DNA of 52,461 bases from Gemmatimonadota bacterium (GTDB lineage: Bacteria; Gemmatimonadota; Gemmatimonadetes; Gemmatimonadales; Gemmatimonadaceae), in assembly GCA_027622655.1 (NCBI GenBank), contig JAQBYI010000022.1, forward strand, positions 1-52,461, written 5' to 3'. The notes below the pieces were generated by a model that did no database searches, was not told the DNA's origin, and worked only from the letters and a program-made list of their open reading frames with translations. A program made the translations under genes and the position numbers. The stretch's first letter is position 1. Every line of letters begins with the position of its first letter. Below, in pieces: positions 1-52,461 of this stretch.

Positions 1-81
1 TCGAACCCCTTGCGGTAGTCGTCTAAACAGCACCAATCACAGAGTCACATTCCCGCTGAACCAGCACAAGGTGAACTAGCC

Positions 82-465
82 ATGTCCGACAACAAGACCG
101 GTGCAATCGCCTGGGTTGACCTGACTGTTCCTGGCGCGGAGGAGCTGCGCGATTTCTACGCGGCTGTCTGTGGCTGGACGCCGCAGGATGTGAAGATGGG
201 CGACTACGCCGATTACACGATGCGCACCGCAGAGACCGGCGAGGCAATCGCAGGTGTGTGTCATGCCAAGGGAAAGAACTCCGGGCTCCCCAAGCAGTGG
301 CTCGTGTACGTGAGCGTGTCGGACCTCGACGCGTCGCTCGCCGAATGCGTCGGCCGCGGTGGTAAGGTCTACCGCGAAAAAGCGTCGATGGGATCGTACG
401 GCGATTTCGCCGTGATCCAGGATCCCGCGGGCGCGGTGATGGCGTTGATTCAGCCCAAAACGTAG
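82..465 (+). CDS. VOC (glyoxalase/bleomycin-resistance fold) family protein
   Basis: A 127-residue single-domain protein of the vicinal-oxygen-chelate superfamily. The beta-alpha-beta-beta-beta pattern is visible twice: an opening strand IAWVDLTV followed by the helix leading to DFYAAVCGW, and a second module ending in the typical FAVIQDPAGAVMALIQP strand. This subgroup (often compared with CFP-30B-like or 27 kDa antigen-like proteins) has no assigned reaction, so substrate and metal use are unknown. The ATG start is supported by AAGGTGA at 68-74, seven bases upstream. It is the first gene in the window and is not clearly in an operon with the next pair, which starts about 70 bp downstream. 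Confidence 0.9.
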   Translation: MSDNKTGAIAWVDLTVPGAEELRDFYAAVCGWTPQDVKMGDYADYTMRTAETGEAIAGVCHAKGKNSGLPKQWLVYVSVSDLDASLAECVGRGGKVYREKASMGSYGDFAVIQDPAGAVMALIQPKT

Positions 466-532
466 TGACGGCGCGTCGGCACAAGGCAGCCGGGTCGGCT
501 AGATTTCGGTGATGATCCGGGACCGGAGTGAT

Positions 533-733
533 ATGACAGCGCGCGTCGTCGCGCTCAACAGTCCTGAGGCGGGCGAATCGCGTGTGGGCGGTACGCCGGC
601 CGAGCGCGTCGCGCTTGTTGTGGAACTGAGCGCAATGCTCTGGGCGCGTACAGGGAAGCCGCTCCCCGACTATACGCGCGGCACGATGCCGATCGTCGTC
701 ACTACGCTCCGCGCATCCCGCGATCGCAGCTAG
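533..733 (+). CDS. Small hypothetical protein paired with a nucleotidyltransferase
   Basis: A 66-residue soluble protein of unknown function, encoded just 6 bp before the nucleotidyltransferase gene. Visible features are a conserved-looking core TPAERVALVVELSAMLWARTG followed by KPLPDYTRG and TMPIVV. I infer that this is the small partner commonly found ahead of AbiEii/DUF6036-type nucleotidyltransferases, where it may act as an antitoxin or accessory subunit; this is inference from position only. ATG 533 is preferred over GTG 509 because GGAG at 525-528 lies four bases before it. The two genes are almost certainly cotranscribed. Confidence 0.6.
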   Translation: MTARVVALNSPEAGESRVGGTPAERVALVVELSAMLWARTGKPLPDYTRGTMPIVVTTLRASRDRS

Positions 734-739
734 TTCGGC

Positions 740-1186
740 ATGTCGAACGATTTTCGGGACGTTCTCGCTGAATTGGTGAGGGCGGACGCGCGCTTCATGG
801 TTGTTGGTGCGCATGCGCTGGGCGTACACGGAGTGCCTCGCGCGACCCTTGATCTCGATATCTGGATCGATGCCACGCCGGAGAACGCCGGCCGAGTATG
901 GTCCGCTTTGGCGGCTTTCGGAGCTCCTCTCGATTCGCTCGCCGTTCGCGAAGCAGATTTCACGCGTGCGGATGTCGTCGCGCAGTTTGGAGTACCGCCG
1001 TTCCGGATCGACTTTCTCACGACCGTGAGCGGAGTATCGTTCGACGAGGCGTGGAATGATCGCGTCGTCTCAATGTTCGACGATATCGCCGTGCCGTATA
1101 TCGGACGCGACGCTTTCGTTCGCAACAAACGCGCGAGCGGCCGGACGAAGGATCTAGCCGATCTTGAGTCGCTCGGCGAGGTCTAG
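740..1186 (+). CDS. Nucleotidyltransferase-fold protein (AbiEii/DUF6036-like)
   Basis: A 148-residue protein with the minimal nucleotidyltransferase fold. A VVGAHALGVHG segment (residues 21-31, equivalent to the Gly-Ser helix of the fold) is followed by TLDLDIWID with two acidic residues (Asp38, Asp40), and a third acidic position occurs in FRIDFLTTV. The C-terminal stretch RNKRASGRTKDLADLESL is typical of the AbiEii/DUF6036 group, in which Lys-Asp contacts are conserved. Members are often toxins of type IV toxin-antitoxin systems that nucleotidylate tRNA or other targets; activity here is not established. It follows the small partner gene by 6 bp and converges on the D-aminopeptidase gene with only 8 bp between stop codons. 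Confidence 0.75.
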   Translation: MSNDFRDVLAELVRADARFMVVGAHALGVHGVPRATLDLDIWIDATPENAGRVWSALAAFGAPLDSLAVREADFTRADVVAQFGVPPFRIDFLTTVSGVSFDEAWNDRVVSMFDDIAVPYIGRDAFVRNKRASGRTKDLADLESLGEV

Positions 1187-1194
1187 GCGCCGCA

Positions 1195-2094
1195 TCAGTC
1201 CACCGTGATGAACCGGTAGAGCACGCGAATCAACCGGTACGCCTCCGGCATTGTCTCGCGCGTGAACTCGATGGCCGTAGGCGACACCGCGTGCACTTCC
1301 TGCAGCGCCGTCGCCACCTCAACGAACGCCGGGTCGTGATACTCTATCCGAACGATGTAGCCGCGTAGTCGCTCGGGGCTGAAACGCCGAGCGCTGACCA
1401 TCGCCTCGCGCGCGCCCTGCTGGATGTCTCGGCGGGCGTCCGCAAGCGGGCGAAGCTCGACGGCTCGGCTGTTGATCGCGCGCTTCACCACCACGCCACG
1501 CACGGCTGGCGTGACCTCCTTCTGCTGAGCGACTGCCACGTCGTCGCCGGTGACCATCACGACAGGAACGCCGTGCCAGACGGCGAGAATCGAGTTCATT
1601 CCGCCCTCGCCAACGGATCGCCCGTTGACCTGCACGTCCACGAGCACACCGGAGCCGGTGTGCGCGAAGAGTCCGCGTGGTGAACCGGCCTTCGCGTGGT
1701 ATCCAACGAACATGACCGCGTCGAACGTCGAGTCGAGCCCTTCCATCATTCCGTGGCGCTTGAAACTGTGGCTGATCAATCGCGCGCGGGGATCGAGGTC
1801 TTCCGGCAGAATGTTGCGCTGGCCGCCGTGCGAATCGTTCACGAGGACATCAGTTGCGCCCCCTTCAAACGCCCCGCGAATCGCCGCATTGGCATCTTCT
1901 GCCATCAGCTTCCGCGCGCGCCCGTACTCGGCGCCAGCTGGTCCAGTCTGGTTGCTGCCGTTCACGCCGCTGATGCCCTCCATGTCCACGGAGATGTAGA
2001 CTTTGAGCGCCCGCTGGGCCGCGGCCGAATCCGGCGTGGCGATCGTGAGGGCGACTGCGGCAAACGTCGCGACCGTGAGGCGAAAGTGGCGCAT
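1195..2094 (-). CDS. Exported M55 family D-aminopeptidase (DppA-like)
   Basis: A 299-residue zinc peptidase that should release N-terminal D-amino acids from short peptides. The M55 signature SVDMEG is present, and the metal ligands known for Bacillus DppA (Asp8, Glu10, His60, His104, Glu133) map at constant spacing to Asp37, Glu39, His89, His133 and Glu163 here; the catalytic His115 corresponds to His145 in LFAHTGSG. A hydrophobic N-terminus ending AAAQ around residue 27 predicts Sec export, so the enzyme is probably periplasmic, unlike cytoplasmic Bacillus DppA. An upstream in-frame GTG/ATG would put extra residues before the signal peptide, so ATG 2094 is chosen. It lies 93 bp after the DUF5916 gene on the same strand and fits the peptide-degrading theme of the region. 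Confidence 0.9.
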   Translation of the reverse strand: MRHFRLTVATFAAVALTIATPDSAAAQRALKVYISVDMEGISGVNGSNQTGPAGAEYGRARKLMAEDANAAIRGAFEGGATDVLVNDSHGGQRNILPEDLDPRARLISHSFKRHGMMEGLDSTFDAVMFVGYHAKAGSPRGLFAHTGSGVLVDVQVNGRSVGEGGMNSILAVWHGVPVVMVTGDDVAVAQQKEVTPAVRGVVVKRAINSRAVELRPLADARRDIQQGAREAMVSARRFSPERLRGYIVRIEYHDPAFVEVATALQEVHAVSPTAIEFTRETMPEAYRLIRVLYRFITVD

Positions 2095-2118
2095 TGGGGC
2101 TCCGCTGATTGTGAGAAC

Positions 2119-2159
2119 CCGGCAATTGTCGCTGCCAGCCCGGCTCGGCACAATGCCGG
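2119..2159 (-). promoter_or_regulatory. Inverted repeat between DUF5916 gene and dppA-like gene
   Basis: CCGGCAATTGT at 2119-2129 and ACAATGCCGG at 2150-2159 form an imperfect inverted repeat (one bulged A) around a GC-rich 20-base loop, in the 93-bp gap between two minus-strand genes. There is no T-tract, so it is not a classical intrinsic terminator. It could be an attenuating hairpin or an operator for the aminopeptidase gene; no regulator is suggested by context. Confidence 0.3.
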
Positions 2160-2187
2160 CCCCGCTCTGGTCGTCAATATTGGGGTA

Positions 2188-4515
2188 CTAGTACCTGAAC
2201 AAGCGGTTGATCTTGATCACGAACGCGCGGTTCTTGAGCCCGCGCACCGTAGTTGCGGTCGCGTACCGGTCGTCAGTCATGTCGCGCTCATCGGTGTAGA
2301 CCAGGAAGATCTCGCTCCCCGGCGCGTACTCCCAGCGGAACCGCAAATTCGTGCCGAAGGCCCTGTCGGCCGAGCTGTACTGCAGGAGCGCGCTGACGAA
2401 CATCAGCGGCGAGAATCCGTAGTCCACGCGCGTCCGCGCGATACGGGTCGTGAACGAACCGGCCGGCCGCTCGATGCGCGTGATCGTGAACGTCGGCTCC
2501 ATCGTCAGCCCCTGCATCAGGGACACGCGGGCTGGAGTGAATCCGTTGCCCGAGCCGATGGTAAAGCTGCGGATCGTGCCATCGTAATAGTTCCCGGCCT
2601 GCAGTTTTAGTGCACCTGACGCGCGCCGCTGCGCGCCGAAGGCGTACGTCACCTCAACGTCGGAAAAACTGTACGCGCCAGGCGCGACGGGCGCCGGTGA
2701 TCCTGATGGCGTGAATGAATTGCGAAGGAACTCGTAGTCATTGGTGAAGTCGATGGTAAACTTGTCGCTGTTAGCGAACTCGGTGTCGAACTGACCTTTC
2801 CAGATCCGCGCGTCAACGGAACCATCGCCGTTCTCGACGTACTCGCCCGAGCCGGTCCACGCGAACTTCAATATGTTGGGGATGTACTTGGTGGGGCGGG
2901 GACTGAACCGCAACTCGCCGAACGAGCGATTGAAGTCAGCGCGCCGCCTAAAACCGATCTGCGGGTCGAAGTTGCTTCCCACCGACAGGAAGTCGGCCTT
3001 CGCGCCGTATTTGTCCACGCCATAATCGACGCGCGCCTGATAGCTCTGGTCATCGCCCGTCACGTCCGTCGTGTTCGTCTGCGCCCAGTACGCTCCGGCT
3101 GTGAACGCCTGAGTGAGCAGGAAAGTGGCGTCAGCGCCGTACGCCGCGTTCGTTCCCGTGCCCGATGCCGCGACGGATCGGTTGGTGGCCATCAGGCCAA
3201 TCGAACTACGCTGCAGGATGTCTCGCTTTAGGCGGATTACGCTGAAGTTCGTGGCCTCGGTGGCCGATGCCGCGTCACTCGAGGTCCCGATGTCCATGAG
3301 GCCGATCGCGTACTTGCCGAGCTTGCCGGTGAGCCGACCGCCCACGTTGATCGGGATTACGCTGCCGTTGTTGAGCCCGATGCGTCGCGTGTAAAAGAGT
3401 TGGGGAGTGTCGGATCCGCCGCGACCGAAGGCGCCGTTGCCGCCGCGTCCGAAATCAAAGATTCCGCGTCCTTCGAGAAAAAAGTCGCGTTTCTCGGGAA
3501 AGAAGAGACTGAATCGCGTGAGGTTCACCTGCTGTTCGTCGATCTCGACCTGGGCGAAGTCGGTATTGAGCGTGAGGTCGGCCGTGAGATTCGGTGTGAC
3601 GGCGTATTTGATGTCGCCGCCGATCTCGGTTCCAAGCTTGTCCTTCTCCGGTGGCGTGCGAACGTTGTCAGTCGTGAGGCGGGAGATGGCGTACGGCTTC
3701 AGCTCGATGTTCTTTCCTGCCTCGGGGAGGTCGAGTCCGACAAGCGTTCCACCCGCAGACACTTTGTTCAGCGCCTGCGGACCCGAAAGGATTCGCGGCA
3801 CCGGCGTGAGGTAATCCCATTCGTTCTTGTGTCGCACGGCGCGCCGGATCTGGATGCCCCAGACTTGGTCTGGCCCGGAACGATAGCGAAGCGACTTGAA
3901 CGGAATCGCCATCTCGACTGTCCATCCGCCGTCGAAGCGTCCCGACTTCGATGTCCAGACCGGGTTCCAGTCCGTGTTTGATCCGCCCTCGTCAACGACG
4001 GAATAGTCGGCGCGCGCGCCGAGCGGATTCGTGTAGAAGGCGAAGCCGCTGCGACGATCGTAAAACGTGTCGAAGAGCACGCCTATGTGTTCGTTGTTGC
4101 GAAGGCCACTGGTGTCGCGGCGCAACTCGTCGACGATCCAGTCTTCGGGCGGCGACGACTCGTAGCACTTGCACGTGAGGTACATGTTCTTGTCGTCGTA
4201 CGTGATCCAGATATCGCTGCGTTCGGTGGCAGGCTCGCCGAAGTCGGGAGCCACCTGAATCATTCCGTCGAACGGCTTCTCGCGCGTGTACACGTCTTCG
4301 TCGAGCACGCCGTCGAGCTTGAGCGGCTCGGAAAGCTTGATGGCGCGGATCGTCTTCTGGCCCTGAGCATCGCTCGTCATGACCTCCGGAGCGACCGGCC
4401 GCGGCGGGCCGTCAATCACAACGGATGACTGGGCATGCGCGGAGGCGCCGTAGAGTGTCGTGAGCGCAATCACGATCAGCGCGCCGGTCAGGCGGCGCGT
4501 GTGGTCCTGGGTCAT
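2188..4515 (-). CDS. DUF5916 outer-membrane beta-barrel protein with CBM9-like domain
   Basis: A 775-residue exported protein. Residues 1-28 are a Sec signal peptide ending SAHAQ. A CBM9-like carbohydrate-binding fold follows (about 55-235; DGVLDEDVY and WTVEMAIPFKSLRY are typical motifs), and the remainder matches DUF5916, with the diagnostic LFFPEKRDFFLEGRGIFDFG near the middle and alternating strands to the C-terminal INRLFRY. An outer-membrane location is likely. Members are abundant in Gemmatimonadota and Bacteroidota and are suspected of binding or importing polymers or peptides; the ligand is unknown. The open frame extends upstream to 4740, but those residues lack a signal peptide, so ATG 4515 is used. 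It probably heads a transcript that also contains the D-aminopeptidase gene. Confidence 0.9.
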   Translation of the reverse strand: MTQDHTRRLTGALIVIALTTLYGASAHAQSSVVIDGPPRPVAPEVMTSDAQGQKTIRAIKLSEPLKLDGVLDEDVYTREKPFDGMIQVAPDFGEPATERSDIWITYDDKNMYLTCKCYESSPPEDWIVDELRRDTSGLRNNEHIGVLFDTFYDRRSGFAFYTNPLGARADYSVVDEGGSNTDWNPVWTSKSGRFDGGWTVEMAIPFKSLRYRSGPDQVWGIQIRRAVRHKNEWDYLTPVPRILSGPQALNKVSAGGTLVGLDLPEAGKNIELKPYAISRLTTDNVRTPPEKDKLGTEIGGDIKYAVTPNLTADLTLNTDFAQVEIDEQQVNLTRFSLFFPEKRDFFLEGRGIFDFGRGGNGAFGRGGSDTPQLFYTRRIGLNNGSVIPINVGGRLTGKLGKYAIGLMDIGTSSDAASATEATNFSVIRLKRDILQRSSIGLMATNRSVAASGTGTNAAYGADATFLLTQAFTAGAYWAQTNTTDVTGDDQSYQARVDYGVDKYGAKADFLSVGSNFDPQIGFRRRADFNRSFGELRFSPRPTKYIPNILKFAWTGSGEYVENGDGSVDARIWKGQFDTEFANSDKFTIDFTNDYEFLRNSFTPSGSPAPVAPGAYSFSDVEVTYAFGAQRRASGALKLQAGNYYDGTIRSFTIGSGNGFTPARVSLMQGLTMEPTFTITRIERPAGSFTTRIARTRVDYGFSPLMFVSALLQYSSADRAFGTNLRFRWEYAPGSEIFLVYTDERDMTDDRYATATTVRGLKNRAFVIKINRLFRY

Positions 4516-4656
4516 CGTCGGCGTCGTGTCGGGGGAGGGGAAGGACCCTGAATATGACCTCGTGCGTGGGTGGTGCGGAACCGGCGGAGTGAGAGAGCAT
4601 TCCCATTCTGCAGGTGACCGAGCGGACGCAACGGTCGGTTGGTCTGGCGGACGCCC

Positions 4657-4680
4657 CACGGGAAAGCACTTTGTCCCGTG
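4657..4680. repeat. Inverted repeat upstream of DUF5916 gene
   Basis: CACGGGA (4657-4663) and TCCCGTG (4674-4680) are perfect inverted copies, and the inner AAAG/CTTT bases can extend the stem. It sits in the 259-bp gap between the FAD oxidase and the DUF5916 gene, just before the kinase fossil. It could end the oxidase transcript or be an operator; no T-run is adjacent. Confidence 0.35.
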
Positions 4681-4727
4681 CCCATCCCCATTCATTAGAG
4701 TGTGGCCCTGCCGGTTCCCCGTGACCG

Positions 4728-4778
4728 CTGATCCAGGCACTTGCCGACCGCTACCGCATCGAGCGCGAGCTCGCTCAC
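4728..4778 (+). pseudogene. Fossil N-terminus of a Ser/Thr protein kinase gene
   Basis: On the plus strand this stretch reads LIQALADRYRIERELAH, the hallmark opening of Gemmatimonadota PknB-like kinases (consensus L-x-x-A-L-A-D-R-Y-x-I-E-R-E-L, then the Gly-rich loop). A GTG at 4721 lies seven bases upstream, out of frame, so a one- or two-base indel separates the old start from the remnant. The Gly-rich loop, VAIK lysine and everything after are absent: homology stops where the convergent FAD-oxidase gene ends (4775). I infer that a kinase gene once stood here and was removed by a deletion that brought the oxidase gene up to its first codons. Confidence 0.55.
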
Positions 4779-5929
4779 ACCACGTTGTACTCGCCGGCGC
4801 CGAAGGTCCGCCACCTGAGCGGCGCGATATCCACCGTGTGCGCCGCGCCGTCGAAAATCTCCTCCGACACCGCGAGCCCAGCAGACGGTCCGTGCATCAG
4901 CCCGTGGCCACTGAATCCCGTGCACGCGTAGAGATTCTCCAGCTGCGGTAGCCGGCCGATGATGGCCTGGTCGTCCGGCGTGACCTCGTAGAGGCCCGCC
5001 CATTCGTGAGCGATCTCCGACTCGCCGAGCAACGGAAGGCGCCGCATCGCTGCCTCGACGTGCTGCTCGCGCCAAGTTTCGTCGACCGCCGTGTTGAACG
5101 CGGGCGGCTCGTCGCGGTTCGACATTCCTGTAAGGATCGCGCCGCCCTCGTAGTGGAAGTAGAGTGACTGCGAAAAGTCGATGACGAACGGAAACTTCTT
5201 CGTGAGGCCGGGGATCGGCGACGTCACGGCGATCTGTCGACGGATCGGAACCACCGGCACGTCCACGCCGATCGCGCGGCCGACTTCGCCCGACCAAGGC
5301 CCCGCCGCGAGAAGGAACGTCCCGCCGGAAACGTCGCCCGCCGTGGTCTGAAGCGCTTCGATGCGGCCGTTCTCCACGCGCGCACCGGTGACGCGCACGC
5401 CCGTGCGCAAAGTTGCTCCAGCGCGCGACGCGCCACGGACGTATCCCTGAAGGATGCCGCTCGGGTCCACAAGCCCGTCCTTCTCGTAGAACGTCGCGGC
5501 AAGAATTCCGTCGAGGTTCACCTGCGGCGCCAACCGTGCGACGTCGTCGGGCGCGAGCCACTGCGTGTTGATTCCGTGTGCGTGCTGCAGCTTCACGATG
5601 TCGCGGAACGCAGTGACGTCCTTGTCCGCGTCGAGCAGGAACAGGTACCCACACGGGTTGTAGCCGATCGGCTGCTCGAACTCCTCTTCGAAACGGCCAA
5701 GCAGTTCAAGGCTGAGTTTCGACAGCTCGATGTTTACCGCGGTCGAGAACTGGTGGCGAAATCCGCCGGCGTTGAGCGCCGTGGACCCTGTGCCGAACAG
5801 CTGTTCGGCTTCGAGCACGGTGACGCGGGCGCCGCGCGTTGCGAGATGGTACGCGGCGCTGACTCCCATGACCCCGCCACCGATGATGACGACGTCGGCG
5901 TGGGCCGCGGGGCTGGAGTATTCAGGCAT
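4775..5929 (-). CDS. FAD-dependent amine/amino-acid oxidoreductase (DAO family)
   Basis: A 384-residue flavoprotein of the D-amino-acid oxidase/sarcosine oxidase beta/glycine oxidase family. The Rossmann FAD motif GGGVMG is at residues 17-22 with the ribose-binding acidic residue at the end of the second strand (VTVLEAE, about Glu40). The C-terminal FAD contact HEWAGLYEVTPDDQAIIG and GFSGHGLMHGPSAG are characteristic of the family. It likely oxidises a secondary amine or D-amino acid to an imino acid; substrate cannot be set from sequence. There is no signal peptide. It is divergent from the class V aminotransferase (106 bp apart), and with the neighbouring D-aminopeptidase suggests D-amino-acid or modified amino-acid breakdown. 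Confidence 0.9.
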   Translation of the reverse strand: MPEYSSPAAHADVVIIGGGVMGVSAAYHLATRGARVTVLEAEQLFGTGSTALNAGGFRHQFSTAVNIELSKLSLELLGRFEEEFEQPIGYNPCGYLFLLDADKDVTAFRDIVKLQHAHGINTQWLAPDDVARLAPQVNLDGILAATFYEKDGLVDPSGILQGYVRGASRAGATLRTGVRVTGARVENGRIEALQTTAGDVSGGTFLLAAGPWSGEVGRAIGVDVPVVPIRRQIAVTSPIPGLTKKFPFVIDFSQSLYFHYEGGAILTGMSNRDEPPAFNTAVDETWREQHVEAAMRRLPLLGESEIAHEWAGLYEVTPDDQAIIGRLPQLENLYACTGFSGHGLMHGPSAGLAVSEEIFDGAAHTVDIAPLRWRTFGAGEYNVV

Positions 5930-6035
5930 TGGAGGCGGAAGTTGGGCGTGGGGCCGGCCTCGCGTGAGCCCTCCCGGTCGAGCAGAACGCGCCGGATCTT
6001 CGTATCATACTGTCGGCCCCTACCACGAGATTGCC

Positions 6036-7295
6036 ATGAACAAGCGTGACTTCGTTCGCACGATGGGCGGCGGTGCTGCCGCAATGGTGTTCGGACCGGA
6101 CATCAACGCGCTCTTTGCGAGCTATGCCCACGTGCCCGCGGGCGAACTCGCACAGGACGCGCAGTTCTGGGCCACGATGCGCACGAAGTTCAAGCTCACG
6201 CCCAACTATATAAATCTCGAAAACGGTTACTACTGCTTCCAGCCCGAAGAGGTGCTCGATCAGTTCATCGGTCACGTGCGCTCGATCAACGTGGAAGCGT
6301 CGCACTACATGCGCACGACCCGCCTCGAAGACAAGGCGCGCGTGGCTGGCAAGCTCGCCGAAATGCTGGGGTGCTCGCCGAAGGAAGTGATCATCACGCG
6401 CAACACCACCGAGTCGCTCGACACGGTGGTCTCGGGCTACGACTGGAAACCCGGCGATGAAGCCGTGATGGCCAACCAGGACTACGGCGCGATGATCGAC
6501 CAGTTCCGCCTGGTGGCGCGCCGCTACGGTATGGTCAACAAGTTCGTCGACGTTCCGCTGCACCCGAAATCGGATGAAGAAGTCGTGCAGATCTACGCGG
6601 ATGCGATCACGCCGAGGACGCGCCTGCTGATGGTCTGCCACATCATCAACATCACGGGTCACATCCTGCCCATCGCGAAGATCAGCGACATGGCGCACGC
6701 GCGCGGCGTGGACGTGATGGTTGACGGCGCGCACGCGGTAGCTCATTTCGAATACAAGATTCCGGACCTGCGCTGCGACTACTACGGTTCGTCGCTCCAC
6801 AAATGGCTCTCCGCGCCGCTCGGATCGGGCATGCTCTACGTGAAGGAAGACAAAATCGCGTCGCTCTGGCCGGTATTCTCCGAGTTCAGGCGCGCCGACA
6901 CGGACATCCTGAAGCTCAACCACACCGGCACACACCCGTGCCACACCGACCTCGGCATCGAGAATGCGATCGCATTCCATCAGGCCATCGGTGGCGCGCG
7001 CAAGGAAGCGCGGCTCCGCTACATCCAGCAGTACTGGACGAGCCGGGTGCGTGGTACACCGAAAATCGTGCTGAACACGCCGGTGGACCCGAGCCGGTCG
7101 TGCGGGGTCGCGAACGTCGGCATTGAGGGGATGACGCCCGCCGACGTCGCCAAGACCTTGCTCGACAAGTACAAGATTTTCACCGTGGCGATCAACGGAA
7201 ACGGCGTCCATGGCGTGCGGGTGTCTCCGCAGATCTATACGTCCACTGCCGAACTCGATGCATTCGTGAAGGCGTTGAAGGAAATGGCCGCGTAA
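6036..7295 (+). CDS. Class V aminotransferase, isopenicillin-N-epimerase-like, probable Tat substrate
   Basis: A 419-residue PLP enzyme. Asp230 and His233 (VMVDGAHAVAHF) and the Schiff-base Lys256 in SSLHKWLSAP are all in place; TRNTTESL near 122-129 forms the phosphate cup. This class V branch contains isopenicillin-N-epimerase-like and cysteine-desulfurase-like proteins of unclear substrate. The N-terminus NKRDFVRTMGGGAAAMVF resembles a Tat signal with Lys-Arg rather than Arg-Arg, followed by a hydrophobic stretch, so export is possible. ATG 6036 was chosen over an upstream open frame antisense to the oxidase. A TATCAT box at 6003-6008 is a possible -10 element. It is the first gene of a plus-strand run and precedes the YtcJ-like gene by 19 bp. 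Confidence 0.9.
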   Translation: MNKRDFVRTMGGGAAAMVFGPDINALFASYAHVPAGELAQDAQFWATMRTKFKLTPNYINLENGYYCFQPEEVLDQFIGHVRSINVEASHYMRTTRLEDKARVAGKLAEMLGCSPKEVIITRNTTESLDTVVSGYDWKPGDEAVMANQDYGAMIDQFRLVARRYGMVNKFVDVPLHPKSDEEVVQIYADAITPRTRLLMVCHIINITGHILPIAKISDMAHARGVDVMVDGAHAVAHFEYKIPDLRCDYYGSSLHKWLSAPLGSGMLYVKEDKIASLWPVFSEFRRADTDILKLNHTGTHPCHTDLGIENAIAFHQAIGGARKEARLRYIQQYWTSRVRGTPKIVLNTPVDPSRSCGVANVGIEGMTPADVAKTLLDKYKIFTVAINGNGVHGVRVSPQIYTSTAELDAFVKALKEMAA

Positions 7296-7314
7296 CGGAC
7301 AACACGGAGAGTCG

Positions 7315-9063
7315 ATGCCGAGGTTCACCCGGAAGGACTTTCTCGGATTCGGAGCCATAGCGGCCGGCGCGGTCGGCGCGAAGGAACTGCGAGCGCTCGG
7401 CATGCCAACGCCGGGCGCGAGCTTCATGCCGATGCAGCAACGTGGCGCAGGCGTAGTTGCCGACACGATTGTCGTCAACGCGCGCGTGCTCACGATGGAT
7501 CCTGCGCTGCCGAGGGCCGAGGCGTTCGCGGTGAGGGAAGGGCGCTTCCTCGCGGTGGGATCGAATGCCGACGTGCGCAACCTCGCGAATGCGAACACCC
7601 GGGTGATTGACGCGGCGGGCATGGCGGTGGTACCCGGATTCATCGACACGCACAATCACGCACGCGGCACTGTGCTTCTGTACGAAGTGCTCGTCGGCAA
7701 TCCGTTCGAAGTCGAGTTCGTGACCATCGCGAGCATCATCGCCAAGTTGAAAGCCAGGGCGAGGCAGCTGCCGCCCGGCACGTGGGTGGAGGGGCAGTTT
7801 CACGACGACACGAAGCTCACGGACAAACGGCTGCTCACCGCGCGCGATCTCGACCAGGTATCTACCGAGCATCCCGTCGTCGTGCGCCATCGCGGCGGCC
7901 ACACATCGTTCTATAACAGCAAGGCGCTGGAGATGGCGAAGGTCACGAGGGATACGCCAGATCCGCCGGGCGGCACGTTCGACCGCGATTCCAACGGCGA
8001 CCTCAATGGCCGTGTGACCGATCGCGCGACCCGCGTGTTCGGAAATGTTGGCCTTCGGCCGCAGCTGTCGGCTGCTGAACGGGCGAAACGCGAACGCGAC
8101 GGGATAGCGCACATCTCCAAGGAGTTCACGCGCTACGGCCTCACGAGCGTGCATCACGAAGGCGGCGACCTTGCGGCGATCCAGGATGTTCGCGCGCGCG
8201 GGGAGCTCCTGCATCGGGTGAGCTACGAGGCGAGTGGCGGCATGGTCGATACAATGATCGCGGCTGGCATAAAGACCGGTTTCGGCGATGACTGGATCAA
8301 GTTCGGCGCCACGTCGGAGCACACCATCGACGGCTCGTTCTCCGAACGCACGATGGCGATGAGCGTCTACTACCCCGGGAGCAATCCGCCCTACAAGGGG
8401 AACGTCACCGAAACGCAGGATGTGCTCGACGCATGGGTGGAGCGCGTGCACCGCGCGGGGATTCAGCTGAACATCCACGCAAACGGCGACGTGGCCATCG
8501 ACAGTTATCTCACCGCGGTCGAGCGTGCGCAGAAGGCGTATCCGGTGGCAAACGCACGCCCGAAGATCACGCATTGCACGTTGATTAACGACGATCTCGT
8601 GCGGCGGATGAAGGCGCTGGACGCCGTGCCCTCAATGTTCACGACGTACGCCTACTACAACACCGACAAGTTCCCGTTCTACGGCGAAGCTTTAATGAAA
8701 CGGAGCATGGCCTTCCGCACGTTGCTCGACGCCGGCATCCACGCCGCAGCCGGGTCGGATTTCAGCCCGGGCCCGTTCGCGCCGCTCATGGGCATTCAGG
8801 GCATGGTGACGCGCAAAGGGTGGGACGGCACAACGTGGGGCCTCAACCAGCGCGTGACAGTAGACGAGGCGATCAGAATCAACACGCTCAATGGCGCGTA
8901 CGCGTCGTTCGAAGAGAAGACGAAGGGAACGATCACGGCCGGCAAGCTCGCCGACTTCGTGATCCTCGAGAAGGATCCGAACCAGGTTGATCCGGACACC
9001 ATCAAGGACATCAAGATCGCGCGGACCGTGACCGGCGGCCGTACCGTTTACCCGAAGGAATGA
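7315..9063 (+). CDS. Exported amidohydrolase family 3 protein (YtcJ-like)
   Basis: A 582-residue metal-dependent hydrolase of the YtcJ/amidohydrolase_3 group. The HxH metal motif is at His113-His115 (GFIDTHNHARG); later elements include GIQLNIHANGDVAID, ITHCTLINDD and AAGSDFSPGPFAPLMG, which supply the remaining His and Asp ligands, and the C-terminal composite beta domain (AGKLADFVILEKDPNQVDPDTI). The N-terminus FTRKDFLGFGAIAAGAVG looks like a Tat signal with Arg-Lys. Related enzymes hydrolyse amides, N-acyl amino acids or exoenzyme-type cyclic substrates; the substrate here is unknown. It is likely cotranscribed with the preceding aminotransferase and the following TPR gene. Confidence 0.92.
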   Translation: MPRFTRKDFLGFGAIAAGAVGAKELRALGMPTPGASFMPMQQRGAGVVADTIVVNARVLTMDPALPRAEAFAVREGRFLAVGSNADVRNLANANTRVIDAAGMAVVPGFIDTHNHARGTVLLYEVLVGNPFEVEFVTIASIIAKLKARARQLPPGTWVEGQFHDDTKLTDKRLLTARDLDQVSTEHPVVVRHRGGHTSFYNSKALEMAKVTRDTPDPPGGTFDRDSNGDLNGRVTDRATRVFGNVGLRPQLSAAERAKRERDGIAHISKEFTRYGLTSVHHEGGDLAAIQDVRARGELLHRVSYEASGGMVDTMIAAGIKTGFGDDWIKFGATSEHTIDGSFSERTMAMSVYYPGSNPPYKGNVTETQDVLDAWVERVHRAGIQLNIHANGDVAIDSYLTAVERAQKAYPVANARPKITHCTLINDDLVRRMKALDAVPSMFTTYAYYNTDKFPFYGEALMKRSMAFRTLLDAGIHAAAGSDFSPGPFAPLMGIQGMVTRKGWDGTTWGLNQRVTVDEAIRINTLNGAYASFEEKTKGTITAGKLADFVILEKDPNQVDPDTIKDIKIARTVTGGRTVYPKE

Positions 9064-9108
9064 CGCTACCCCAGGCGTCGCCTGCGCCCCATCAAGGAGT
9101 CAGTCGAG

Positions 9109-10710
9109 ATGAACGCACCAACGCCCAATCAGTTTCGTCGTCTTGCTGTTGCCGTTTCGGTGTGGTCGGTGTGGTCTGTGTGCTCTGTGGCCACCTTCGC
9201 CGTCCCGACCCCAGCCCAGGCACAGCAGGCCGAGAAACTAGGAACGATCTCTTTCCCGAATTCCGGAAACGCTGCTGCGCAGTCGGGTTTCATCAACGGC
9301 ATGCTGCTGTACTACAGCTTCGAGTACGACCGCGCGGGCGCGTCGTTCCGCGATGCGCAGAAGGCCGACCCGTCCTTTGCGCTCGCCTACTGGGGTGAGG
9401 CGCTTGCTCAGACGCATCAGGTCTGGAACCAGCAGGACCTCGCCGGCGCGCGCGCGATTCTCGCACGCCTCGCTCCGACGCCCGCTGCCCGGCGCGCCAA
9501 GGCCGGAACCGAGCGCGAGAAGATGTATATGGATGCGGTCGAGATTCTCTACGGCGACGGACCCAAGGCACGCCGCGATACGCTCTTTACGGCAGCAATC
9601 GAACGAATCGAGCGCGCACACCCATCAGACGACGAAGCCAAGGTCCTGCACGCCGTTGGACTACTCGGCCTCAACCAGGGCGTGCGTGATTTCACGACGT
9701 ACATGCAGGCCGGCGCGCTCGCCGAGGGCGTGCTCAGGCACAACCCCGACCATCCGGCCGCCGCGCATTTCATCATTCACGCGTTCGACGATCCAACGCA
9801 CGCTCCGCTCGGATTGTGGGCTGCGCGCCTTTACTCGAAGATCGCGCCAGGCGCGCCGCACGCGCAGCACATGACGTCGCACATTTACGTCGCGATGGGG
9901 CTGTGGGACGATGTCGTGTCTCAGAATGTCATCGCCTCGGGGCCGAACAAGGATGCGTATCGCGCCGGCCACTACACCTGGTGGCTCGGCTACGCCTACG
10001 GGCAGCAAGGGCGGTACGCGGAAGCCAAGTCACATCTCGTGACGATGCACAGGAACGCCAAGAGTCCGGTAGCGCCCGGCGAGGCGAACGGGCTCGTGAA
10101 CGTGCGCGCACACTATGTGATTGACGGTGAGCACTGGACGGACGACGTGCTCTCGTGGAAGCTCGCTAGCGTCGGGCCCGGCGCGGCAGTCGATTCGTTC
10201 GTGGTTGGATTGGCGGCCGTGAACCGGCAGGAGCGTCCCACGGCGGCCCGCGCGTCGGCCTACCTCTCAGCCGGCGCGAAGTCAGCACCCGCGGCGCAGC
10301 GTGCCGCGTTGAATGTGTTGAGCAAGGAGCTTGCCGCGGCGATTTCGTCTTCCTCCGGCAAGCACGCCGAAGCCACAACCCTCGCGCGAGACGCAGCAGC
10401 CGCCGAAGAAGCGATGCCGTTCGAGTTTGGTCCGCCGAAGTTCCCGAAACCCACGTATGAGTTGCTCGGCGAGGTGTTGCTCGCGGCAGGGAACGCCGGC
10501 GAGGCTCAGATCGCGTTCCAGAAATCACTCGCTCGCACGCCCGGCCGTTCGCGCTCACTCGTCGGCCTCGCGCGCGCGGCATCAGCGGCCGGTGACAAGG
10601 CCACCGCCGAATCCGCTGTCGCGCACCTCAAGTCCAACTGGCACGGGGCGGACAAGAACCTCCCCGAACTCGCCGAACTCACCCGTCTCGTGGCAGCCGG
10701 CACCAAATGA
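9109..10710 (+). CDS. Exported tetratricopeptide-repeat protein
   Basis: A 533-residue protein with a Sec signal peptide (residues 1-39, ending PAQAQ) and helical TPR-like repeats, for example GMLLYYSFEYDRAGASFRDA, FALAYWGEALAQ and a C-terminal LGEVLLAAGNAGEAQIAFQKSL unit. A His-containing core (HFIIHAFDDPTHAP, HAQHMTSHIYVAMGLWDD) is conserved in this family of exported TPR proteins, but no enzyme activity is known. The hydrophobic part of the signal peptide is encoded by four 9-bp repeat units giving Trp-Ser-Val repeats (9154-9192). The start has a good Shine-Dalgarno, AAGGAG, about nine bases upstream. It overlaps the next gene by 4 bp (ATGA), implying translational coupling. Confidence 0.88.
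   Translation: MNAPTPNQFRRLAVAVSVWSVWSVCSVATFAVPTPAQAQQAEKLGTISFPNSGNAAAQSGFINGMLLYYSFEYDRAGASFRDAQKADPSFALAYWGEALAQTHQVWNQQDLAGARAILARLAPTPAARRAKAGTEREKMYMDAVEILYGDGPKARRDTLFTAAIERIERAHPSDDEAKVLHAVGLLGLNQGVRDFTTYMQAGALAEGVLRHNPDHPAAAHFIIHAFDDPTHAPLGLWAARLYSKIAPGAPHAQHMTSHIYVAMGLWDDVVSQNVIASGPNKDAYRAGHYTWWLGYAYGQQGRYAEAKSHLVTMHRNAKSPVAPGEANGLVNVRAHYVIDGEHWTDDVLSWKLASVGPGAAVDSFVVGLAAVNRQERPTAARASAYLSAGAKSAPAAQRAALNVLSKELAAAISSSSGKHAEATTLARDAAAAEEAMPFEFGPPKFPKPTYELLGEVLLAAGNAGEAQIAFQKSLARTPGRSRSLVGLARAASAAGDKATAESAVAHLKSNWHGADKNLPELAELTRLVAAGTK
9154..9192 (+). repeat. 9-bp-periodic W-S-V repeat, copy A (inside a signal peptide)
   Basis: Four successive units of about TGGTCTGTG end in CTGTGGCC and code for VSVWSVWSVCSVA in the signal peptide of the TPR protein. 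The same motif recurs at 10731-10760 and at 14473-14502. The coding sequence after the repeat (CGCCGTCCCGAC, then a Pro-Ala-rich cleavage region) is also shared with copy B, so the two signal peptides are related although the mature proteins are not. Confidence 0.8.
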
Positions 10711-11762
10711 AGTTGCCGTTGCTGTTCGCAGTTTCTGCGTGGTCTGTGTGTTCTGCGGCCAGCGTCGCCGTCCCGACGCCGGCGGCAGCACAGAAGGTCC
10801 ACCAGCTGCCGGCCACGCCGAGCACGGTCGCGTACGGCTATTACTGGTCCGAAGCCAAGCCTGTGCTGACGATCAACTCCGGTGACTTCGTGGATATCGA
10901 GACGATGCTCACGAACAGCCCCGCCGGGCTCGAGCGGATGGGCGTGAAGCCGGAAGATGTTCCTCAGAATCTCCGGGATATCGTCACTCAAGTCACCGGC
11001 GACCGACGTGGCCCCGGCGGTCACATTCTGACCGGGCCAATCTTCGTGACCGGTGCCGATTCCGGCGACGTACTCGAAGTGCGCATTCAGTCAATCACGC
11101 TGCCAATCGCGTACGGCTACAACGGATGCAGCGGGTTCATGCGTGAGTTGTGCCGAAATCCCGGTGACACAGTTGCTGCGAGCGCCTCACGGATCATCAT
11201 GATGGACCGCACGAAGATGACTGCCGAGATTGCGCCCGGAATTACGGTCCCGCTCCGACCGTTCTTCGGCAGCGTTGGAGTCGCACCGCCACCCGCACTC
11301 GGCCGCGTGAGCAGCAATCCGCCGCATCAACACGCCGGCAACATGGACAACAAGGAACTCGTTGCCGGGACAACGCTGTATGTCCCGGTCTGGGTGAAGG
11401 GTGCACTTCTGGAGTTGGGCGATGGCCATGCCGCGCAGGGCGACGGCGAGGTGGACCAGACCGGCCTCGAGACGAATCTCAAGGGACGGATCCAGGTCGT
11501 GGTCCGAAAGGACATGAAGCTCGACTGGCCGCGGATCGAGACGCCGACGCACTGGATCACGATGGGCGCCGATACTTCACTCGTGGTGGCCACGAAGATC
11601 GCGATCGGTCAGATGGTGAAGATGCTACAAGAAATGAAGGGGATCACGCAGGTGCAGGCGTACCAGGCCGCGTCGATGGCGGCGGACCTCCGGATTACTC
11701 AGCTCGTGGACGGGAACGTGGGCGTCCACATGATGATCGCGAAGGAGTATCTGAAGAAGTAG
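10707..11762 (+). CDS. Exported acetamidase/formamidase family protein
   Basis: A 351-residue protein of the FmdA/AmdA family, which hydrolyses short amides such as formamide or acetamide. Supporting motifs are the GPIFVTGADSGDVLEVRI strand block, the PFFGSVGVAPP segment and GNMDNKELVAGTTLYVPVWVKGALLELGDGHAAQGDGEV, where Asp and His form the active-site metal region. A Sec signal peptide (1-29, ending PAAAQ) predicts periplasmic location, unusual relative to cytoplasmic FmdA. The signal peptide contains the W-S-V repeat also seen in the preceding protein. The start codon overlaps the TPR gene stop as ATGA. Late position in the run suggests a role in amide-nitrogen scavenging along with the flanking amidohydrolases. 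Confidence 0.9.
   Translation: MKLPLLFAVSAWSVCSAASVAVPTPAAAQKVHQLPATPSTVAYGYYWSEAKPVLTINSGDFVDIETMLTNSPAGLERMGVKPEDVPQNLRDIVTQVTGDRRGPGGHILTGPIFVTGADSGDVLEVRIQSITLPIAYGYNGCSGFMRELCRNPGDTVAASASRIIMMDRTKMTAEIAPGITVPLRPFFGSVGVAPPPALGRVSSNPPHQHAGNMDNKELVAGTTLYVPVWVKGALLELGDGHAAQGDGEVDQTGLETNLKGRIQVVVRKDMKLDWPRIETPTHWITMGADTSLVVATKIAIGQMVKMLQEMKGITQVQAYQAASMAADLRITQLVDGNVGVHMMIAKEYLKK
10731..10760 (+). repeat. 9-bp-periodic W-S-V repeat, copy B (inside a signal peptide)
   Basis: Core GTTTCTGCGTGGTCTG then TGTGTTCTGCGGCC, three units, coding for VSAWSVCSAA in the formamidase-like protein's signal peptide. It is nearly identical to intergenic copy C and to coding copy A. Confidence 0.8.
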
Positions 11763-11804
11763 CGTTGGCGCCCGGCATGTCCTAAGGCGTACTTTTTCGG
11801 TCCT

Positions 11805-13226
11805 ATGCGAACCCCCATCGCGTGTACCGTGCTGCTCGGCGCGGTCGCGGCCGTCACTGCCGCCCAGCCGCGGATGCCGTCCGCCGCGGTTCGCCAGTAC
11901 ATCTCTGTTTCTGCTCCGATTGTCGCGCTGACGCACGTTCGCGTCATTGACGGAACTGGAGCGGCCCCTCGCGCAGATCAGACGGTCATCATTCGAGGTG
12001 ACCGCATCGCGGCGATTGGCGACGCCGCCAGCACTGTAGTTCCAGCCGGCGCGCAGGTAATCGACGCAACCGGGAAGTCCGTGATTCCTGGCCTCGTGAT
12101 GGTGCACGAGCATCTGTTCTACCCCACCGGACCGGGCGTCTACGGCAACTTCACGGAGAGCTTCACGCGTCTGTACCTCGCCGGTGGTGTGACGGCGATG
12201 CGCACTGGCGGGAACATGAACGGCTTCGGCGAGATCGCCATCGCGAAGGCAATCTCAGCGGGTCAGAAGCCGGGCCCGTGGATAGATGCCACCGCACCGT
12301 ACCTCGAAGGCCCGGGCTTGGCGCTTGGCCAGGTATACGCGCTAAATGACGCCGCCGACGCGCGCCGTCACGTGAACTACTGGGCAGACGCAGGCGCCAC
12401 GTCGTTCAAGTCGTACATGCACGTCACACGCGACATGCTTGGCGCGGCTATTGACGAAGCGCACAAGCGCGGCCTGAAGGTCACCGGGCACCTCTGTTCG
12501 GTGACGTACCGCGAAGCGGCTGCGCTGGGAATCGACAATCTCGAGCACGGTTTTCTCGCCTCCACCGATTTCGTGAAGGACAAGAAGGCCGATGAGTGCC
12601 CTGGGCAGGGCGCCGGTCAGGCGACAGTCGCCGACCTTGACCCCGCGAGCCCGGAGGCGAAGTCGCTCTTCGCGGAACTCGTGCGGCGCAATGTCGCGGT
12701 CACGTCCACTCTGACGATTTTCGAAACCTTCACCCCGGGGCGACCGATGCCACCGGGCATTGACGTTCTCGAGCCCAGCGTCAAGGCGCAGTTCGAACAG
12801 CGTTACGCCGCCACACAGCAGAACACGACGTCGGGCTACACGAAGCTCTTCCCCAAGGCGATGGCGCTCGAACTCGCCTTCGTGCGGGCCGGTGGCACGC
12901 TCGTGGCCGGCACCGACCCAACCGGTGGAGGCGGCGTCATCGCCGGCTACTCGAACCAGCGGCAGGTTGAACTCCTCGTCGAGGCCGGCTTCACGCCGCT
13001 CGAAGCGATCCGAATCGGCACGCTGAACGGCGCGACCTACCTCGGCATCGGCGCGCAAACTGGGTCACTCGCTGTCGGGAAACAGGCCGATCTGGTGCTC
13101 ATCGCCGGCGACCCGTCTACGCGAATTAGCGATATTCGAAGAGTCGAAACGGTGTTCAAGCTTGGCGTCGGCTACGACCCGGCCAAGCTCATCAGCTCCG
13201 TGAAGGGCAAAGTGGGGATCTTCTAA
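11805..13226 (+). CDS. Exported amidohydrolase (imidazolonepropionase/prolidase-like)
   Basis: A 473-residue metallo-hydrolase. HxH metal ligands are His101 and His103 (VMVHEHLFYP); a likely carboxylated Lys is in TSFKSYMHVT, further ligands are in VTGHLCSVT and DNLEHGF, and the final Asp is in LVAGTDPTGGGG. The C-terminal beta strands (GSLAVGKQADLVLIAGDPSTRI) complete the composite domain. The N-terminus MRTPIACTVLLGAVAAVTAAQP is a Sec signal peptide. This subgroup includes Xaa-Pro dipeptidases/N-acyl-amino-acid hydrolases with broad specificity; substrate is undetermined. The stop codon overlaps the ATG of the Gfo/Idh gene by one base (TAATG), so the two genes are coupled. Confidence 0.92.
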   Translation: MRTPIACTVLLGAVAAVTAAQPRMPSAAVRQYISVSAPIVALTHVRVIDGTGAAPRADQTVIIRGDRIAAIGDAASTVVPAGAQVIDATGKSVIPGLVMVHEHLFYPTGPGVYGNFTESFTRLYLAGGVTAMRTGGNMNGFGEIAIAKAISAGQKPGPWIDATAPYLEGPGLALGQVYALNDAADARRHVNYWADAGATSFKSYMHVTRDMLGAAIDEAHKRGLKVTGHLCSVTYREAAALGIDNLEHGFLASTDFVKDKKADECPGQGAGQATVADLDPASPEAKSLFAELVRRNVAVTSTLTIFETFTPGRPMPPGIDVLEPSVKAQFEQRYAATQQNTTSGYTKLFPKAMALELAFVRAGGTLVAGTDPTGGGGVIAGYSNQRQVELLVEAGFTPLEAIRIGTLNGATYLGIGAQTGSLAVGKQADLVLIAGDPSTRISDIRRVETVFKLGVGYDPAKLISSVKGKVGIF

Positions 13227-14458
13227 TGGCACTCCGCGTCGGCTTTGTCGGATCAGGCTTCAATACGCGTTTCCATATCCAGGGTTGGCGCGGTGTGCGC
13301 GAGAGCGCGGTCTGCGGCATCTGGAGCCCGAACGCCGTGCGCGCCTCAGAGGCTGCAACTCTCGCGCGCCAACTCGACGTCGGACACGCGCGCCGGTTCA
13401 AGAGCATCGCCGAGATGGTCGCAGACTCTGAGATCGACGCCATCTGGCTTTGCGGGCCGAATCACACGCGAATCGAAAATCTCGAAGAGATTGTCGACAC
13501 GATTGCTCGAGGCCGCGGAACGCTGAAGGGAGTCGCGTGCGAAAAGCCGCTCGCGCGCAACGTCGCCGAAGCTATCAAGATGCGCGACATGGCCAAGAAG
13601 GTGGGCCTCAAGACGGGCTACCTCGAGAACCAACTCTTCGCTCCGCACGTAGAGACGGGCAAGAACCTGATCTGGGCGCGCGGTGTGGCAACCACGGGCC
13701 GTCCATACCTCGCGCGCGCAGCCGAGGAGCACAGCGGGCCGCACTCGCCGTGGTTCTGGCAGGGAAAGATGCAGGGCGGCGGTGTACTCAACGACATGAT
13801 GTGCCACTCGGCGCTCGTCGTACGCTATCTGCTCACGCAGCCGGGTCAGCCGCTCAGCACGCTCAAGATCAAGCGCATCACGTCGCACATTGCGTCGCTC
13901 AAGTGGTCGCGCCCAGCGTATGCCAAGAAACTGAAGAGCGCGATGGGAAGCGAAGTGGATTACCTCAAGGCGCCTACTGAGGACTTCGCGAGCATGAACA
14001 TCGAATTCGAAACGCCGGAAGGCGGGATTGCAATTGGCGAGGCGACGACGAGCTGGAGCTACGTTGGCGCCGGCCTCCGCCTCTCGGCTGAACTCCTTGG
14101 CCCCGAGTATTCAATGAAGTGGAACTCGCTCGATTCCGGACTGCAGCTCTTCTTCAGCCGTGAAGTAACCGGCAAAGCGGGCGAAGATCTCGTCGAGAAA
14201 CAGAACGCCGAGCAGGGCGTGATGCCGGTGGTGCCGGAGGAATACGGTGCCTACGGCTACACCAACGAGGACCGCCATTTCGTTCGCGTATTCCTCGGCA
14301 AGGAAAAGCCGCTTCTCACGTGGGACGACGGCGTGGAAGTCGTGAAGATGCTGATGACGGCCTACCAGAGTGCGGAGCAGGGAAAGACGCTCGCGTACCC
14401 GCCAAAGGGAATCGAGAAGTACATTCCGAAAGTGGCCGAGGGAACCTGGAAACCGTAG
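13226..14458 (+). CDS. Gfo/Idh/MocA family oxidoreductase
   Basis: A 410-residue NAD(P)-dependent oxidoreductase. The N-terminal Rossmann motif is VGFVGSGFNTRFHI (residues 5-18), the family EKP motif is at about residue 105 (VACEKPLARN), and the C-terminal alpha/beta domain carries GGGVLNDMMCHSALVVRYLL with the expected His in the catalytic region. Family members oxidise sugar or inositol hydroxyls or reduce the corresponding ketones. There is no signal peptide, so it is cytoplasmic. Coupling to the amidohydrolase gene by TAATG overlap is clear. A link to the DUF1080/MFS operon (3-keto-sugar chemistry often uses Gfo/Idh enzymes) is possible but only inferred. Confidence 0.9.
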   Translation: MALRVGFVGSGFNTRFHIQGWRGVRESAVCGIWSPNAVRASEAATLARQLDVGHARRFKSIAEMVADSEIDAIWLCGPNHTRIENLEEIVDTIARGRGTLKGVACEKPLARNVAEAIKMRDMAKKVGLKTGYLENQLFAPHVETGKNLIWARGVATTGRPYLARAAEEHSGPHSPWFWQGKMQGGGVLNDMMCHSALVVRYLLTQPGQPLSTLKIKRITSHIASLKWSRPAYAKKLKSAMGSEVDYLKAPTEDFASMNIEFETPEGGIAIGEATTSWSYVGAGLRLSAELLGPEYSMKWNSLDSGLQLFFSREVTGKAGEDLVEKQNAEQGVMPVVPEEYGAYGYTNEDRHFVRVFLGKEKPLLTWDDGVEVVKMLMTAYQSAEQGKTLAYPPKGIEKYIPKVAEGTWKP

Positions 14459-14472
14459 CCGTTCCGACGATT

Positions 14473-14502
14473 GTTTCTGCGTGGTCTGCGTGGTCTGCGG
14501 CC
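14473..14502 (+). repeat. 9-bp-periodic repeat, copy C (intergenic)
   Basis: GTTTCTGCGTGG-TCTGCGTGG-TCTGCGGCC lies 15 bp after the Gfo/Idh stop codon and before the proline dehydrogenase gene. It is the noncoding counterpart of copies A and B, and the best conserved of the three. No target-site duplication is obvious at its edges. Confidence 0.75.
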
Positions 14503-14532
14503 ACATTCAGCGCACTCCAACTCTGAACATCG

Positions 14533-15459
14533 ATGCCATTCGGTCGCGGTTTCTTTCTCGCACTGGCGAAGAGCAGCTTCCTCAACGACCACGTCACTCA
14601 GTGGGGCTTCGTCAAGCGCGCGACGAAGAGGTTCATGCCTGGCGAGACGCCCGAAGACGCGATGGCGGCCAGCGCCGCGCTCGCCGCAGACGGACGTGGT
14701 ACGATCTTTACCAAACTCGGCGAGGCGGTCACCGAACCGTCCGAGGCCGCGGCCGTTCGCGACCACTACGTCTGGCTCTTCGACCAGATCAAGACGAAAG
14801 GGCTCCCCGCGCATGTGAGCGTAAAGCCCACGCAGCTCGGCCTCGACATCGACCCGAAGCTGTGTGCGGAGTACACGATGGAGCTCGCGGCCAAGGCGCA
14901 CGCTACCGGAAGCATCCTCTGGATCGACATGGAAGACTCGTCCTACGTCGACCGGACAATCGCTCTCTACAAGCAGGTGAAGGCCGCCTACGCCGATACG
15001 GGGATCGCGATTCAGGCCTACCTGTTGCGAACGCCGAAGGACATCGCCGACTTGATGCCAGTGAACCCGATCGTTCGGCTGGTGAAGGGTGCGTATTCCG
15101 AGCCGGCGCATGTGGCGTTCCCGCGGAAGGCAGATACCGATCGTGCGTTCTACGAACTCTCGGACACGCTGCTCAAGGCGGCCGCGGCAGGGAAGTGCCT
15201 TCCGATTTTCGGCACGCACGACATCGCGCTCGTCGGTCGCATAGCGGCCCGCGCCCAGGAACTCGGCGTTGCGCCGGGCAAGTTCGAGATTCACATGCTC
15301 TACGGAATCAAGGACGCCGAACAGCAGCGACTCCGCGCCGACGGGCACACGGTGAAGACGCTCGTGTCATATGGAAGCGCGTGGTTCAAGTGGTACATGC
15401 GCCGCCTCGCCGAGCGGCCGGCGAATATCGGATTCGTGCTGCGGTCGATGTTGGGGTAG
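14533..15459 (+). CDS. Proline dehydrogenase (monofunctional)
   Basis: A 308-residue flavoenzyme that oxidises L-proline to pyrroline-5-carboxylate, the first step of proline catabolism. The TIM-barrel motifs are clear: VSVKPTQLGLDID, WIDMEDSSYVDRT, IVRLVKGAYSEP (the Arg-Leu-Val-Lys-Gly-Ala-Tyr flavin/substrate motif), PIFGTHD, and the C-terminal WYMRRLAERPANI containing the paired Arg residues that bind the proline carboxylate. Length matches monofunctional Thermus-type PRODH and no P5C dehydrogenase domain or gene is seen nearby. No signal peptide. It closes the plus-strand amino-acid catabolic run. Confidence 0.92.
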   Translation: MPFGRGFFLALAKSSFLNDHVTQWGFVKRATKRFMPGETPEDAMAASAALAADGRGTIFTKLGEAVTEPSEAAAVRDHYVWLFDQIKTKGLPAHVSVKPTQLGLDIDPKLCAEYTMELAAKAHATGSILWIDMEDSSYVDRTIALYKQVKAAYADTGIAIQAYLLRTPKDIADLMPVNPIVRLVKGAYSEPAHVAFPRKADTDRAFYELSDTLLKAAAAGKCLPIFGTHDIALVGRIAARAQELGVAPGKFEIHMLYGIKDAEQQRLRADGHTVKTLVSYGSAWFKWYMRRLAERPANIGFVLRSMLG

Positions 15460-15568
15460 TGTATAGCGGACGCAGCGTCGGCTAACTGGCACAACGCCCG
15501 CCACGGCCATACCATATCTCAATGGTTGCACCCACACCGCCCGCCATGCGGGCCAACCCCGGCTGACT

Positions 15569-16183
15569 GTGAACATCTCGCCTCGTCGAACCTTCGTCGC
15601 ACTTACCGCATGCGCCCTGCTGCTCGGCCGCCCCACCATCGGCTCAGCGCAGGATCCGATGTCCGGGATGGACATGCGTGGGCACATCATGATTCCCGAG
15701 GGCGCCATCTACACAGTGGCGGACGTCGAGTTCATGCAGGGGATGATCGCGCACCACGCACAGGCCATCCATATGTCCCGGATGGCGGAGGAACGTCGCG
15801 CGAATGCCCGCGTCCTTCGGCTTGCCGTCAAGATCGACCAGTCACAAGTCGCCGAAATCCGCATCATGCAGGACTGGCTTCGAGGCTACGGTCAGGTCGC
15901 CCCCGACACGTCGTCGTGGCGCACTATGACGATGCCGGGGATGCTGACGCCGGAGCAGCTCAAGACGCTTGACGGCGCCAGCGGCGTCGCGTTCGACCGC
16001 GCGTTCCTCAACCTGATGATCCAGCACCACGAGGGCGCGCTGCAGATGGTGAATGACCTCTTTGCCGCGCCTCGCGCCGGCCAGGAAGTTGACGTAGGTG
16101 TATTCGCGAACGACGTCGTTGTCGTGCAGACCGCCGAGATCGGCCTCATGCGCCAAATGCTGGCCCAACTGCCCGGCAACTGA
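15569..16183 (+). CDS. Exported DUF305 protein
   Basis: A 204-residue protein with a signal peptide (residues 1-28, ending GSAQ) and two copies of the ferritin-like DUF305 motif: EFMQGMIAHHAQAIHMSRMA and LNLMIQHHEGALQMVNDL. The paired His-His with surrounding Met residues (also DPMSGMDMRGHIM) suggests metal, probably copper, binding in the periplasm, as proposed for the family. The start is GTG 15569; the preceding 109-bp gap contains a perfect 6-bp hairpin (GCCCGC-CAT-GCGGGC, 15539-15553). The LVIVD gene starts 32 bp downstream and is probably cotranscribed. Confidence 0.88.
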   Translation: MNISPRRTFVALTACALLLGRPTIGSAQDPMSGMDMRGHIMIPEGAIYTVADVEFMQGMIAHHAQAIHMSRMAEERRANARVLRLAVKIDQSQVAEIRIMQDWLRGYGQVAPDTSSWRTMTMPGMLTPEQLKTLDGASGVAFDRAFLNLMIQHHEGALQMVNDLFAAPRAGQEVDVGVFANDVVVVQTAEIGLMRQMLAQLPGN

Positions 16184-16215
16184 CGCGTCACTCACTGCTA
16201 CTGGAGCTTTTCCCG

Positions 16216-18054
16216 ATGCGCAACACCCGCAGTCTGCTCGCGCTGGTCGCGTTCTCCGTCGTCCCGTCATTGCTTGCCGCTCAGACGTATCCCAGCGGCA
16301 GTGATCCCCGCAGTGGGCTCAAATCCGGTCGGCTCGACGGCGGTGAGGTCGCGAAGAACATGCGCCTCGTGTCGTTCTCTCAGAAACCGGCCCAGTTCGA
16401 CTCGGCCCGAGGCCTGACGTTCATCAACTCCGACCTCGCATTCGGCGGCAACTACGTGTACCAGGGAAACTTCGCCGGGTTCACGATCTGGGACATCAGC
16501 AACCCAGTAACTCCAAAAATCGTGTCGGTGGTGTCGTGCATCACCTCGCAGGGTGACCCGTCGGTGATTGGGAACCTGCTCTTCATTTCCGCCGAGGGCG
16601 GTGGTAACCGTAACGACTGCGCCAAGGGTGGTGTTCAGGACCCGAAGGACCATATGGCGGGCGTTCGCATCTACGACGTGTCGGATCCAAAGGCGCCGAG
16701 ACTCGTCAAGAACGTGCAGACCTGCAAGGGCTCGCATACGCACACCATCGTCCCGCACCCGAAGGACAAGGGAATCGTCTACATCTACATCTCGGGCAGT
16801 GGGGCTGCGCGGCCGGACTCGGAGGTCGCAGGTTGCAAGTCAGGAACCGACCCGGCCGACGAGTCGAACTCGCTGTACCGCCTCGACGTCATCAAGGTGC
16901 CGCTCGCGAATCCTGAAAAGGCCGAAGTTGTAACGGGTGCGCGAATCTTCACGGGCCTCGACGCTGCGCCGCGGGCCGCAAGTCGGCCGGCGCGCGGTGG
17001 TGGTGGTGGACGTGGCGGTGCACCGGGTGCACCGGCGGTTCCTGCGCCGGCTCCTACAGGACCGCGCAACTGCCACGACGTCACGGCGTATCCGGCGATG
17101 AAGCTCCTCGCCGGCGCATGCGGCAGCTACGGGCTCTTGGTGGATATCTCGAACCCCGAAAAGCCGAAGAGAATCGCCGAGAAGGCCGACACGAACTTCT
17201 CGCTCTGGCACACGGCCGTGTTCAGCAATGATGGATCGAAGGTGGTGTTCTCGGACGAATGGGGCGGCGGCACGTCGCCAATGTGCCAGGCCAACTCGAT
17301 GATGGAGATGGGCGGCAACACGATCCTGAGCATCGACCCGAAGTCGAAGGCGTACACGCAGCACGCCTATTACAAGATTCCGAGTGTGCAGACGGCGCAA
17401 GAAAACTGTGTGTCGCACAACGGTGGATTGATCCCCGTGCCGGGCCGTGACGTGCTGGTGCAGGGGTGGTACCAGGGTGGCGTGAGCGTAATGGAATTCA
17501 CGGATCCCGACCATCCGACGGAGCTGGCGTACTTCGACCGCGGCTCAATTGATCCGCTTCCGGGCGCCGACATTCCCGTTGCCGCGGCGGCAGGCGGAGG
17601 TGGCGGGCGCGGCGCGCGCGGTACGATCGGTGGGTCGTGGGGTGCGTACTGGTGGAACGGCCTGATCTACTCGTCGGAACTCGACCGCGGATTCGACATC
17701 CTCGAGATGCTGCCTAGCGACAAGTTGTCGGCGAACGAGCTCGCCGCGGCGAAGCTTGTGCGCATGACCGACTACAACCCGCAGAGCCAGCCGCACCTCA
17801 CGTGGCCTGCTGCGTTTCCGGTCATCCGGTCGTACCTCGACCAGCTGGTGCGCGACAATGGCATGGCCACGGCGCGCACGTCCGCGGTGGATCAGGCGCT
17901 GACCGCCGCCGAGCAGCAGACCGGCAGGGCGCGTCGCGACGCACTCAATGCGCTGGCAAAGCAGGTGGACCGCGATGTGGCGGGTGCAAAGGACGCCGCG
18001 CGCGTGAAGGCGATGGCGAGTGAAATCAGGAGGCTCGCGGCAGCGTCGAGATAG
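16216..18054 (+). CDS. Exported LVIVD-repeat protein with Gly-rich insertions
   Basis: A 612-residue secreted or periplasmic protein with signal peptide (1-22, ending LLAAQ). Beta-propeller-type LVIVD units are visible as GFTIWDISNPVTPKIV, VRIYDVSDPKAPRLV and LLVDISNPEKPKRI, with a further GVSVMEFTDPDHPTELAYF unit. Cys residues are spread through the blades (VSCITS, RNDCAK, QTCKGSHTHT, NCHDV, GACGSY), consistent with disulfides. Two low-complexity Gly/Arg/Pro/Ala segments (near 255-280 and 455-475) probably form flexible loops. The C-terminus is an Ala-rich helical tail. Function is unknown; domains of this kind occur in surface and binding proteins. Confidence 0.85.
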   Translation: MRNTRSLLALVAFSVVPSLLAAQTYPSGSDPRSGLKSGRLDGGEVAKNMRLVSFSQKPAQFDSARGLTFINSDLAFGGNYVYQGNFAGFTIWDISNPVTPKIVSVVSCITSQGDPSVIGNLLFISAEGGGNRNDCAKGGVQDPKDHMAGVRIYDVSDPKAPRLVKNVQTCKGSHTHTIVPHPKDKGIVYIYISGSGAARPDSEVAGCKSGTDPADESNSLYRLDVIKVPLANPEKAEVVTGARIFTGLDAAPRAASRPARGGGGGRGGAPGAPAVPAPAPTGPRNCHDVTAYPAMKLLAGACGSYGLLVDISNPEKPKRIAEKADTNFSLWHTAVFSNDGSKVVFSDEWGGGTSPMCQANSMMEMGGNTILSIDPKSKAYTQHAYYKIPSVQTAQENCVSHNGGLIPVPGRDVLVQGWYQGGVSVMEFTDPDHPTELAYFDRGSIDPLPGADIPVAAAAGGGGGRGARGTIGGSWGAYWWNGLIYSSELDRGFDILEMLPSDKLSANELAAAKLVRMTDYNPQSQPHLTWPAAFPVIRSYLDQLVRDNGMATARTSAVDQALTAAEQQTGRARRDALNALAKQVDRDVAGAKDAARVKAMASEIRRLAAASR

Positions 18055-18062
18055 GCCGCTGG

Positions 18063-18084
18063 TAGGCTGCTGCTAGGCTGCTGC
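18063..18084 (+). repeat. Two-copy 11-bp tandem repeat
   Basis: TAGGCTGCTGC occurs twice in direct succession just after the LVIVD stop codon and seven bases before the terminator hairpin. Confidence 0.7.
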
Positions 18085-18090
18085 TCTGTG

Positions 18091-18128
18091 ACGCGCCCGG
18101 ACGCTTCGCGTCCGGGCGCGTGTTGTTT
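18091..18128 (+). terminator. Intrinsic terminator after the LVIVD gene
   Basis: ACGCGCCCGGACG (18091-18103) and CGTCCGGGCGCGT (18109-18121) are perfect inverted copies with a CTTCG loop, followed by TGTTGTTT. The 13-bp GC stem with a T-rich tail fits a Rho-independent terminator for the plus-strand LVIVD transcript. The hairpin sits between convergent genes and could also affect the end of the cutC message. Confidence 0.85.
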
Positions 18129-18808
18129 CAGCCGTCGAGCGCCGCCGATACACCCTCGAAAGCCCTGCCATGCACAGCGGTGACGTGCGTGTTCTGCACG
18201 AGCGCGCGCACGTTCTTCGCGGTAATGCTCCCGGCGGCGATCACGCGAATCCGCTGTTCCGCGCGATTGACGAGGTGTGCGATCCGCTCCGTTCCTTCCG
18301 TTGCCGTCGCCGCGCCGCCGCTCGTCAGTATGCCGTTCACCTGAAGCGAAACAAGGAGCTCCAGCGCGTCATCCTGATCGCGAACCGCATCGAACGCGCG
18401 GTGAAAGACAACGCGAAGCGGCGTGGCCACTGCGATCAGGTCGGCCATCTTCGCCGCGTCCACGTCGCCGTCGGGCGTGAGTACGCCGAACGCGAGCCCA
18501 TCCACACCGAGTTCTTTCGCGACGGCAACGTCGCGCTTCATGATCTCGATCTCGTCGTCCGAGTAGACGAAGTCACCTGCGCGCGGGCGAATCAGAACAT
18601 TGACGGACGCGAGGAGCTTCTCGGAGCAGAGTGCAATGAGGCCGGCGCTCGGCGTCGTGCCGCCGTCGAGCAACGGGCCGCAAAGCTCGATGCGTTGCAC
18701 CGGCGCTTCCTGTGCGCGCATCGCGGCGTCGAACGAATCGACGGCTGCCTCGACCAGTACGGCCGCCGACGGCGTGTTGATCGACAGGCGTCGCGCGGCG
18801 TCGGTCAT
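18128..18808 (-). CDS. cutC: CutC family protein
   Basis: A 226-residue TIM-barrel protein of the CutC family, historically linked to copper homeostasis but with uncertain biochemical role. Characteristic elements are [75 protein letters not shown] and the terminal [10 protein letters not shown]. The open frame extends upstream into the MFS gene, but ATG 18806-18808 overlaps the MFS stop as ATGA and matches the usual length. It is the last gene of a three-gene operon with DUF1080 and an MFS transporter, pointing to a carbohydrate-related rather than metal-related setting here. Confidence 0.92.
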
Positions 18809-20061
18809 GCTGCTGTTTCTGCGCCATCGGTACCGGCGCGGCGCGGACGGAACAAGAACAGGAACAGCACGAACACCACGAGCGCTCCGTATGCCGGCAC
18901 CTGCCAGATGTGGTACCACTCGTGCGTCACCGAGCCGTCGGCGGCGGTCTCGGCGAACTTGCTGACAACCGCGCCCGACACCGCCGCGCCGACGAAATAG
19001 CCGAGGCCGTTCGTCACGAGGTTGATGAACCCCTGTGCCGCCGCCCGAATCTTCGGGCCAGCGGCCTCGTCGGTGTAGATCTGCCCGGCCACGAAGAAGA
19101 AGTCGTAGCAGACGCCGTGCAGCAGGATGCCGATGTACACGTACGCCATGCCGCCGGCCGAGCCGTGCACGAACGCGAAGTAGCGCAGCGACCACGCCAA
19201 CATGCCCACGAGCATGATGACCTTGATGCCGTACCTTCGCAGGGCCAGCGGGAGCAGGAGCATGAATACGATCTCCGACATCTGGCCGAACGTCTGGATG
19301 AATGCTGGGTCGGGTGCGCCGATCTCATTGAGGAACGGATTTGCAAACGCGTAATAGAACTGCAACGGGATGCAGAGCAGGAACGACCCGAGCGTGAAAA
19401 CCAGGAACTCACGCTTCCGGAGCAACTGGAGCGCGTCGAGCCCGAAAGCATCGCGCATGCTGAACGGGGCGCCTGCCGCCTTGGGTGGTGTGTGTGGGAG
19501 CGCGAGTGAGAAGAATCCCATGAGAATCGAAGCGCCGGCGGCGAGCTGCATCGGAAGCGCCATTGCATCGGCCTTGAGCACTTTGCCGACTACGATACCG
19601 GCGACGATCCAGCCGACTGTGCCGAGCACCCGGATCAGCGGGAAATCACGCGCCGGGTCTTTGATCTGGTGGAACGAGATGGAGTTCGTGAGCGACAGCG
19701 TCGGCATGTAGCAGAGCGCGTACAGAATGAGGAGCGGGTAGAACGTGCTCCACTCGGTCTGTTGCGAGACGAACCACATCGTGACGCCACCGGCGAGATG
19801 CAGAATCGCCAGGAGTTTCTCGCTGGCGAAGAACCGGTCGGCGACCATGCCCATGAAGAGAGGAGACACGATCGCCGCGATCGCCATGGCGCCGTACGCG
19901 CTGCCGATCTGCGTATCAGCGAAGTGGCGCGTCTGGCCGAGGTACGTCCCCATCGTGACGAACCATGAGCCCCAGATGAAATACTGCAGGAACATCATCA
20001 CCGAGAGGCGCAGCTTGATACTGGTCATGGCCGGGCTCGGCGCAGCGGCCGTTGCATTCAT
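18805..20061 (-). CDS. MFS transporter, nucleoside:H+ symporter-like (NupG/XapB family)
   Basis: A 418-residue inner-membrane protein with about 12 hydrophobic segments. The opening [20 protein letters not shown] and GTYLGQT are typical of the nucleoside permease (NupG/XapB-like) MFS group, which also contains uncharacterised sugar-related carriers in Bacteroidota, Planctomycetota and Gemmatimonadota. Conserved charged positions between segments 2 and 3 ([16 protein letters not shown]) are present. Start ATG 20061 overlaps the DUF1080 stop by 4 bp and its stop overlaps cutC by 4 bp. With DUF1080 upstream I infer uptake of a (keto-)sugar or glycoside, not a nucleoside, but this is untested. 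Confidence 0.88.
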
Positions 20062-20804
20062 CGCAGGTCCCGAATCCTGACGTTGCGGAAGGCGAGCGAC
20101 CCGGCGTGGTCACCCTGCAGCGCGATGTGGCCGCGTTTGGCGAGGCCATAGTTTGGCCACGCGTTGAACTTGCTGGCCTTTACCTTTTCGGTCCAATCGG
20201 CGCTCGAGAGTTCGTATTCGACGAGCTTCACACCGTTGAGCCAATGCTCCACGTGCGCGCCGCGCGCCACGATACGCGTCTCGTTCCAGTCGCCAATCGG
20301 CTTGAGGTGCCCCGCCGGAGATGGGTACAGTCCGTAGGCGGCACCGGCGCTTGTGAGCCGGCTCTTGCCGTCGGCCGCTTTCTCGTCGTCGAGCAGTTGG
20401 TACTCGGGCCCGGTCCAGTACACGCGAGGGTACTCCTCGGTGCCCCGATAGAAGATTCCGGCGTTACCGCCTTCGCTGATTTGCCACTCGAGGGAGAGTT
20501 CGAAGTCGCCGAACTGGTCGCGCGTAATGATGTCGGCAACCGGGCGCGACTTCGCGAGCACACCCGCGTCGGCCGACCAGCCGGGTGGCACCGTGTCGCG
20601 TTTGTAGCCTCGCCACGCGGCGAGCGAGTTCCCCTCAACGAGCGAGCGCCACGGGCCGGCCTGACTACCGGCTTGACTGCCGGCTGGCGCGCCCGTCTGG
20701 CGACTTACTGTGCCTGCGCTGCCCATCGACGAGTGACCGGGATGGCATCCGGCGCTGAGGCTGGCGAGGGTGGCGGCGATGAGTAACGTGTGGGTTCTGG
20801 GCAT
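20058..20804 (-). CDS. DUF1080 (3-keto-disaccharide hydrolase-like) lipoprotein
   Basis: A 248-residue lipoprotein. The lipobox LSAGC places the lipidated Cys at residue 20 when translation starts at ATG 20804 (an upstream in-frame Met would spoil the signal). The rest is the concanavalin-like DUF1080 fold, with [71 protein letters not shown] and a terminal [19 protein letters not shown]. Characterised DUF1080 proteins hydrolyse 3-keto-glycosides. It is the first gene of the operon and should act on the cell surface or in the periplasm before import by the downstream MFS protein. Confidence 0.92.
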
Positions 20805-20851
20805 GCAGAGTCGGCTAATGAACGGGTGGGCCTGATGAATGTCCACAGTAT

Positions 20852-21259
20852 GTGACTTGCCCCCGGATCGCGAAAGACGGATTGTTCGGGGTGGGCGCCT
20901 CTTACTTTACCCGCGGCATTCCGATGCTGCCTGTTGCTAACCTCAGGCAGGCCATCGACTTCTACGTCGATGTGCTGGGATTTCGGCTCGGATTCAACGC
21001 CGGCGCCTATGGCGGCGTGCGGCGCGATGCCATTGAAATCCACTTCTTTCGGACCGACGAGGCCAGCGCTGGCGAGCGATCGGGGTGCCGAATCGAAGTG
21101 ACCGAGATCCGCCGGCTCTACAGCGATTTTCGTGAGCGCGGAGTGGTCGCGCCTGCCGACGAGATCGTCGCCAAGCCGTGGGGCACGACGGAGTTTACGG
21201 TCCGCGACCCCGATGGTAACGCGCTGACGTTTGTCGAGGTGTTTGGCCTGGGATCCTAG
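20852..21259 (+). CDS. VOC family protein
   Basis: Up to 135 residues, glyoxalase/bleomycin-resistance fold: GIPMLPVANLRQAIDFYVDV then LGFRLGF opens the first module, and TTEFTVRDPDGNALTFVEVF closes the second. The resemblance is to bleomycin-binding-type proteins (small, dimeric, often metal-free), but ligand is unknown. The start is uncertain: GTG 20852, TTG 20882, GTG 20891 and ATG 20924 are all in frame; the last would cut into the first beta strand. The gene is divergent from the DUF1080 operon (47 bp) and its stop shares CTAG with the convergent aquaporin stop. Confidence 0.8.
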   Translation: MTCPRIAKDGLFGVGASYFTRGIPMLPVANLRQAIDFYVDVLGFRLGFNAGAYGGVRRDAIEIHFFRTDEASAGERSGCRIEVTEIRRLYSDFRERGVVAPADEIVAKPWGTTEFTVRDPDGNALTFVEVFGLGS

Positions 21260-21885
21260 GATTCCTGATAGTTGAACACGTAAGCCGCTGCGCCGCCGCC
21301 GACAAACGGGCCCACAGCGTACACCCACGCCATTGCCGGCGCCGATCCCGACACAACGAATCCAGCTACAATCGGTCCGAGTCCAACGGCCGGGTTGAAC
21401 GCGCCGCCGGTGATTGGGCCGAACGCCACTGCAAGTGCTGCGACGGTGCCACCGATCGCCAGGCCGAAGTAGCTGTTGTTCTCCGTCCCCTTGCCAGTGG
21501 CCACGTGCAACACGACGTACGCGAGCGCAAAGGTCGCGATAGCCTCGCCGACCACGGCCTTGAGCGCCGTCGTGGCTTCTCCAGGCGCAACCTCGAGCGT
21601 TACGCCCGTGAACTTCCAAACGACGAATCCCGCGACAATCGCGCCGGTGAACTGCGCCGCCCAGTACGGAACAAGCTGCTTGGCGGGAAGGGCGCCACGC
21701 AGCATCAGCGCGAGGGAAACAGCGGGATTGTAGTGGGCCCCGGATATGCGGCCGCCCGCGTACACCATCACCATGAGCGTGAAGCCGATGGAGATCGCTG
21801 CGAGCTCGGCGGCGCCGTTCACCGTCAGCCCGACAACGAGTACGAGAAAGAACGTCCCGATGAACTCCGTGACGAGGGCGCGCAT
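21256..21885 (-). CDS. Aquaporin / MIP family channel
   Basis: A 209-residue membrane channel with six hydrophobic segments and both NPA boxes: HYNPAVSLAL (residues 53-55) and FNPAVGLGP (164-166). In most aquaporins the second NPA is followed by Arg, part of the selectivity filter; here it is Val, and the first NPA also has Val. TEFIGTFFLV at the start is the usual MIP N-terminus. The open frame runs upstream antisense to mscL, but ATG 21885 gives a normal MIP start. It probably conducts water or small neutral solutes; the missing Arg suggests an altered or wider filter. It is divergent from a MscL gene (118 bp), linking two osmotic-stress channels. Confidence 0.9.
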   Translation of the reverse strand: MRALVTEFIGTFFLVLVVGLTVNGAAELAAISIGFTLMVMVYAGGRISGAHYNPAVSLALMLRGALPAKQLVPYWAAQFTGAIVAGFVVWKFTGVTLEVAPGEATTALKAVVGEAIATFALAYVVLHVATGKGTENNSYFGLAIGGTVAALAVAFGPITGGAFNPAVGLGPIVAGFVVSGSAPAMAWVYAVGPFVGGGAAAYVFNYQES

Positions 21886-22003
21886 CGCAAACTCCGGTGT
21901 GTGTGGTGCAGGGGGGGTGGCACCGACGGTTGACGACACTATATGTATTGGGCGTTCCAGAAGACCGCCACCATGACTCGGCATCCAGGAGGGGCTCCCC
22001 CAG

Positions 22004-22303
22004 ATGGTGAACGAACTCGTTGCGTTCCTCAAGCAATACGGCGTAATCGGCCTCGCGATCGCAGTCATCATTGGCGCCAAGATCAATGAGGTGATCACGG
22101 CGGTCGTGGACGGCATCCTGATGCCGGTAGTTGGCGCGCTCACACCTGGCGGCGACTGGCGCGAGATGACGATCAATGTGGGCAGCGTCGCCCTCAAGAT
22201 TGGCCCGGTTATCGGCGCGTCCATCGACTTCGTGATCGTCGCGGCGATTGTCTTCATCATCGCCAAGAAAGTTCTGAAAGAAGAGACGGTTTCGAAGAAA
22301 TAA
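22004..22303 (+). CDS. mscL: Short MscL-type mechanosensitive channel
   Basis: A 99-residue protein resembling the large-conductance mechanosensitive channel. The first transmembrane/pore helix (GLAIAVIIGAKINEVITAVV then DGILMP) and the second (IDFVIVAAIVFIIAKKVL) are clear, with a short periplasmic loop GDWREMTINVG. Typical MscL has 130-150 residues; this form stops soon after TM2 and lacks most of the C-terminal helical bundle. An AGGAGG at 21987-21992 precedes the ATG by 11 bases. Divergent from the aquaporin gene, sharing an AT-rich core at 21938-21950; convergent with the tamB-like gene at a 10-bp distance. Confidence 0.88.
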   Translation: MVNELVAFLKQYGVIGLAIAVIIGAKINEVITAVVDGILMPVVGALTPGGDWREMTINVGSVALKIGPVIGASIDFVIVAAIVFIIAKKVLKEETVSKK

Positions 22304-22313
22304 CGAGGCTCGG

Positions 22314-25300
22314 CTAGGGCTTCCCTCGAAACTTCCAGTCGTACGACAAGTCGAAGCCAAATTGATAGGTGTCTCCGGCTCCGCTCACCCTGTTGCACGG
22401 CGCGGGGCCGGGGTCTATCGAGATCGCCGCTCCGACCGTCTGCTTAGGCAAGTACTCGGCCGCCGCGCCGAACCAGATCGGTGAGCTGCTGCTCGCGCCC
22501 AGGCGGCCGCTGCCGCAGCGCCCAGCCGTGACGCTGAAGAAAGTGTCGGTGCCGACCTGACGTCCGCCGGTAATCGCGTAGTTGTTGTTCAGCAGACCGT
22601 TCACGGGACTTGACGCGATGGATTGCGCCTCGCCGCTGGCCACACTCGTGACTTGAAGCGTACTGAAGAACGGAAGCACAGTGCCAAGTATCCCCTCGAG
22701 GAATCCCCCGATGGACGGCACGATCGCGGCCGTAGCGGTCTGCGCTGCAGCGTTGGTGCTGGTGGGTGCCTTGAACGATGGCTGCCCAAAAACGAGATAG
22801 CTGATGATCTCGCTCTGCCCCGATGCAGTGCCGAGGTCGCTCGACAGGTCGAGGCGCGGCCGGTCCGTGGTGCCGAACACGTGCGCGCGGATGTGCACGT
22901 CACTTTCTTCGGGGCGCTTGACGAGATACGAAGCGTAGATGTCCAGCGCCGGCGCGATGTCTGGCGTCCCTTCCAGGATGACCACGCCACTGTCCACCAA
23001 GAACGTGCGCCTGATGACGTTGAGGTCCACCCGATAGGTGCCCCGCTCGGCCGTGACGGACCCACTTATCCACGGATGATTCAGTGGACCGAACAACTCC
23101 ACGCCACCTGTGAGCTGCACGTTTGCTTCGCGCGACTTGAGCCGCACGTCGCTACCAAGTGTCACCACGACGCCGTTGACTGACGGAACGCCCATTCGCG
23201 GTGCGGCATCGTCTGCAGGCGGCAGGTTCCGCTGACGTCGCCGCTGGCCAATCGTGAACACGGCGTACGGCAACTGAACCGATCCGGACACCCGCGGCTC
23301 GGCGAGCGTCCCCTCAACGTCCAGAATCCAATCAGCCTCGGCTGTCGCGAGCCGTGGATCGTCGATCACGCGAAAGTTGTTTGCCACGCTGTGCAGGTCG
23401 ACGACCCAGTCGCTCCAGTTCGTTCCCGCCAGTCGGACTACGCCGGCGAGCGACGCCGTGTCGTGGCGCTCGCCGCCGTCGGCCATGCGCAATCGCTTGA
23501 TGATGATCGAGTCGCCGGCGAGTTCGATTTCGGCGGCCGCATTGCGAGCTGCGAATCCGACGCGCGGAACTTCAAAGGCGCCCCTGACCAGCGTGAGCGT
23601 TCCACGTCCGCGCGGATTGCGAAGTGTGCCACCGATATCGACGGTGCCCTGAAGGTTGCCGGCCAGGCCGCGGATGCGTGGCGCGAGTCCCTCGAAGTAG
23701 GCGAGCGTCAGGCTGTCAGTCACGAGGCGCATCGTTATCGGCGCGTCCGGAATGCGCTCGGCTATGTCACGCAGAGTCAGGTCGAGCGGTACGGCTCCGC
23801 GCGCGTCGAGCACCCGGCGCCCGTCGATCGTCGCACCGATCTGCACGTCGGCACTGCGGTCTGCATAACGAGCCTCGAGTGTCACGGACGGCCGCGTGCG
23901 GTCTTCGGAGCGAATCGAATCGAGCGCGGCGGTGAGCGAAATGACCGGAGCGTCGCGGGTGCCGGTCACAGTCGCGTCGGCGCTGATCTGCCCGGAAAGT
24001 TCCGGTGGAAAGAGGTCGAGAAACGATATTTCTTCGAACCCCAGCCTGTTCACGCGGACACGCGCGTTGACCGAATCGCGCTCTGGTACACTTCCGGATG
24101 CCGCGACAAACGCGCCGTGGTCGCTGGTCATCACAATCGAGTCCACGCTCACGCTGTTTGATTCGATCCGTATGGTTGCGGCTGTGTTCATGCGCCACGG
24201 ATGGCCGCGCACCAGCGCGCTGAGCGAATCCACGACGGCCAGATAGCCGCTGCCCGCCCATGTCACTGATGCTGACGCGGTAACCGATGTACTGTCGGCA
24301 GTGCCGACGTCGAGTGCGACGCGGGCGCGCTCGCCTTCGGCGATTTCGGCCGTGAACGATGCCGTGTCGAGCGAGGCCGATCCGGACGCGACCGTCGACG
24401 CCCATCCACTGACGGTTCCGGTTGCGAGGTCCGGGAGGTTCCGCAGGTCGATCGTGACCGAAGTCTGACCGATCGAAGTGTCGCCGTACCGGACAGTCGC
24501 CCCCTGAACAGTGGTCGACAGCGCTGCCGACTTGAACGAACCGATGACTGTTCCGGTTTCCGTGCGCAGGCTCCCGTCGAGGTCGGGAAACCGCGGCGCG
24601 CCCGTGCTGTCGAGCAGGATCGAGCTGAGCGCGCCGAGCGAATCGAACGCCACCGCGAAGTTCAGCGTGTCGGACCGCGTCGAGTCGCTTGCGATCCGAC
24701 CGCTCGCGTTGACAGTCCAGCCATCGGCGCGGACGTCCGCTGTGTCCACGTGAAAGCCATCTCCGTCGAAACCGAAGCGCACCTCGCCGCCGAGGATCCG
24801 CGAATCTCCGACGGTGGACGTGGAGTCGAGCACGAGGGCGATGTGCCGGTCTGTTTGGCCGGACGGCTCGTCGATTAAGATGGAGAACTGTCCTGACAGG
24901 CTCGTGCTGGGGATGTCGCGCCTCGCCAGGAAGGCGCCGGGGTTCAACGACGAGAGCGTGCCATCGATGTCGAGGCGTGTGCGCGCTGAGTCGAGCAGCA
25001 TGGTCCCGCCAATTCTGAGCTCAGCGCTGGCGTCGGAAAGCGCGACCGTGATGTCGACCGTATCGCCGGTGGCGCGGAGCTGAACCGTGCCGGACGGAGT
25101 GCTTTGAAGCGGCTGCGTGGTGCGTCCACGGACGAGAGTGGCGATGGCGATTGCGTCCACTGAAAGGTCGGCGTCGAGCCACCCTCCCGCGCGGTCCGAA
25201 GAGACGCGTCCGGCTCCGCTCACCTTCGTGCGCGCGAAATCGCCATCCACGTGCTCAACCGCGAGCGCCGAAAACGCGATCGCCGTTGTCGGTCCGTTGA

Positions 25301-26660
25301 GCGTGACCGCGCCCGTGAGCATTCCGTGCAGCGAATCCGCTCCGGTCGCAATGGCTCCGAGCGATTGCAGTGCCAGCGTGTCCACGCGGAAGCGGACGTC
25401 CATCAGGCGGGGCACGGAACCCGAAGCGTCCACCGCGCCGCTGGCACCGACGCGCGATCTCATACCACCGATGCGTGCGTCGGCGAACGTCGCGGACACC
25501 GAGTCGATGAGCAGGCTGTCGAGAAATCCGCCGCGCCCCCGCACGCGCGCCGTCAGCGCGCCGCGCCATTCGGAACCGATCGCGGAATCGCCGGCGACTT
25601 CGCGCAGCAGTGCGAGGTCGGGCAGGTCGGCGGTCAGCGCCACGTCGCGGATCTCAATACGCGCGCCGGCAGTCACGGTCGCACTGCCGCCAACGCGCGA
25701 TCCGTTCGCCACGAACTGCATGTCGCTCACGGCGTACCGGAGCGCGCCGCCCGGCATGGTTCGGACGGCGACACGCGCGGCGCCCCAACCTTCGCGGGGA
25801 ATGCGCGGCGAGAGCCAGGCGATGTCGCCGACGGACACGGTGTCGGCCTGCGCATCGAGCGTCACGTTCACCGACGCGGTATCCGCCCAGCCTATCGTGC
25901 CGCTCGCTTTGGCGATCGATGCAGGGAGGCGAATCTCCGAAAGGTCCACCTGGAGCGAATCACTCCACCATCTCAACGAGCCTCGGACGTTCACCAGGGT
26001 GACCTTCGGGTCGCTGACCGTCATGGCGAGCGCATTCAGCACGGTGTTTCCGCCAGATGATTCTGGCGACGCGATCGTTGTCGGTCCGAGCGCGACGTGG
26101 ATGCCGGAGATGCTACGTCGCACCGGTGGCAGCGCCGGAGTCGTGTCCGGCAGCAAGAGTTCAACCGTCGTGTTGCGCACCTCGATGCTGTCAGCAACAA
26201 CGAGCATTCCCGGTCCCGATCGCGCCGTTGACGTCGATTGCGCTGTCGACGTGGATGGCGCCATCAGGCGCGCGGCGTTCCACGTGCCGTCGTTTCCGCG
26301 GCTGAGTGTCACACGCGCGCCGTCCACCTGGACGAAACCGAGGCGAACTTCGCGGCGCAGGAGGGCGGTGAGCGAAATATCAACGGACAGCCTATCGACC
26401 GACAGCACCGCGGTGCCCGCCGAGTCCACCACGGAAATCGAATCCGCCACCCAGTCCCCGTTGGGAGCGCGATCGAGCTTCGCAATTCGCAGTTTCGTGC
26501 CGGGGCTCAGGTACCCGGCCATCTGCGATTGAATCAGGCCCGCGATTTGGCGTCGGCCCCAGTCCGAGCGCGTCAGCACGTTGAACGCGAGCACGACGGC
26601 CACCGCTCCGCCCACTACGATCGCGACAGCCGCGATCAGCACTTTGGTGCGCCTTCTCAA
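22314..26660 (-). CDS. TamB-like translocation/assembly module protein (DUF490)
   Basis: A 1448-residue envelope protein with an N-terminal membrane anchor (about 7-29), a very long region of short beta strands with many Asp/Ser-rich repeats, and a C-terminal TamB domain (roughly the last 350 residues) containing GSVTAERGTYRVDLN, VILEGTPDIAPALDIYASY and GQSEIISYLVFGQPSF, all typical of DUF490. The final residues (YQFGFDLSYDWKFRG) look like closing strands. TamB-like proteins bridge inner and outer membranes and are thought to move phospholipids or assist outer-membrane protein insertion. It overlaps the BamA/TamA-like gene by 4 bp (ATGA), the usual tamA-tamB pairing. Confidence 0.93.
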   Translation of the reverse strand: MRRRTKVLIAAVAIVVGGAVAVVLAFNVLTRSDWGRRQIAGLIQSQMAGYLSPGTKLRIAKLDRAPNGDWVADSISVVDSAGTAVLSVDRLSVDISLTALLRREVRLGFVQVDGARVTLSRGNDGTWNAARLMAPSTSTAQSTSTARSGPGMLVVADSIEVRNTTVELLLPDTTPALPPVRRSISGIHVALGPTTIASPESSGGNTVLNALAMTVSDPKVTLVNVRGSLRWWSDSLQVDLSEIRLPASIAKASGTIGWADTASVNVTLDAQADTVSVGDIAWLSPRIPREGWGAARVAVRTMPGGALRYAVSDMQFVANGSRVGGSATVTAGARIEIRDVALTADLPDLALLREVAGDSAIGSEWRGALTARVRGRGGFLDSLLIDSVSATFADARIGGMRSRVGASGAVDASGSVPRLMDVRFRVDTLALQSLGAIATGADSLHGMLTGAVTLNGPTTAIAFSALAVEHVDGDFARTKVSGAGRVSSDRAGGWLDADLSVDAIAIATLVRGRTTQPLQSTPSGTVQLRATGDTVDITVALSDASAELRIGGTMLLDSARTRLDIDGTLSSLNPGAFLARRDIPSTSLSGQFSILIDEPSGQTDRHIALVLDSTSTVGDSRILGGEVRFGFDGDGFHVDTADVRADGWTVNASGRIASDSTRSDTLNFAVAFDSLGALSSILLDSTGAPRFPDLDGSLRTETGTVIGSFKSAALSTTVQGATVRYGDTSIGQTSVTIDLRNLPDLATGTVSGWASTVASGSASLDTASFTAEIAEGERARVALDVGTADSTSVTASASVTWAGSGYLAVVDSLSALVRGHPWRMNTAATIRIESNSVSVDSIVMTSDHGAFVAASGSVPERDSVNARVRVNRLGFEEISFLDLFPPELSGQISADATVTGTRDAPVISLTAALDSIRSEDRTRPSVTLEARYADRSADVQIGATIDGRRVLDARGAVPLDLTLRDIAERIPDAPITMRLVTDSLTLAYFEGLAPRIRGLAGNLQGTVDIGGTLRNPRGRGTLTLVRGAFEVPRVGFAARNAAAEIELAGDSIIIKRLRMADGGERHDTASLAGVVRLAGTNWSDWVVDLHSVANNFRVIDDPRLATAEADWILDVEGTLAEPRVSGSVQLPYAVFTIGQRRRQRNLPPADDAAPRMGVPSVNGVVVTLGSDVRLKSREANVQLTGGVELFGPLNHPWISGSVTAERGTYRVDLNVIRRTFLVDSGVVILEGTPDIAPALDIYASYLVKRPEESDVHIRAHVFGTTDRPRLDLSSDLGTASGQSEIISYLVFGQPSFKAPTSTNAAAQTATAAIVPSIGGFLEGILGTVLPFFSTLQVTSVASGEAQSIASSPVNGLLNNNYAITGGRQVGTDTFFSVTAGRCGSGRLGASSSSPIWFGAAAEYLPKQTVGAAISIDPGPAPCNRVSGAGDTYQFGFDLSYDWKFRGKP

Positions 26661-28948
26661 AACGCGTTACCGAGGCTGAAGTGAAACACGATCCGCGACA
26701 GGAACGAACGCGGCGGCAGGAACGTCGCGGGGCACGAGGTGGAACTCGGCGTGCGGCTGGCTCCGAGCACGAGCGGATCGTCGCTGCCCGCGCTCACGCA
26801 GATTGCACGTCCGGTTCCCCCGGCCAGATCACCAGGCAGCACGAGAAACGCTGGTCCCGCTACAACGCCGTTGGGGTTGTATCCGATGTCCATCCGGAAC
26901 GGACCGAGCGGCGTGATCAACCGAACGCCGATTCCCGGTGTCGCCCGAAGGTCCGCGTTCGTGAAGCTGAACACGTCTCGCGTGTTCCACACGCGCCCGA
27001 CGTCGAGAAAGACTACCCAGCGCAGCAGGTCGCCCGGCCAGCCTCGGTGCGTGCGGAGTTCCAGGTTTGCGAGCCACGACGCGTTTCCGCCACTTGGGGC
27101 AAGGCGCGCCGGATTCACCGCCGGGTCGGCAACGCCGTACTGTGTTCCGTTCGCGCCGGTGATCGTGTCGATCGCGGTGACGATGTAGCTGCCGGGTCCC
27201 AGCAGGTTCTGGCCATAACCACGCACTGAACTCTGGCCGCCGCCGTAGAACCGTTCGGCCGGAGGAAGCAGGAACGACCGATTCGCCGGTGCGATGATCC
27301 CGCCGATCTGTGCACGCGTCGCCAGCGTCAGCCACGACGACAAGGGGAGATAAGCCGCGGCTTCGGCGGTGATGCGGCCGAAATCAATCGGGAGAATCCG
27401 ACCAATGGACGCGTGCCCGAACTTCGTGTCGAGCGACCACCGATACCCGGACCTCGGGTCGTCGGTAGGCAGCAGCGGATTCTTTACCAGCGACACGGCC
27501 ACGCTGTGTTGAGGCGAGCGCAGCAGGAAGCTCGCGACGTCTTCGAGTCGGCAGAAGCCGAACCGTGTGCACGAAACGGCGCGATCGGCGAGCGTTCGCG
27601 AATCCGTGTAGGCGTACTGCAGCGTGGCCGTTAGGCGGTCGCCGATCGTATGCGCCGTGCTGACCAACGTTCCGATTTCCGTCGTCTGCTCGTACGCGCC
27701 CACCGATGACCGCCGTTCACTGTACAGCGACACTTCCGGCTGCCACCGGAGACCTCGCCAGCTCGACAGGCCGCGCAGCGTCGTGGTGGCACCGACATAG
27801 TAGTTCAGTCGCTGGCTGAACGGATCGTCGCGCACGCGTTGGGCGCAGAGGCCGTCGAGTCCACTGAAGGGTTTGGCGAGCCCGATCTTGGACAGGCGGC
27901 CCGTGAGCTCGAGACGGTGGCCGAGCCCGGCGAAGTTCTGCTCGGCGAACCGCGTCTGCGTGCGAAAACAATCGAGTGTGGCCCATCCCGCGGTCGTGCG
28001 CGCGCGCCTGCGCTGCGCCTCAATGGCCGTGAGCAGGATCGAGATTGAATCGAGTGACGCCCCGGTCAAGCCTGCGACCGAGGCCGTGTCCACCCTCACC
28101 TGCCGATAGAGTCCGAGCGCCGCCAGCTCGCGCTGACCATCCGCGATGCTGCGCGCGGTGTACTGCTCGCCTGCGCGAATGCCGAAGGCCGATCGCACGG
28201 CGCGCTCACTGAGCGTCGGCTTGGCGCCGCTCGGTGTGATTTGCACGCCGACGCGCCCGATGTAGGTCAGCGGGCCAGGGGAGAATCCCATGCGCACGCT
28301 CGCCTGCAGGTTTGCGGTGTCGTTGATGATCGAAACCGTTCTCGGCCGCGCACGCGCGTGCCCGGCGTCGCGCACCAGCGACTGCAGTGAATCCGCCACG
28401 GCGTTCACCACCGAATCATCCATCGGGCGACCCAGCAGGCGCCGCGCGACGTTCGCGGAATCGGCAACGGTCCCGGGGAGTCCGGCAATGGCGACTCGCG
28501 ATATGGCGACCGGCCTCCCCTCGCGAATGTTGAACGTCACACGGGCGCGGCGGTCGCCGTGCCGTTCGACGGCCGAGGTGACCGACGCCTCGATGAATCC
28601 ACGATCCCTGTAGTCCTCCTCCATCGCCTGCGCATCGCTGACGAGGTCGGCGCTGTCGAGGCAGGTGAGAGGTCCGATCTTCCAGCCGAACCAGCGGCGA
28701 AACACGCTCGTCCGCTCGGTGAACGCGATCGGTGCAATCACGCCTTTCGGCACGCGATCGGTTCCCTTGAAATTCACGGCATCAACCATCGGGTGAAGCC
28801 GGGTGCACGGATTGCGCTGCGCCAAGGCTTCGGTTCCGGCCAGCGCGACTCCCAGCGCGGTGGCGCAGGCGGTTGCGATCGTGCGCGCGAATATCCGGCG
28901 CCACGCTTGCGGGCGCGCCGTGATTGGTAGGTGCGGGTCGGTTGGCAT
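26657..28948 (-). CDS. BamA/TamA family outer-membrane protein
   Basis: A 763-residue Omp85-family protein. After a signal peptide (residues 1-38, ending ALAQ) come POTRA-like modules (VDAVNFKGTDRV; VTFNIREGRPVAISRVAIAG; LTYIGRVGVQI) and a 16-strand-type barrel with FYGGGQSSVRGYGQNLLGPG (the loop-6 RGY signature) and RMDIGYNPNG. The last residues FLSRIVFHFSLGNAF end in Phe, the normal outer-membrane signal. Together with the downstream tamB-like gene it is best read as the TamA-like partner; the main BamA is probably elsewhere. ATG 28948 is preferred over a longer N-terminus lacking a signal peptide. It is divergent from lspA (182-bp gap). Confidence 0.92.
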   Translation of the reverse strand: MPTDPHLPITARPQAWRRIFARTIATACATALGVALAGTEALAQRNPCTRLHPMVDAVNFKGTDRVPKGVIAPIAFTERTSVFRRWFGWKIGPLTCLDSADLVSDAQAMEEDYRDRGFIEASVTSAVERHGDRRARVTFNIREGRPVAISRVAIAGLPGTVADSANVARRLLGRPMDDSVVNAVADSLQSLVRDAGHARARPRTVSIINDTANLQASVRMGFSPGPLTYIGRVGVQITPSGAKPTLSERAVRSAFGIRAGEQYTARSIADGQRELAALGLYRQVRVDTASVAGLTGASLDSISILLTAIEAQRRRARTTAGWATLDCFRTQTRFAEQNFAGLGHRLELTGRLSKIGLAKPFSGLDGLCAQRVRDDPFSQRLNYYVGATTTLRGLSSWRGLRWQPEVSLYSERRSSVGAYEQTTEIGTLVSTAHTIGDRLTATLQYAYTDSRTLADRAVSCTRFGFCRLEDVASFLLRSPQHSVAVSLVKNPLLPTDDPRSGYRWSLDTKFGHASIGRILPIDFGRITAEAAAYLPLSSWLTLATRAQIGGIIAPANRSFLLPPAERFYGGGQSSVRGYGQNLLGPGSYIVTAIDTITGANGTQYGVADPAVNPARLAPSGGNASWLANLELRTHRGWPGDLLRWVVFLDVGRVWNTRDVFSFTNADLRATPGIGVRLITPLGPFRMDIGYNPNGVVAGPAFLVLPGDLAGGTGRAICVSAGSDDPLVLGASRTPSSTSCPATFLPPRSFLSRIVFHFSLGNAF

Positions 28949-29130
28949 TCTCGTCTCGAAACTTAATGGCCGGCCCTCTTTTACGGCTTCGCCCGCCTGC
29001 CTGCCTGCGGCGTGACTGATGCGGATGCGCAGAAGCACGTCGTCCATCGGAAAGGCGGATTGCGTCACTCCTGAAACCTGCCGGGCCTCAGGCGACGTAC
29101 GATCCTGCACTCGATCATTATTCATTGAAC

Positions 29131-29664
29131 ATGTCCGGTACCTACCCGTTGTCCCCAAAGGCTCTCGCGTTCTGGCCCGCCGCGGTCGTGATTGTCGTCA
29201 CCGACTTCGTCACCAAACGAATCGCCGAGTCGCAGCTCCTTCTCCATACCCCGCGCGAGGTATTCGGGGAGTGGATGCGGCTCACCCTGACGTACAACAC
29301 GGGTGCCGCGATGAACTTCTCGCTCGGCGAATTCTCGCGCGTTGGCCTCTCTGCCATTGCCGTGGCGATGATTGTCGTGCTCTACCGAATGCATCGCTCC
29401 GCTGCGGCGAACGATGTGTGGCAATCGCTCGCGCTCGGGCTCGTCGTGGGCGGCGCGCTCGGCAACCTCCTTGATCGCCTGCGGTCGGCAAAAGGAGTGG
29501 TGGATTTTATCGACATCGGCGCACCGGCGTGGCGATTCTGGACGTTCAATGTGGCGGATTCCGGCGTGTCGGTCGGCGCCGTGCTCCTCGCGCTCATCCT
29601 GCTGATACGCCCGGACCCACAGCCCGCCGGTGCTTCCTCTGCCCCGCCGGCGACGCCGGAGTGA
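29131..29664 (+). CDS. lspA: Signal peptidase II (prolipoprotein signal peptidase)
   Basis: A 177-residue inner-membrane aspartic peptidase that cleaves lipoprotein signal peptides. Four hydrophobic segments are visible, with the family motifs TYNTGAAMNFS, GGALGNLLDRLRSAKGVVDF and FNVADSGVSVGA; catalytic Asp residues are Asp125 (VVDFID) and Asp143 (VADSG), matching E. coli Asp114 and Asp141. ATG 29131 follows an in-frame TTG at 29125; the ATG is chosen. Potential substrates in the window include the DUF1080 lipoprotein and the coiled-coil lipoprotein at 45.4 kb. A small CCGCGC-GTA-GCGCGG hairpin (29672-29686) follows, without T-tract. Confidence 0.94.
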   Translation: MSGTYPLSPKALAFWPAAVVIVVTDFVTKRIAESQLLLHTPREVFGEWMRLTLTYNTGAAMNFSLGEFSRVGLSAIAVAMIVVLYRMHRSAAANDVWQSLALGLVVGGALGNLLDRLRSAKGVVDFIDIGAPAWRFWTFNVADSGVSVGAVLLALILLIRPDPQPAGASSAPPATPE

Positions 29665-29774
29665 GGGCTGACCGCGCGTAGCGCGGAGGCTCGGGCCAGC
29701 CGGGATTGCCGCTGCAGCGCCCGGTGGGCGAACTTCGTATCTTCTTCGTCCCGTCTCTAGCCGGAGCGCCTAGC

Positions 29775-30473
29775 GTGTCTGATTCGCCGCAGTCACCGTC
29801 CCCCCGTCGCCGCTTCATCAGCACGCTCGTCGGCGGCACCGTTGCCATCGCTGCCACCGGCGGCGTTCCGCGCGAACTACTCGGTCAGGGCGGAATCCCG
29901 GCGTATCCGCCGCCGCAGGGTGGATGGGATGTGAGCTGGGTCGATCGCCTCGCCAAGGCGTCGCACAAGGCAGTGTTCGATTGCTCAGAGGTCTCGGACG
30001 GAATCGCTCTCACGAACGCCCAGACCTACATGGCCGGGTGGAAGGACGTCTACGACACGCCGGACAGCGACATGGGCGTCGTCGTGGTCATTCGCCACAA
30101 CGCCATCCAGATGGTGCTCAATGATTCGATGTGGGAGCGCTGGAACATCGGTGAACAACTCGGGATCAAGGTGCGCGGCGAGACGGCCAAGCGAAATACG
30201 TTCGCGGGTCGGCCGGCGTCTGAGGGCGGTACGCCGCGCGGCGCGGGCGGAACGATCATCGGCCTCATTGAACGGGGCGCTGTCGTCCTCTGCTGTAACC
30301 TCGCGCTGATGCGCAATGCCGGACAGTTCGCGGCTGCGATGAAGGTGCCGGTTGACGAAGCCCGCAAGCTCTTCATTGATTCGCTCGTTCCGGGCGTCAT
30401 TCGCCAGACAAACGGCATCTTCGCCGTGACGCGTGCGCAGGAAGCGGGCGCGCACCAGATCAAGTCAAGCTGA
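29775..30473 (+). CDS. Tat-exported DsrE-like hypothetical protein
   Basis: A 232-residue protein with a twin-arginine-type N-terminus (SPRRRFISTLVGGTVAIAAT). The mature part resembles the DsrE/DsrF-like fold: HKAVFDCSE, VVVVIRHNAIQMVLNDSMW, GGTIIGLIERGAVVLCCNLAL. Two adjacent Cys and an earlier Cys in VFDCSE are candidates for sulfur chemistry, but no activity is established and the family call is tentative. GTG 29775 is selected because the upstream ATG (29706) would place an unrelated segment ahead of the Tat signal. It stands alone between lspA and a broken methyltransferase gene. Confidence 0.7.
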   Translation: MSDSPQSPSPRRRFISTLVGGTVAIAATGGVPRELLGQGGIPAYPPPQGGWDVSWVDRLAKASHKAVFDCSEVSDGIALTNAQTYMAGWKDVYDTPDSDMGVVVVIRHNAIQMVLNDSMWERWNIGEQLGIKVRGETAKRNTFAGRPASEGGTPRGAGGTIIGLIERGAVVLCCNLALMRNAGQFAAAMKVPVDEARKLFIDSLVPGVIRQTNGIFAVTRAQEAGAHQIKSS

Positions 30474-30492
30474 ACGCTCCGGTAAACGCACT

Positions 30493-31145
30493 ATGAGTGG
30501 GAAGCGAAAAAAGGGCGGTGCCGCCGCCATGGCCAAATCGTACGACCGGTCGTACTTCGACCGGTGGTATCGCGATCCGCGCCGTCGAATCGCGATCCGC
30601 GCCGTCGAATCGCGAGTGGCGCGGATGTTTCGCGCAAGGCGCGGCTCGTGGTCGGGATCGCCGAGGCCTTGCTTCAGCGACCGCTGCGTTCGGCGCTCGA
30701 CATCGGCTGCGGCGAAGGCGCGTGGAGGCAGGCGCTACGTGCCCTGCGACCGGGCATCCGGTACGTCGGCGTGGATTCGAGCGCGTACGTCGTTTCGCGG
30801 TTCGGTCGCTCGCGCGGGATTCGTTATGGGACGTTCGGTTCGCTGGGCACTGCTGACTTCGATGGGCGGTTCGACCTGGTCGTTTGCTGCGACGTCCTGC
30901 AGTACGTCTCGACCACAGAGCTGACGAAGGGGCTGCAGGCCGTCGCGGGCCTTGTCGACGGCGCAGCGTTTCTTGAGGCGTACACTACGTCGGATGATGT
31001 TATTGGCGACAGGCGCGGCTGGTACAACCGGTCGCCCGTGTTCTATCGTCGCGCGTTTGGCGCGGCCGGACTCACCAGTGTCGGGATGCACTGCTGGGTG
31101 GGTGAAAACCTGCGTGACGCGACCGCGGCGCTCGAACGGGCGTAG
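30493..31145 (+). pseudogene. SAM-dependent methyltransferase gene, frameshifted by a 20-bp tandem duplication
   Basis: The start frame reads KSYDRSYFDRWYRDPRRRIA and is then thrown out of frame; the rest of the protein (ALDIGCGEGAW SAM-binding motif, RYVGVDSS, DLVVCCDVLQYV, AFLEAYT) continues in a different frame to the stop at 31145. The cause is visible: bases 30571-30590 are repeated exactly at 30591-30610. Removing one copy restores a continuous frame, joining PRRRIA to SGADVSRKARLVVGIAEALL. The restored protein of about 210 residues is a class I methyltransferase of unknown substrate. Start is ATG 30493 or ATG 30529. The lesion could be a real inactivation, a reversible slippage switch, or an assembly error. 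Confidence 0.85.
30571..30610 (+). repeat. Exact 20-bp tandem duplication causing a frameshift
   Basis: CGCGATCCGCGCCGTCGAAT occurs twice with no mismatch and no spacer; the preceding AT and the following CGCGA are also shared, so the duplicated context is longer than the unit. Since 20 is not a multiple of three, it shifts the methyltransferase frame. Confidence 0.95.
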
Positions 31146-31167
31146 CGCGGGCGTAGCGCGGGCGTAG
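31141..31167 (+). repeat. 11-bp tandem repeat at the methyltransferase stop codon
   Basis: CGTAGCGCGGG is present twice (31141-31151 and 31152-31162), followed by a partial CGTAG. The first copy contains the stop codon TAG of the broken methyltransferase gene. Confidence 0.75.
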
Positions 31168-31224
31168 ATCGAGCGCAGTTCAGGCGGGGCGCGCGGGTTG
31201 ACTCACGAGCGTGGGTAGATAACC

Positions 31225-31248
31225 TTTCATCCGGATATACGGATGAAA
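31225..31248 (+). promoter_or_regulatory. Perfect palindromic operator overlapping the ArsR-methyltransferase start codon
   Basis: TTTCATCCG (31225-31233), spacer GATATA, and CGGATGAAA (31240-31248) form a perfect 9-bp inverted repeat. The ATG of the regulator (31243-31245) is inside the right half-site. Size and symmetry fit a winged-helix ArsR-type dimer, so autoregulation that blocks the ribosome site or promoter is the natural reading. As RNA the same bases would form a hairpin hiding the start codon, so a translational effect is also possible. Confidence 0.7.
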
Positions 31249-32181
31249 CGATCCTCACTCTTCGGCCGCCTGGCCGCCCTGTCTGACCCCATTCGCGCAC
31301 GGCTGCTGGCCGCGCTCGAACGGCACGAACTTACCGTGGGTGAGTTGCACCGCGCCCTCCAGTTGCCACAATCAACCGTGAGCCGGCACCTGCGCGCGCT
31401 CGCAGATGCGGGTTGGGTCATGAGTCGTGAGGACGGTACGAGCAATCGCTACCGGATTGCCGCCACTGAGCGCGATGCCTCTGCGCGAAAACTCTGGCTC
31501 GCCGTGCGCGAAGAGCTGGGCGGACTCGCGGCCGTTCAGCGCGACGCCGAACGCGTGCGCGGAGTACTCGCGGCGCGGCACACCACGTCGCAAAAGTTCT
31601 TCGCGTCCAGCGTGGGGCAGTGGGACCGGCTGCGCGCAGAACTGTTCGGCGACCGGACGGAACTGTTCTCGCTGCTTGGCTTGCTCGACGCCGAGTGGAC
31701 CGTAGCCGATCTGGGCTGTGGCACCGGTCAACTCGCGGCCGCGCTGTCGCCGTTCGTCAAGCGCGTGATAGCCATCGACGAGTCGGCGGCGATGTTACGC
31801 GGGGCACGGGCCCGCCTTTCGTCGTGCGCCAATGTTGAAGTGCGTCAGGGGTCGCTCGAATCGCTCCCGCTCGCGGACGGCGAAGTGAATGTGGCCGTGC
31901 TCTCGCTCGTCCTTCATTACATCGCCGAACCTCAGCATGTGTTGGCCGCCATACGCCGCTCCCTTGTGCCTGGCGGCCGTTTGCTCGTGCTCGACATGCA
32001 GGCTCACGACCGCGCCGACCTCCGTGACCGTATGGGGCATGCGTGGCAGGGCTTCGCCGAGCAGCAGCTGAGGGCGTGGAGCGCCGAAGCAGGATACACG
32101 GCCATTCGGTTCTCCCCGACTTCGCCGCAACCATCTGCCAAGGGGCCCGGTCTGTTCGTAGCAACGCTCATCAGTTCGTAG
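31243..32181 (+). CDS. ArsR-family regulator fused to a SAM methyltransferase-like domain (SahR-like)
   Basis: A 312-residue two-domain protein. Residues 8-80 are an ArsR winged helix (LAALSDPIRARLLAALERHE; recognition helix around LPQSTVSRHLRALADAGWV), and 115-310 are a class I methyltransferase-like fold with DLGCGTGQLAAAL at 156-168, IAIDESAAML and VAVLSLVLHYIAEPQHVL. No metal-binding Cys pair typical of metal sensors is seen. The established comparison is SahR, an ArsR-type regulator of methionine-cycle genes that senses S-adenosylhomocysteine; the next gene, ahcY, 63 bp downstream, is exactly the kind of target expected. Homology to SahR itself is inferred from architecture and context. 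A perfect palindrome overlaps its start codon. Confidence 0.85.
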   Translation: MKRSSLFGRLAALSDPIRARLLAALERHELTVGELHRALQLPQSTVSRHLRALADAGWVMSREDGTSNRYRIAATERDASARKLWLAVREELGGLAAVQRDAERVRGVLAARHTTSQKFFASSVGQWDRLRAELFGDRTELFSLLGLLDAEWTVADLGCGTGQLAAALSPFVKRVIAIDESAAMLRGARARLSSCANVEVRQGSLESLPLADGEVNVAVLSLVLHYIAEPQHVLAAIRRSLVPGGRLLVLDMQAHDRADLRDRMGHAWQGFAEQQLRAWSAEAGYTAIRFSPTSPQPSAKGPGLFVATLISS

Positions 32182-32190
32182 TTGTAGTTC

Positions 32191-32244
32191 GACCGCCTAC
32201 TGTCTACTTCCGTATGTCGTTACCCACTACCGTCTACCAATACC
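32191..32244 (+). promoter_or_regulatory. Heptad-periodic pyrimidine-rich leader before ahcY
   Basis: The 54 bases before the ahcY ATG divide into seven-base units: GACCGCC, TACTGTC, TACTTCC, GTATGTC, GTTACCC, ACTACCG, TCTACCA and a partial ATACC abutting the ATG. There is no Shine-Dalgarno. No SAH riboswitch fold was recognisable. A similar but cleaner heptad run precedes tal (36374-36408). Confidence 0.5.
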
Positions 32245-33759
32245 ATGCCATCCACGCTTGCTGACTCCCCATTCTCCTCCGCCAAGGCCGCCGGCCGCGC
32301 TCCGTACAAGGTCGCCGACCTCACGCTCGCCGACTTTGGCCGCAAGGAGATTCGCCTCGCCGAGTACGAGATGCCCGGCCTTATGGCGCTGCGCCAGGAG
32401 TATGGCGCAGCCAAGCCGCTCGCCGGCGCGAAGATCATGGGCTCGTTGCATATGACCGTGCAGACCGCCGTGCTCATCGAAACGCTCACGCACCTCGGTG
32501 CCGACGTTCGCTGGGTGAGTTGCAACATCTTCTCGACGCAGGACCACGCCGCCGCGGCTGCCGTTGTCGGCCCCGCCGGAACGGTCGACGAACCGGCCGG
32601 CGTCCCCGTCTTCGCGTGGAAGGGCGAGACGCTCCTTGAATACTGGTGGTGCACCGAGCAGGCGCTGCTGTGGCCCGATGGCTCGGGTCCGAATCTCATT
32701 CTCGACGATGGTGGCGATGCGACCCTGCTGATCCACAAGGGTGTCGAGTTCGAGGCTGCCGGCCGCGTGCCGCAGCACAATCCGGCCAGCGAGAGCGAGG
32801 AGTACGGCATCATCCTCGACCTGCTTACCCAAGAACTCAAGAAGAACCCAAAGCGCTGGACCAAGGTCGCGGCGGCCATCAAGGGTGTGTCGGAAGAAAC
32901 GACGACCGGCGTGCATCGCCTATACGAGATGATGACCGCCGGGACGCTTCTGTTTCCGGCCATCAACGTCAACGATTCAGTCACCAAGTCGAAGTTCGAC
33001 AACCTCTACGGCTGCCGGCATTCACTAACCGACGGCATCCTCCGCGCGAGCGACGTGATGCTGGCCGGTAAGGTCGCCGTTGTGATTGGTTACGGCGACG
33101 TGGGGAAGGGGTGCGCTCAGGCCTTCAAGGGGCAGGGCGCGCGCGTCGTCATCGCGGAAATAGATCCGATCTGCGCGTTGCAGGCGGCGATGGAGGGGTA
33201 TCAGGTCACCACGCTCGAGAGCGTCGTTGCGACGGCCGACATTTTCATCACGGCGACGGGGAACAAGGACATCATCATCGCGGCTCACATGGCGCGGATG
33301 AAGGACAAGGCTATCGTCGGCAACATCGGCCACTTCGACAACGAAATCGACATGGCTGGTCTCAAGGCGTTTGAAGGCATCGAGCGGATCAACATCAAGC
33401 CGCAGTATGACGAATGGGTCTTCCCTGACGGGCATAGCGTGATGGTCCTTGCCGAAGGCCGCCTGCTCAACCTCGGCTGCGCCACCGGGCACCCAAGCTT
33501 TGTGATGAGCTGTTCGTTCACGAATCAGGTGGTCGCCCAGATCGATCTGCACTTGGCCGCGCAGGGCAAGCCAACTGTGTCGGGAACAGCGTACGATGCG
33601 AAGGCGGTTTACACGCTGCCCAAGAAGCTCGACGAGAAAGTGGCACGCCTACACCTCGAAAAAATCGGGGTCAGGCTCACCGAACTGTCGCCCGAGCAGG
33701 CGGCCTACATCGGTGTTTCAGTGGACGGGCCCTACAAGTCGGATCACTACAGGTACTAA
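32245..33759 (+). CDS. ahcY: Adenosylhomocysteinase (S-adenosylhomocysteine hydrolase)
   Basis: A 504-residue NAD-dependent enzyme that splits S-adenosylhomocysteine into adenosine and homocysteine, removing the methyltransferase inhibitor. Motifs: [16 protein letters not shown] substrate region, [34 protein letters not shown] (catalytic Lys/Asp/Cys), the NAD loop GYGDVGKG (282-289), [12 protein letters not shown], and the canonical C-terminus DHYRY. It has the roughly 40-residue insertion (about 165-205) of the long bacterial/plant form. The preceding gene is an ArsR-methyltransferase regulator, the probable repressor of this pair. Confidence 0.96.
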
Positions 33760-33765
33760 CCGCGC

Positions 33766-33800
33766 GGGCCGGGCCGGGGCCGGGGCCGGGCCGGCGTCGG
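33766..33800. repeat. GGGCCG-rich short tandem repeat after ahcY
   Basis: A run of near-perfect GGCCGG/GGGCCG units follows the ahcY stop codon within a 118-bp gap. The sequence can fold on itself strongly and might act as a termination or pausing structure, but it lacks a T-tract. Confidence 0.6.
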
Positions 33801-33877
33801 CCCGGGTTCGGGTCGGGAGGGTTTCGCGGCTTGCCACGACGTGTCACTATGCAGGCAACCGTTCCGTCAGGAATCCG

Positions 33878-35209
33878 ATGACCCGACGCTCTCTCAGTGT
33901 TTCCGCGTTCCTCGTTGCCGTCCTTGGCGCAGCACTCCCGATCGCCGTCGCTGCGCAGGGCGGCGCGGCGGCAACGGGCGCGGCAGCGCGGGCGGCCGCG
34001 CTCGCGACTGCGCGCGCTCACGCCATCGAACTGCTCTCATCGACGCCGCTCGTAGACGGCCACAACGATCTCCCGTGGACCATTCGGGAGCAAGCCGGCA
34101 TCGAGCGTGATGTCGAGGCGTACGATCTTCGGAAACGCACCCCGCACCAGACCGATATCGCGCGCATCCGCGCCGGACGACTTGGTGGGCAGTTCTGGTC
34201 CGTGTACATCCCGGGTGAGATCCGCGACTCAGGCTATGCGCGCGTGCAGATCGAGCAGATCGATATCGCCAGACGTGTGATCGCTAAGTACCCGGAGGTG
34301 TTCACGCAGGCGTCGACCGCGGCCGACATGCGCGCCGCGTTCAGGAACAACCGAGTCGGCTCGTTGCTCGGAATGGAAGGCGGGCACGCGATTGAGAACT
34401 CACTTGGCGCGCTCCGGGTGTATTACGACCTCGGAGTGCGCTACATGACGCTCACGCACAATGTCACGCTCGACTGGGCCGACGCCGCACTCGACAGCGC
34501 GAAGCATGGTGGACTCACGAACTTCGGTCGCGAAGTCGTGCGCGAAATGAACCGCCTCGGAATGCTCGTCGATCTCTCTCATGTCTCGCCGAGCGTCATG
34601 AGCAACGCGCTCGACGTCACGGAGTCGCCGGTCATCTTCTCGCACTCGTCGGCGCGTGCGATTGTCGACCACCCGCGCAATGTCCCGGATTCGATTCTCA
34701 AGCGGTTGCCGAAGAACGGCGGTGTGGTGATGGTGACGTTCGTGCCGTCGTTCGATTCGCCAGCCATTCGCGCCCGTAGCGAAGCGCGCACCCGCATGCA
34801 GGCTACGCTCCGCCAGCGATTCGGGCGCGATGAAGCATCAGTCGCGCGTGAACTGCGTGCGTGGGAAGGCGTCAACCCCGCGCCCAAGGCCACGTTGGCC
34901 GACGTTGCCAACATGATCGACCACGTGAAGAAGACGTCGTCGGCCGACAATGTTGGAATCGGAAGCGACTTCGACGGCGTGGACGACGAACTCCCGGAAG
35001 GGCTTCAGGACATCTCGAACTTCCCCGATCTGTTCGCCGAGCTGATCCTGCGTGGCTGGAGTGACGCCGACCTTCGCAAGCTCGCCGGCGAAAACGTGCT
35101 GCGCGCCCTCGAGACCGCCGAGCAAGTGTCGACGCGCCTCAAGCGCGAGCGCGCGCCGAGCACGAAGACGATTGAGCAGCTCGATGGGCGGCCGCGGGCG
35201 AAGATGTAG
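33878..35209 (+). CDS. Exported membrane dipeptidase (peptidase M19)
   Basis: A 443-residue zinc dipeptidase. Metal ligands are identifiable: His62 and Asp64 in VDGHNDLPW, Glu in LLGMEGGHAIENS, and His residues in LTHNVTLDW and IFSHSSARAI; GIGSDFDGVDD provides the last Asp. A signal peptide (1-27, ending AVAAQ) predicts periplasmic location. M19 enzymes cleave L-L or L-D dipeptides, beta-lactams included in some members. The open frame extends upstream through the ahcY tail, but ATG 33878 starts the signal peptide. Fits the strong peptide-degrading gene content of the window. Confidence 0.93.
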   Translation: MTRRSLSVSAFLVAVLGAALPIAVAAQGGAAATGAAARAAALATARAHAIELLSSTPLVDGHNDLPWTIREQAGIERDVEAYDLRKRTPHQTDIARIRAGRLGGQFWSVYIPGEIRDSGYARVQIEQIDIARRVIAKYPEVFTQASTAADMRAAFRNNRVGSLLGMEGGHAIENSLGALRVYYDLGVRYMTLTHNVTLDWADAALDSAKHGGLTNFGREVVREMNRLGMLVDLSHVSPSVMSNALDVTESPVIFSHSSARAIVDHPRNVPDSILKRLPKNGGVVMVTFVPSFDSPAIRARSEARTRMQATLRQRFGRDEASVARELRAWEGVNPAPKATLADVANMIDHVKKTSSADNVGIGSDFDGVDDELPEGLQDISNFPDLFAELILRGWSDADLRKLAGENVLRALETAEQVSTRLKRERAPSTKTIEQLDGRPRAKM

Positions 35210-35248
35210 CATGTCGGATTCGCGGCGGAGCTCCGACGGCGTCGCGGC

Positions 35249-36313
35249 GTGACTGACTCCGCGCGCCCGACCGCAGACGAGGTAATGGCGGCGGCGGCGG
35301 GTGAGTTTCTCGCCACGGCCCGCGGTGCGCTCGACGGATTCGATCGGCTGGTGGCCGACCTTGCGAGCCGTCCGGACGCCGAGGAACTGTTGGCTCCGTT
35401 CCGCCGGGAGCTGCACCGCCTGAACGGAAGCGCCGGCACGTTTGGTTTCGCGCGCGCCGGACGGATGGCATCAGCCATGGAGGCCGTGGTCCGGAAATGG
35501 ATGGCGGCGCCGGACCTCGACCGCGACCGACGTGCTGACGTGGTCGCCAACTTCGCCCGTGCGATTCGGCCACAGTTTGCCGTGGCCACAGACGGGCCGG
35601 TGGTGCCGGGCCGCCGTTTGCTCATCGTTGGCGCGCGCGACGTGCTGGCCGTCGGATTGACGGCCGAGGCAGCGACGCGCGGGTTTCTGGTCGAACGGGT
35701 GTCGCTCGAGGACTTGGAGGAGGCGCTCGAAGACGGTCCACCGTACGGCATGATCGCCGTCGCGCCTGCGCCGGTGCACGACCTGCTCAATGCCACAGTG
35801 ACGGTCGAACTCGTGATGGACGGCGACTTGGCCGTCGCCGATCCGGTCCGACAACACGTACAGCAGATGGCGGCGGAAACTGATCCTGCTGTCGTGCTCG
35901 ACGCGCTGGACAGCATGGCAACCGCCGAGCGCGCGGCCGCAGGCACCGTGCTCGTGCTCGACGACGATCCTGTGATGCGCGCGATCGTGGGCGTGGCGGC
36001 GGCGCAGGTGAATCTCGCGGTTCGACCAGTGGCCGATGTCGCGGCGTTTCGCGCGGCGCTCGGGATCCTCCTTCCCGCCGTGATCGTCTTGGACGTCGAG
36101 ATCGGTGAAACGAGCGGAGTCGATCTCGTGCGCGAAGTCAGAGGTCAGGCCGCGTTCGCTGGTGTGCCCGTTCTAGTGCTCAGCGGCCATCGAGACGACG
36201 GGACTCGCGCGGCGGCGCTCGAGGCGGGTGCGGCCGACTACCTGCAGAAGCCGATCACGATGCCGGTGCTCGCAGCGAAACTCGCAGCCTGGCACGCACG
36301 CGGGGCCCGCTGA
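35249..36313 (+). CDS. Hpt - degenerate receiver - receiver protein
   Basis: A 354-residue signalling protein. Residues 10-110 resemble a histidine phosphotransfer domain with phospho-acceptor His56 (ELHRLNGSAGTFGF). Residues 121-225 have a receiver-like fold (RRLLIVGARDVLAVGLTAE) but no acceptor Asp, so it is a pseudo-receiver. Residues 233-350 are a complete receiver: acidic pair Asp239/Asp240, acceptor Asp282 (VIVLDVEIGETSG), Ser312 and Lys334 (YLQKPI). No output domain or kinase is nearby. Start GTG 35249 overlaps the TGA of a 13-codon mini-ORF at 35211-35252. It could relay phosphate between the two functional domains or act as a phosphate sink. Confidence 0.85.
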   Translation: MTDSARPTADEVMAAAAGEFLATARGALDGFDRLVADLASRPDAEELLAPFRRELHRLNGSAGTFGFARAGRMASAMEAVVRKWMAAPDLDRDRRADVVANFARAIRPQFAVATDGPVVPGRRLLIVGARDVLAVGLTAEAATRGFLVERVSLEDLEEALEDGPPYGMIAVAPAPVHDLLNATVTVELVMDGDLAVADPVRQHVQQMAAETDPAVVLDALDSMATAERAAAGTVLVLDDDPVMRAIVGVAAAQVNLAVRPVADVAAFRAALGILLPAVIVLDVEIGETSGVDLVREVRGQAAFAGVPVLVLSGHRDDGTRAAALEAGAADYLQKPITMPVLAAKLAAWHARGAR

Positions 36314-36373
36314 GGTCGGCCGTCGGCGATTATATTCCACGGGCACTACTGAACGCGCGCGACGCGTGATTCT

Positions 36374-36408
36374 GCCAACCGCCAACCGCCAACCGCCAAA
36401 GCCCAGCC
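36374..36408 (+). promoter_or_regulatory. Heptad repeat leader before transaldolase
   Basis: GCCAACC is repeated three times exactly, followed by GCCAAAG and CCCAGCC, ending one base before the tal ATG (36410). The leader is C- and A-rich, G-poor, predicted unstructured, and has no Shine-Dalgarno. A TATATT box at 36331-36336 could be the -10 of the promoter. Confidence 0.6.
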
Positions 36409-36409
36409 C

Positions 36410-37552
36410 ATGCCCGCTACGCCACTCCACGCCCTGAATGCCGCCGGCCAGTCCATCTGGCTCGACTACATCGACCGTACGCTCGTCCTGAGTGGCGATC
36501 TGGCGCGCCGCATCGATGCGGATGCGCTCACGGGAATGACGTCGAATCCTACGATCTTCGAAAAAGCGCTGGCGCATGGCACGGCCTACGACACGCAACT
36601 CGCTTCGCTTTCTTCAGATCGCACGCCGTGGGCCATTTTCGAGGCCATCGAGACGGACGACGTGCGCTCAGCGTGTGACGTGTTTCGCCCGACCTACGAC
36701 GCGACTGACGGCGCCGACGGCTACGTCTCAATCGAGGTATCGCCCGGCGCGGCGCACGACACCCCGGGTACGGTGCAGGAGGCGCGCCGGCTTTGGCATG
36801 CCGTCGATCGGCCGAACGTCATGATCAAGGTTCCCGGCACCCCGGCGGGATGCGGCGCGCTCCGGTTGCTCATTGCCGACGGAATCAACGTCAACGTGAC
36901 GCTACTCTTTGCCCGTTCGGCGTATGCATCTGTCATTGACGCGTACATGAAAGGACTCAAAGACCGGGCGACTACGGGTGGCGCGCTTGCCCGCGTCTCG
37001 TCGGTGGCCAGCTTCTTCGTGAGCCGCGTGGACACGGAAGTAGACCGACGCCTGGAAGCGATCGGTACGCCTGCGGCACTGTTGCTGCGCGGGACCGCTG
37101 CCGTGGCAAACGCCAAGATGGCGTACGCGCTCTTCCGTGAACGGTTCAGCGGACCTCGCTGGGAGACGCTGGTGGCAAAAGGGGCGCGCGTGCAGCGTCC
37201 ACTATGGGCGAGCACCGGCACCAAGAATCCAGATTTTTCCGACGTGAAATACGTCGAGGCTCTGATAGGCTCCGACACGGTAAACACGCTTCCTCCGGCG
37301 ACGCTCGACGCATTTCGCGATCACGGTACGGTTGCGCGATCGGTGGACGTGGACTCCGACGGTGCGCGCGACGCGATTGAGATGATCGAAGCCGCGGGCG
37401 TATCGCTCACTGAGGTGACGGACAAGCTGCTCGTTGAAGGGCTCGAGTCTTTCCAGAAATCGTTCGACTCGCTCCTGGCCGGAATCGAAGCGAAGACGAC
37501 GGCCCTCGCGCGGCAAAAGGCCGAGGCGAGGCAGCAGAAGTCGGCGGTCTGA
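36410..37552 (+). CDS. tal: Transaldolase
   Basis: A 380-residue transaldolase of the longer bacterial type, transferring a dihydroxyacetone unit from sedoheptulose-7-phosphate to glyceraldehyde-3-phosphate in the pentose phosphate pathway. The Schiff-base Lys140 is in NVMIKVPGTPAG; TGMTSNPTIFEKA, GINVNVTLLFA, VSSVASFFVSRVDTEVD and RPLWASTGTKNPDFSDVKYV are all family motifs. It is followed without a gap by pyruvate kinase and begins a central-carbon gene run. The upstream leader consists of GCCAACC heptads. Confidence 0.95.
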   Translation: MPATPLHALNAAGQSIWLDYIDRTLVLSGDLARRIDADALTGMTSNPTIFEKALAHGTAYDTQLASLSSDRTPWAIFEAIETDDVRSACDVFRPTYDATDGADGYVSIEVSPGAAHDTPGTVQEARRLWHAVDRPNVMIKVPGTPAGCGALRLLIADGINVNVTLLFARSAYASVIDAYMKGLKDRATTGGALARVSSVASFFVSRVDTEVDRRLEAIGTPAALLLRGTAAVANAKMAYALFRERFSGPRWETLVAKGARVQRPLWASTGTKNPDFSDVKYVEALIGSDTVNTLPPATLDAFRDHGTVARSVDVDSDGARDAIEMIEAAGVSLTEVTDKLLVEGLESFQKSFDSLLAGIEAKTTALARQKAEARQQKSAV

Positions 37553-38956
37553 TTGGGTCATTCTCGCACGAAAATCGTTTGCACGATCGGCCCGGCGTCG
37601 TCCGACCCGGCCGTGCTTGAGTCGCTCGTGGCGGCGGGCATGAACGTGGCCCGCATCAACTTCTCGCACGGCACGCACGAGCAGCACGCGCGCGTCATCG
37701 CCGACGTGCGCCGGATTGCCCGCGAGGTACGGCGCCCGATCGCGATTCTCGCTGACTTGCAGGGGCCGCGCATCCGCATTGGCGACCTGACGGAGCCGCG
37801 CGACATTGCGCCCGGCAGCGAGTACGTGTTCGCACCCGAAGCCTCAGCACGAGCGGGCGACATCCCGGTCACGTACGACGACATCGCGCGTGACGTGAAG
37901 GCCGGCGGGCGCATTCTCGTCAATGACGGGTTGCTTGAATTCACGATTCTCGCTGTCGAAGGCGCCCGCGTTCGGGTGCGGACAGTTCACGGCGGCGCCC
38001 TCACGTCGCACAAGGGAATGAACCTTCCCGACACGGACGTGTCTGCGCCGGCGCTCACGGACAAGGACATCGAAGACATCCGCTTCGCGATTGAGCAGGA
38101 TGTGTCTTACCTCGCGCTCAGTTTCGTCCGGCGTCCGGAAGACATCACGCAACTGCGCGCCAAGCTTCCCAAGTCAATGCTGATCGTGGCCAAGATCGAA
38201 AAGGACAAGGCCGTCGATCGTATTGACGAGATTATTCAGGTGAGCGACGCAGTGATGGTGGCACGCGGCGACCTCGGCGTCGAACTGCCTTTCGAGCGGG
38301 TACCACTGGAGCAGAAGCGGATAATCAGTCTCGCCAATCATTACGGCCGGCCTGTGATTACTGCGACGCAGATGCTCGAGTCCATGGTCGACAATCCGCG
38401 CCCGACGCGCGCCGAGGCGAACGATGTGGCCAACGCCGTGCTCGACGGCACCGATGCTGTGATGCTCTCCGCCGAGACTGCGACTGGCCACTATCCCGAG
38501 CTCGCCGTGCGTGCCATGCATCGCATTGCTTCGGCCGCGGAGACCCATCCGGTGTCGCGCGGACTCGGGCTCGACCGGCTCGACCCGGGTTCGGCCAGCG
38601 TGGAAGAGGCAATCGCTTCGGCCACGGTTACCGCCGTACGGCTCTGCGGAGCCAAGTGCGTGATTGTGTTCACGAAGAGCGGATTCAGCGCCCGAATCGT
38701 CGCAGCGCGCCGGCCCGCCGTGCCGGTCGTCGTGCTCACCGACCAGAATCGTACGTGGCGCCAGCTCGCACTCGTCTGGGGCGTGCTCCCGTTCCTCGTG
38801 CCGCATGCCGACAACTACGACCAAATGGCGCGCGCTGCCCGTGAACTTGTCGTGCGCGAGGGTCTGGCGGACCCGGGCGACCGCGTGGTCATCACGGCCG
38901 GTGTCCCGTTCGACGTTCCCGGATCCACGAACACCCTGAAAGTGGAAACGGTGTGA
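37553..38956 (+). CDS. pyk: Pyruvate kinase
   Basis: A 467-residue enzyme converting phosphoenolpyruvate and ADP into pyruvate and ATP. RTKIVCTIGPASS opens the protein, followed by MNVARINFSHGTHEQH, ILADLQGPRIRIG, SYLALSFVRRPEDI, IVAKIEKDKAVDRIDEI (catalytic Lys), VMVARGDLGVELPFERVP and GTDAVMLSAETATGHYP. The start is TTG 37553, directly after the tal stop codon; there is no earlier in-frame start close by. The C-terminal allosteric domain is present, length normal. The gene overlaps the MBL gene by 4 bp (GTGA). Confidence 0.95.
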   Translation: MGHSRTKIVCTIGPASSDPAVLESLVAAGMNVARINFSHGTHEQHARVIADVRRIAREVRRPIAILADLQGPRIRIGDLTEPRDIAPGSEYVFAPEASARAGDIPVTYDDIARDVKAGGRILVNDGLLEFTILAVEGARVRVRTVHGGALTSHKGMNLPDTDVSAPALTDKDIEDIRFAIEQDVSYLALSFVRRPEDITQLRAKLPKSMLIVAKIEKDKAVDRIDEIIQVSDAVMVARGDLGVELPFERVPLEQKRIISLANHYGRPVITATQMLESMVDNPRPTRAEANDVANAVLDGTDAVMLSAETATGHYPELAVRAMHRIASAAETHPVSRGLGLDRLDPGSASVEEAIASATVTAVRLCGAKCVIVFTKSGFSARIVAARRPAVPVVVLTDQNRTWRQLALVWGVLPFLVPHADNYDQMARAARELVVREGLADPGDRVVITAGVPFDVPGSTNTLKVETV

Positions 38957-39735
38957 GCGCCACGAAGCTGACCTTTCTCGGCACGGGAACGAGTTTTGGC
39001 GTACCGCAAATTGGCTGCCGCTGCGCGGTGTGCCTCTCTGACGATCCCCGCGACAAGCGCACGCGTGTGGGTGCCGTGCTCGAGTCGAACGGCTCGCGGA
39101 TCCTCATCGATACACCGCCGGAGCTTCGGCTCCAGTTGATTGCCAATTCCATCGACCGTGTGGATGCCGTGCTGTTCACGCACGAACACGCCGATCACAC
39201 GCATGGCCTCGATGACGTGCGCGGCTTCGCTGGCGCCGGCTCGGCGCTGCCGGTGTACGGCCCCGCCGAAACGATCGCGAGCGTGCGGCACAAGTTTGCG
39301 TACGTGTTCGATCCGGCGATGCGCGGCCTTCCCGGTACGTCCAAGCCGGAGGGATCGACTCACGCGCTCGAAGCAGGGGTGCCGGTGACGATCGCTGGCC
39401 AGGAAGTCACGCCGGTGGAGGTGCCGCACGGAACGATGCGAGTCTTTGGCTATCGTGTGGGACCCGTTGGTTACATCACGGACGCGAAGGAGCTTCCGCC
39501 CGCTGCGGATGCCGTGCTCAAGGGCGTGAAGGTGCTCGTTCTGAACGCGCTGTTCCGGCGCCCGCACCCCACGCATCTATCAATTGGCGAAGCCGTCGAG
39601 ACTGCACGGCGGATCGGCGCCGATCGCACCTTCCTGACGCACCTCACGCACCGCATATCGCATGCGGAACTCGAGGCCGAGCTTCCGGACGGCGTCAGCC
39701 CTGCGTTCGACGGACTTCAGGTTACCGTCCAATGA
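38953..39735 (+). CDS. PhnP-like metallo-beta-lactamase fold hydrolase
   Basis: A 260-residue metallo-hydrolase. LTFLGTGTSFGVPQIGCRCAVC has the Cys-containing N-terminal signature of PhnP/YycJ-type phosphodiesterases, and the metal motif HEHADHTHGLDDVR is complete, with later His in VPHGTMRVFGYR and TFLTHLTHRISH. Such enzymes cleave cyclic or linear phosphodiesters; the substrate here is unknown. The start GTG 38953 overlaps the pyruvate kinase stop. Its placement between pyk and pgi suggests housekeeping of phosphorylated metabolites, but this is inference. Confidence 0.9.
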   Translation: MSATKLTFLGTGTSFGVPQIGCRCAVCLSDDPRDKRTRVGAVLESNGSRILIDTPPELRLQLIANSIDRVDAVLFTHEHADHTHGLDDVRGFAGAGSALPVYGPAETIASVRHKFAYVFDPAMRGLPGTSKPEGSTHALEAGVPVTIAGQEVTPVEVPHGTMRVFGYRVGPVGYITDAKELPPAADAVLKGVKVLVLNALFRRPHPTHLSIGEAVETARRIGADRTFLTHLTHRISHAELEAELPDGVSPAFDGLQVTVQ

Positions 39736-39747
39736 CCGGCCGCTGAC

Positions 39748-41043
39748 ATGCCGCTCCGCATCGATGACGCACGCATGATGGCCGCCAGCGTCCCCTCTGG
39801 GGTTTCGCCGACGGAATGGAACGATCTCGCGATCCGGTTCGGAGAAGTGCACGCCGCCGTCGCCAGCGACCGCTCTGCGGGCCGCTACGGATTCATGGAG
39901 CTCGACGCGCAGGCCGCCGAGACCAAGCGCGTTTTGGATTACGCCGCGCACGCGCCGATGCGCTACACGGACGTCGTAGTGTTGGGTATCGGTGGTTCCG
40001 CGCTCGGTGCAATCGCTCTCAGGAGTGCGTTCGGCGCCTATGACGATACGCCGCGCCTGCACGTTGTTGACAACGTCGACCCACACACGTTCAAAGCACT
40101 GCTGGCACGGCTCGCGTTCGACCGCACGCTCTGGATTGTGGTTTCCAAGTCCGGCGCAACGGTCGAGACGCTTGCGCAGTATGCGATCGTGCGCCATGTG
40201 CTCGTGGCCGGGGGGCTCTCGATTGCCCGCCATGTGGTTTTCGTCACCGATCCCGTCGCCGGGCCGCTCCGTGCGATCGCCTTGGACGAAGGCATTCCCG
40301 CGTTCGACGTGCCCCCGAACGTCGGCGGGCGCTTCAGCGTACTCACGCCGGTTGGGACGCTCCCTGCCGCGTTCGCCGGCTACGACGTTGGCGCAATCGT
40401 CGCCGGTGCGCAGGCGATGCTCGATCGTTGTAATACGCCGGCGCTCGCCGACAATCCTGCCGGCCTGTTGGCCACGCTTCTCTGGCGTGCGCATCAGCGC
40501 GCTGGGCAGTCCACACACGTGTTCATGCCCTACTCGGACCCGCTTCGCGACGTGGCGCCGTGGTTCGTACAGCTCTGGGCGGAAAGCCTGGGCAAGACCG
40601 ACGCCGACGGTCTTCCGGCCGGTCCGACGCCGCTTGCGGCGCGCGGCGCCACCGATCAGCACTCGCTGCTCCAGCTTCTGATGGAAGGGCCGGCCGACAA
40701 GGTGGTCTGTTTTCTGCGTGTTGCCAATCACGCGCGCGACCTCATGGTGCCGAAATCGGAGATTGTCCCGGATGCAGTGGCCTTCATGCGGGGGCGATCT
40801 CTTGGCGAACTGCTCGACGCCGAAGCCGGTGCCACCGCGCGCGCGCTGGTAAGCGCAGGACGTCCGAGCCTTACGATCACCGTCGATGGGGTAGACGCGT
40901 ACTCGATTGGCGAGCTGCTCATGTTCCTGATGATCGCTACGGTATATGCCGGCGCGATGTACCGTGTCGACCCGCTCGGCCAGCCTGGTGTGGAGCTTGC
41001 CAAGCGACTCGCGCGAGAAGCTCTGGAAAGGAGCACCCAATGA
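39748..41043 (+). CDS. pgi: Glucose-6-phosphate isomerase
   Basis: A 431-residue isomerase of glucose-6-phosphate and fructose-6-phosphate. Key motifs: VVLGIGGSALGAIAL (phosphate loop), VVSKSGATVETL, NVGGRFSVLTPVGTLPAAFAG, ATDQHSLLQLLMEGP (catalytic region with Gln-His) and an LDAEAGATARAL helix. It is shorter than the E. coli enzyme, as in several compact bacterial forms. It starts 12 bp after the MBL gene and its TGA overlaps the ATG of the deleted mscS gene (ATGA), so these genes form one operon with tal and pyk. Confidence 0.94.
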   Translation: MPLRIDDARMMAASVPSGVSPTEWNDLAIRFGEVHAAVASDRSAGRYGFMELDAQAAETKRVLDYAAHAPMRYTDVVVLGIGGSALGAIALRSAFGAYDDTPRLHVVDNVDPHTFKALLARLAFDRTLWIVVSKSGATVETLAQYAIVRHVLVAGGLSIARHVVFVTDPVAGPLRAIALDEGIPAFDVPPNVGGRFSVLTPVGTLPAAFAGYDVGAIVAGAQAMLDRCNTPALADNPAGLLATLLWRAHQRAGQSTHVFMPYSDPLRDVAPWFVQLWAESLGKTDADGLPAGPTPLAARGATDQHSLLQLLMEGPADKVVCFLRVANHARDLMVPKSEIVPDAVAFMRGRSLGELLDAEAGATARALVSAGRPSLTITVDGVDAYSIGELLMFLMIATVYAGAMYRVDPLGQPGVELAKRLAREALERSTQ

Positions 41044-41661
41044 TCGACTTGCCGGCCTGGGTGCGGGATCCGGTGATTCAGCGCGCAATCGGCGCCGCGG
41101 CCGTCATCGGACGTGATCGACATCGGCGTACTCCGCACGACCCTGATGGAGTGTGGCCAATGGGTGGACGGCGACCTCAACAACGGCCGCATCGTGCGCG
41201 TGGCGAACAGCTTCGTATTCAAGGAGCCGGTGGTGAACTACTCCGCTGACTTCCCGTTCCTCTGGGACGAGATCAAGGCGCCGGTCAGGTTCGGCAGCGA
41301 CCGTGCCCTGGCGCGCGAGATTCTCGTTCGCGCCGCGAACGAACTCACGTCCGACATGGTGCGCGAGGCGAAGACGACGTGGGCAGCGATGGTGCGCAAG
41401 TATCGCATCGAAGAGGCCCGCGTGGAGCCGCTCGTGACGCTGATAGCGAACGACAACTGGATAGAATTCACGGTACGATACGTAGTGGATTTTCGGCGTC
41501 GCCGCGCGCTCAAGGATTATCTGTTCAGTCGCATTCTCGACGACATCGATGCGACGAACGGGAAAGTGGCGCTGGCGTCGGCGACGTTTGAGCTGGTCGG
41601 TGCGCCGCCGGTGCAGGTGCGGATTGATCCGGGCACGGGCCCGGCGGCTGAACGTTCATGA
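41040..41661 (+). pseudogene. mscS-family gene with internal frame-breaking deletion
   Basis: The original start is preserved: ATG 41040 overlaps the pgi stop (ATGA) and encodes IDLPAWVRDPVIQRAIGAA, typical of the region before the first membrane helix. After about 41105 the reading frame changes and the sequence jumps to DVIDIGVLRTTLMECG in the MscS C-terminal beta/alpha-beta part (GRIVRVANSFVFKEPV, PFLWDEIKAPVRFG), continuing to the stop at 41661. The transmembrane helices and pore are missing, consistent with a deletion near 41105-41109 that also shifted frame. GTG 41113 is an internal Val codon, not a real start. The C-terminal 182 residues alone could not form a channel. Confidence 0.75.
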
Positions 41662-43337
41662 ACCGGAGAACTCGAATGCGAATCGCCATGGTCGGCCTGC
41701 TCGCGGTCGGCACGCTCGCTGGTGCGGTGGTACCTGGCTTGGCAGCGTCCGTCGCGCAGCCCGGCCTCTCACTAGCTGAGCAGGACACGGCGCGCGCCGG
41801 CACGAGCGCGCCGGTGGTCGTGCGCGGCGACACAGTGCTGATCGTGCCGGGTCGGCTCGGTTCGTTCTCTGCGGCGGAGCGCGCCGCGGCCATCGTCGAT
41901 CGGGTGAGGCGCCTTTCGAGCACGCGAGTGGATTCCGTTCAGCTCGTGGTCGCACCGACGTCGACCGACCTGCTCGCCGGCGAGGTGATCCTTATGACCG
42001 TGACCGATGCGGACGCGGCGGCCCTAGGTCGCCCGCGCGCAGAGATCTCGGCGGATTTCGCGGCTCGCTTGTACGCCGAAGTACGCCGAGTATCGAAGGC
42101 GCAAACGATCAAGACCGTCGCGCTGGGCGTGCTCTACACGCTGCTGGCGTCCGGAGTGCTGGTGTTTCTGCTTGTAGGGCTCGGCCGGGTCTTTCCCCGG
42201 GCGTATGCGTACGTCGAGACATGGCGGTCCCGGATGCCGTCAATCCGGATTCAGACGCTGGAGCTGCTCTCGGCATCGATGCTGACCGACGCGCTGATCA
42301 CGGCTGTACGGTTTGTGCGCATTGGCATCGTGATCGTGCTCTTCTATGTATACCTGCCGCTGGTGTTGAGTTTCTTCCCGTGGACGCAGCCGCTTTCGAA
42401 CCGACTCGTCGGCTACGTGACGACGCCACTGCGTCAGATTGGCACCGGATTTCTGAACTACGTGCCGAACATCTTTTTCATCGGCGTGATCGTGCTCGTC
42501 ACGTGGTACGTGTTGAAGGCGATCAGGTTCGTCTTCGGAGCTGTGGAACGCGGCAACGTGACCATCGCGGGATTCGATCGCGAGTGGGCCGACCCCACGT
42601 ACAAGATCGTGCAGTTTCTGGTGATGGCGTTTGCGCTGGTCGTGCTCTTTCCGTACCTGCCTGGCGCAGATTCCGATGCATTCAAGGGCATCTCATTGTT
42701 CGTCGGCGTGCTCTTCTCACTCGGTTCGTCGTCGGCAATTGCGAACGTAGTGGCTGGAGTCGTGCTCACCTACACGCGGGCGTTCAACATCGGCGATCGC
42801 ATCACGGTCGGCGAAACGACCGGCGACGTGATCGCGAAGTCTCTCCTGGTGACGCGCGTCCGTACGATCAAGAACGTGGACGTCACGGTGCCGAACGCTA
42901 TGGTGCTCAGCAGCCACATCAAGAACTACAGCGCGGCCGCAGGATCGGACGGGCTGATCCTGCATACGACAATCACCATCGGGTACGACGTGCCGTGGAA
43001 GCGAGTGCACGAGTTGCTCATCGCGGCGGCGAAGGCGACGCCGGGAATTCTCGCTACGCCCGTGCCGTTCGTGCTGCAGTCGAGTCTCGACGATTACTAC
43101 GTCAGCTACCAGATCAACGCGTACACGAACAAGCCGGCCATCATGGCTCTGACGTATGGCCTGCTGCACGCCGGTATCCAGGACAAGTTCAACGAGGGTG
43201 GCGTGGAAATCATGTCACCTCATTACCAGTCACTGCGTGACGGAAACCAGACTGCGATTCCGGCGAGTTACCTTTCGAGTGAGTACGCGGTGCCGCCGTT
43301 TCGGGTGCGGCACGTCGAAGGCGATGGGCGGTCGTAG
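41658..43337 (+). CDS. MscS-family mechanosensitive channel with signal peptide and N-terminal extension
   Basis: A 559-residue protein. Residues 1-33 form a signal peptide-like segment; a periplasmic region of about 120 residues follows (VVVRGDTVLIVPGRLGSFSA), then several transmembrane helices (roughly 155-180, 215-240, 265-290, 310-325) and the MscS core: LGSSSAIANVVAGVVLTYTR, NIGDRITVGETTGDVI, VTVPNAMVLSSHIKNYS. It is larger than E. coli MscS and similar to YnaI/MscM-type channels with extra N-terminal parts. ATG 41658 overlaps the stop of the deleted mscS gene (ATGA); ATG 41676 is an alternative start. Confidence 0.88.
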   Translation: MNRRTRMRIAMVGLLAVGTLAGAVVPGLAASVAQPGLSLAEQDTARAGTSAPVVVRGDTVLIVPGRLGSFSAAERAAAIVDRVRRLSSTRVDSVQLVVAPTSTDLLAGEVILMTVTDADAAALGRPRAEISADFAARLYAEVRRVSKAQTIKTVALGVLYTLLASGVLVFLLVGLGRVFPRAYAYVETWRSRMPSIRIQTLELLSASMLTDALITAVRFVRIGIVIVLFYVYLPLVLSFFPWTQPLSNRLVGYVTTPLRQIGTGFLNYVPNIFFIGVIVLVTWYVLKAIRFVFGAVERGNVTIAGFDREWADPTYKIVQFLVMAFALVVLFPYLPGADSDAFKGISLFVGVLFSLGSSSAIANVVAGVVLTYTRAFNIGDRITVGETTGDVIAKSLLVTRVRTIKNVDVTVPNAMVLSSHIKNYSAAAGSDGLILHTTITIGYDVPWKRVHELLIAAAKATPGILATPVPFVLQSSLDDYYVSYQINAYTNKPAIMALTYGLLHAGIQDKFNEGGVEIMSPHYQSLRDGNQTAIPASYLSSEYAVPPFRVRHVEGDGRS

Positions 43338-43397
43338 CATGTCGGCCGCAACGGCCAGCGAGTTTTGGTCGTCAATATCCCATTCCGAGGAATGATG

Positions 43398-43838
43398 ATG
43401 GCTTCAGGTCGGAAAGCAGAGCGTGGCGGTCGTGGACTTTCGATGGGCGCCGGTGCGGCGGCGGTCGACCGTGCTGAGCGCGGGCGTACTGGCGCAACGA
43501 CTACTCCGGTGTATTTTCGCGGGGCGATCGATGCGGACGGCACACTCGATCGCGAATTCGTTCGAGCTCGCCTCGGTGACAAGCTGGGCAAGTACGCCCG
43601 TCGCATCGACCGTATTGATGTTGCCCTCGGGACTGACAGGCCGGCCCGCGGTGCCAAGGCGAGCCGCATCACGATTGAGGCGAGCGTATCGAGTGGCGCA
43701 CCGGTTGCAGTGACCGGCTCTGGCGACACGGCCCGCGTAGCCTTCCTTGCCGCCGCCCGCTCGGCCGAGCGCAGCGTCCGTCGTTGGATCGAACGCAAGC
43801 GGCGAACCACGGCCCGAGCGCGGCCGAAGCGCTCGTAG
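43398..43838 (+). CDS. HPF/RaiA-like ribosome-associated protein (tentative)
   Basis: A 146-residue basic protein. The central part, DREFVRARLGDKLGKYARRIDRIDVALG, resembles the first helix and strands of the ribosome hibernation factor (HPF/RaiA) fold, and ITIEASVSSGAPVAVTGSGD and ARVAFLAAARSAERSVRRWIER complete a beta-alpha pattern. Both termini are Arg/Lys-rich and probably disordered. The family call is moderate. Three ATG codons (43392, 43395, 43398) follow GAGG at 43387-43390; 43398 has the best spacing. A short ORF (43339-43395) ends overlapping the start. Position before fba in the central-carbon run may tie translation silencing to energy supply. Confidence 0.65.
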   Translation: MASGRKAERGGRGLSMGAGAAAVDRAERGRTGATTTPVYFRGAIDADGTLDREFVRARLGDKLGKYARRIDRIDVALGTDRPARGAKASRITIEASVSSGAPVAVTGSGDTARVAFLAAARSAERSVRRWIERKRRTTARARPKRS

Positions 43839-43901
43839 TCAGATTTATCTCCCAGCGGCCGCAGCCGTCGTGATCTGTCTGCGTCCCCAATATCTCACTT
43901 C

Positions 43902-45338
43902 ATGAACCCACAACTACTAATGGCCGCCGGCGCGATTCTCGCGCGGGTTGCCCCACACGGTATTTCCGTATCCGCCGCCGGATTAGCGGTCTCCGACGCG
44001 TCGGTGCTTGCGTCGCCCCAGACGGACGCGATTGCGCGACTCGCGGTGTTTGGAGACGACAGCGAACGCGAGATCGCCCGCTGGGCGCTCTGGGAAATCG
44101 GTCAGTCAGTCGGCGTTCGCCCAGCGTCGATTCACGATCTGTACATGGCGCGCGGGCGGGGCGACGTGAAAGGCTTCACGGTGCCGGCAATCAACGTGCG
44201 CGGAATGTCGTACGACACGGCGCGCTCGATCTTTCGAACCGCGAATCGACTCAAGGCCGGAGCGTTCATTCTCGAGATCGCCCGTTCCGAAATCGCCTAC
44301 ACGGACCAGCGTCCGGCGGAATACGTCGCGGTCATGATTGCGGCAGCGCTGCGCGAGGGATTTCGCGGGCCGGTCTTCATTCAGGGCGATCATTTCCAGG
44401 TGAACGCCAAGAAGTACGCGGTTGACGCGGCGGCCGAAATTGACGGTGTGATGATGCTCGCCACCGAGGCGGTGGCTGCAGGCTTCTACAACGTGGACAT
44501 CGACACCTCGACGCTCGTGGATCTTTCCCACGCGACGCTAGACGACCAGCAGCGGCTCAACTACGAAATCGGTGTTGACATCACGCGTCACGTCCGTGGT
44601 TTGGAGCCGAACGGCGTCACCATCTCACTGGGCGGTGAAATCGGCGAAGTCGGAACGGAGAACTCGACCGTTCCGGAACTTCGCGCCTACATGGCAGGGT
44701 ATAACCGGACACTCGCCGCCCAGGCGCCGGGAATGACCGGCTTGTCCAAGATCAGCGTGCAAAGCGGAACCTCCCATGGTGGCGTGGTCCTCGCAGACGG
44801 GTCGATTGCCGATGTCAAGCTCGACTTCAACACGTTGCGCGAGCTGGGTGAGGTCGCGCGGAGTGAATTTGGGCTATCGGGCGCCGTTCAGCACGGGGCG
44901 TCAACGCTTCCCGATGGCGCATTCCACAATTTCCCGAAATGCGAGACGGCCGAAATCCATCTCGCTACTGGCTTCCAGAACATGCTGTACGACGGAATTC
45001 CGGCAGCATTGCGCGCCGAGATTTACGATTGGCTGCGCATCAATGCAGCCGGCGAACGAAAGGCGACGGATTCGGAAGAGCAGTTTCTGTACAAAACCCG
45101 AAAAAAGGCGTTGGGGCCGTTCAAGCGGCAACTGTGGGACCTTCCGGAGGACGCGCGAGCCGCCCTTGGCGCGGCGTTCGACGCAAAGTTCGACTTTCTG
45201 TTCACACAGCTCGGAGTTGCCGATACCGCTGCGGCTGTGGCTCGGTTCGTTCACGCACCGGAGCAGCACCGTCCGGCGCCATCGGGGTGCGGGCCAGCGG
45301 TCGCGGCCGCGCCAGATGACCCGGACGCCGGCGAGTAG
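43902..45338 (+). CDS. Class II aldolase (fructose-bisphosphate aldolase family)
   Basis: A 478-residue zinc aldolase-like protein. An N-terminal helical extension of about 85 residues precedes the barrel (SIHDLYMARGRGDVKGFTVPAINVRGM). Zinc-binding and catalytic motifs include FIQGDHFQVN, LATEAVAAGFYNVDIDTSTL, SLGGEIGEVGTEN and ISVQSGTSHGGVVLADGS (zinc His), then VKLDFNTLRELG. The length and extension resemble class II FBP/tagatose-type aldolase relatives found in Gemmatimonadota; fructose-1,6-bisphosphate is the likely but not certain substrate. With tal, pyk and pgi nearby, glycolysis is the most sensible role. The C-terminus is Ala/Pro-rich. Confidence 0.85.
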   Translation: MNPQLLMAAGAILARVAPHGISVSAAGLAVSDASVLASPQTDAIARLAVFGDDSEREIARWALWEIGQSVGVRPASIHDLYMARGRGDVKGFTVPAINVRGMSYDTARSIFRTANRLKAGAFILEIARSEIAYTDQRPAEYVAVMIAAALREGFRGPVFIQGDHFQVNAKKYAVDAAAEIDGVMMLATEAVAAGFYNVDIDTSTLVDLSHATLDDQQRLNYEIGVDITRHVRGLEPNGVTISLGGEIGEVGTENSTVPELRAYMAGYNRTLAAQAPGMTGLSKISVQSGTSHGGVVLADGSIADVKLDFNTLRELGEVARSEFGLSGAVQHGASTLPDGAFHNFPKCETAEIHLATGFQNMLYDGIPAALRAEIYDWLRINAAGERKATDSEEQFLYKTRKKALGPFKRQLWDLPEDARAALGAAFDAKFDFLFTQLGVADTAAAVARFVHAPEQHRPAPSGCGPAVAAAPDDPDAGE

Positions 45339-45362
45339 GCTCCACCAGACAAGGAGTACCGA

Positions 45363-46271
45363 ATGTTTCGCAAGCTGATTTTCGTCGCAGCCGCCACGTT
45401 CGCGGTTGCGGCGTGTGATGGCTCCAGGAAGCAACTCGAGCAGACGCTGGCGCAGGTTGAGCAGATTTCGGCCGAAAAGGATTCATTGCTCAAGGACGTG
45501 ATGGCCACGTCGCAGTTCATCACCGAGGTCAACGCCGAACTGGCCAAGGTGCGAAGTCGTACGGCCGGGCGGCCGGTGCAGGGGCAGCCGGGCGAAATGG
45601 AGAACGGCTTGACGCCGGCGCAGCAGCGCGAGGCGATCAGGGTCAAGGTCGCGGAACTCACGAGCCGCCTCACAGAGAGCGAGTCGCGGCTCGCGGCCAG
45701 CCGAACACGCGTGCGTGACCTGACAGCGAACAACACTGCCCTGTCGGCACAAATGACGGCATACGACTCAACGATCGCGTCGTTCACTGTCCTCATCGAC
45801 AATCAGCGAACCGAGATTGCGTCGCTCACTGAGCAGGTGAACGCGCTGCAAGCCGAGAATGTGTCCCTCAGGCAGGACAAAGCGTCGCTCACGGACGCGA
45901 ACACGCAGCTCACGGAACAGAAGGAGCAGCTCATAACCGAGCAGAACACCGTCTACTACGTGATCGGCACCGAGGATGAGTTGTCCAGGAAGGGGATCAT
46001 CGCCAAGCAGGGCGGCTTGTTCGGGATCGGGAAAACGGCGGTACCGGCAGCGGCGCTTAATCCGGCGGACTTTATCCCGATCGATCGCACGCAGGTAATG
46101 GAGATCGCGTTCCCCAAGGGCGACAAGGCGTACAAAATCGTATCGCGCCAGGACGTCGCCGGGCTTGAGACTGCGCCGGACAAGTCAAATCGAATCAAGG
46201 GCGGACTCAAGATTGTTGACGCAGCGAAGTTCTGGGGACCGGCGCGATACCTGATCCTGATGGAGCAGTAG
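45363..46271 (+). CDS. Coiled-coil lipoprotein of unknown function
   Basis: A 302-residue exported lipoprotein: hydrophobic N-terminus with lipobox VAACDG (Cys19). Residues about 22-195 are a long coiled coil (QLEQTLAQVEQISAEKD, SLTEQVNALQAENVSLRQDK), and the C-terminal 100 residues form a compact beta-rich domain beginning YYVIGTEDELSRKGII. GIGKTA in this domain looks like part of a P-loop but lacks the rest of a nucleotide-binding fold. The ATG is preceded by AAGGAG. A spacing of 4 bp to the YihY gene suggests joint expression. A structural role in the envelope is plausible. Confidence 0.8.
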   Translation: MFRKLIFVAAATFAVAACDGSRKQLEQTLAQVEQISAEKDSLLKDVMATSQFITEVNAELAKVRSRTAGRPVQGQPGEMENGLTPAQQREAIRVKVAELTSRLTESESRLAASRTRVRDLTANNTALSAQMTAYDSTIASFTVLIDNQRTEIASLTEQVNALQAENVSLRQDKASLTDANTQLTEQKEQLITEQNTVYYVIGTEDELSRKGIIAKQGGLFGIGKTAVPAAALNPADFIPIDRTQVMEIAFPKGDKAYKIVSRQDVAGLETAPDKSNRIKGGLKIVDAAKFWGPARYLILMEQ

Positions 46272-46275
46272 TCGC

Positions 46276-47196
46276 TTGACTCCGCCTGCACAGGCGGCCG
46301 GCGTGGCCGCGGAGTGGGTGGGCGGAGTCGAGAAGGTTGTCGATTTCGGCCGGCGGCTGTGGAAGAAGATGGCGGACGACGACGTCCTCTTTCTGGCAAG
46401 CGGTGTGGCGTTCAACATCCTGCTGGCAGGTGTTCCGTTCTTCCTCCTGCTCGCATCGGGAATCGGCTACGCGATGGGCACGTCACTCGACGCGTCGAAC
46501 AGCGCCGTGGCCGGGTTCATTCGTGACCTATTCCCGCTCGATGGTGACGGCGGAGATTCGGTTCTCGATCCGGTCATTCGAGACATCGTACGTACGCGCG
46601 GCACTGCGGGAATTATCGGAGCCGTGGCATACATCTGGTTCTCCACGCGGCTCTTCGGATCGCTGCGCGCCGTGTTCAACACCGTATTCGACGTTCCCAA
46701 ACGGCACGGAATGCTGCTTGGCAAGCTGTTCGACGTCTGGTTCACGGTTGCCGCGACGGCGCTGGTAGTCGTGTGGATCGCAGCGTCGGCCTTCGTAGGA
46801 ATCGCCCGCGCGCGAGGTATAGCCTTCCTGGCCAGCGTTGGCTTGGAGAGCGACGCGGTGATGAGTTCCTTCACCTACTACAGCGGGCGGCTGGTCACGT
46901 TCGTTCTCCTCTCAACCGTTTTCTTCGCGCTGTACAAGGCGCTCCCGTACCGGCGCGTGCGTTGGCGCCAAGCCGCTTTTGGTGCCGTGTCGAGTGCCGT
47001 GCTGTTCGAAGTCGCGCGTTGGGCCTTCACTTTGTTCGTCAATCGCTGGAATCCGGGATCGCTGTACACAGGCACCCTCGCGACGATCATCATCGTCGTG
47101 TTCTGGGTTTACTACGGGGCATTGATTGTCATCGTGGGCGGCGAGGCCTCACAGGTGCACGAACGCGCGCACGACGCGAAATTGAACGCGCCGTGA
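46276..47196 (+). CDS. YihY/BrkB family inner-membrane protein
   Basis: A 306-residue membrane protein with about six transmembrane segments, beginning with the family motif DDVLFLASGVAFNILLAGVPFFLLL and including IIGAVAYIWFSTRLFGSLRAVFN, RRVRWRQAAFGAVSSAVLFE and NPGSLYTGTLATIIIVVFWVYYGALI. The YihY/BrkB family was once annotated as RNase BN in error; its function is unknown, possibly a transporter. The start is TTG 46276, four bases after the lipoprotein stop; GTG 46302 is another possibility. The stop overlaps the threonine aldolase start (GTGA). Confidence 0.9.
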   Translation: MTPPAQAAGVAAEWVGGVEKVVDFGRRLWKKMADDDVLFLASGVAFNILLAGVPFFLLLASGIGYAMGTSLDASNSAVAGFIRDLFPLDGDGGDSVLDPVIRDIVRTRGTAGIIGAVAYIWFSTRLFGSLRAVFNTVFDVPKRHGMLLGKLFDVWFTVAATALVVVWIAASAFVGIARARGIAFLASVGLESDAVMSSFTYYSGRLVTFVLLSTVFFALYKALPYRRVRWRQAAFGAVSSAVLFEVARWAFTLFVNRWNPGSLYTGTLATIIIVVFWVYYGALIVIVGGEASQVHERAHDAKLNAP

Positions 47197-48224
47197 TTGA
47201 CCTTCGCTCCGATACCGTCACCAAGCCGTCGCCACGCATGCGGCAGGCCATCGCCGAAGCCGAAGTTGGCGACGATGTGCTCGACGGCGATCCGACTGTC
47301 CGCAGGCTCGAAGAGCGCGTGGCGGATCTGCTCGGCGTCGAGGGGGCGCTGTTCTTTCCGACCGGCACGATGGCCAACGAGTGCGCGCTTTCCGTGCTGG
47401 GCAAGCCCGGAACCGAGTTTTTCGTGCACGAGGAGGCGCACGTCGTCGACCGCGAAAAGGCGGGGGCGGCGATGCTCTCCGGGCTGCAGCCTCGGATGAT
47501 CCGCGGCGCGCCGCGAGTGACGCTCGACACGTTTCGCGCTGCCGTGCGTCCGGTGAGTCGCTATCTGCCGCGCGCGTCACTGCTATGCCTCGAGAACACG
47601 CACAATTCCGGCGGCGGCCTTGTCACGCCCACGGACGAGTTGCGGGCGATTGCCGACGCAGGACGAGCGCTCGGACTGAGTGTCTTTCTCGACGGTGCCC
47701 GGCTCTGGAATGCACACGTTGCCTCGGGCGAGTCGCTCCGGGGCTTTGCCGCGGTGGCGGACCTCACGATGGTGTCATTCAGCAAGGGGCTCGGCGCGCC
47801 GGTTGGCGCCGCGCTGGCCGGCTCCGCGCGGTACATCGACGAAGCACACGAATCGCGCCGGCGCCTGGGCGGCGGCATGCGTCAGTCCGGAATACTGGCT
47901 GCCGGCTGTCTGTACGGTCTCGAGCAGAATCTCGCACGCCTCGCGGACGATCATTCGTCGGCCCGCCGCTTTGCGGCCATCGTCGCCGAAGCGAAGGACG
48001 TGCAGGTGGGAATCCCCGAGACGAACATCGTCATGATTACCGTTCCGCCAACGACCGATCCGGCAACCGTCGAACGCCAGGCCGCTGCGCGCGGAGTCGG
48101 CATTTCGCTCTGGGACTCCATCCGCGTGCGCGCGGTAACGCACCTCGATATCTCGTCCGACGATGCTGTCAATGCTGCCGGGATTCTGCGTGACCTGTTC
48201 GACCCCCGGCATCCCATTCAATAG
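47193..48224 (+). CDS. Low-specificity L-threonine aldolase family protein
   Basis: A 343-residue PLP enzyme cleaving L-threonine or L-allo-threonine to glycine and acetaldehyde. IDLRSDTVTKPSPRMRQAI is the family opening; LFFPTGTMANECAL, LCLENTHNSGGG, LSVFLDGARLWNAHVASG and the Schiff-base Lys198 in SFSKGLGAPVGAALAG are all clear. GTG 47193 overlaps the YihY stop, so a much longer upstream open frame is rejected as antisense/out-of-frame overlap. The rhodanese gene follows 14 bp later. Confidence 0.93.
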   Translation: MIDLRSDTVTKPSPRMRQAIAEAEVGDDVLDGDPTVRRLEERVADLLGVEGALFFPTGTMANECALSVLGKPGTEFFVHEEAHVVDREKAGAAMLSGLQPRMIRGAPRVTLDTFRAAVRPVSRYLPRASLLCLENTHNSGGGLVTPTDELRAIADAGRALGLSVFLDGARLWNAHVASGESLRGFAAVADLTMVSFSKGLGAPVGAALAGSARYIDEAHESRRRLGGGMRQSGILAAGCLYGLEQNLARLADDHSSARRFAAIVAEAKDVQVGIPETNIVMITVPPTTDPATVERQAAARGVGISLWDSIRVRAVTHLDISSDDAVNAAGILRDLFDPRHPIQ

Positions 48225-48238
48225 GAATCAGACATCAT

Positions 48239-48607
48239 ATGGAACATACCGCCGGATTTCTCAAGATCGTCGACGATGCCAAGGCGAATATCCGCGAAGT
48301 CACGATCTCGCAGACCAAGGCCCGCATGGATGAAGATCCCGGCGTAAAGCTCGTGGACATTCGCGAAGACCGCGAATGGGCGCTGGGGCACATCACCGGC
48401 GCCGAGCATATTGGCAAGGGAGTCATCGAGCGGGATATCGAACAGAAAGTCCCGGACAAGACAGCGGAGGTCATCCTGTATTGTGGCGGTGGATTCCGGA
48501 GCGCGTTGTCGGCTGAAGTGCTGCAGAAGATGGGATACACCAACGTCTTTTCGATGGCCGGCGGTTGGCGCGAGTGGGCCGAAGCCGGCTATCCGGTGGA
48601 CCTCTGA
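48239..48607 (+). CDS. Single-domain rhodanese-like protein
   Basis: A 122-residue cytoplasmic rhodanese. LVDIREDREWALGHITGAEHIGKG is the substrate-side segment, and the active loop ILYCGGGFRSAL contains Cys82 in a six-residue loop, the geometry of sulfurtransferases. FSMAGGWREWAEAGYPVDL is the typical C-terminal end. It may move sulfane sulfur, but the partner is unknown. GGAATC lies nine bases before the ATG. Its stop overlaps the coding region of the next thioesterase gene. Confidence 0.92.
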   Translation: MEHTAGFLKIVDDAKANIREVTISQTKARMDEDPGVKLVDIREDREWALGHITGAEHIGKGVIERDIEQKVPDKTAEVILYCGGGFRSALSAEVLQKMGYTNVFSMAGGWREWAEAGYPVDL

Positions 48608-49038
48608 GCGACGCAGAAGCCCGTGTTCGTGAAAGCTTCGCCAAGCAGGCGTTCATGCATCTGCTTGGCGCGCGCCTGGCGCGCGTCGTGCCCGGCGAAG
48701 TTGACGTCGAGCTCTCGTACCGGGCCGATCTGGTTCAGCAGCACGGGTATCTGCACGCCGGCGTGACGACGGCCATCGCCGACAGCGCGTGCGGATACGC
48801 GGCGCTGTCGCTGATGATGCCCGAGGCGGCGGTGCTGAGCGTTGAGTACAAAGTGAACTTGCTGTCGCCGGCGCGCGGGGACCGCTTCCTCGCCCTCGGC
48901 CGCGTGATCAAATCAGGGCGCACGATCACGGTCGTGCGCGCCGAGGTCCTCGCATTCGACGTGCAGGGCGACGCCCGCCCCGTGCTGGCCATGCAGGGTA
49001 CGATGATTACTTCGATCGGACGCGGGATCACGGATTGA
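48574..49038 (+). CDS. PaaI family (hotdog-fold) thioesterase
   Basis: A hotdog-fold acyl-CoA thioesterase. LVQQHGYLHAGVTTAIADSA has the HG and catalytic Asp pattern of the PaaI group, followed by SVEYKVNLLSPARGDRFLALGRV and TVVRAEVLAFD. The start is unclear: TTG 48565 and GTG 48574 lie within the rhodanese gene, while CTG 48604 overlaps its stop (CTGA), has GGTGGA three bases upstream and would begin SDAEARVRESFAKQ, the natural length. Natural substrates are probably aromatic or medium acyl-CoA thioesters. Confidence 0.85.
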   Translation: MGRSRLSGGPLSDAEARVRESFAKQAFMHLLGARLARVVPGEVDVELSYRADLVQQHGYLHAGVTTAIADSACGYAALSLMMPEAAVLSVEYKVNLLSPARGDRFLALGRVIKSGRTITVVRAEVLAFDVQGDARPVLAMQGTMITSIGRGITD

Positions 49039-49084
49039 CCGATTTGTGTGCAGTGTCGCTATTTTGCTCGTAGGTACATGCCAG

Positions 49085-49630
49085 ATGAATCCCCCTAACC
49101 GCTCTGACCCACGCGATCCCGGTTCACGACCGGGTCAGCCACCTGTGACGCGTCCCGGCACGGGAGCGCCGGGCGCCCAGCCTTCGTTCAACGAGCTCTC
49201 GAAGCTGATTGTCGCTGAGCAGAAACAATCGAAAGCAGAACTCGCGAAGGCGCTTGCGGGCGGGCCGAGGAAGGGGAAAGTCGGAGCGTTCATTGCAGGA
49301 TTCCTGGTCGCGCTCAATCTCGTTTTTTGGGTCGTCTTTCCACCGGCGCGTGAAACGCAAGGCGACCACCGATCGTCGCTGGAAGTGGAACGCGATCTCC
49401 GCCTCGTTCTTGCTTCGGCGGCAAGCGACGTCGACATCTGGCGCAGCCTGCATGACGGACAGATGCCGCCTGCGCTCGCTGATGCCGGTATTTCCGATAC
49501 GACGATCGTGTACGTCAAGGTCGACGCCGTCGTCTACGAACTACGCGGCACCGAGCGTGACGTTTCGCTGTCGTACCGGTCCAACGTGTCGATAACTGAT
49601 TTCCTGGACGGCGGGATCCCGGGTCGATGA
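49085..49630 (+). CDS. Single-pass membrane protein coupled to a prepilin gene
   Basis: A 181-residue protein of unknown function. The N-terminal 50 residues are Pro/Gly/Arg-rich and probably disordered, a helix follows (ELSKLIVAEQKQSKAELAKAL), and one transmembrane helix is at about 63-85 (VGAFIAGFLVALNLVFWVVF). The rest is an extracytoplasmic domain rich in Asp and Arg. It overlaps the downstream prepilin gene by 4 bp (ATGA), so a role in type II/type IV pseudopilus assembly is possible but not established. ATG 49085 preferred to an upstream ATG. Confidence 0.75.
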   Translation: MNPPNRSDPRDPGSRPGQPPVTRPGTGAPGAQPSFNELSKLIVAEQKQSKAELAKALAGGPRKGKVGAFIAGFLVALNLVFWVVFPPARETQGDHRSSLEVERDLRLVLASAASDVDIWRSLHDGQMPPALADAGISDTTIVYVKVDAVVYELRGTERDVSLSYRSNVSITDFLDGGIPGR

Positions 49631-50106
49631 AGAGACGACGGCGCGTTGGATTCACCCTCATCGAACTCTTGATTACCGTGACGATTGTCGGGATTCTCGC
49701 GCGTATCGCCATTCCGGCCGTTTCGCAGTTTCGGCTGCGCGCGCGCGCGACGAACATCATCAACGATCTCGAAGTGATCCGCAGCGGCGCGTTCGGAGTC
49801 ATGGCCGATAGCGGTGTCTGGCCCCTTGACGCGGCCGCCGGCACGGTTCCGCCGGAGATGGTCCCATACGTTCCCGCGGGCACGTCGTTCACTCCGGAGC
49901 CAGGCGTGACCTACGACTGGCGTCTGACTGGCATGCCGGGCGGCGACCCGGGGGCGGCGACGGCCGCCGCAACAATGGCAATGGGCGTCGAGGCTACCGA
50001 CCCCGCGCTAAGCGTCGAGATCGAGCGGCTGATGGCGGGGCAAGCAACGCTCATCACCGGAGGGACTATCTACTGGCTCCTCTGGGGGCCGACGATACGG
50101 CCGTAG
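49627..50106 (+). CDS. Type IV prepilin-like / pseudopilin protein
   Basis: A 159-residue protein with the prepilin peptidase signature: basic leader KRRRRVG, cleavage between Gly8 and Phe9, then FTLIELLITVTIVGILARIA with Glu at mature position 5. The globular part carries a conserved aromatic-rich segment (DSGVWPLDAAAGTVPPEMVPYV) and lacks cysteines. It is either a minor pilin or a general secretion pseudopilin. No pilus ATPase, platform or prepilin peptidase gene is present nearby. It follows a membrane protein gene by ATGA overlap. Confidence 0.9.
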   Translation: MKRRRRVGFTLIELLITVTIVGILARIAIPAVSQFRLRARATNIINDLEVIRSGAFGVMADSGVWPLDAAAGTVPPEMVPYVPAGTSFTPEPGVTYDWRLTGMPGGDPGAATAAATMAMGVEATDPALSVEIERLMAGQATLITGGTIYWLLWGPTIRP

Positions 50107-50160
50107 CCGGTTACGACAATCAGGTGTAACTTCGCGGTAACTTAAGCCGGAGACCACCCG

Positions 50161-51369
50161 ATGCCCGTTTCACGTCGTGACTTTCTCGCTACCGTTGGTG
50201 TCGGCGGCGCGGCGCTTGGCGGCGCAGGCGCAGGTCTCCTCTCGCTTCCCGCGATATCCGGCCGCGGGCGCGAGGCACTCTGGGCGCAACAAGCCGCGCA
50301 GGGCGTCCAGGGAGTGGGCGATCGCAAGGCCGATCGCCGCATGGCCGCGCACGCCGCGATTCGCATTGACAGCAATGAGAATCCGATGGGTCCGGGCGCG
50401 AACGCGCTCAACGCGATTCGTGCGCACCTGAATGAGGGAAACCGTTATCCGATCCTCGCAGAAGACGATGTCATTGAGGCAATCGCCAAGCTGAACGGAG
50501 TCACCCCGAACAACGTGATTCTCGGCTGCGGTTCCGGCGAACTGCTGCGAGCCGCCGATCAAGCGTTCGTGTCGCGCACGGCCGCGTTCGTGGGCGCGGC
50601 ACCGACGTTTGAGGCGCCCGGCGACTTTGCAGCATTCCTCGGCGCCGAAGTTCGCAAACCCGCGGTGGACTCGAAGCTTCGGCTTGATCTCGGCGCGATG
50701 GGCGCCGCAGCACGCGGTGCGGGACTCATTTTTCTTTGCAATCCCAACAACCCCACGGCCACCGTACACTCGCGTGCCGATGTCGCTGCATTTATTGAAT
50801 CGGTAAACCGTACGTCGCCTGCTACGACGATCCTCGTCGATGAGGCGTACTTCGACTACGTCGATTCACCCGGCTACGGAACGCTGATCCCGGTGGCGCT
50901 GGAGAATCCCCGCGTCGTGGTGCTCCGGACGTTCTCAAAGGCGTACGGCATGGCCGGGCTTCGGATCGGGTACGCCGTAGGCCGCACGGAGACGCTTGCC
51001 CAGATGAAACAGTGGGTGCTCGGCTCGAATGTCAGCCAGTTGACGTTGGTCGCGGCGACCGCGGCTCTTGCTGATCCGGCCAACATCGCGGCCGAGATCA
51101 AGCGAAACAGTGCCGTGAGAACGTTCACGCGAAAATTCTTCGCAGACGCCGGCTTCACGATGACGACCGGTGACGCGAACTTCGTGATGGTCGACCTTCG
51201 CCAGAATGCGGCAGAGTTCAAGAAGAAGGCGCTGACGAAAGGGATTGCCGTCGGCCGCGCGTTTCCGCCGCTCACGAACCAGTCGCGTATCACGTTCGGA
51301 ACTATGGAAGAGATGAAGACGGCAACGGCCGCGTTTCGAGAGTTGCTGGGATCGACTGCTGGCGGATAA
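50161..51369 (+). CDS. Tat-exported class I/II aminotransferase (HisC-like)
   Basis: A 402-residue PLP aminotransferase of the histidinol-phosphate aminotransferase group. SRRDFLATVGVGGAALGGAG is a textbook Tat signal, so the enzyme should be exported folded with PLP bound. Key residues: SNENPMGPG, Asp227 and Tyr230 (ILVDEAYFDY), Schiff-base Lys260 in RTFSKAYGMAGLRIGYAVG. A cytoplasmic HisC would not have a Tat signal, so histidine synthesis is unlikely; a periplasmic amino-acid transaminase or racemase-like role is suggested. The Shine-Dalgarno GGAGA precedes the ATG by seven bases. The direct repeat GTAACTT twice, four bases apart, lies 25-45 bases upstream. Confidence 0.9.
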   Translation: MPVSRRDFLATVGVGGAALGGAGAGLLSLPAISGRGREALWAQQAAQGVQGVGDRKADRRMAAHAAIRIDSNENPMGPGANALNAIRAHLNEGNRYPILAEDDVIEAIAKLNGVTPNNVILGCGSGELLRAADQAFVSRTAAFVGAAPTFEAPGDFAAFLGAEVRKPAVDSKLRLDLGAMGAAARGAGLIFLCNPNNPTATVHSRADVAAFIESVNRTSPATTILVDEAYFDYVDSPGYGTLIPVALENPRVVVLRTFSKAYGMAGLRIGYAVGRTETLAQMKQWVLGSNVSQLTLVAATAALADPANIAAEIKRNSAVRTFTRKFFADAGFTMTTGDANFVMVDLRQNAAEFKKKALTKGIAVGRAFPPLTNQSRITFGTMEEMKTATAAFRELLGSTAGG

Positions 51370-51413
51370 CGGCGCGTTGCGCGGATCAGTGCGCACGCGG
51401 CGGGCCGGTCCGG

Positions 51414-51419
51414 TATATT
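51414..51419 (+). promoter_or_regulatory. Probable -10 box of the SRP RNA gene
   Basis: TATATT ends seven bases before the predicted transcript start near 51426. No consensus -35 hexamer is recognisable about 17 bp upstream. A similar TATATT occurs ahead of tal (36331-36336). Confidence 0.45.
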
Positions 51420-51422
51420 TCA

Positions 51423-51526
51423 GGCGCTCCAGGTCCCGGGGGGCGTAAGCCCGCCAACTCCGCCAGGGCCGAAAGGCAGCAACGGTACGTGGTGTTTTGC
51501 GTTGCTCCGTCAGGCCTGGGGCACTG
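51423..51526 (+). ncRNA. ffs: Bacterial signal recognition particle RNA (4.5S-like)
   Basis: The conserved SRP RNA apical motif is present: GCCAGGGCCGAAAGGCAGCA with the following ACGGTA, equivalent to the domain IV stem loop that binds Ffh. The two ends pair: CTCCAGG near 51427-51433 with CCTGGGG at 51515-51521, as expected for the closing stem. Overall length is about 100 nt, the small bacterial form without an Alu domain. Exact ends are estimated. A strong hairpin follows at 51526-51561. Confidence 0.9.
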
Positions 51527-51561
51527 TCGCGGGGGTTTTCCGAAAGGGAGACCCCCGCGAC
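51526..51561 (+). terminator. Hairpin after SRP RNA, probable terminator
   Basis: GTCGCGGGGG (51526-51535) and CCCCCGCGAC (51552-51561) form a perfect 10-bp stem with a 16-base loop containing TTTTCC. A conventional T-tract is lacking after the stem (only TCGTTTC), so this is either a weak intrinsic terminator or a processing structure of the SRP RNA precursor. Confidence 0.55.
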
Positions 51562-51637
51562 TCGTTTCACCAACCGGCGCATGGGCGCCGATGGCATAGG
51601 ACGCTGGCGGACAGAGGTTGGAGGCCACCTATTTCGC

Positions 51638-51833
51638 GAGATGGCAAACGCCGCTGGGGGTGCCAAAGTCGAGTCGGTGAATCGCCATAGGCGAGGCACT
51701 CGACATTTCATCGCGCACCGTGAGCACCCACCTCGTGAACATCTTTCGAAAGCTGGGCGTCGGCTCGCGCGGCGCGCTCATCGATCTGGTGCGCGACAAT
51801 CGGGCTCTCATCCAGGCGGTCGCGGACGGCTAG
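51638..51833 (+). pseudogene. LuxR-type HTH C-terminal remnant
   Basis: From 51690 to the stop at 51831-51833 the plus strand encodes GEALDISSRTVSTHLVNIF then RKLGVGSRGALIDLVRDN, the recognition-helix half of a LuxR/NarL-type HTH domain. In this frame a TGA lies just before it (51678-51680). Shifting frame, the preceding bases read NRH, matching the usual Asn-Arg-x-Ile-Gly-Glu consensus with one or two bases missing, and further upstream REMANAAGGAK is a degraded match to the start of the HTH. No receiver or sensor domain remains. The 3' end overlaps the antisense tail of the next gene. Confidence 0.65.
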
Positions 51834-52461
51834 CCGATCCGCCAGCGCGAGTGTGGTGCGAATCGCGTCGGAGTTAGGGTCGAGCGCGTCGGCCAGTGCA
51901 TGCGCCATGGTTGGAACAGCATCAACCGGAACGTCGCCCATCATCGCCGTCTGTATCCAACCTCGCGCGCGCAGGTACGAGCTGTGCCAGCTGAGATGAA
52001 AGCCGGCGTTGGCCATGGCACGGCCCACAATGGCCGTGTCCAACCCCGCAGGTGCGCACCACGTTGCCACAGCCGGTGACGCACGGCGGGGCGCAACAAG
52101 CGGCCGATGCCCAACGCGCTGCATGAACGCGCGCAGCACCGCGTCGGCCCGTGCGATTTCGGCGAAGCGCGATGGCCAGTGAGTGGAGGCGATTGCAGTC
52201 GCGAGCGCGCCCACGAGAAGTGACGACTGCGTGAACGGAACGCCGCCGGGAGCTGCGTACGGAGCCAGCTCCAGGTACCGCGGCGTACCGATCGGGGCGG
52301 GGCCGGGCGCGTCCGCCGTGCAAATGATCGCAAGCCCGGCGACGGCGCCGAGCGCCTTGCCGCTAACTGTCGTGGCGAAAGCAATGTCGGAATGAACAGC
52401 CGGGGAGATGGGTGACAGAACGTCCGGGGACATAGCTAACACTTTTTCTTCTGAGAAGGTG
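51708..52461 (-). CDS. Class V aminotransferase, partial (5' end outside window)
   Basis: The C-terminal part of a PLP class V aminotransferase of the alanine-glyoxylate/2-aminoethylphosphonate aminotransferase kind. The likely Schiff-base Lys is in FATTVSGKALGAVAGL, followed by PRYLELAPYAAPGGVPFTQSS (the family PRYLDL...GxPFTxSS signature), and small-domain motifs such as GFHLSWHSSYLRARGW. The frame stays open to the right edge, so the N-terminal half lies beyond; the GTG at 52442 is unlikely to be the start. About the last 40 residues are antisense to the LuxR remnant and unlike the family, so the natural end may have been lost. Confidence 0.75.
   Translation of the reverse strand, partial: TFSEEKVLAMSPDVLSPISPAVHSDIAFATTVSGKALGAVAGLAIICTADAPGPAPIGTPRYLELAPYAAPGGVPFTQSSLLVGALATAIASTHWPSRFAEIARADAVLRAFMQRVGHRPLVAPRRASPAVATWCAPAGLDTAIVGRAMANAGFHLSWHSSYLRARGWIQTAMMGDVPVDAVPTMAHALADALDPNSDAIRTTLALADRLAVRDRLDESPIVAHQIDERAARADAQLSKDVHEVGAHGAR

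Follow-up and report, generated by a model that had tools for sequence, protein, structure and literature searches.

The 9-bp-periodic repeat examined here appears to be one arm of a family of small palindromic repeats, dispersed through a Gemmatimonadota genome from a parent element carrying a GxxExxY gene, and copies that landed in genes would have become either signal peptides or loops, depending on their orientation. We give this reading a probability of roughly 0.68. The genome (G000) is a draft MAG of 3.14 Mb in 115 contigs with an estimated contamination of 4.2%, and the window, i.e. the whole stretch of DNA from which the analysis started, is its 52-kb contig C22.

The initial annotation had placed three copies of the repeat on the + strand of the window, at 9154-9192, 10731-10760 and 14473-14502, and all three positions are borne out. 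When up to three mismatches are allowed, a 22-bp core pattern matches these three sites only in the 52 kb, and nothing in 100 dinucleotide shuffles. To avoid circularity, a nucleotide profile was then derived from 12 copies that are non-coding and lie on other contigs, the window copies being left out. This profile recovers the three window copies with E-values from 3e-12 to 9e-10, the next match being at 0.88, and it also recovers every coding copy, at E 3e-13 to 1e-4. Since the non-coding profile finds the window copies, the repeat is a real element, about 55-80 bp long. It is built of a GTT-rich lead, TTCTG(YGTGNTCTG)n, YGGCC and then a TC..GTCCCGAACC tail (GGCC..TC..GTCCCGAACC). The positions of the copies and of the genes concerned are collected in Table 1.

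Table 1. Element copies and associated genes in G000. Positions without a contig name refer to the window; a slash marks the predicted cleavage site.
Feature	Position	Strand	Evidence or remark
TPR protein, exported, 533 aa, predicted signal peptide formed by the repeat	9109-10710	+	ORF, Pfam TPR, N-termini
Element copy in the TPR gene	9155-9214 (aligned), 9136-9216 (envelope)	+	Non-coding profile, E 3.4e-10
Formamidase/acetamidase-family protein	10707-11762	+	PF03069, E 4e-30
Element copy in the formamidase-like gene	10711-10780	+	Non-coding profile, E 2.6e-12
GFO/IDH/MocA oxidoreductase, gene preceding the intergenic copy	13226-14458	+	PF01408
Intergenic element copy	14454-14509	+	Non-coding profile, E 8.7e-10
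Proline dehydrogenase, gene following the intergenic copy	14533-15459	+	PF01619
New predicted signal peptide MMPTLRLFCVFCVICGLLQVPTSAAA/Q	C44:3048	minus	Repeat as core, V-C / F-C-V frame
New predicted signal peptide MPSLSRLFVCVVCGLCGLLQVANPRVANA/Q, NHL-repeat protein	C38:39236	minus	Repeat as core, V-C / F-C-V frame
Antisense in-frame copy GAAEHADYAETAF	C96		Penicillin acylase, loop in mature protein
Antisense in-frame copy KETQSTQNTQTTAKY	C103		NuoE/NuoF-like protein, linker in mature region
Inverted arms around the GxxExxY gene	C67: about 24264-24302 and 24731-24769		Gene at 24340-24669

The coding bases flanking the repeat in the TPR and formamidase-like genes had been described as alike. 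They are indeed so, but they belong to the element itself, which exceeds the 9-bp core on both sides. Similarly, the intergenic copy is the best conserved, as had been stated, when the core consensus is considered, but over the whole element it is the formamidase copy that matches best. The copy in the TPR gene has four 9-bp units and the tail variant TTCGCCGTCCCGACC, and the intergenic copy lies immediately past the GFO/IDH/MocA stop codon. No Rfam structured RNA was found at the gathering score in the window region, while other loci gave a tRNA only, and a known structured RNA was dropped for want of a match.

In the TPR protein, the repeat encodes the signal-peptide core RLAVAVSVWSVWSVCSVATFAVPTPAQ, and in the formamidase-like gene it encodes LPLLFAVSAWSVCSAASVAVPTP. 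The repeat is absent from the N-termini of the TPR homologues compared, and a relative of the TPR protein in G001, 60% identical, has an unrelated signal peptide. The formamidase copy is older: in G003 (86% identity), the orthologue carries a copy with a single unit at this position, with one mismatch to a degenerate 24-bp pattern. The intergenic copy is absent ahead of the same downstream gene at the syntenic sites of G003 and G008, and these empty sites are too diverged for a junction or a target-site duplication to be read. We also note that two genes intact in the window are reduced in these relatives: in G008 (L486, 7380-7454), all that remains of the TPR gene ahead of the formamidase is its last 25 codons, and in G003 (L485, 7251-7403) short pieces of the GFO/IDH/MocA gene are left.

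In the whole of G000, 24 copies (arms) were collected, which is a lower bound because the genome is a draft. They are mostly single arms lying between genes (about 18 are non-coding and 6 are in genes), and they cluster, often as inverted pairs (C11, C38, C67, C98). At C106:3190-3300 (L063), the tail of the element is itself found in tandem, as CGTCCCGAAC units. Other members of the genus have the same GTG repeat type in chance-level numbers or not at all. Matches with three mismatches in G002, G004, G008, G009, G010 and others have no recurring context and were treated as chance, and a match in a thymidine-kinase gene on C47 was judged coincidental, as this coding sequence is also present in other genomes. 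In G003, the signal peptide of a lytic-transglycosylase-like protein (C1:169497-169520, minus strand, L356), MTLRSLVCMFCVICGQVPQQAAAQ, differs from the repeat by three mismatches and has a profile E-value of 2e-7; this may be a chance match.

Four genes of G000 carry the repeat, always in sense, as a predicted signal-peptide core. Two of them are those of the window, and the other two are new; finding further copies at N-termini was the check that the initial annotation had set. The proposal that a dispersed repeat was domesticated as an export signal is thus supported, both by the 24 genome copies and by these two further proteins (C44:3048 and C38:39236). The expectation that coding copies always lie at N-termini in the W-S-V frame, on the other hand, fails genome-wide: the TPR and formamidase signal peptides use this frame, but the two new ones use the V-C / F-C-V frame, and two antisense copies are located in linkers. 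Read by eye from the sequence, all four have a basic n-region, a hydrophobic core (hydrophobicity 1.8-3.1) and an A-x-A cleavage motif, and they would be expected to function in export.

The proteins from C44 and C38 have orthologues in the genus with different signal peptides. For the acylase and the NuoE/F-like protein, the element is absent from the genus orthologues at these places, which vary in all of them, so the alignments demonstrate the absence of element-like sequence elsewhere and nothing beyond that. The repeat is found inside an intact ORF and is absent from the orthologues in the acylase, the NuoE/F-like linker and the NHL-repeat, C44 and TPR proteins.

The orientation of the coding copies follows a simple rule. 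The sense frames in use are hydrophobic, with best 12-residue means of 1.6-1.7, whereas the antisense frames, reading A-E-H-A-D and Q-N-T-Q-T-T, are not (-1.7 to 0.1). All six coding copies obey the rule that sense gives a membrane signal and antisense a loop, for which the chance is 1 of 64. Four of the six are within the first 35 codons (p about 0.002, assuming uniform coding insertions and a mean gene of 330 codons). As 9 bp correspond to three codons, the number of units may change without a frame shift. We read the coding pattern as selection on insertions, not as targeting. Since the sense frames alone are hydrophobic, selection would have kept sense copies as the hydrophobic core of Sec signal peptides (four genes, two in the window) and antisense copies as loops (two genes).

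Another option, raised in the initial annotation, is that signal peptides are exchanged by recombination at the repeat, which would then be a by-product of the shuffling. The adjacent TPR and formamidase genes do have a common tail variant, TCGCCGTCCCGAC, their cleavage-site codons are alike, and both G003 matches found fall in signal peptides. However, the tail variant is not specific, as the C103 linker copy has it too, and an exchange between the TPR and formamidase genes was rejected for this reason. With most copies intergenic, two antisense in mature proteins and the signal peptides in two frames, recombination is not needed, and we consider it very improbable. Insertion followed by selection on orientation fits better, because the orthologues are without most of the insertions.

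The scenario in which the hydrophobic codons of signal peptides (GTG, TGC, TTC, TGG) just happen to resemble a dispersed repeat is hardly credible. Core codons are biased, it is true, and weak matches such as the lytic-transglycosylase one, with its 3 mismatches, could arise by chance. Yet the homology spans 55-70 bp including lead and tail, it is detected with the profile from non-coding copies, and the reversed pattern, used as a control, gives zero matches in G000. For the four G000 signal peptides, the non-coding profile rules the coincidence out.

We now consider where the repeat comes from. The original interpretation is supported only in part. The likely source, the inverted pair of arms around a GxxExxY gene on C67, could not be seen from the window. 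The single gene between these arms is GxxExxY / PDDEXK_3, with no other gene and no Y1 (HUH) transposase present. It matches TIGR04256 with E 2e-34 and 118 bits (curated cut-off 35) and PF13366 with E 2e-35 and 122 bits (curated cut-off 22). The residues D56, E66, K68 and Q80 are invariant in 15 GxxExxY members, which is consistent with a PD-(D/E)XK-type site; no solved structure resembling the protein by sequence was found. Both C67 arms carry the outer tail that is found on dispersed copies, and several dispersed copies have a lead resembling the bases immediately internal to the 3' arm. The C67 element, with its two inverted arms around a gene of the PD-(D/E)XK-type nuclease fold, is the apparent parent. 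Arm and hairpin derivatives would have spread in G000 in the way that MITEs or REPs do, inserting mostly between genes, and we infer that the GxxExxY protein mobilises the arms. In G001 (C33, L303), a GxxExxY gene is flanked by arms of another kind, AACTACAACTGCAAC repeats, which look similar to the GTT-rich lead seen in the window family.

The association of GxxExxY genes with inverted arms is not confined to G000. Among the relatives searched, an inverted repeat with a score of >=14 between the 350-bp flanks is found at 19 of 47 GxxExxY loci, compared to 1 of 97 other loci (Fisher p 5e-10). The single control match, a formamidase, is probably the G016 formamidase lying between palindromes; this orthologue (C27, L142/L282) has an independent TCC-type palindrome at its N-terminus and another just past its 3' end. 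In a set of named genomes (Gemmatimonadota, Acidobacteriota, Bacteroidota, Verrucomicrobiota, Planctomycetota, Chloroflexota and others), inverted flanks occur at 37 of 70 GxxExxY loci versus 1 of 70 pairs of mismatched flanks (Fisher p 5e-13). For the contig scan, a closer GxxExxY alignment was used, the first one being too diverse. Many of the arms are about 9-bp periodic, and their sequences are locus-specific, e.g. CGCGGAGATTCGCGGAG, CACGGATGAACACGGATG and ACGCAGGTTTACGCAGGT. In G030, hairpins flank the GxxExxY gene on both sides. As a point against the proposed parent element, some repeat-rich genomes (G016) carry GxxExxY genes with arms unlike their main repeat type.

A second arm type, CCGCGGAGATTCGCGGAGA, adjoins GxxExxY in G000, G003 and G008. 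These three genomes have 14, 7 and 26 copies, respectively, while the other 15 members of the genus have 0-2 each. Many of the G008 copies are inverted pairs about 140-150 bp apart.

It is important to weigh against this the possibility that the repeat is of REP or MITE type and owes its mobility to a different enzyme (RAYT/TnpA-REP or an IS transposase), with GxxExxY as a passenger between palindromes. The hairpins of G033 do look like REPs or MITEs: about 100 pattern matches were found there, the majority as inverted pairs with 30-60 bp between them, close to gene ends. In addition, the measure applied detects no clear inverted flanks at roughly half of the GxxExxY loci. However, arms and gene co-occur across many phyla and the arm type is particular to each locus. 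Moreover, in the comparison of 18 genomes the second arm type follows its GxxExxY gene, and the C67 arms enclose no other gene. We therefore regard a different mobiliser as unlikely, although clearly less so than the exchange of signal peptides.

Concerning G033 itself, no signal-peptide set comparable to that of G000 was seen, and the coding fraction of its hairpins was discarded as unusable, since ORF calls are too noisy in its GC-rich DNA. Several palindrome families (CGCAGAGGA, CACAGAGGA, CGCAGATTA and CGCGGATCA; L234-L279) coexist in this genome, and some adjoin GxxExxY genes (L334, L341).

Turning to known systems, REPs and their RAYT/TnpA-REP genes (REPtrons, REPINs; PMC8266576, PMC3116915) involve a Y1/HUH transposase gene flanked by inverted repeat copies. 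The present family shares with them the many small, mainly extragenic palindromic copies (hairpins in G033, mostly single arms in G000), the inverted copies around a presumed mobiliser gene and the gene-specific repeat type. It differs in its arm units of about 9 bp and in the PD-(D/E)XK-type GxxExxY gene between the arms. The system works like REP/RAYT or MITEs, yet it is not filed as REP/RAYT, because this gene is no Y1 transposase. MITEs are exemplified by QMITE1 and QMITE2 of Coxiella (PMC5896051). Like these, the derivatives are non-autonomous, with inverted repeats such as the G008 pairs, and have their ends in common with a larger gene-bearing element (C67 for the dispersed arms, C61 for the dispersed copies of the second type). 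Unlike MITEs, they come with no recognised transposase, and in G000 they are mostly single arms.

Insertion in frame within proteins, at tolerant positions, is known from the Rickettsia palindromic elements, and the G000 repeats are likewise inserted in frame. They differ in sequence and size, and their coding copies are preferentially in signal peptides when in sense orientation and in linkers when antisense. A precedent for a repeat-derived signal peptide is RU-2 in YPO1552 of Y. pestis (PMC2759123). Compared to the enterobacterial RU-1/2/3 found inside genes, which have another sequence and no nine-base units, G000 presents four cases in one genome and a sense/antisense rule (PMC2759123).

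The C67 gene clearly belongs to the GxxExxY family (TIGR04256 / PF13366), for which no repeat link is described in the literature searched. No paper tying GxxExxY or PF13366 to dispersed repeats was found there, and one paper naming the family has it as an incidental annotation. The literature covered takes in few subscription journals, and the novelty of the link is accordingly provisional.

As to the wider meaning, the odds are about even that GxxExxY genes with inverted arms of about 9-bp periodicity make up an unrecognised class of mobile elements in many phyla, that many of the dispersed repeats of CTCTGCG and CACGGAT type in bacteria from soil, freshwater and gut are their arm and hairpin derivatives, and that these derivatives seed signal peptides or loops according to orientation. 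The GxxExxY gene would then be a candidate source, open to biochemical testing, for a widespread and unexplained group of bacterial dispersed repeats. The G000 copies would in turn provide a concrete route from repeat DNA to an export signal, in which a three-codon-periodic repeat, hydrophobic in sense alone, is sorted by selection.
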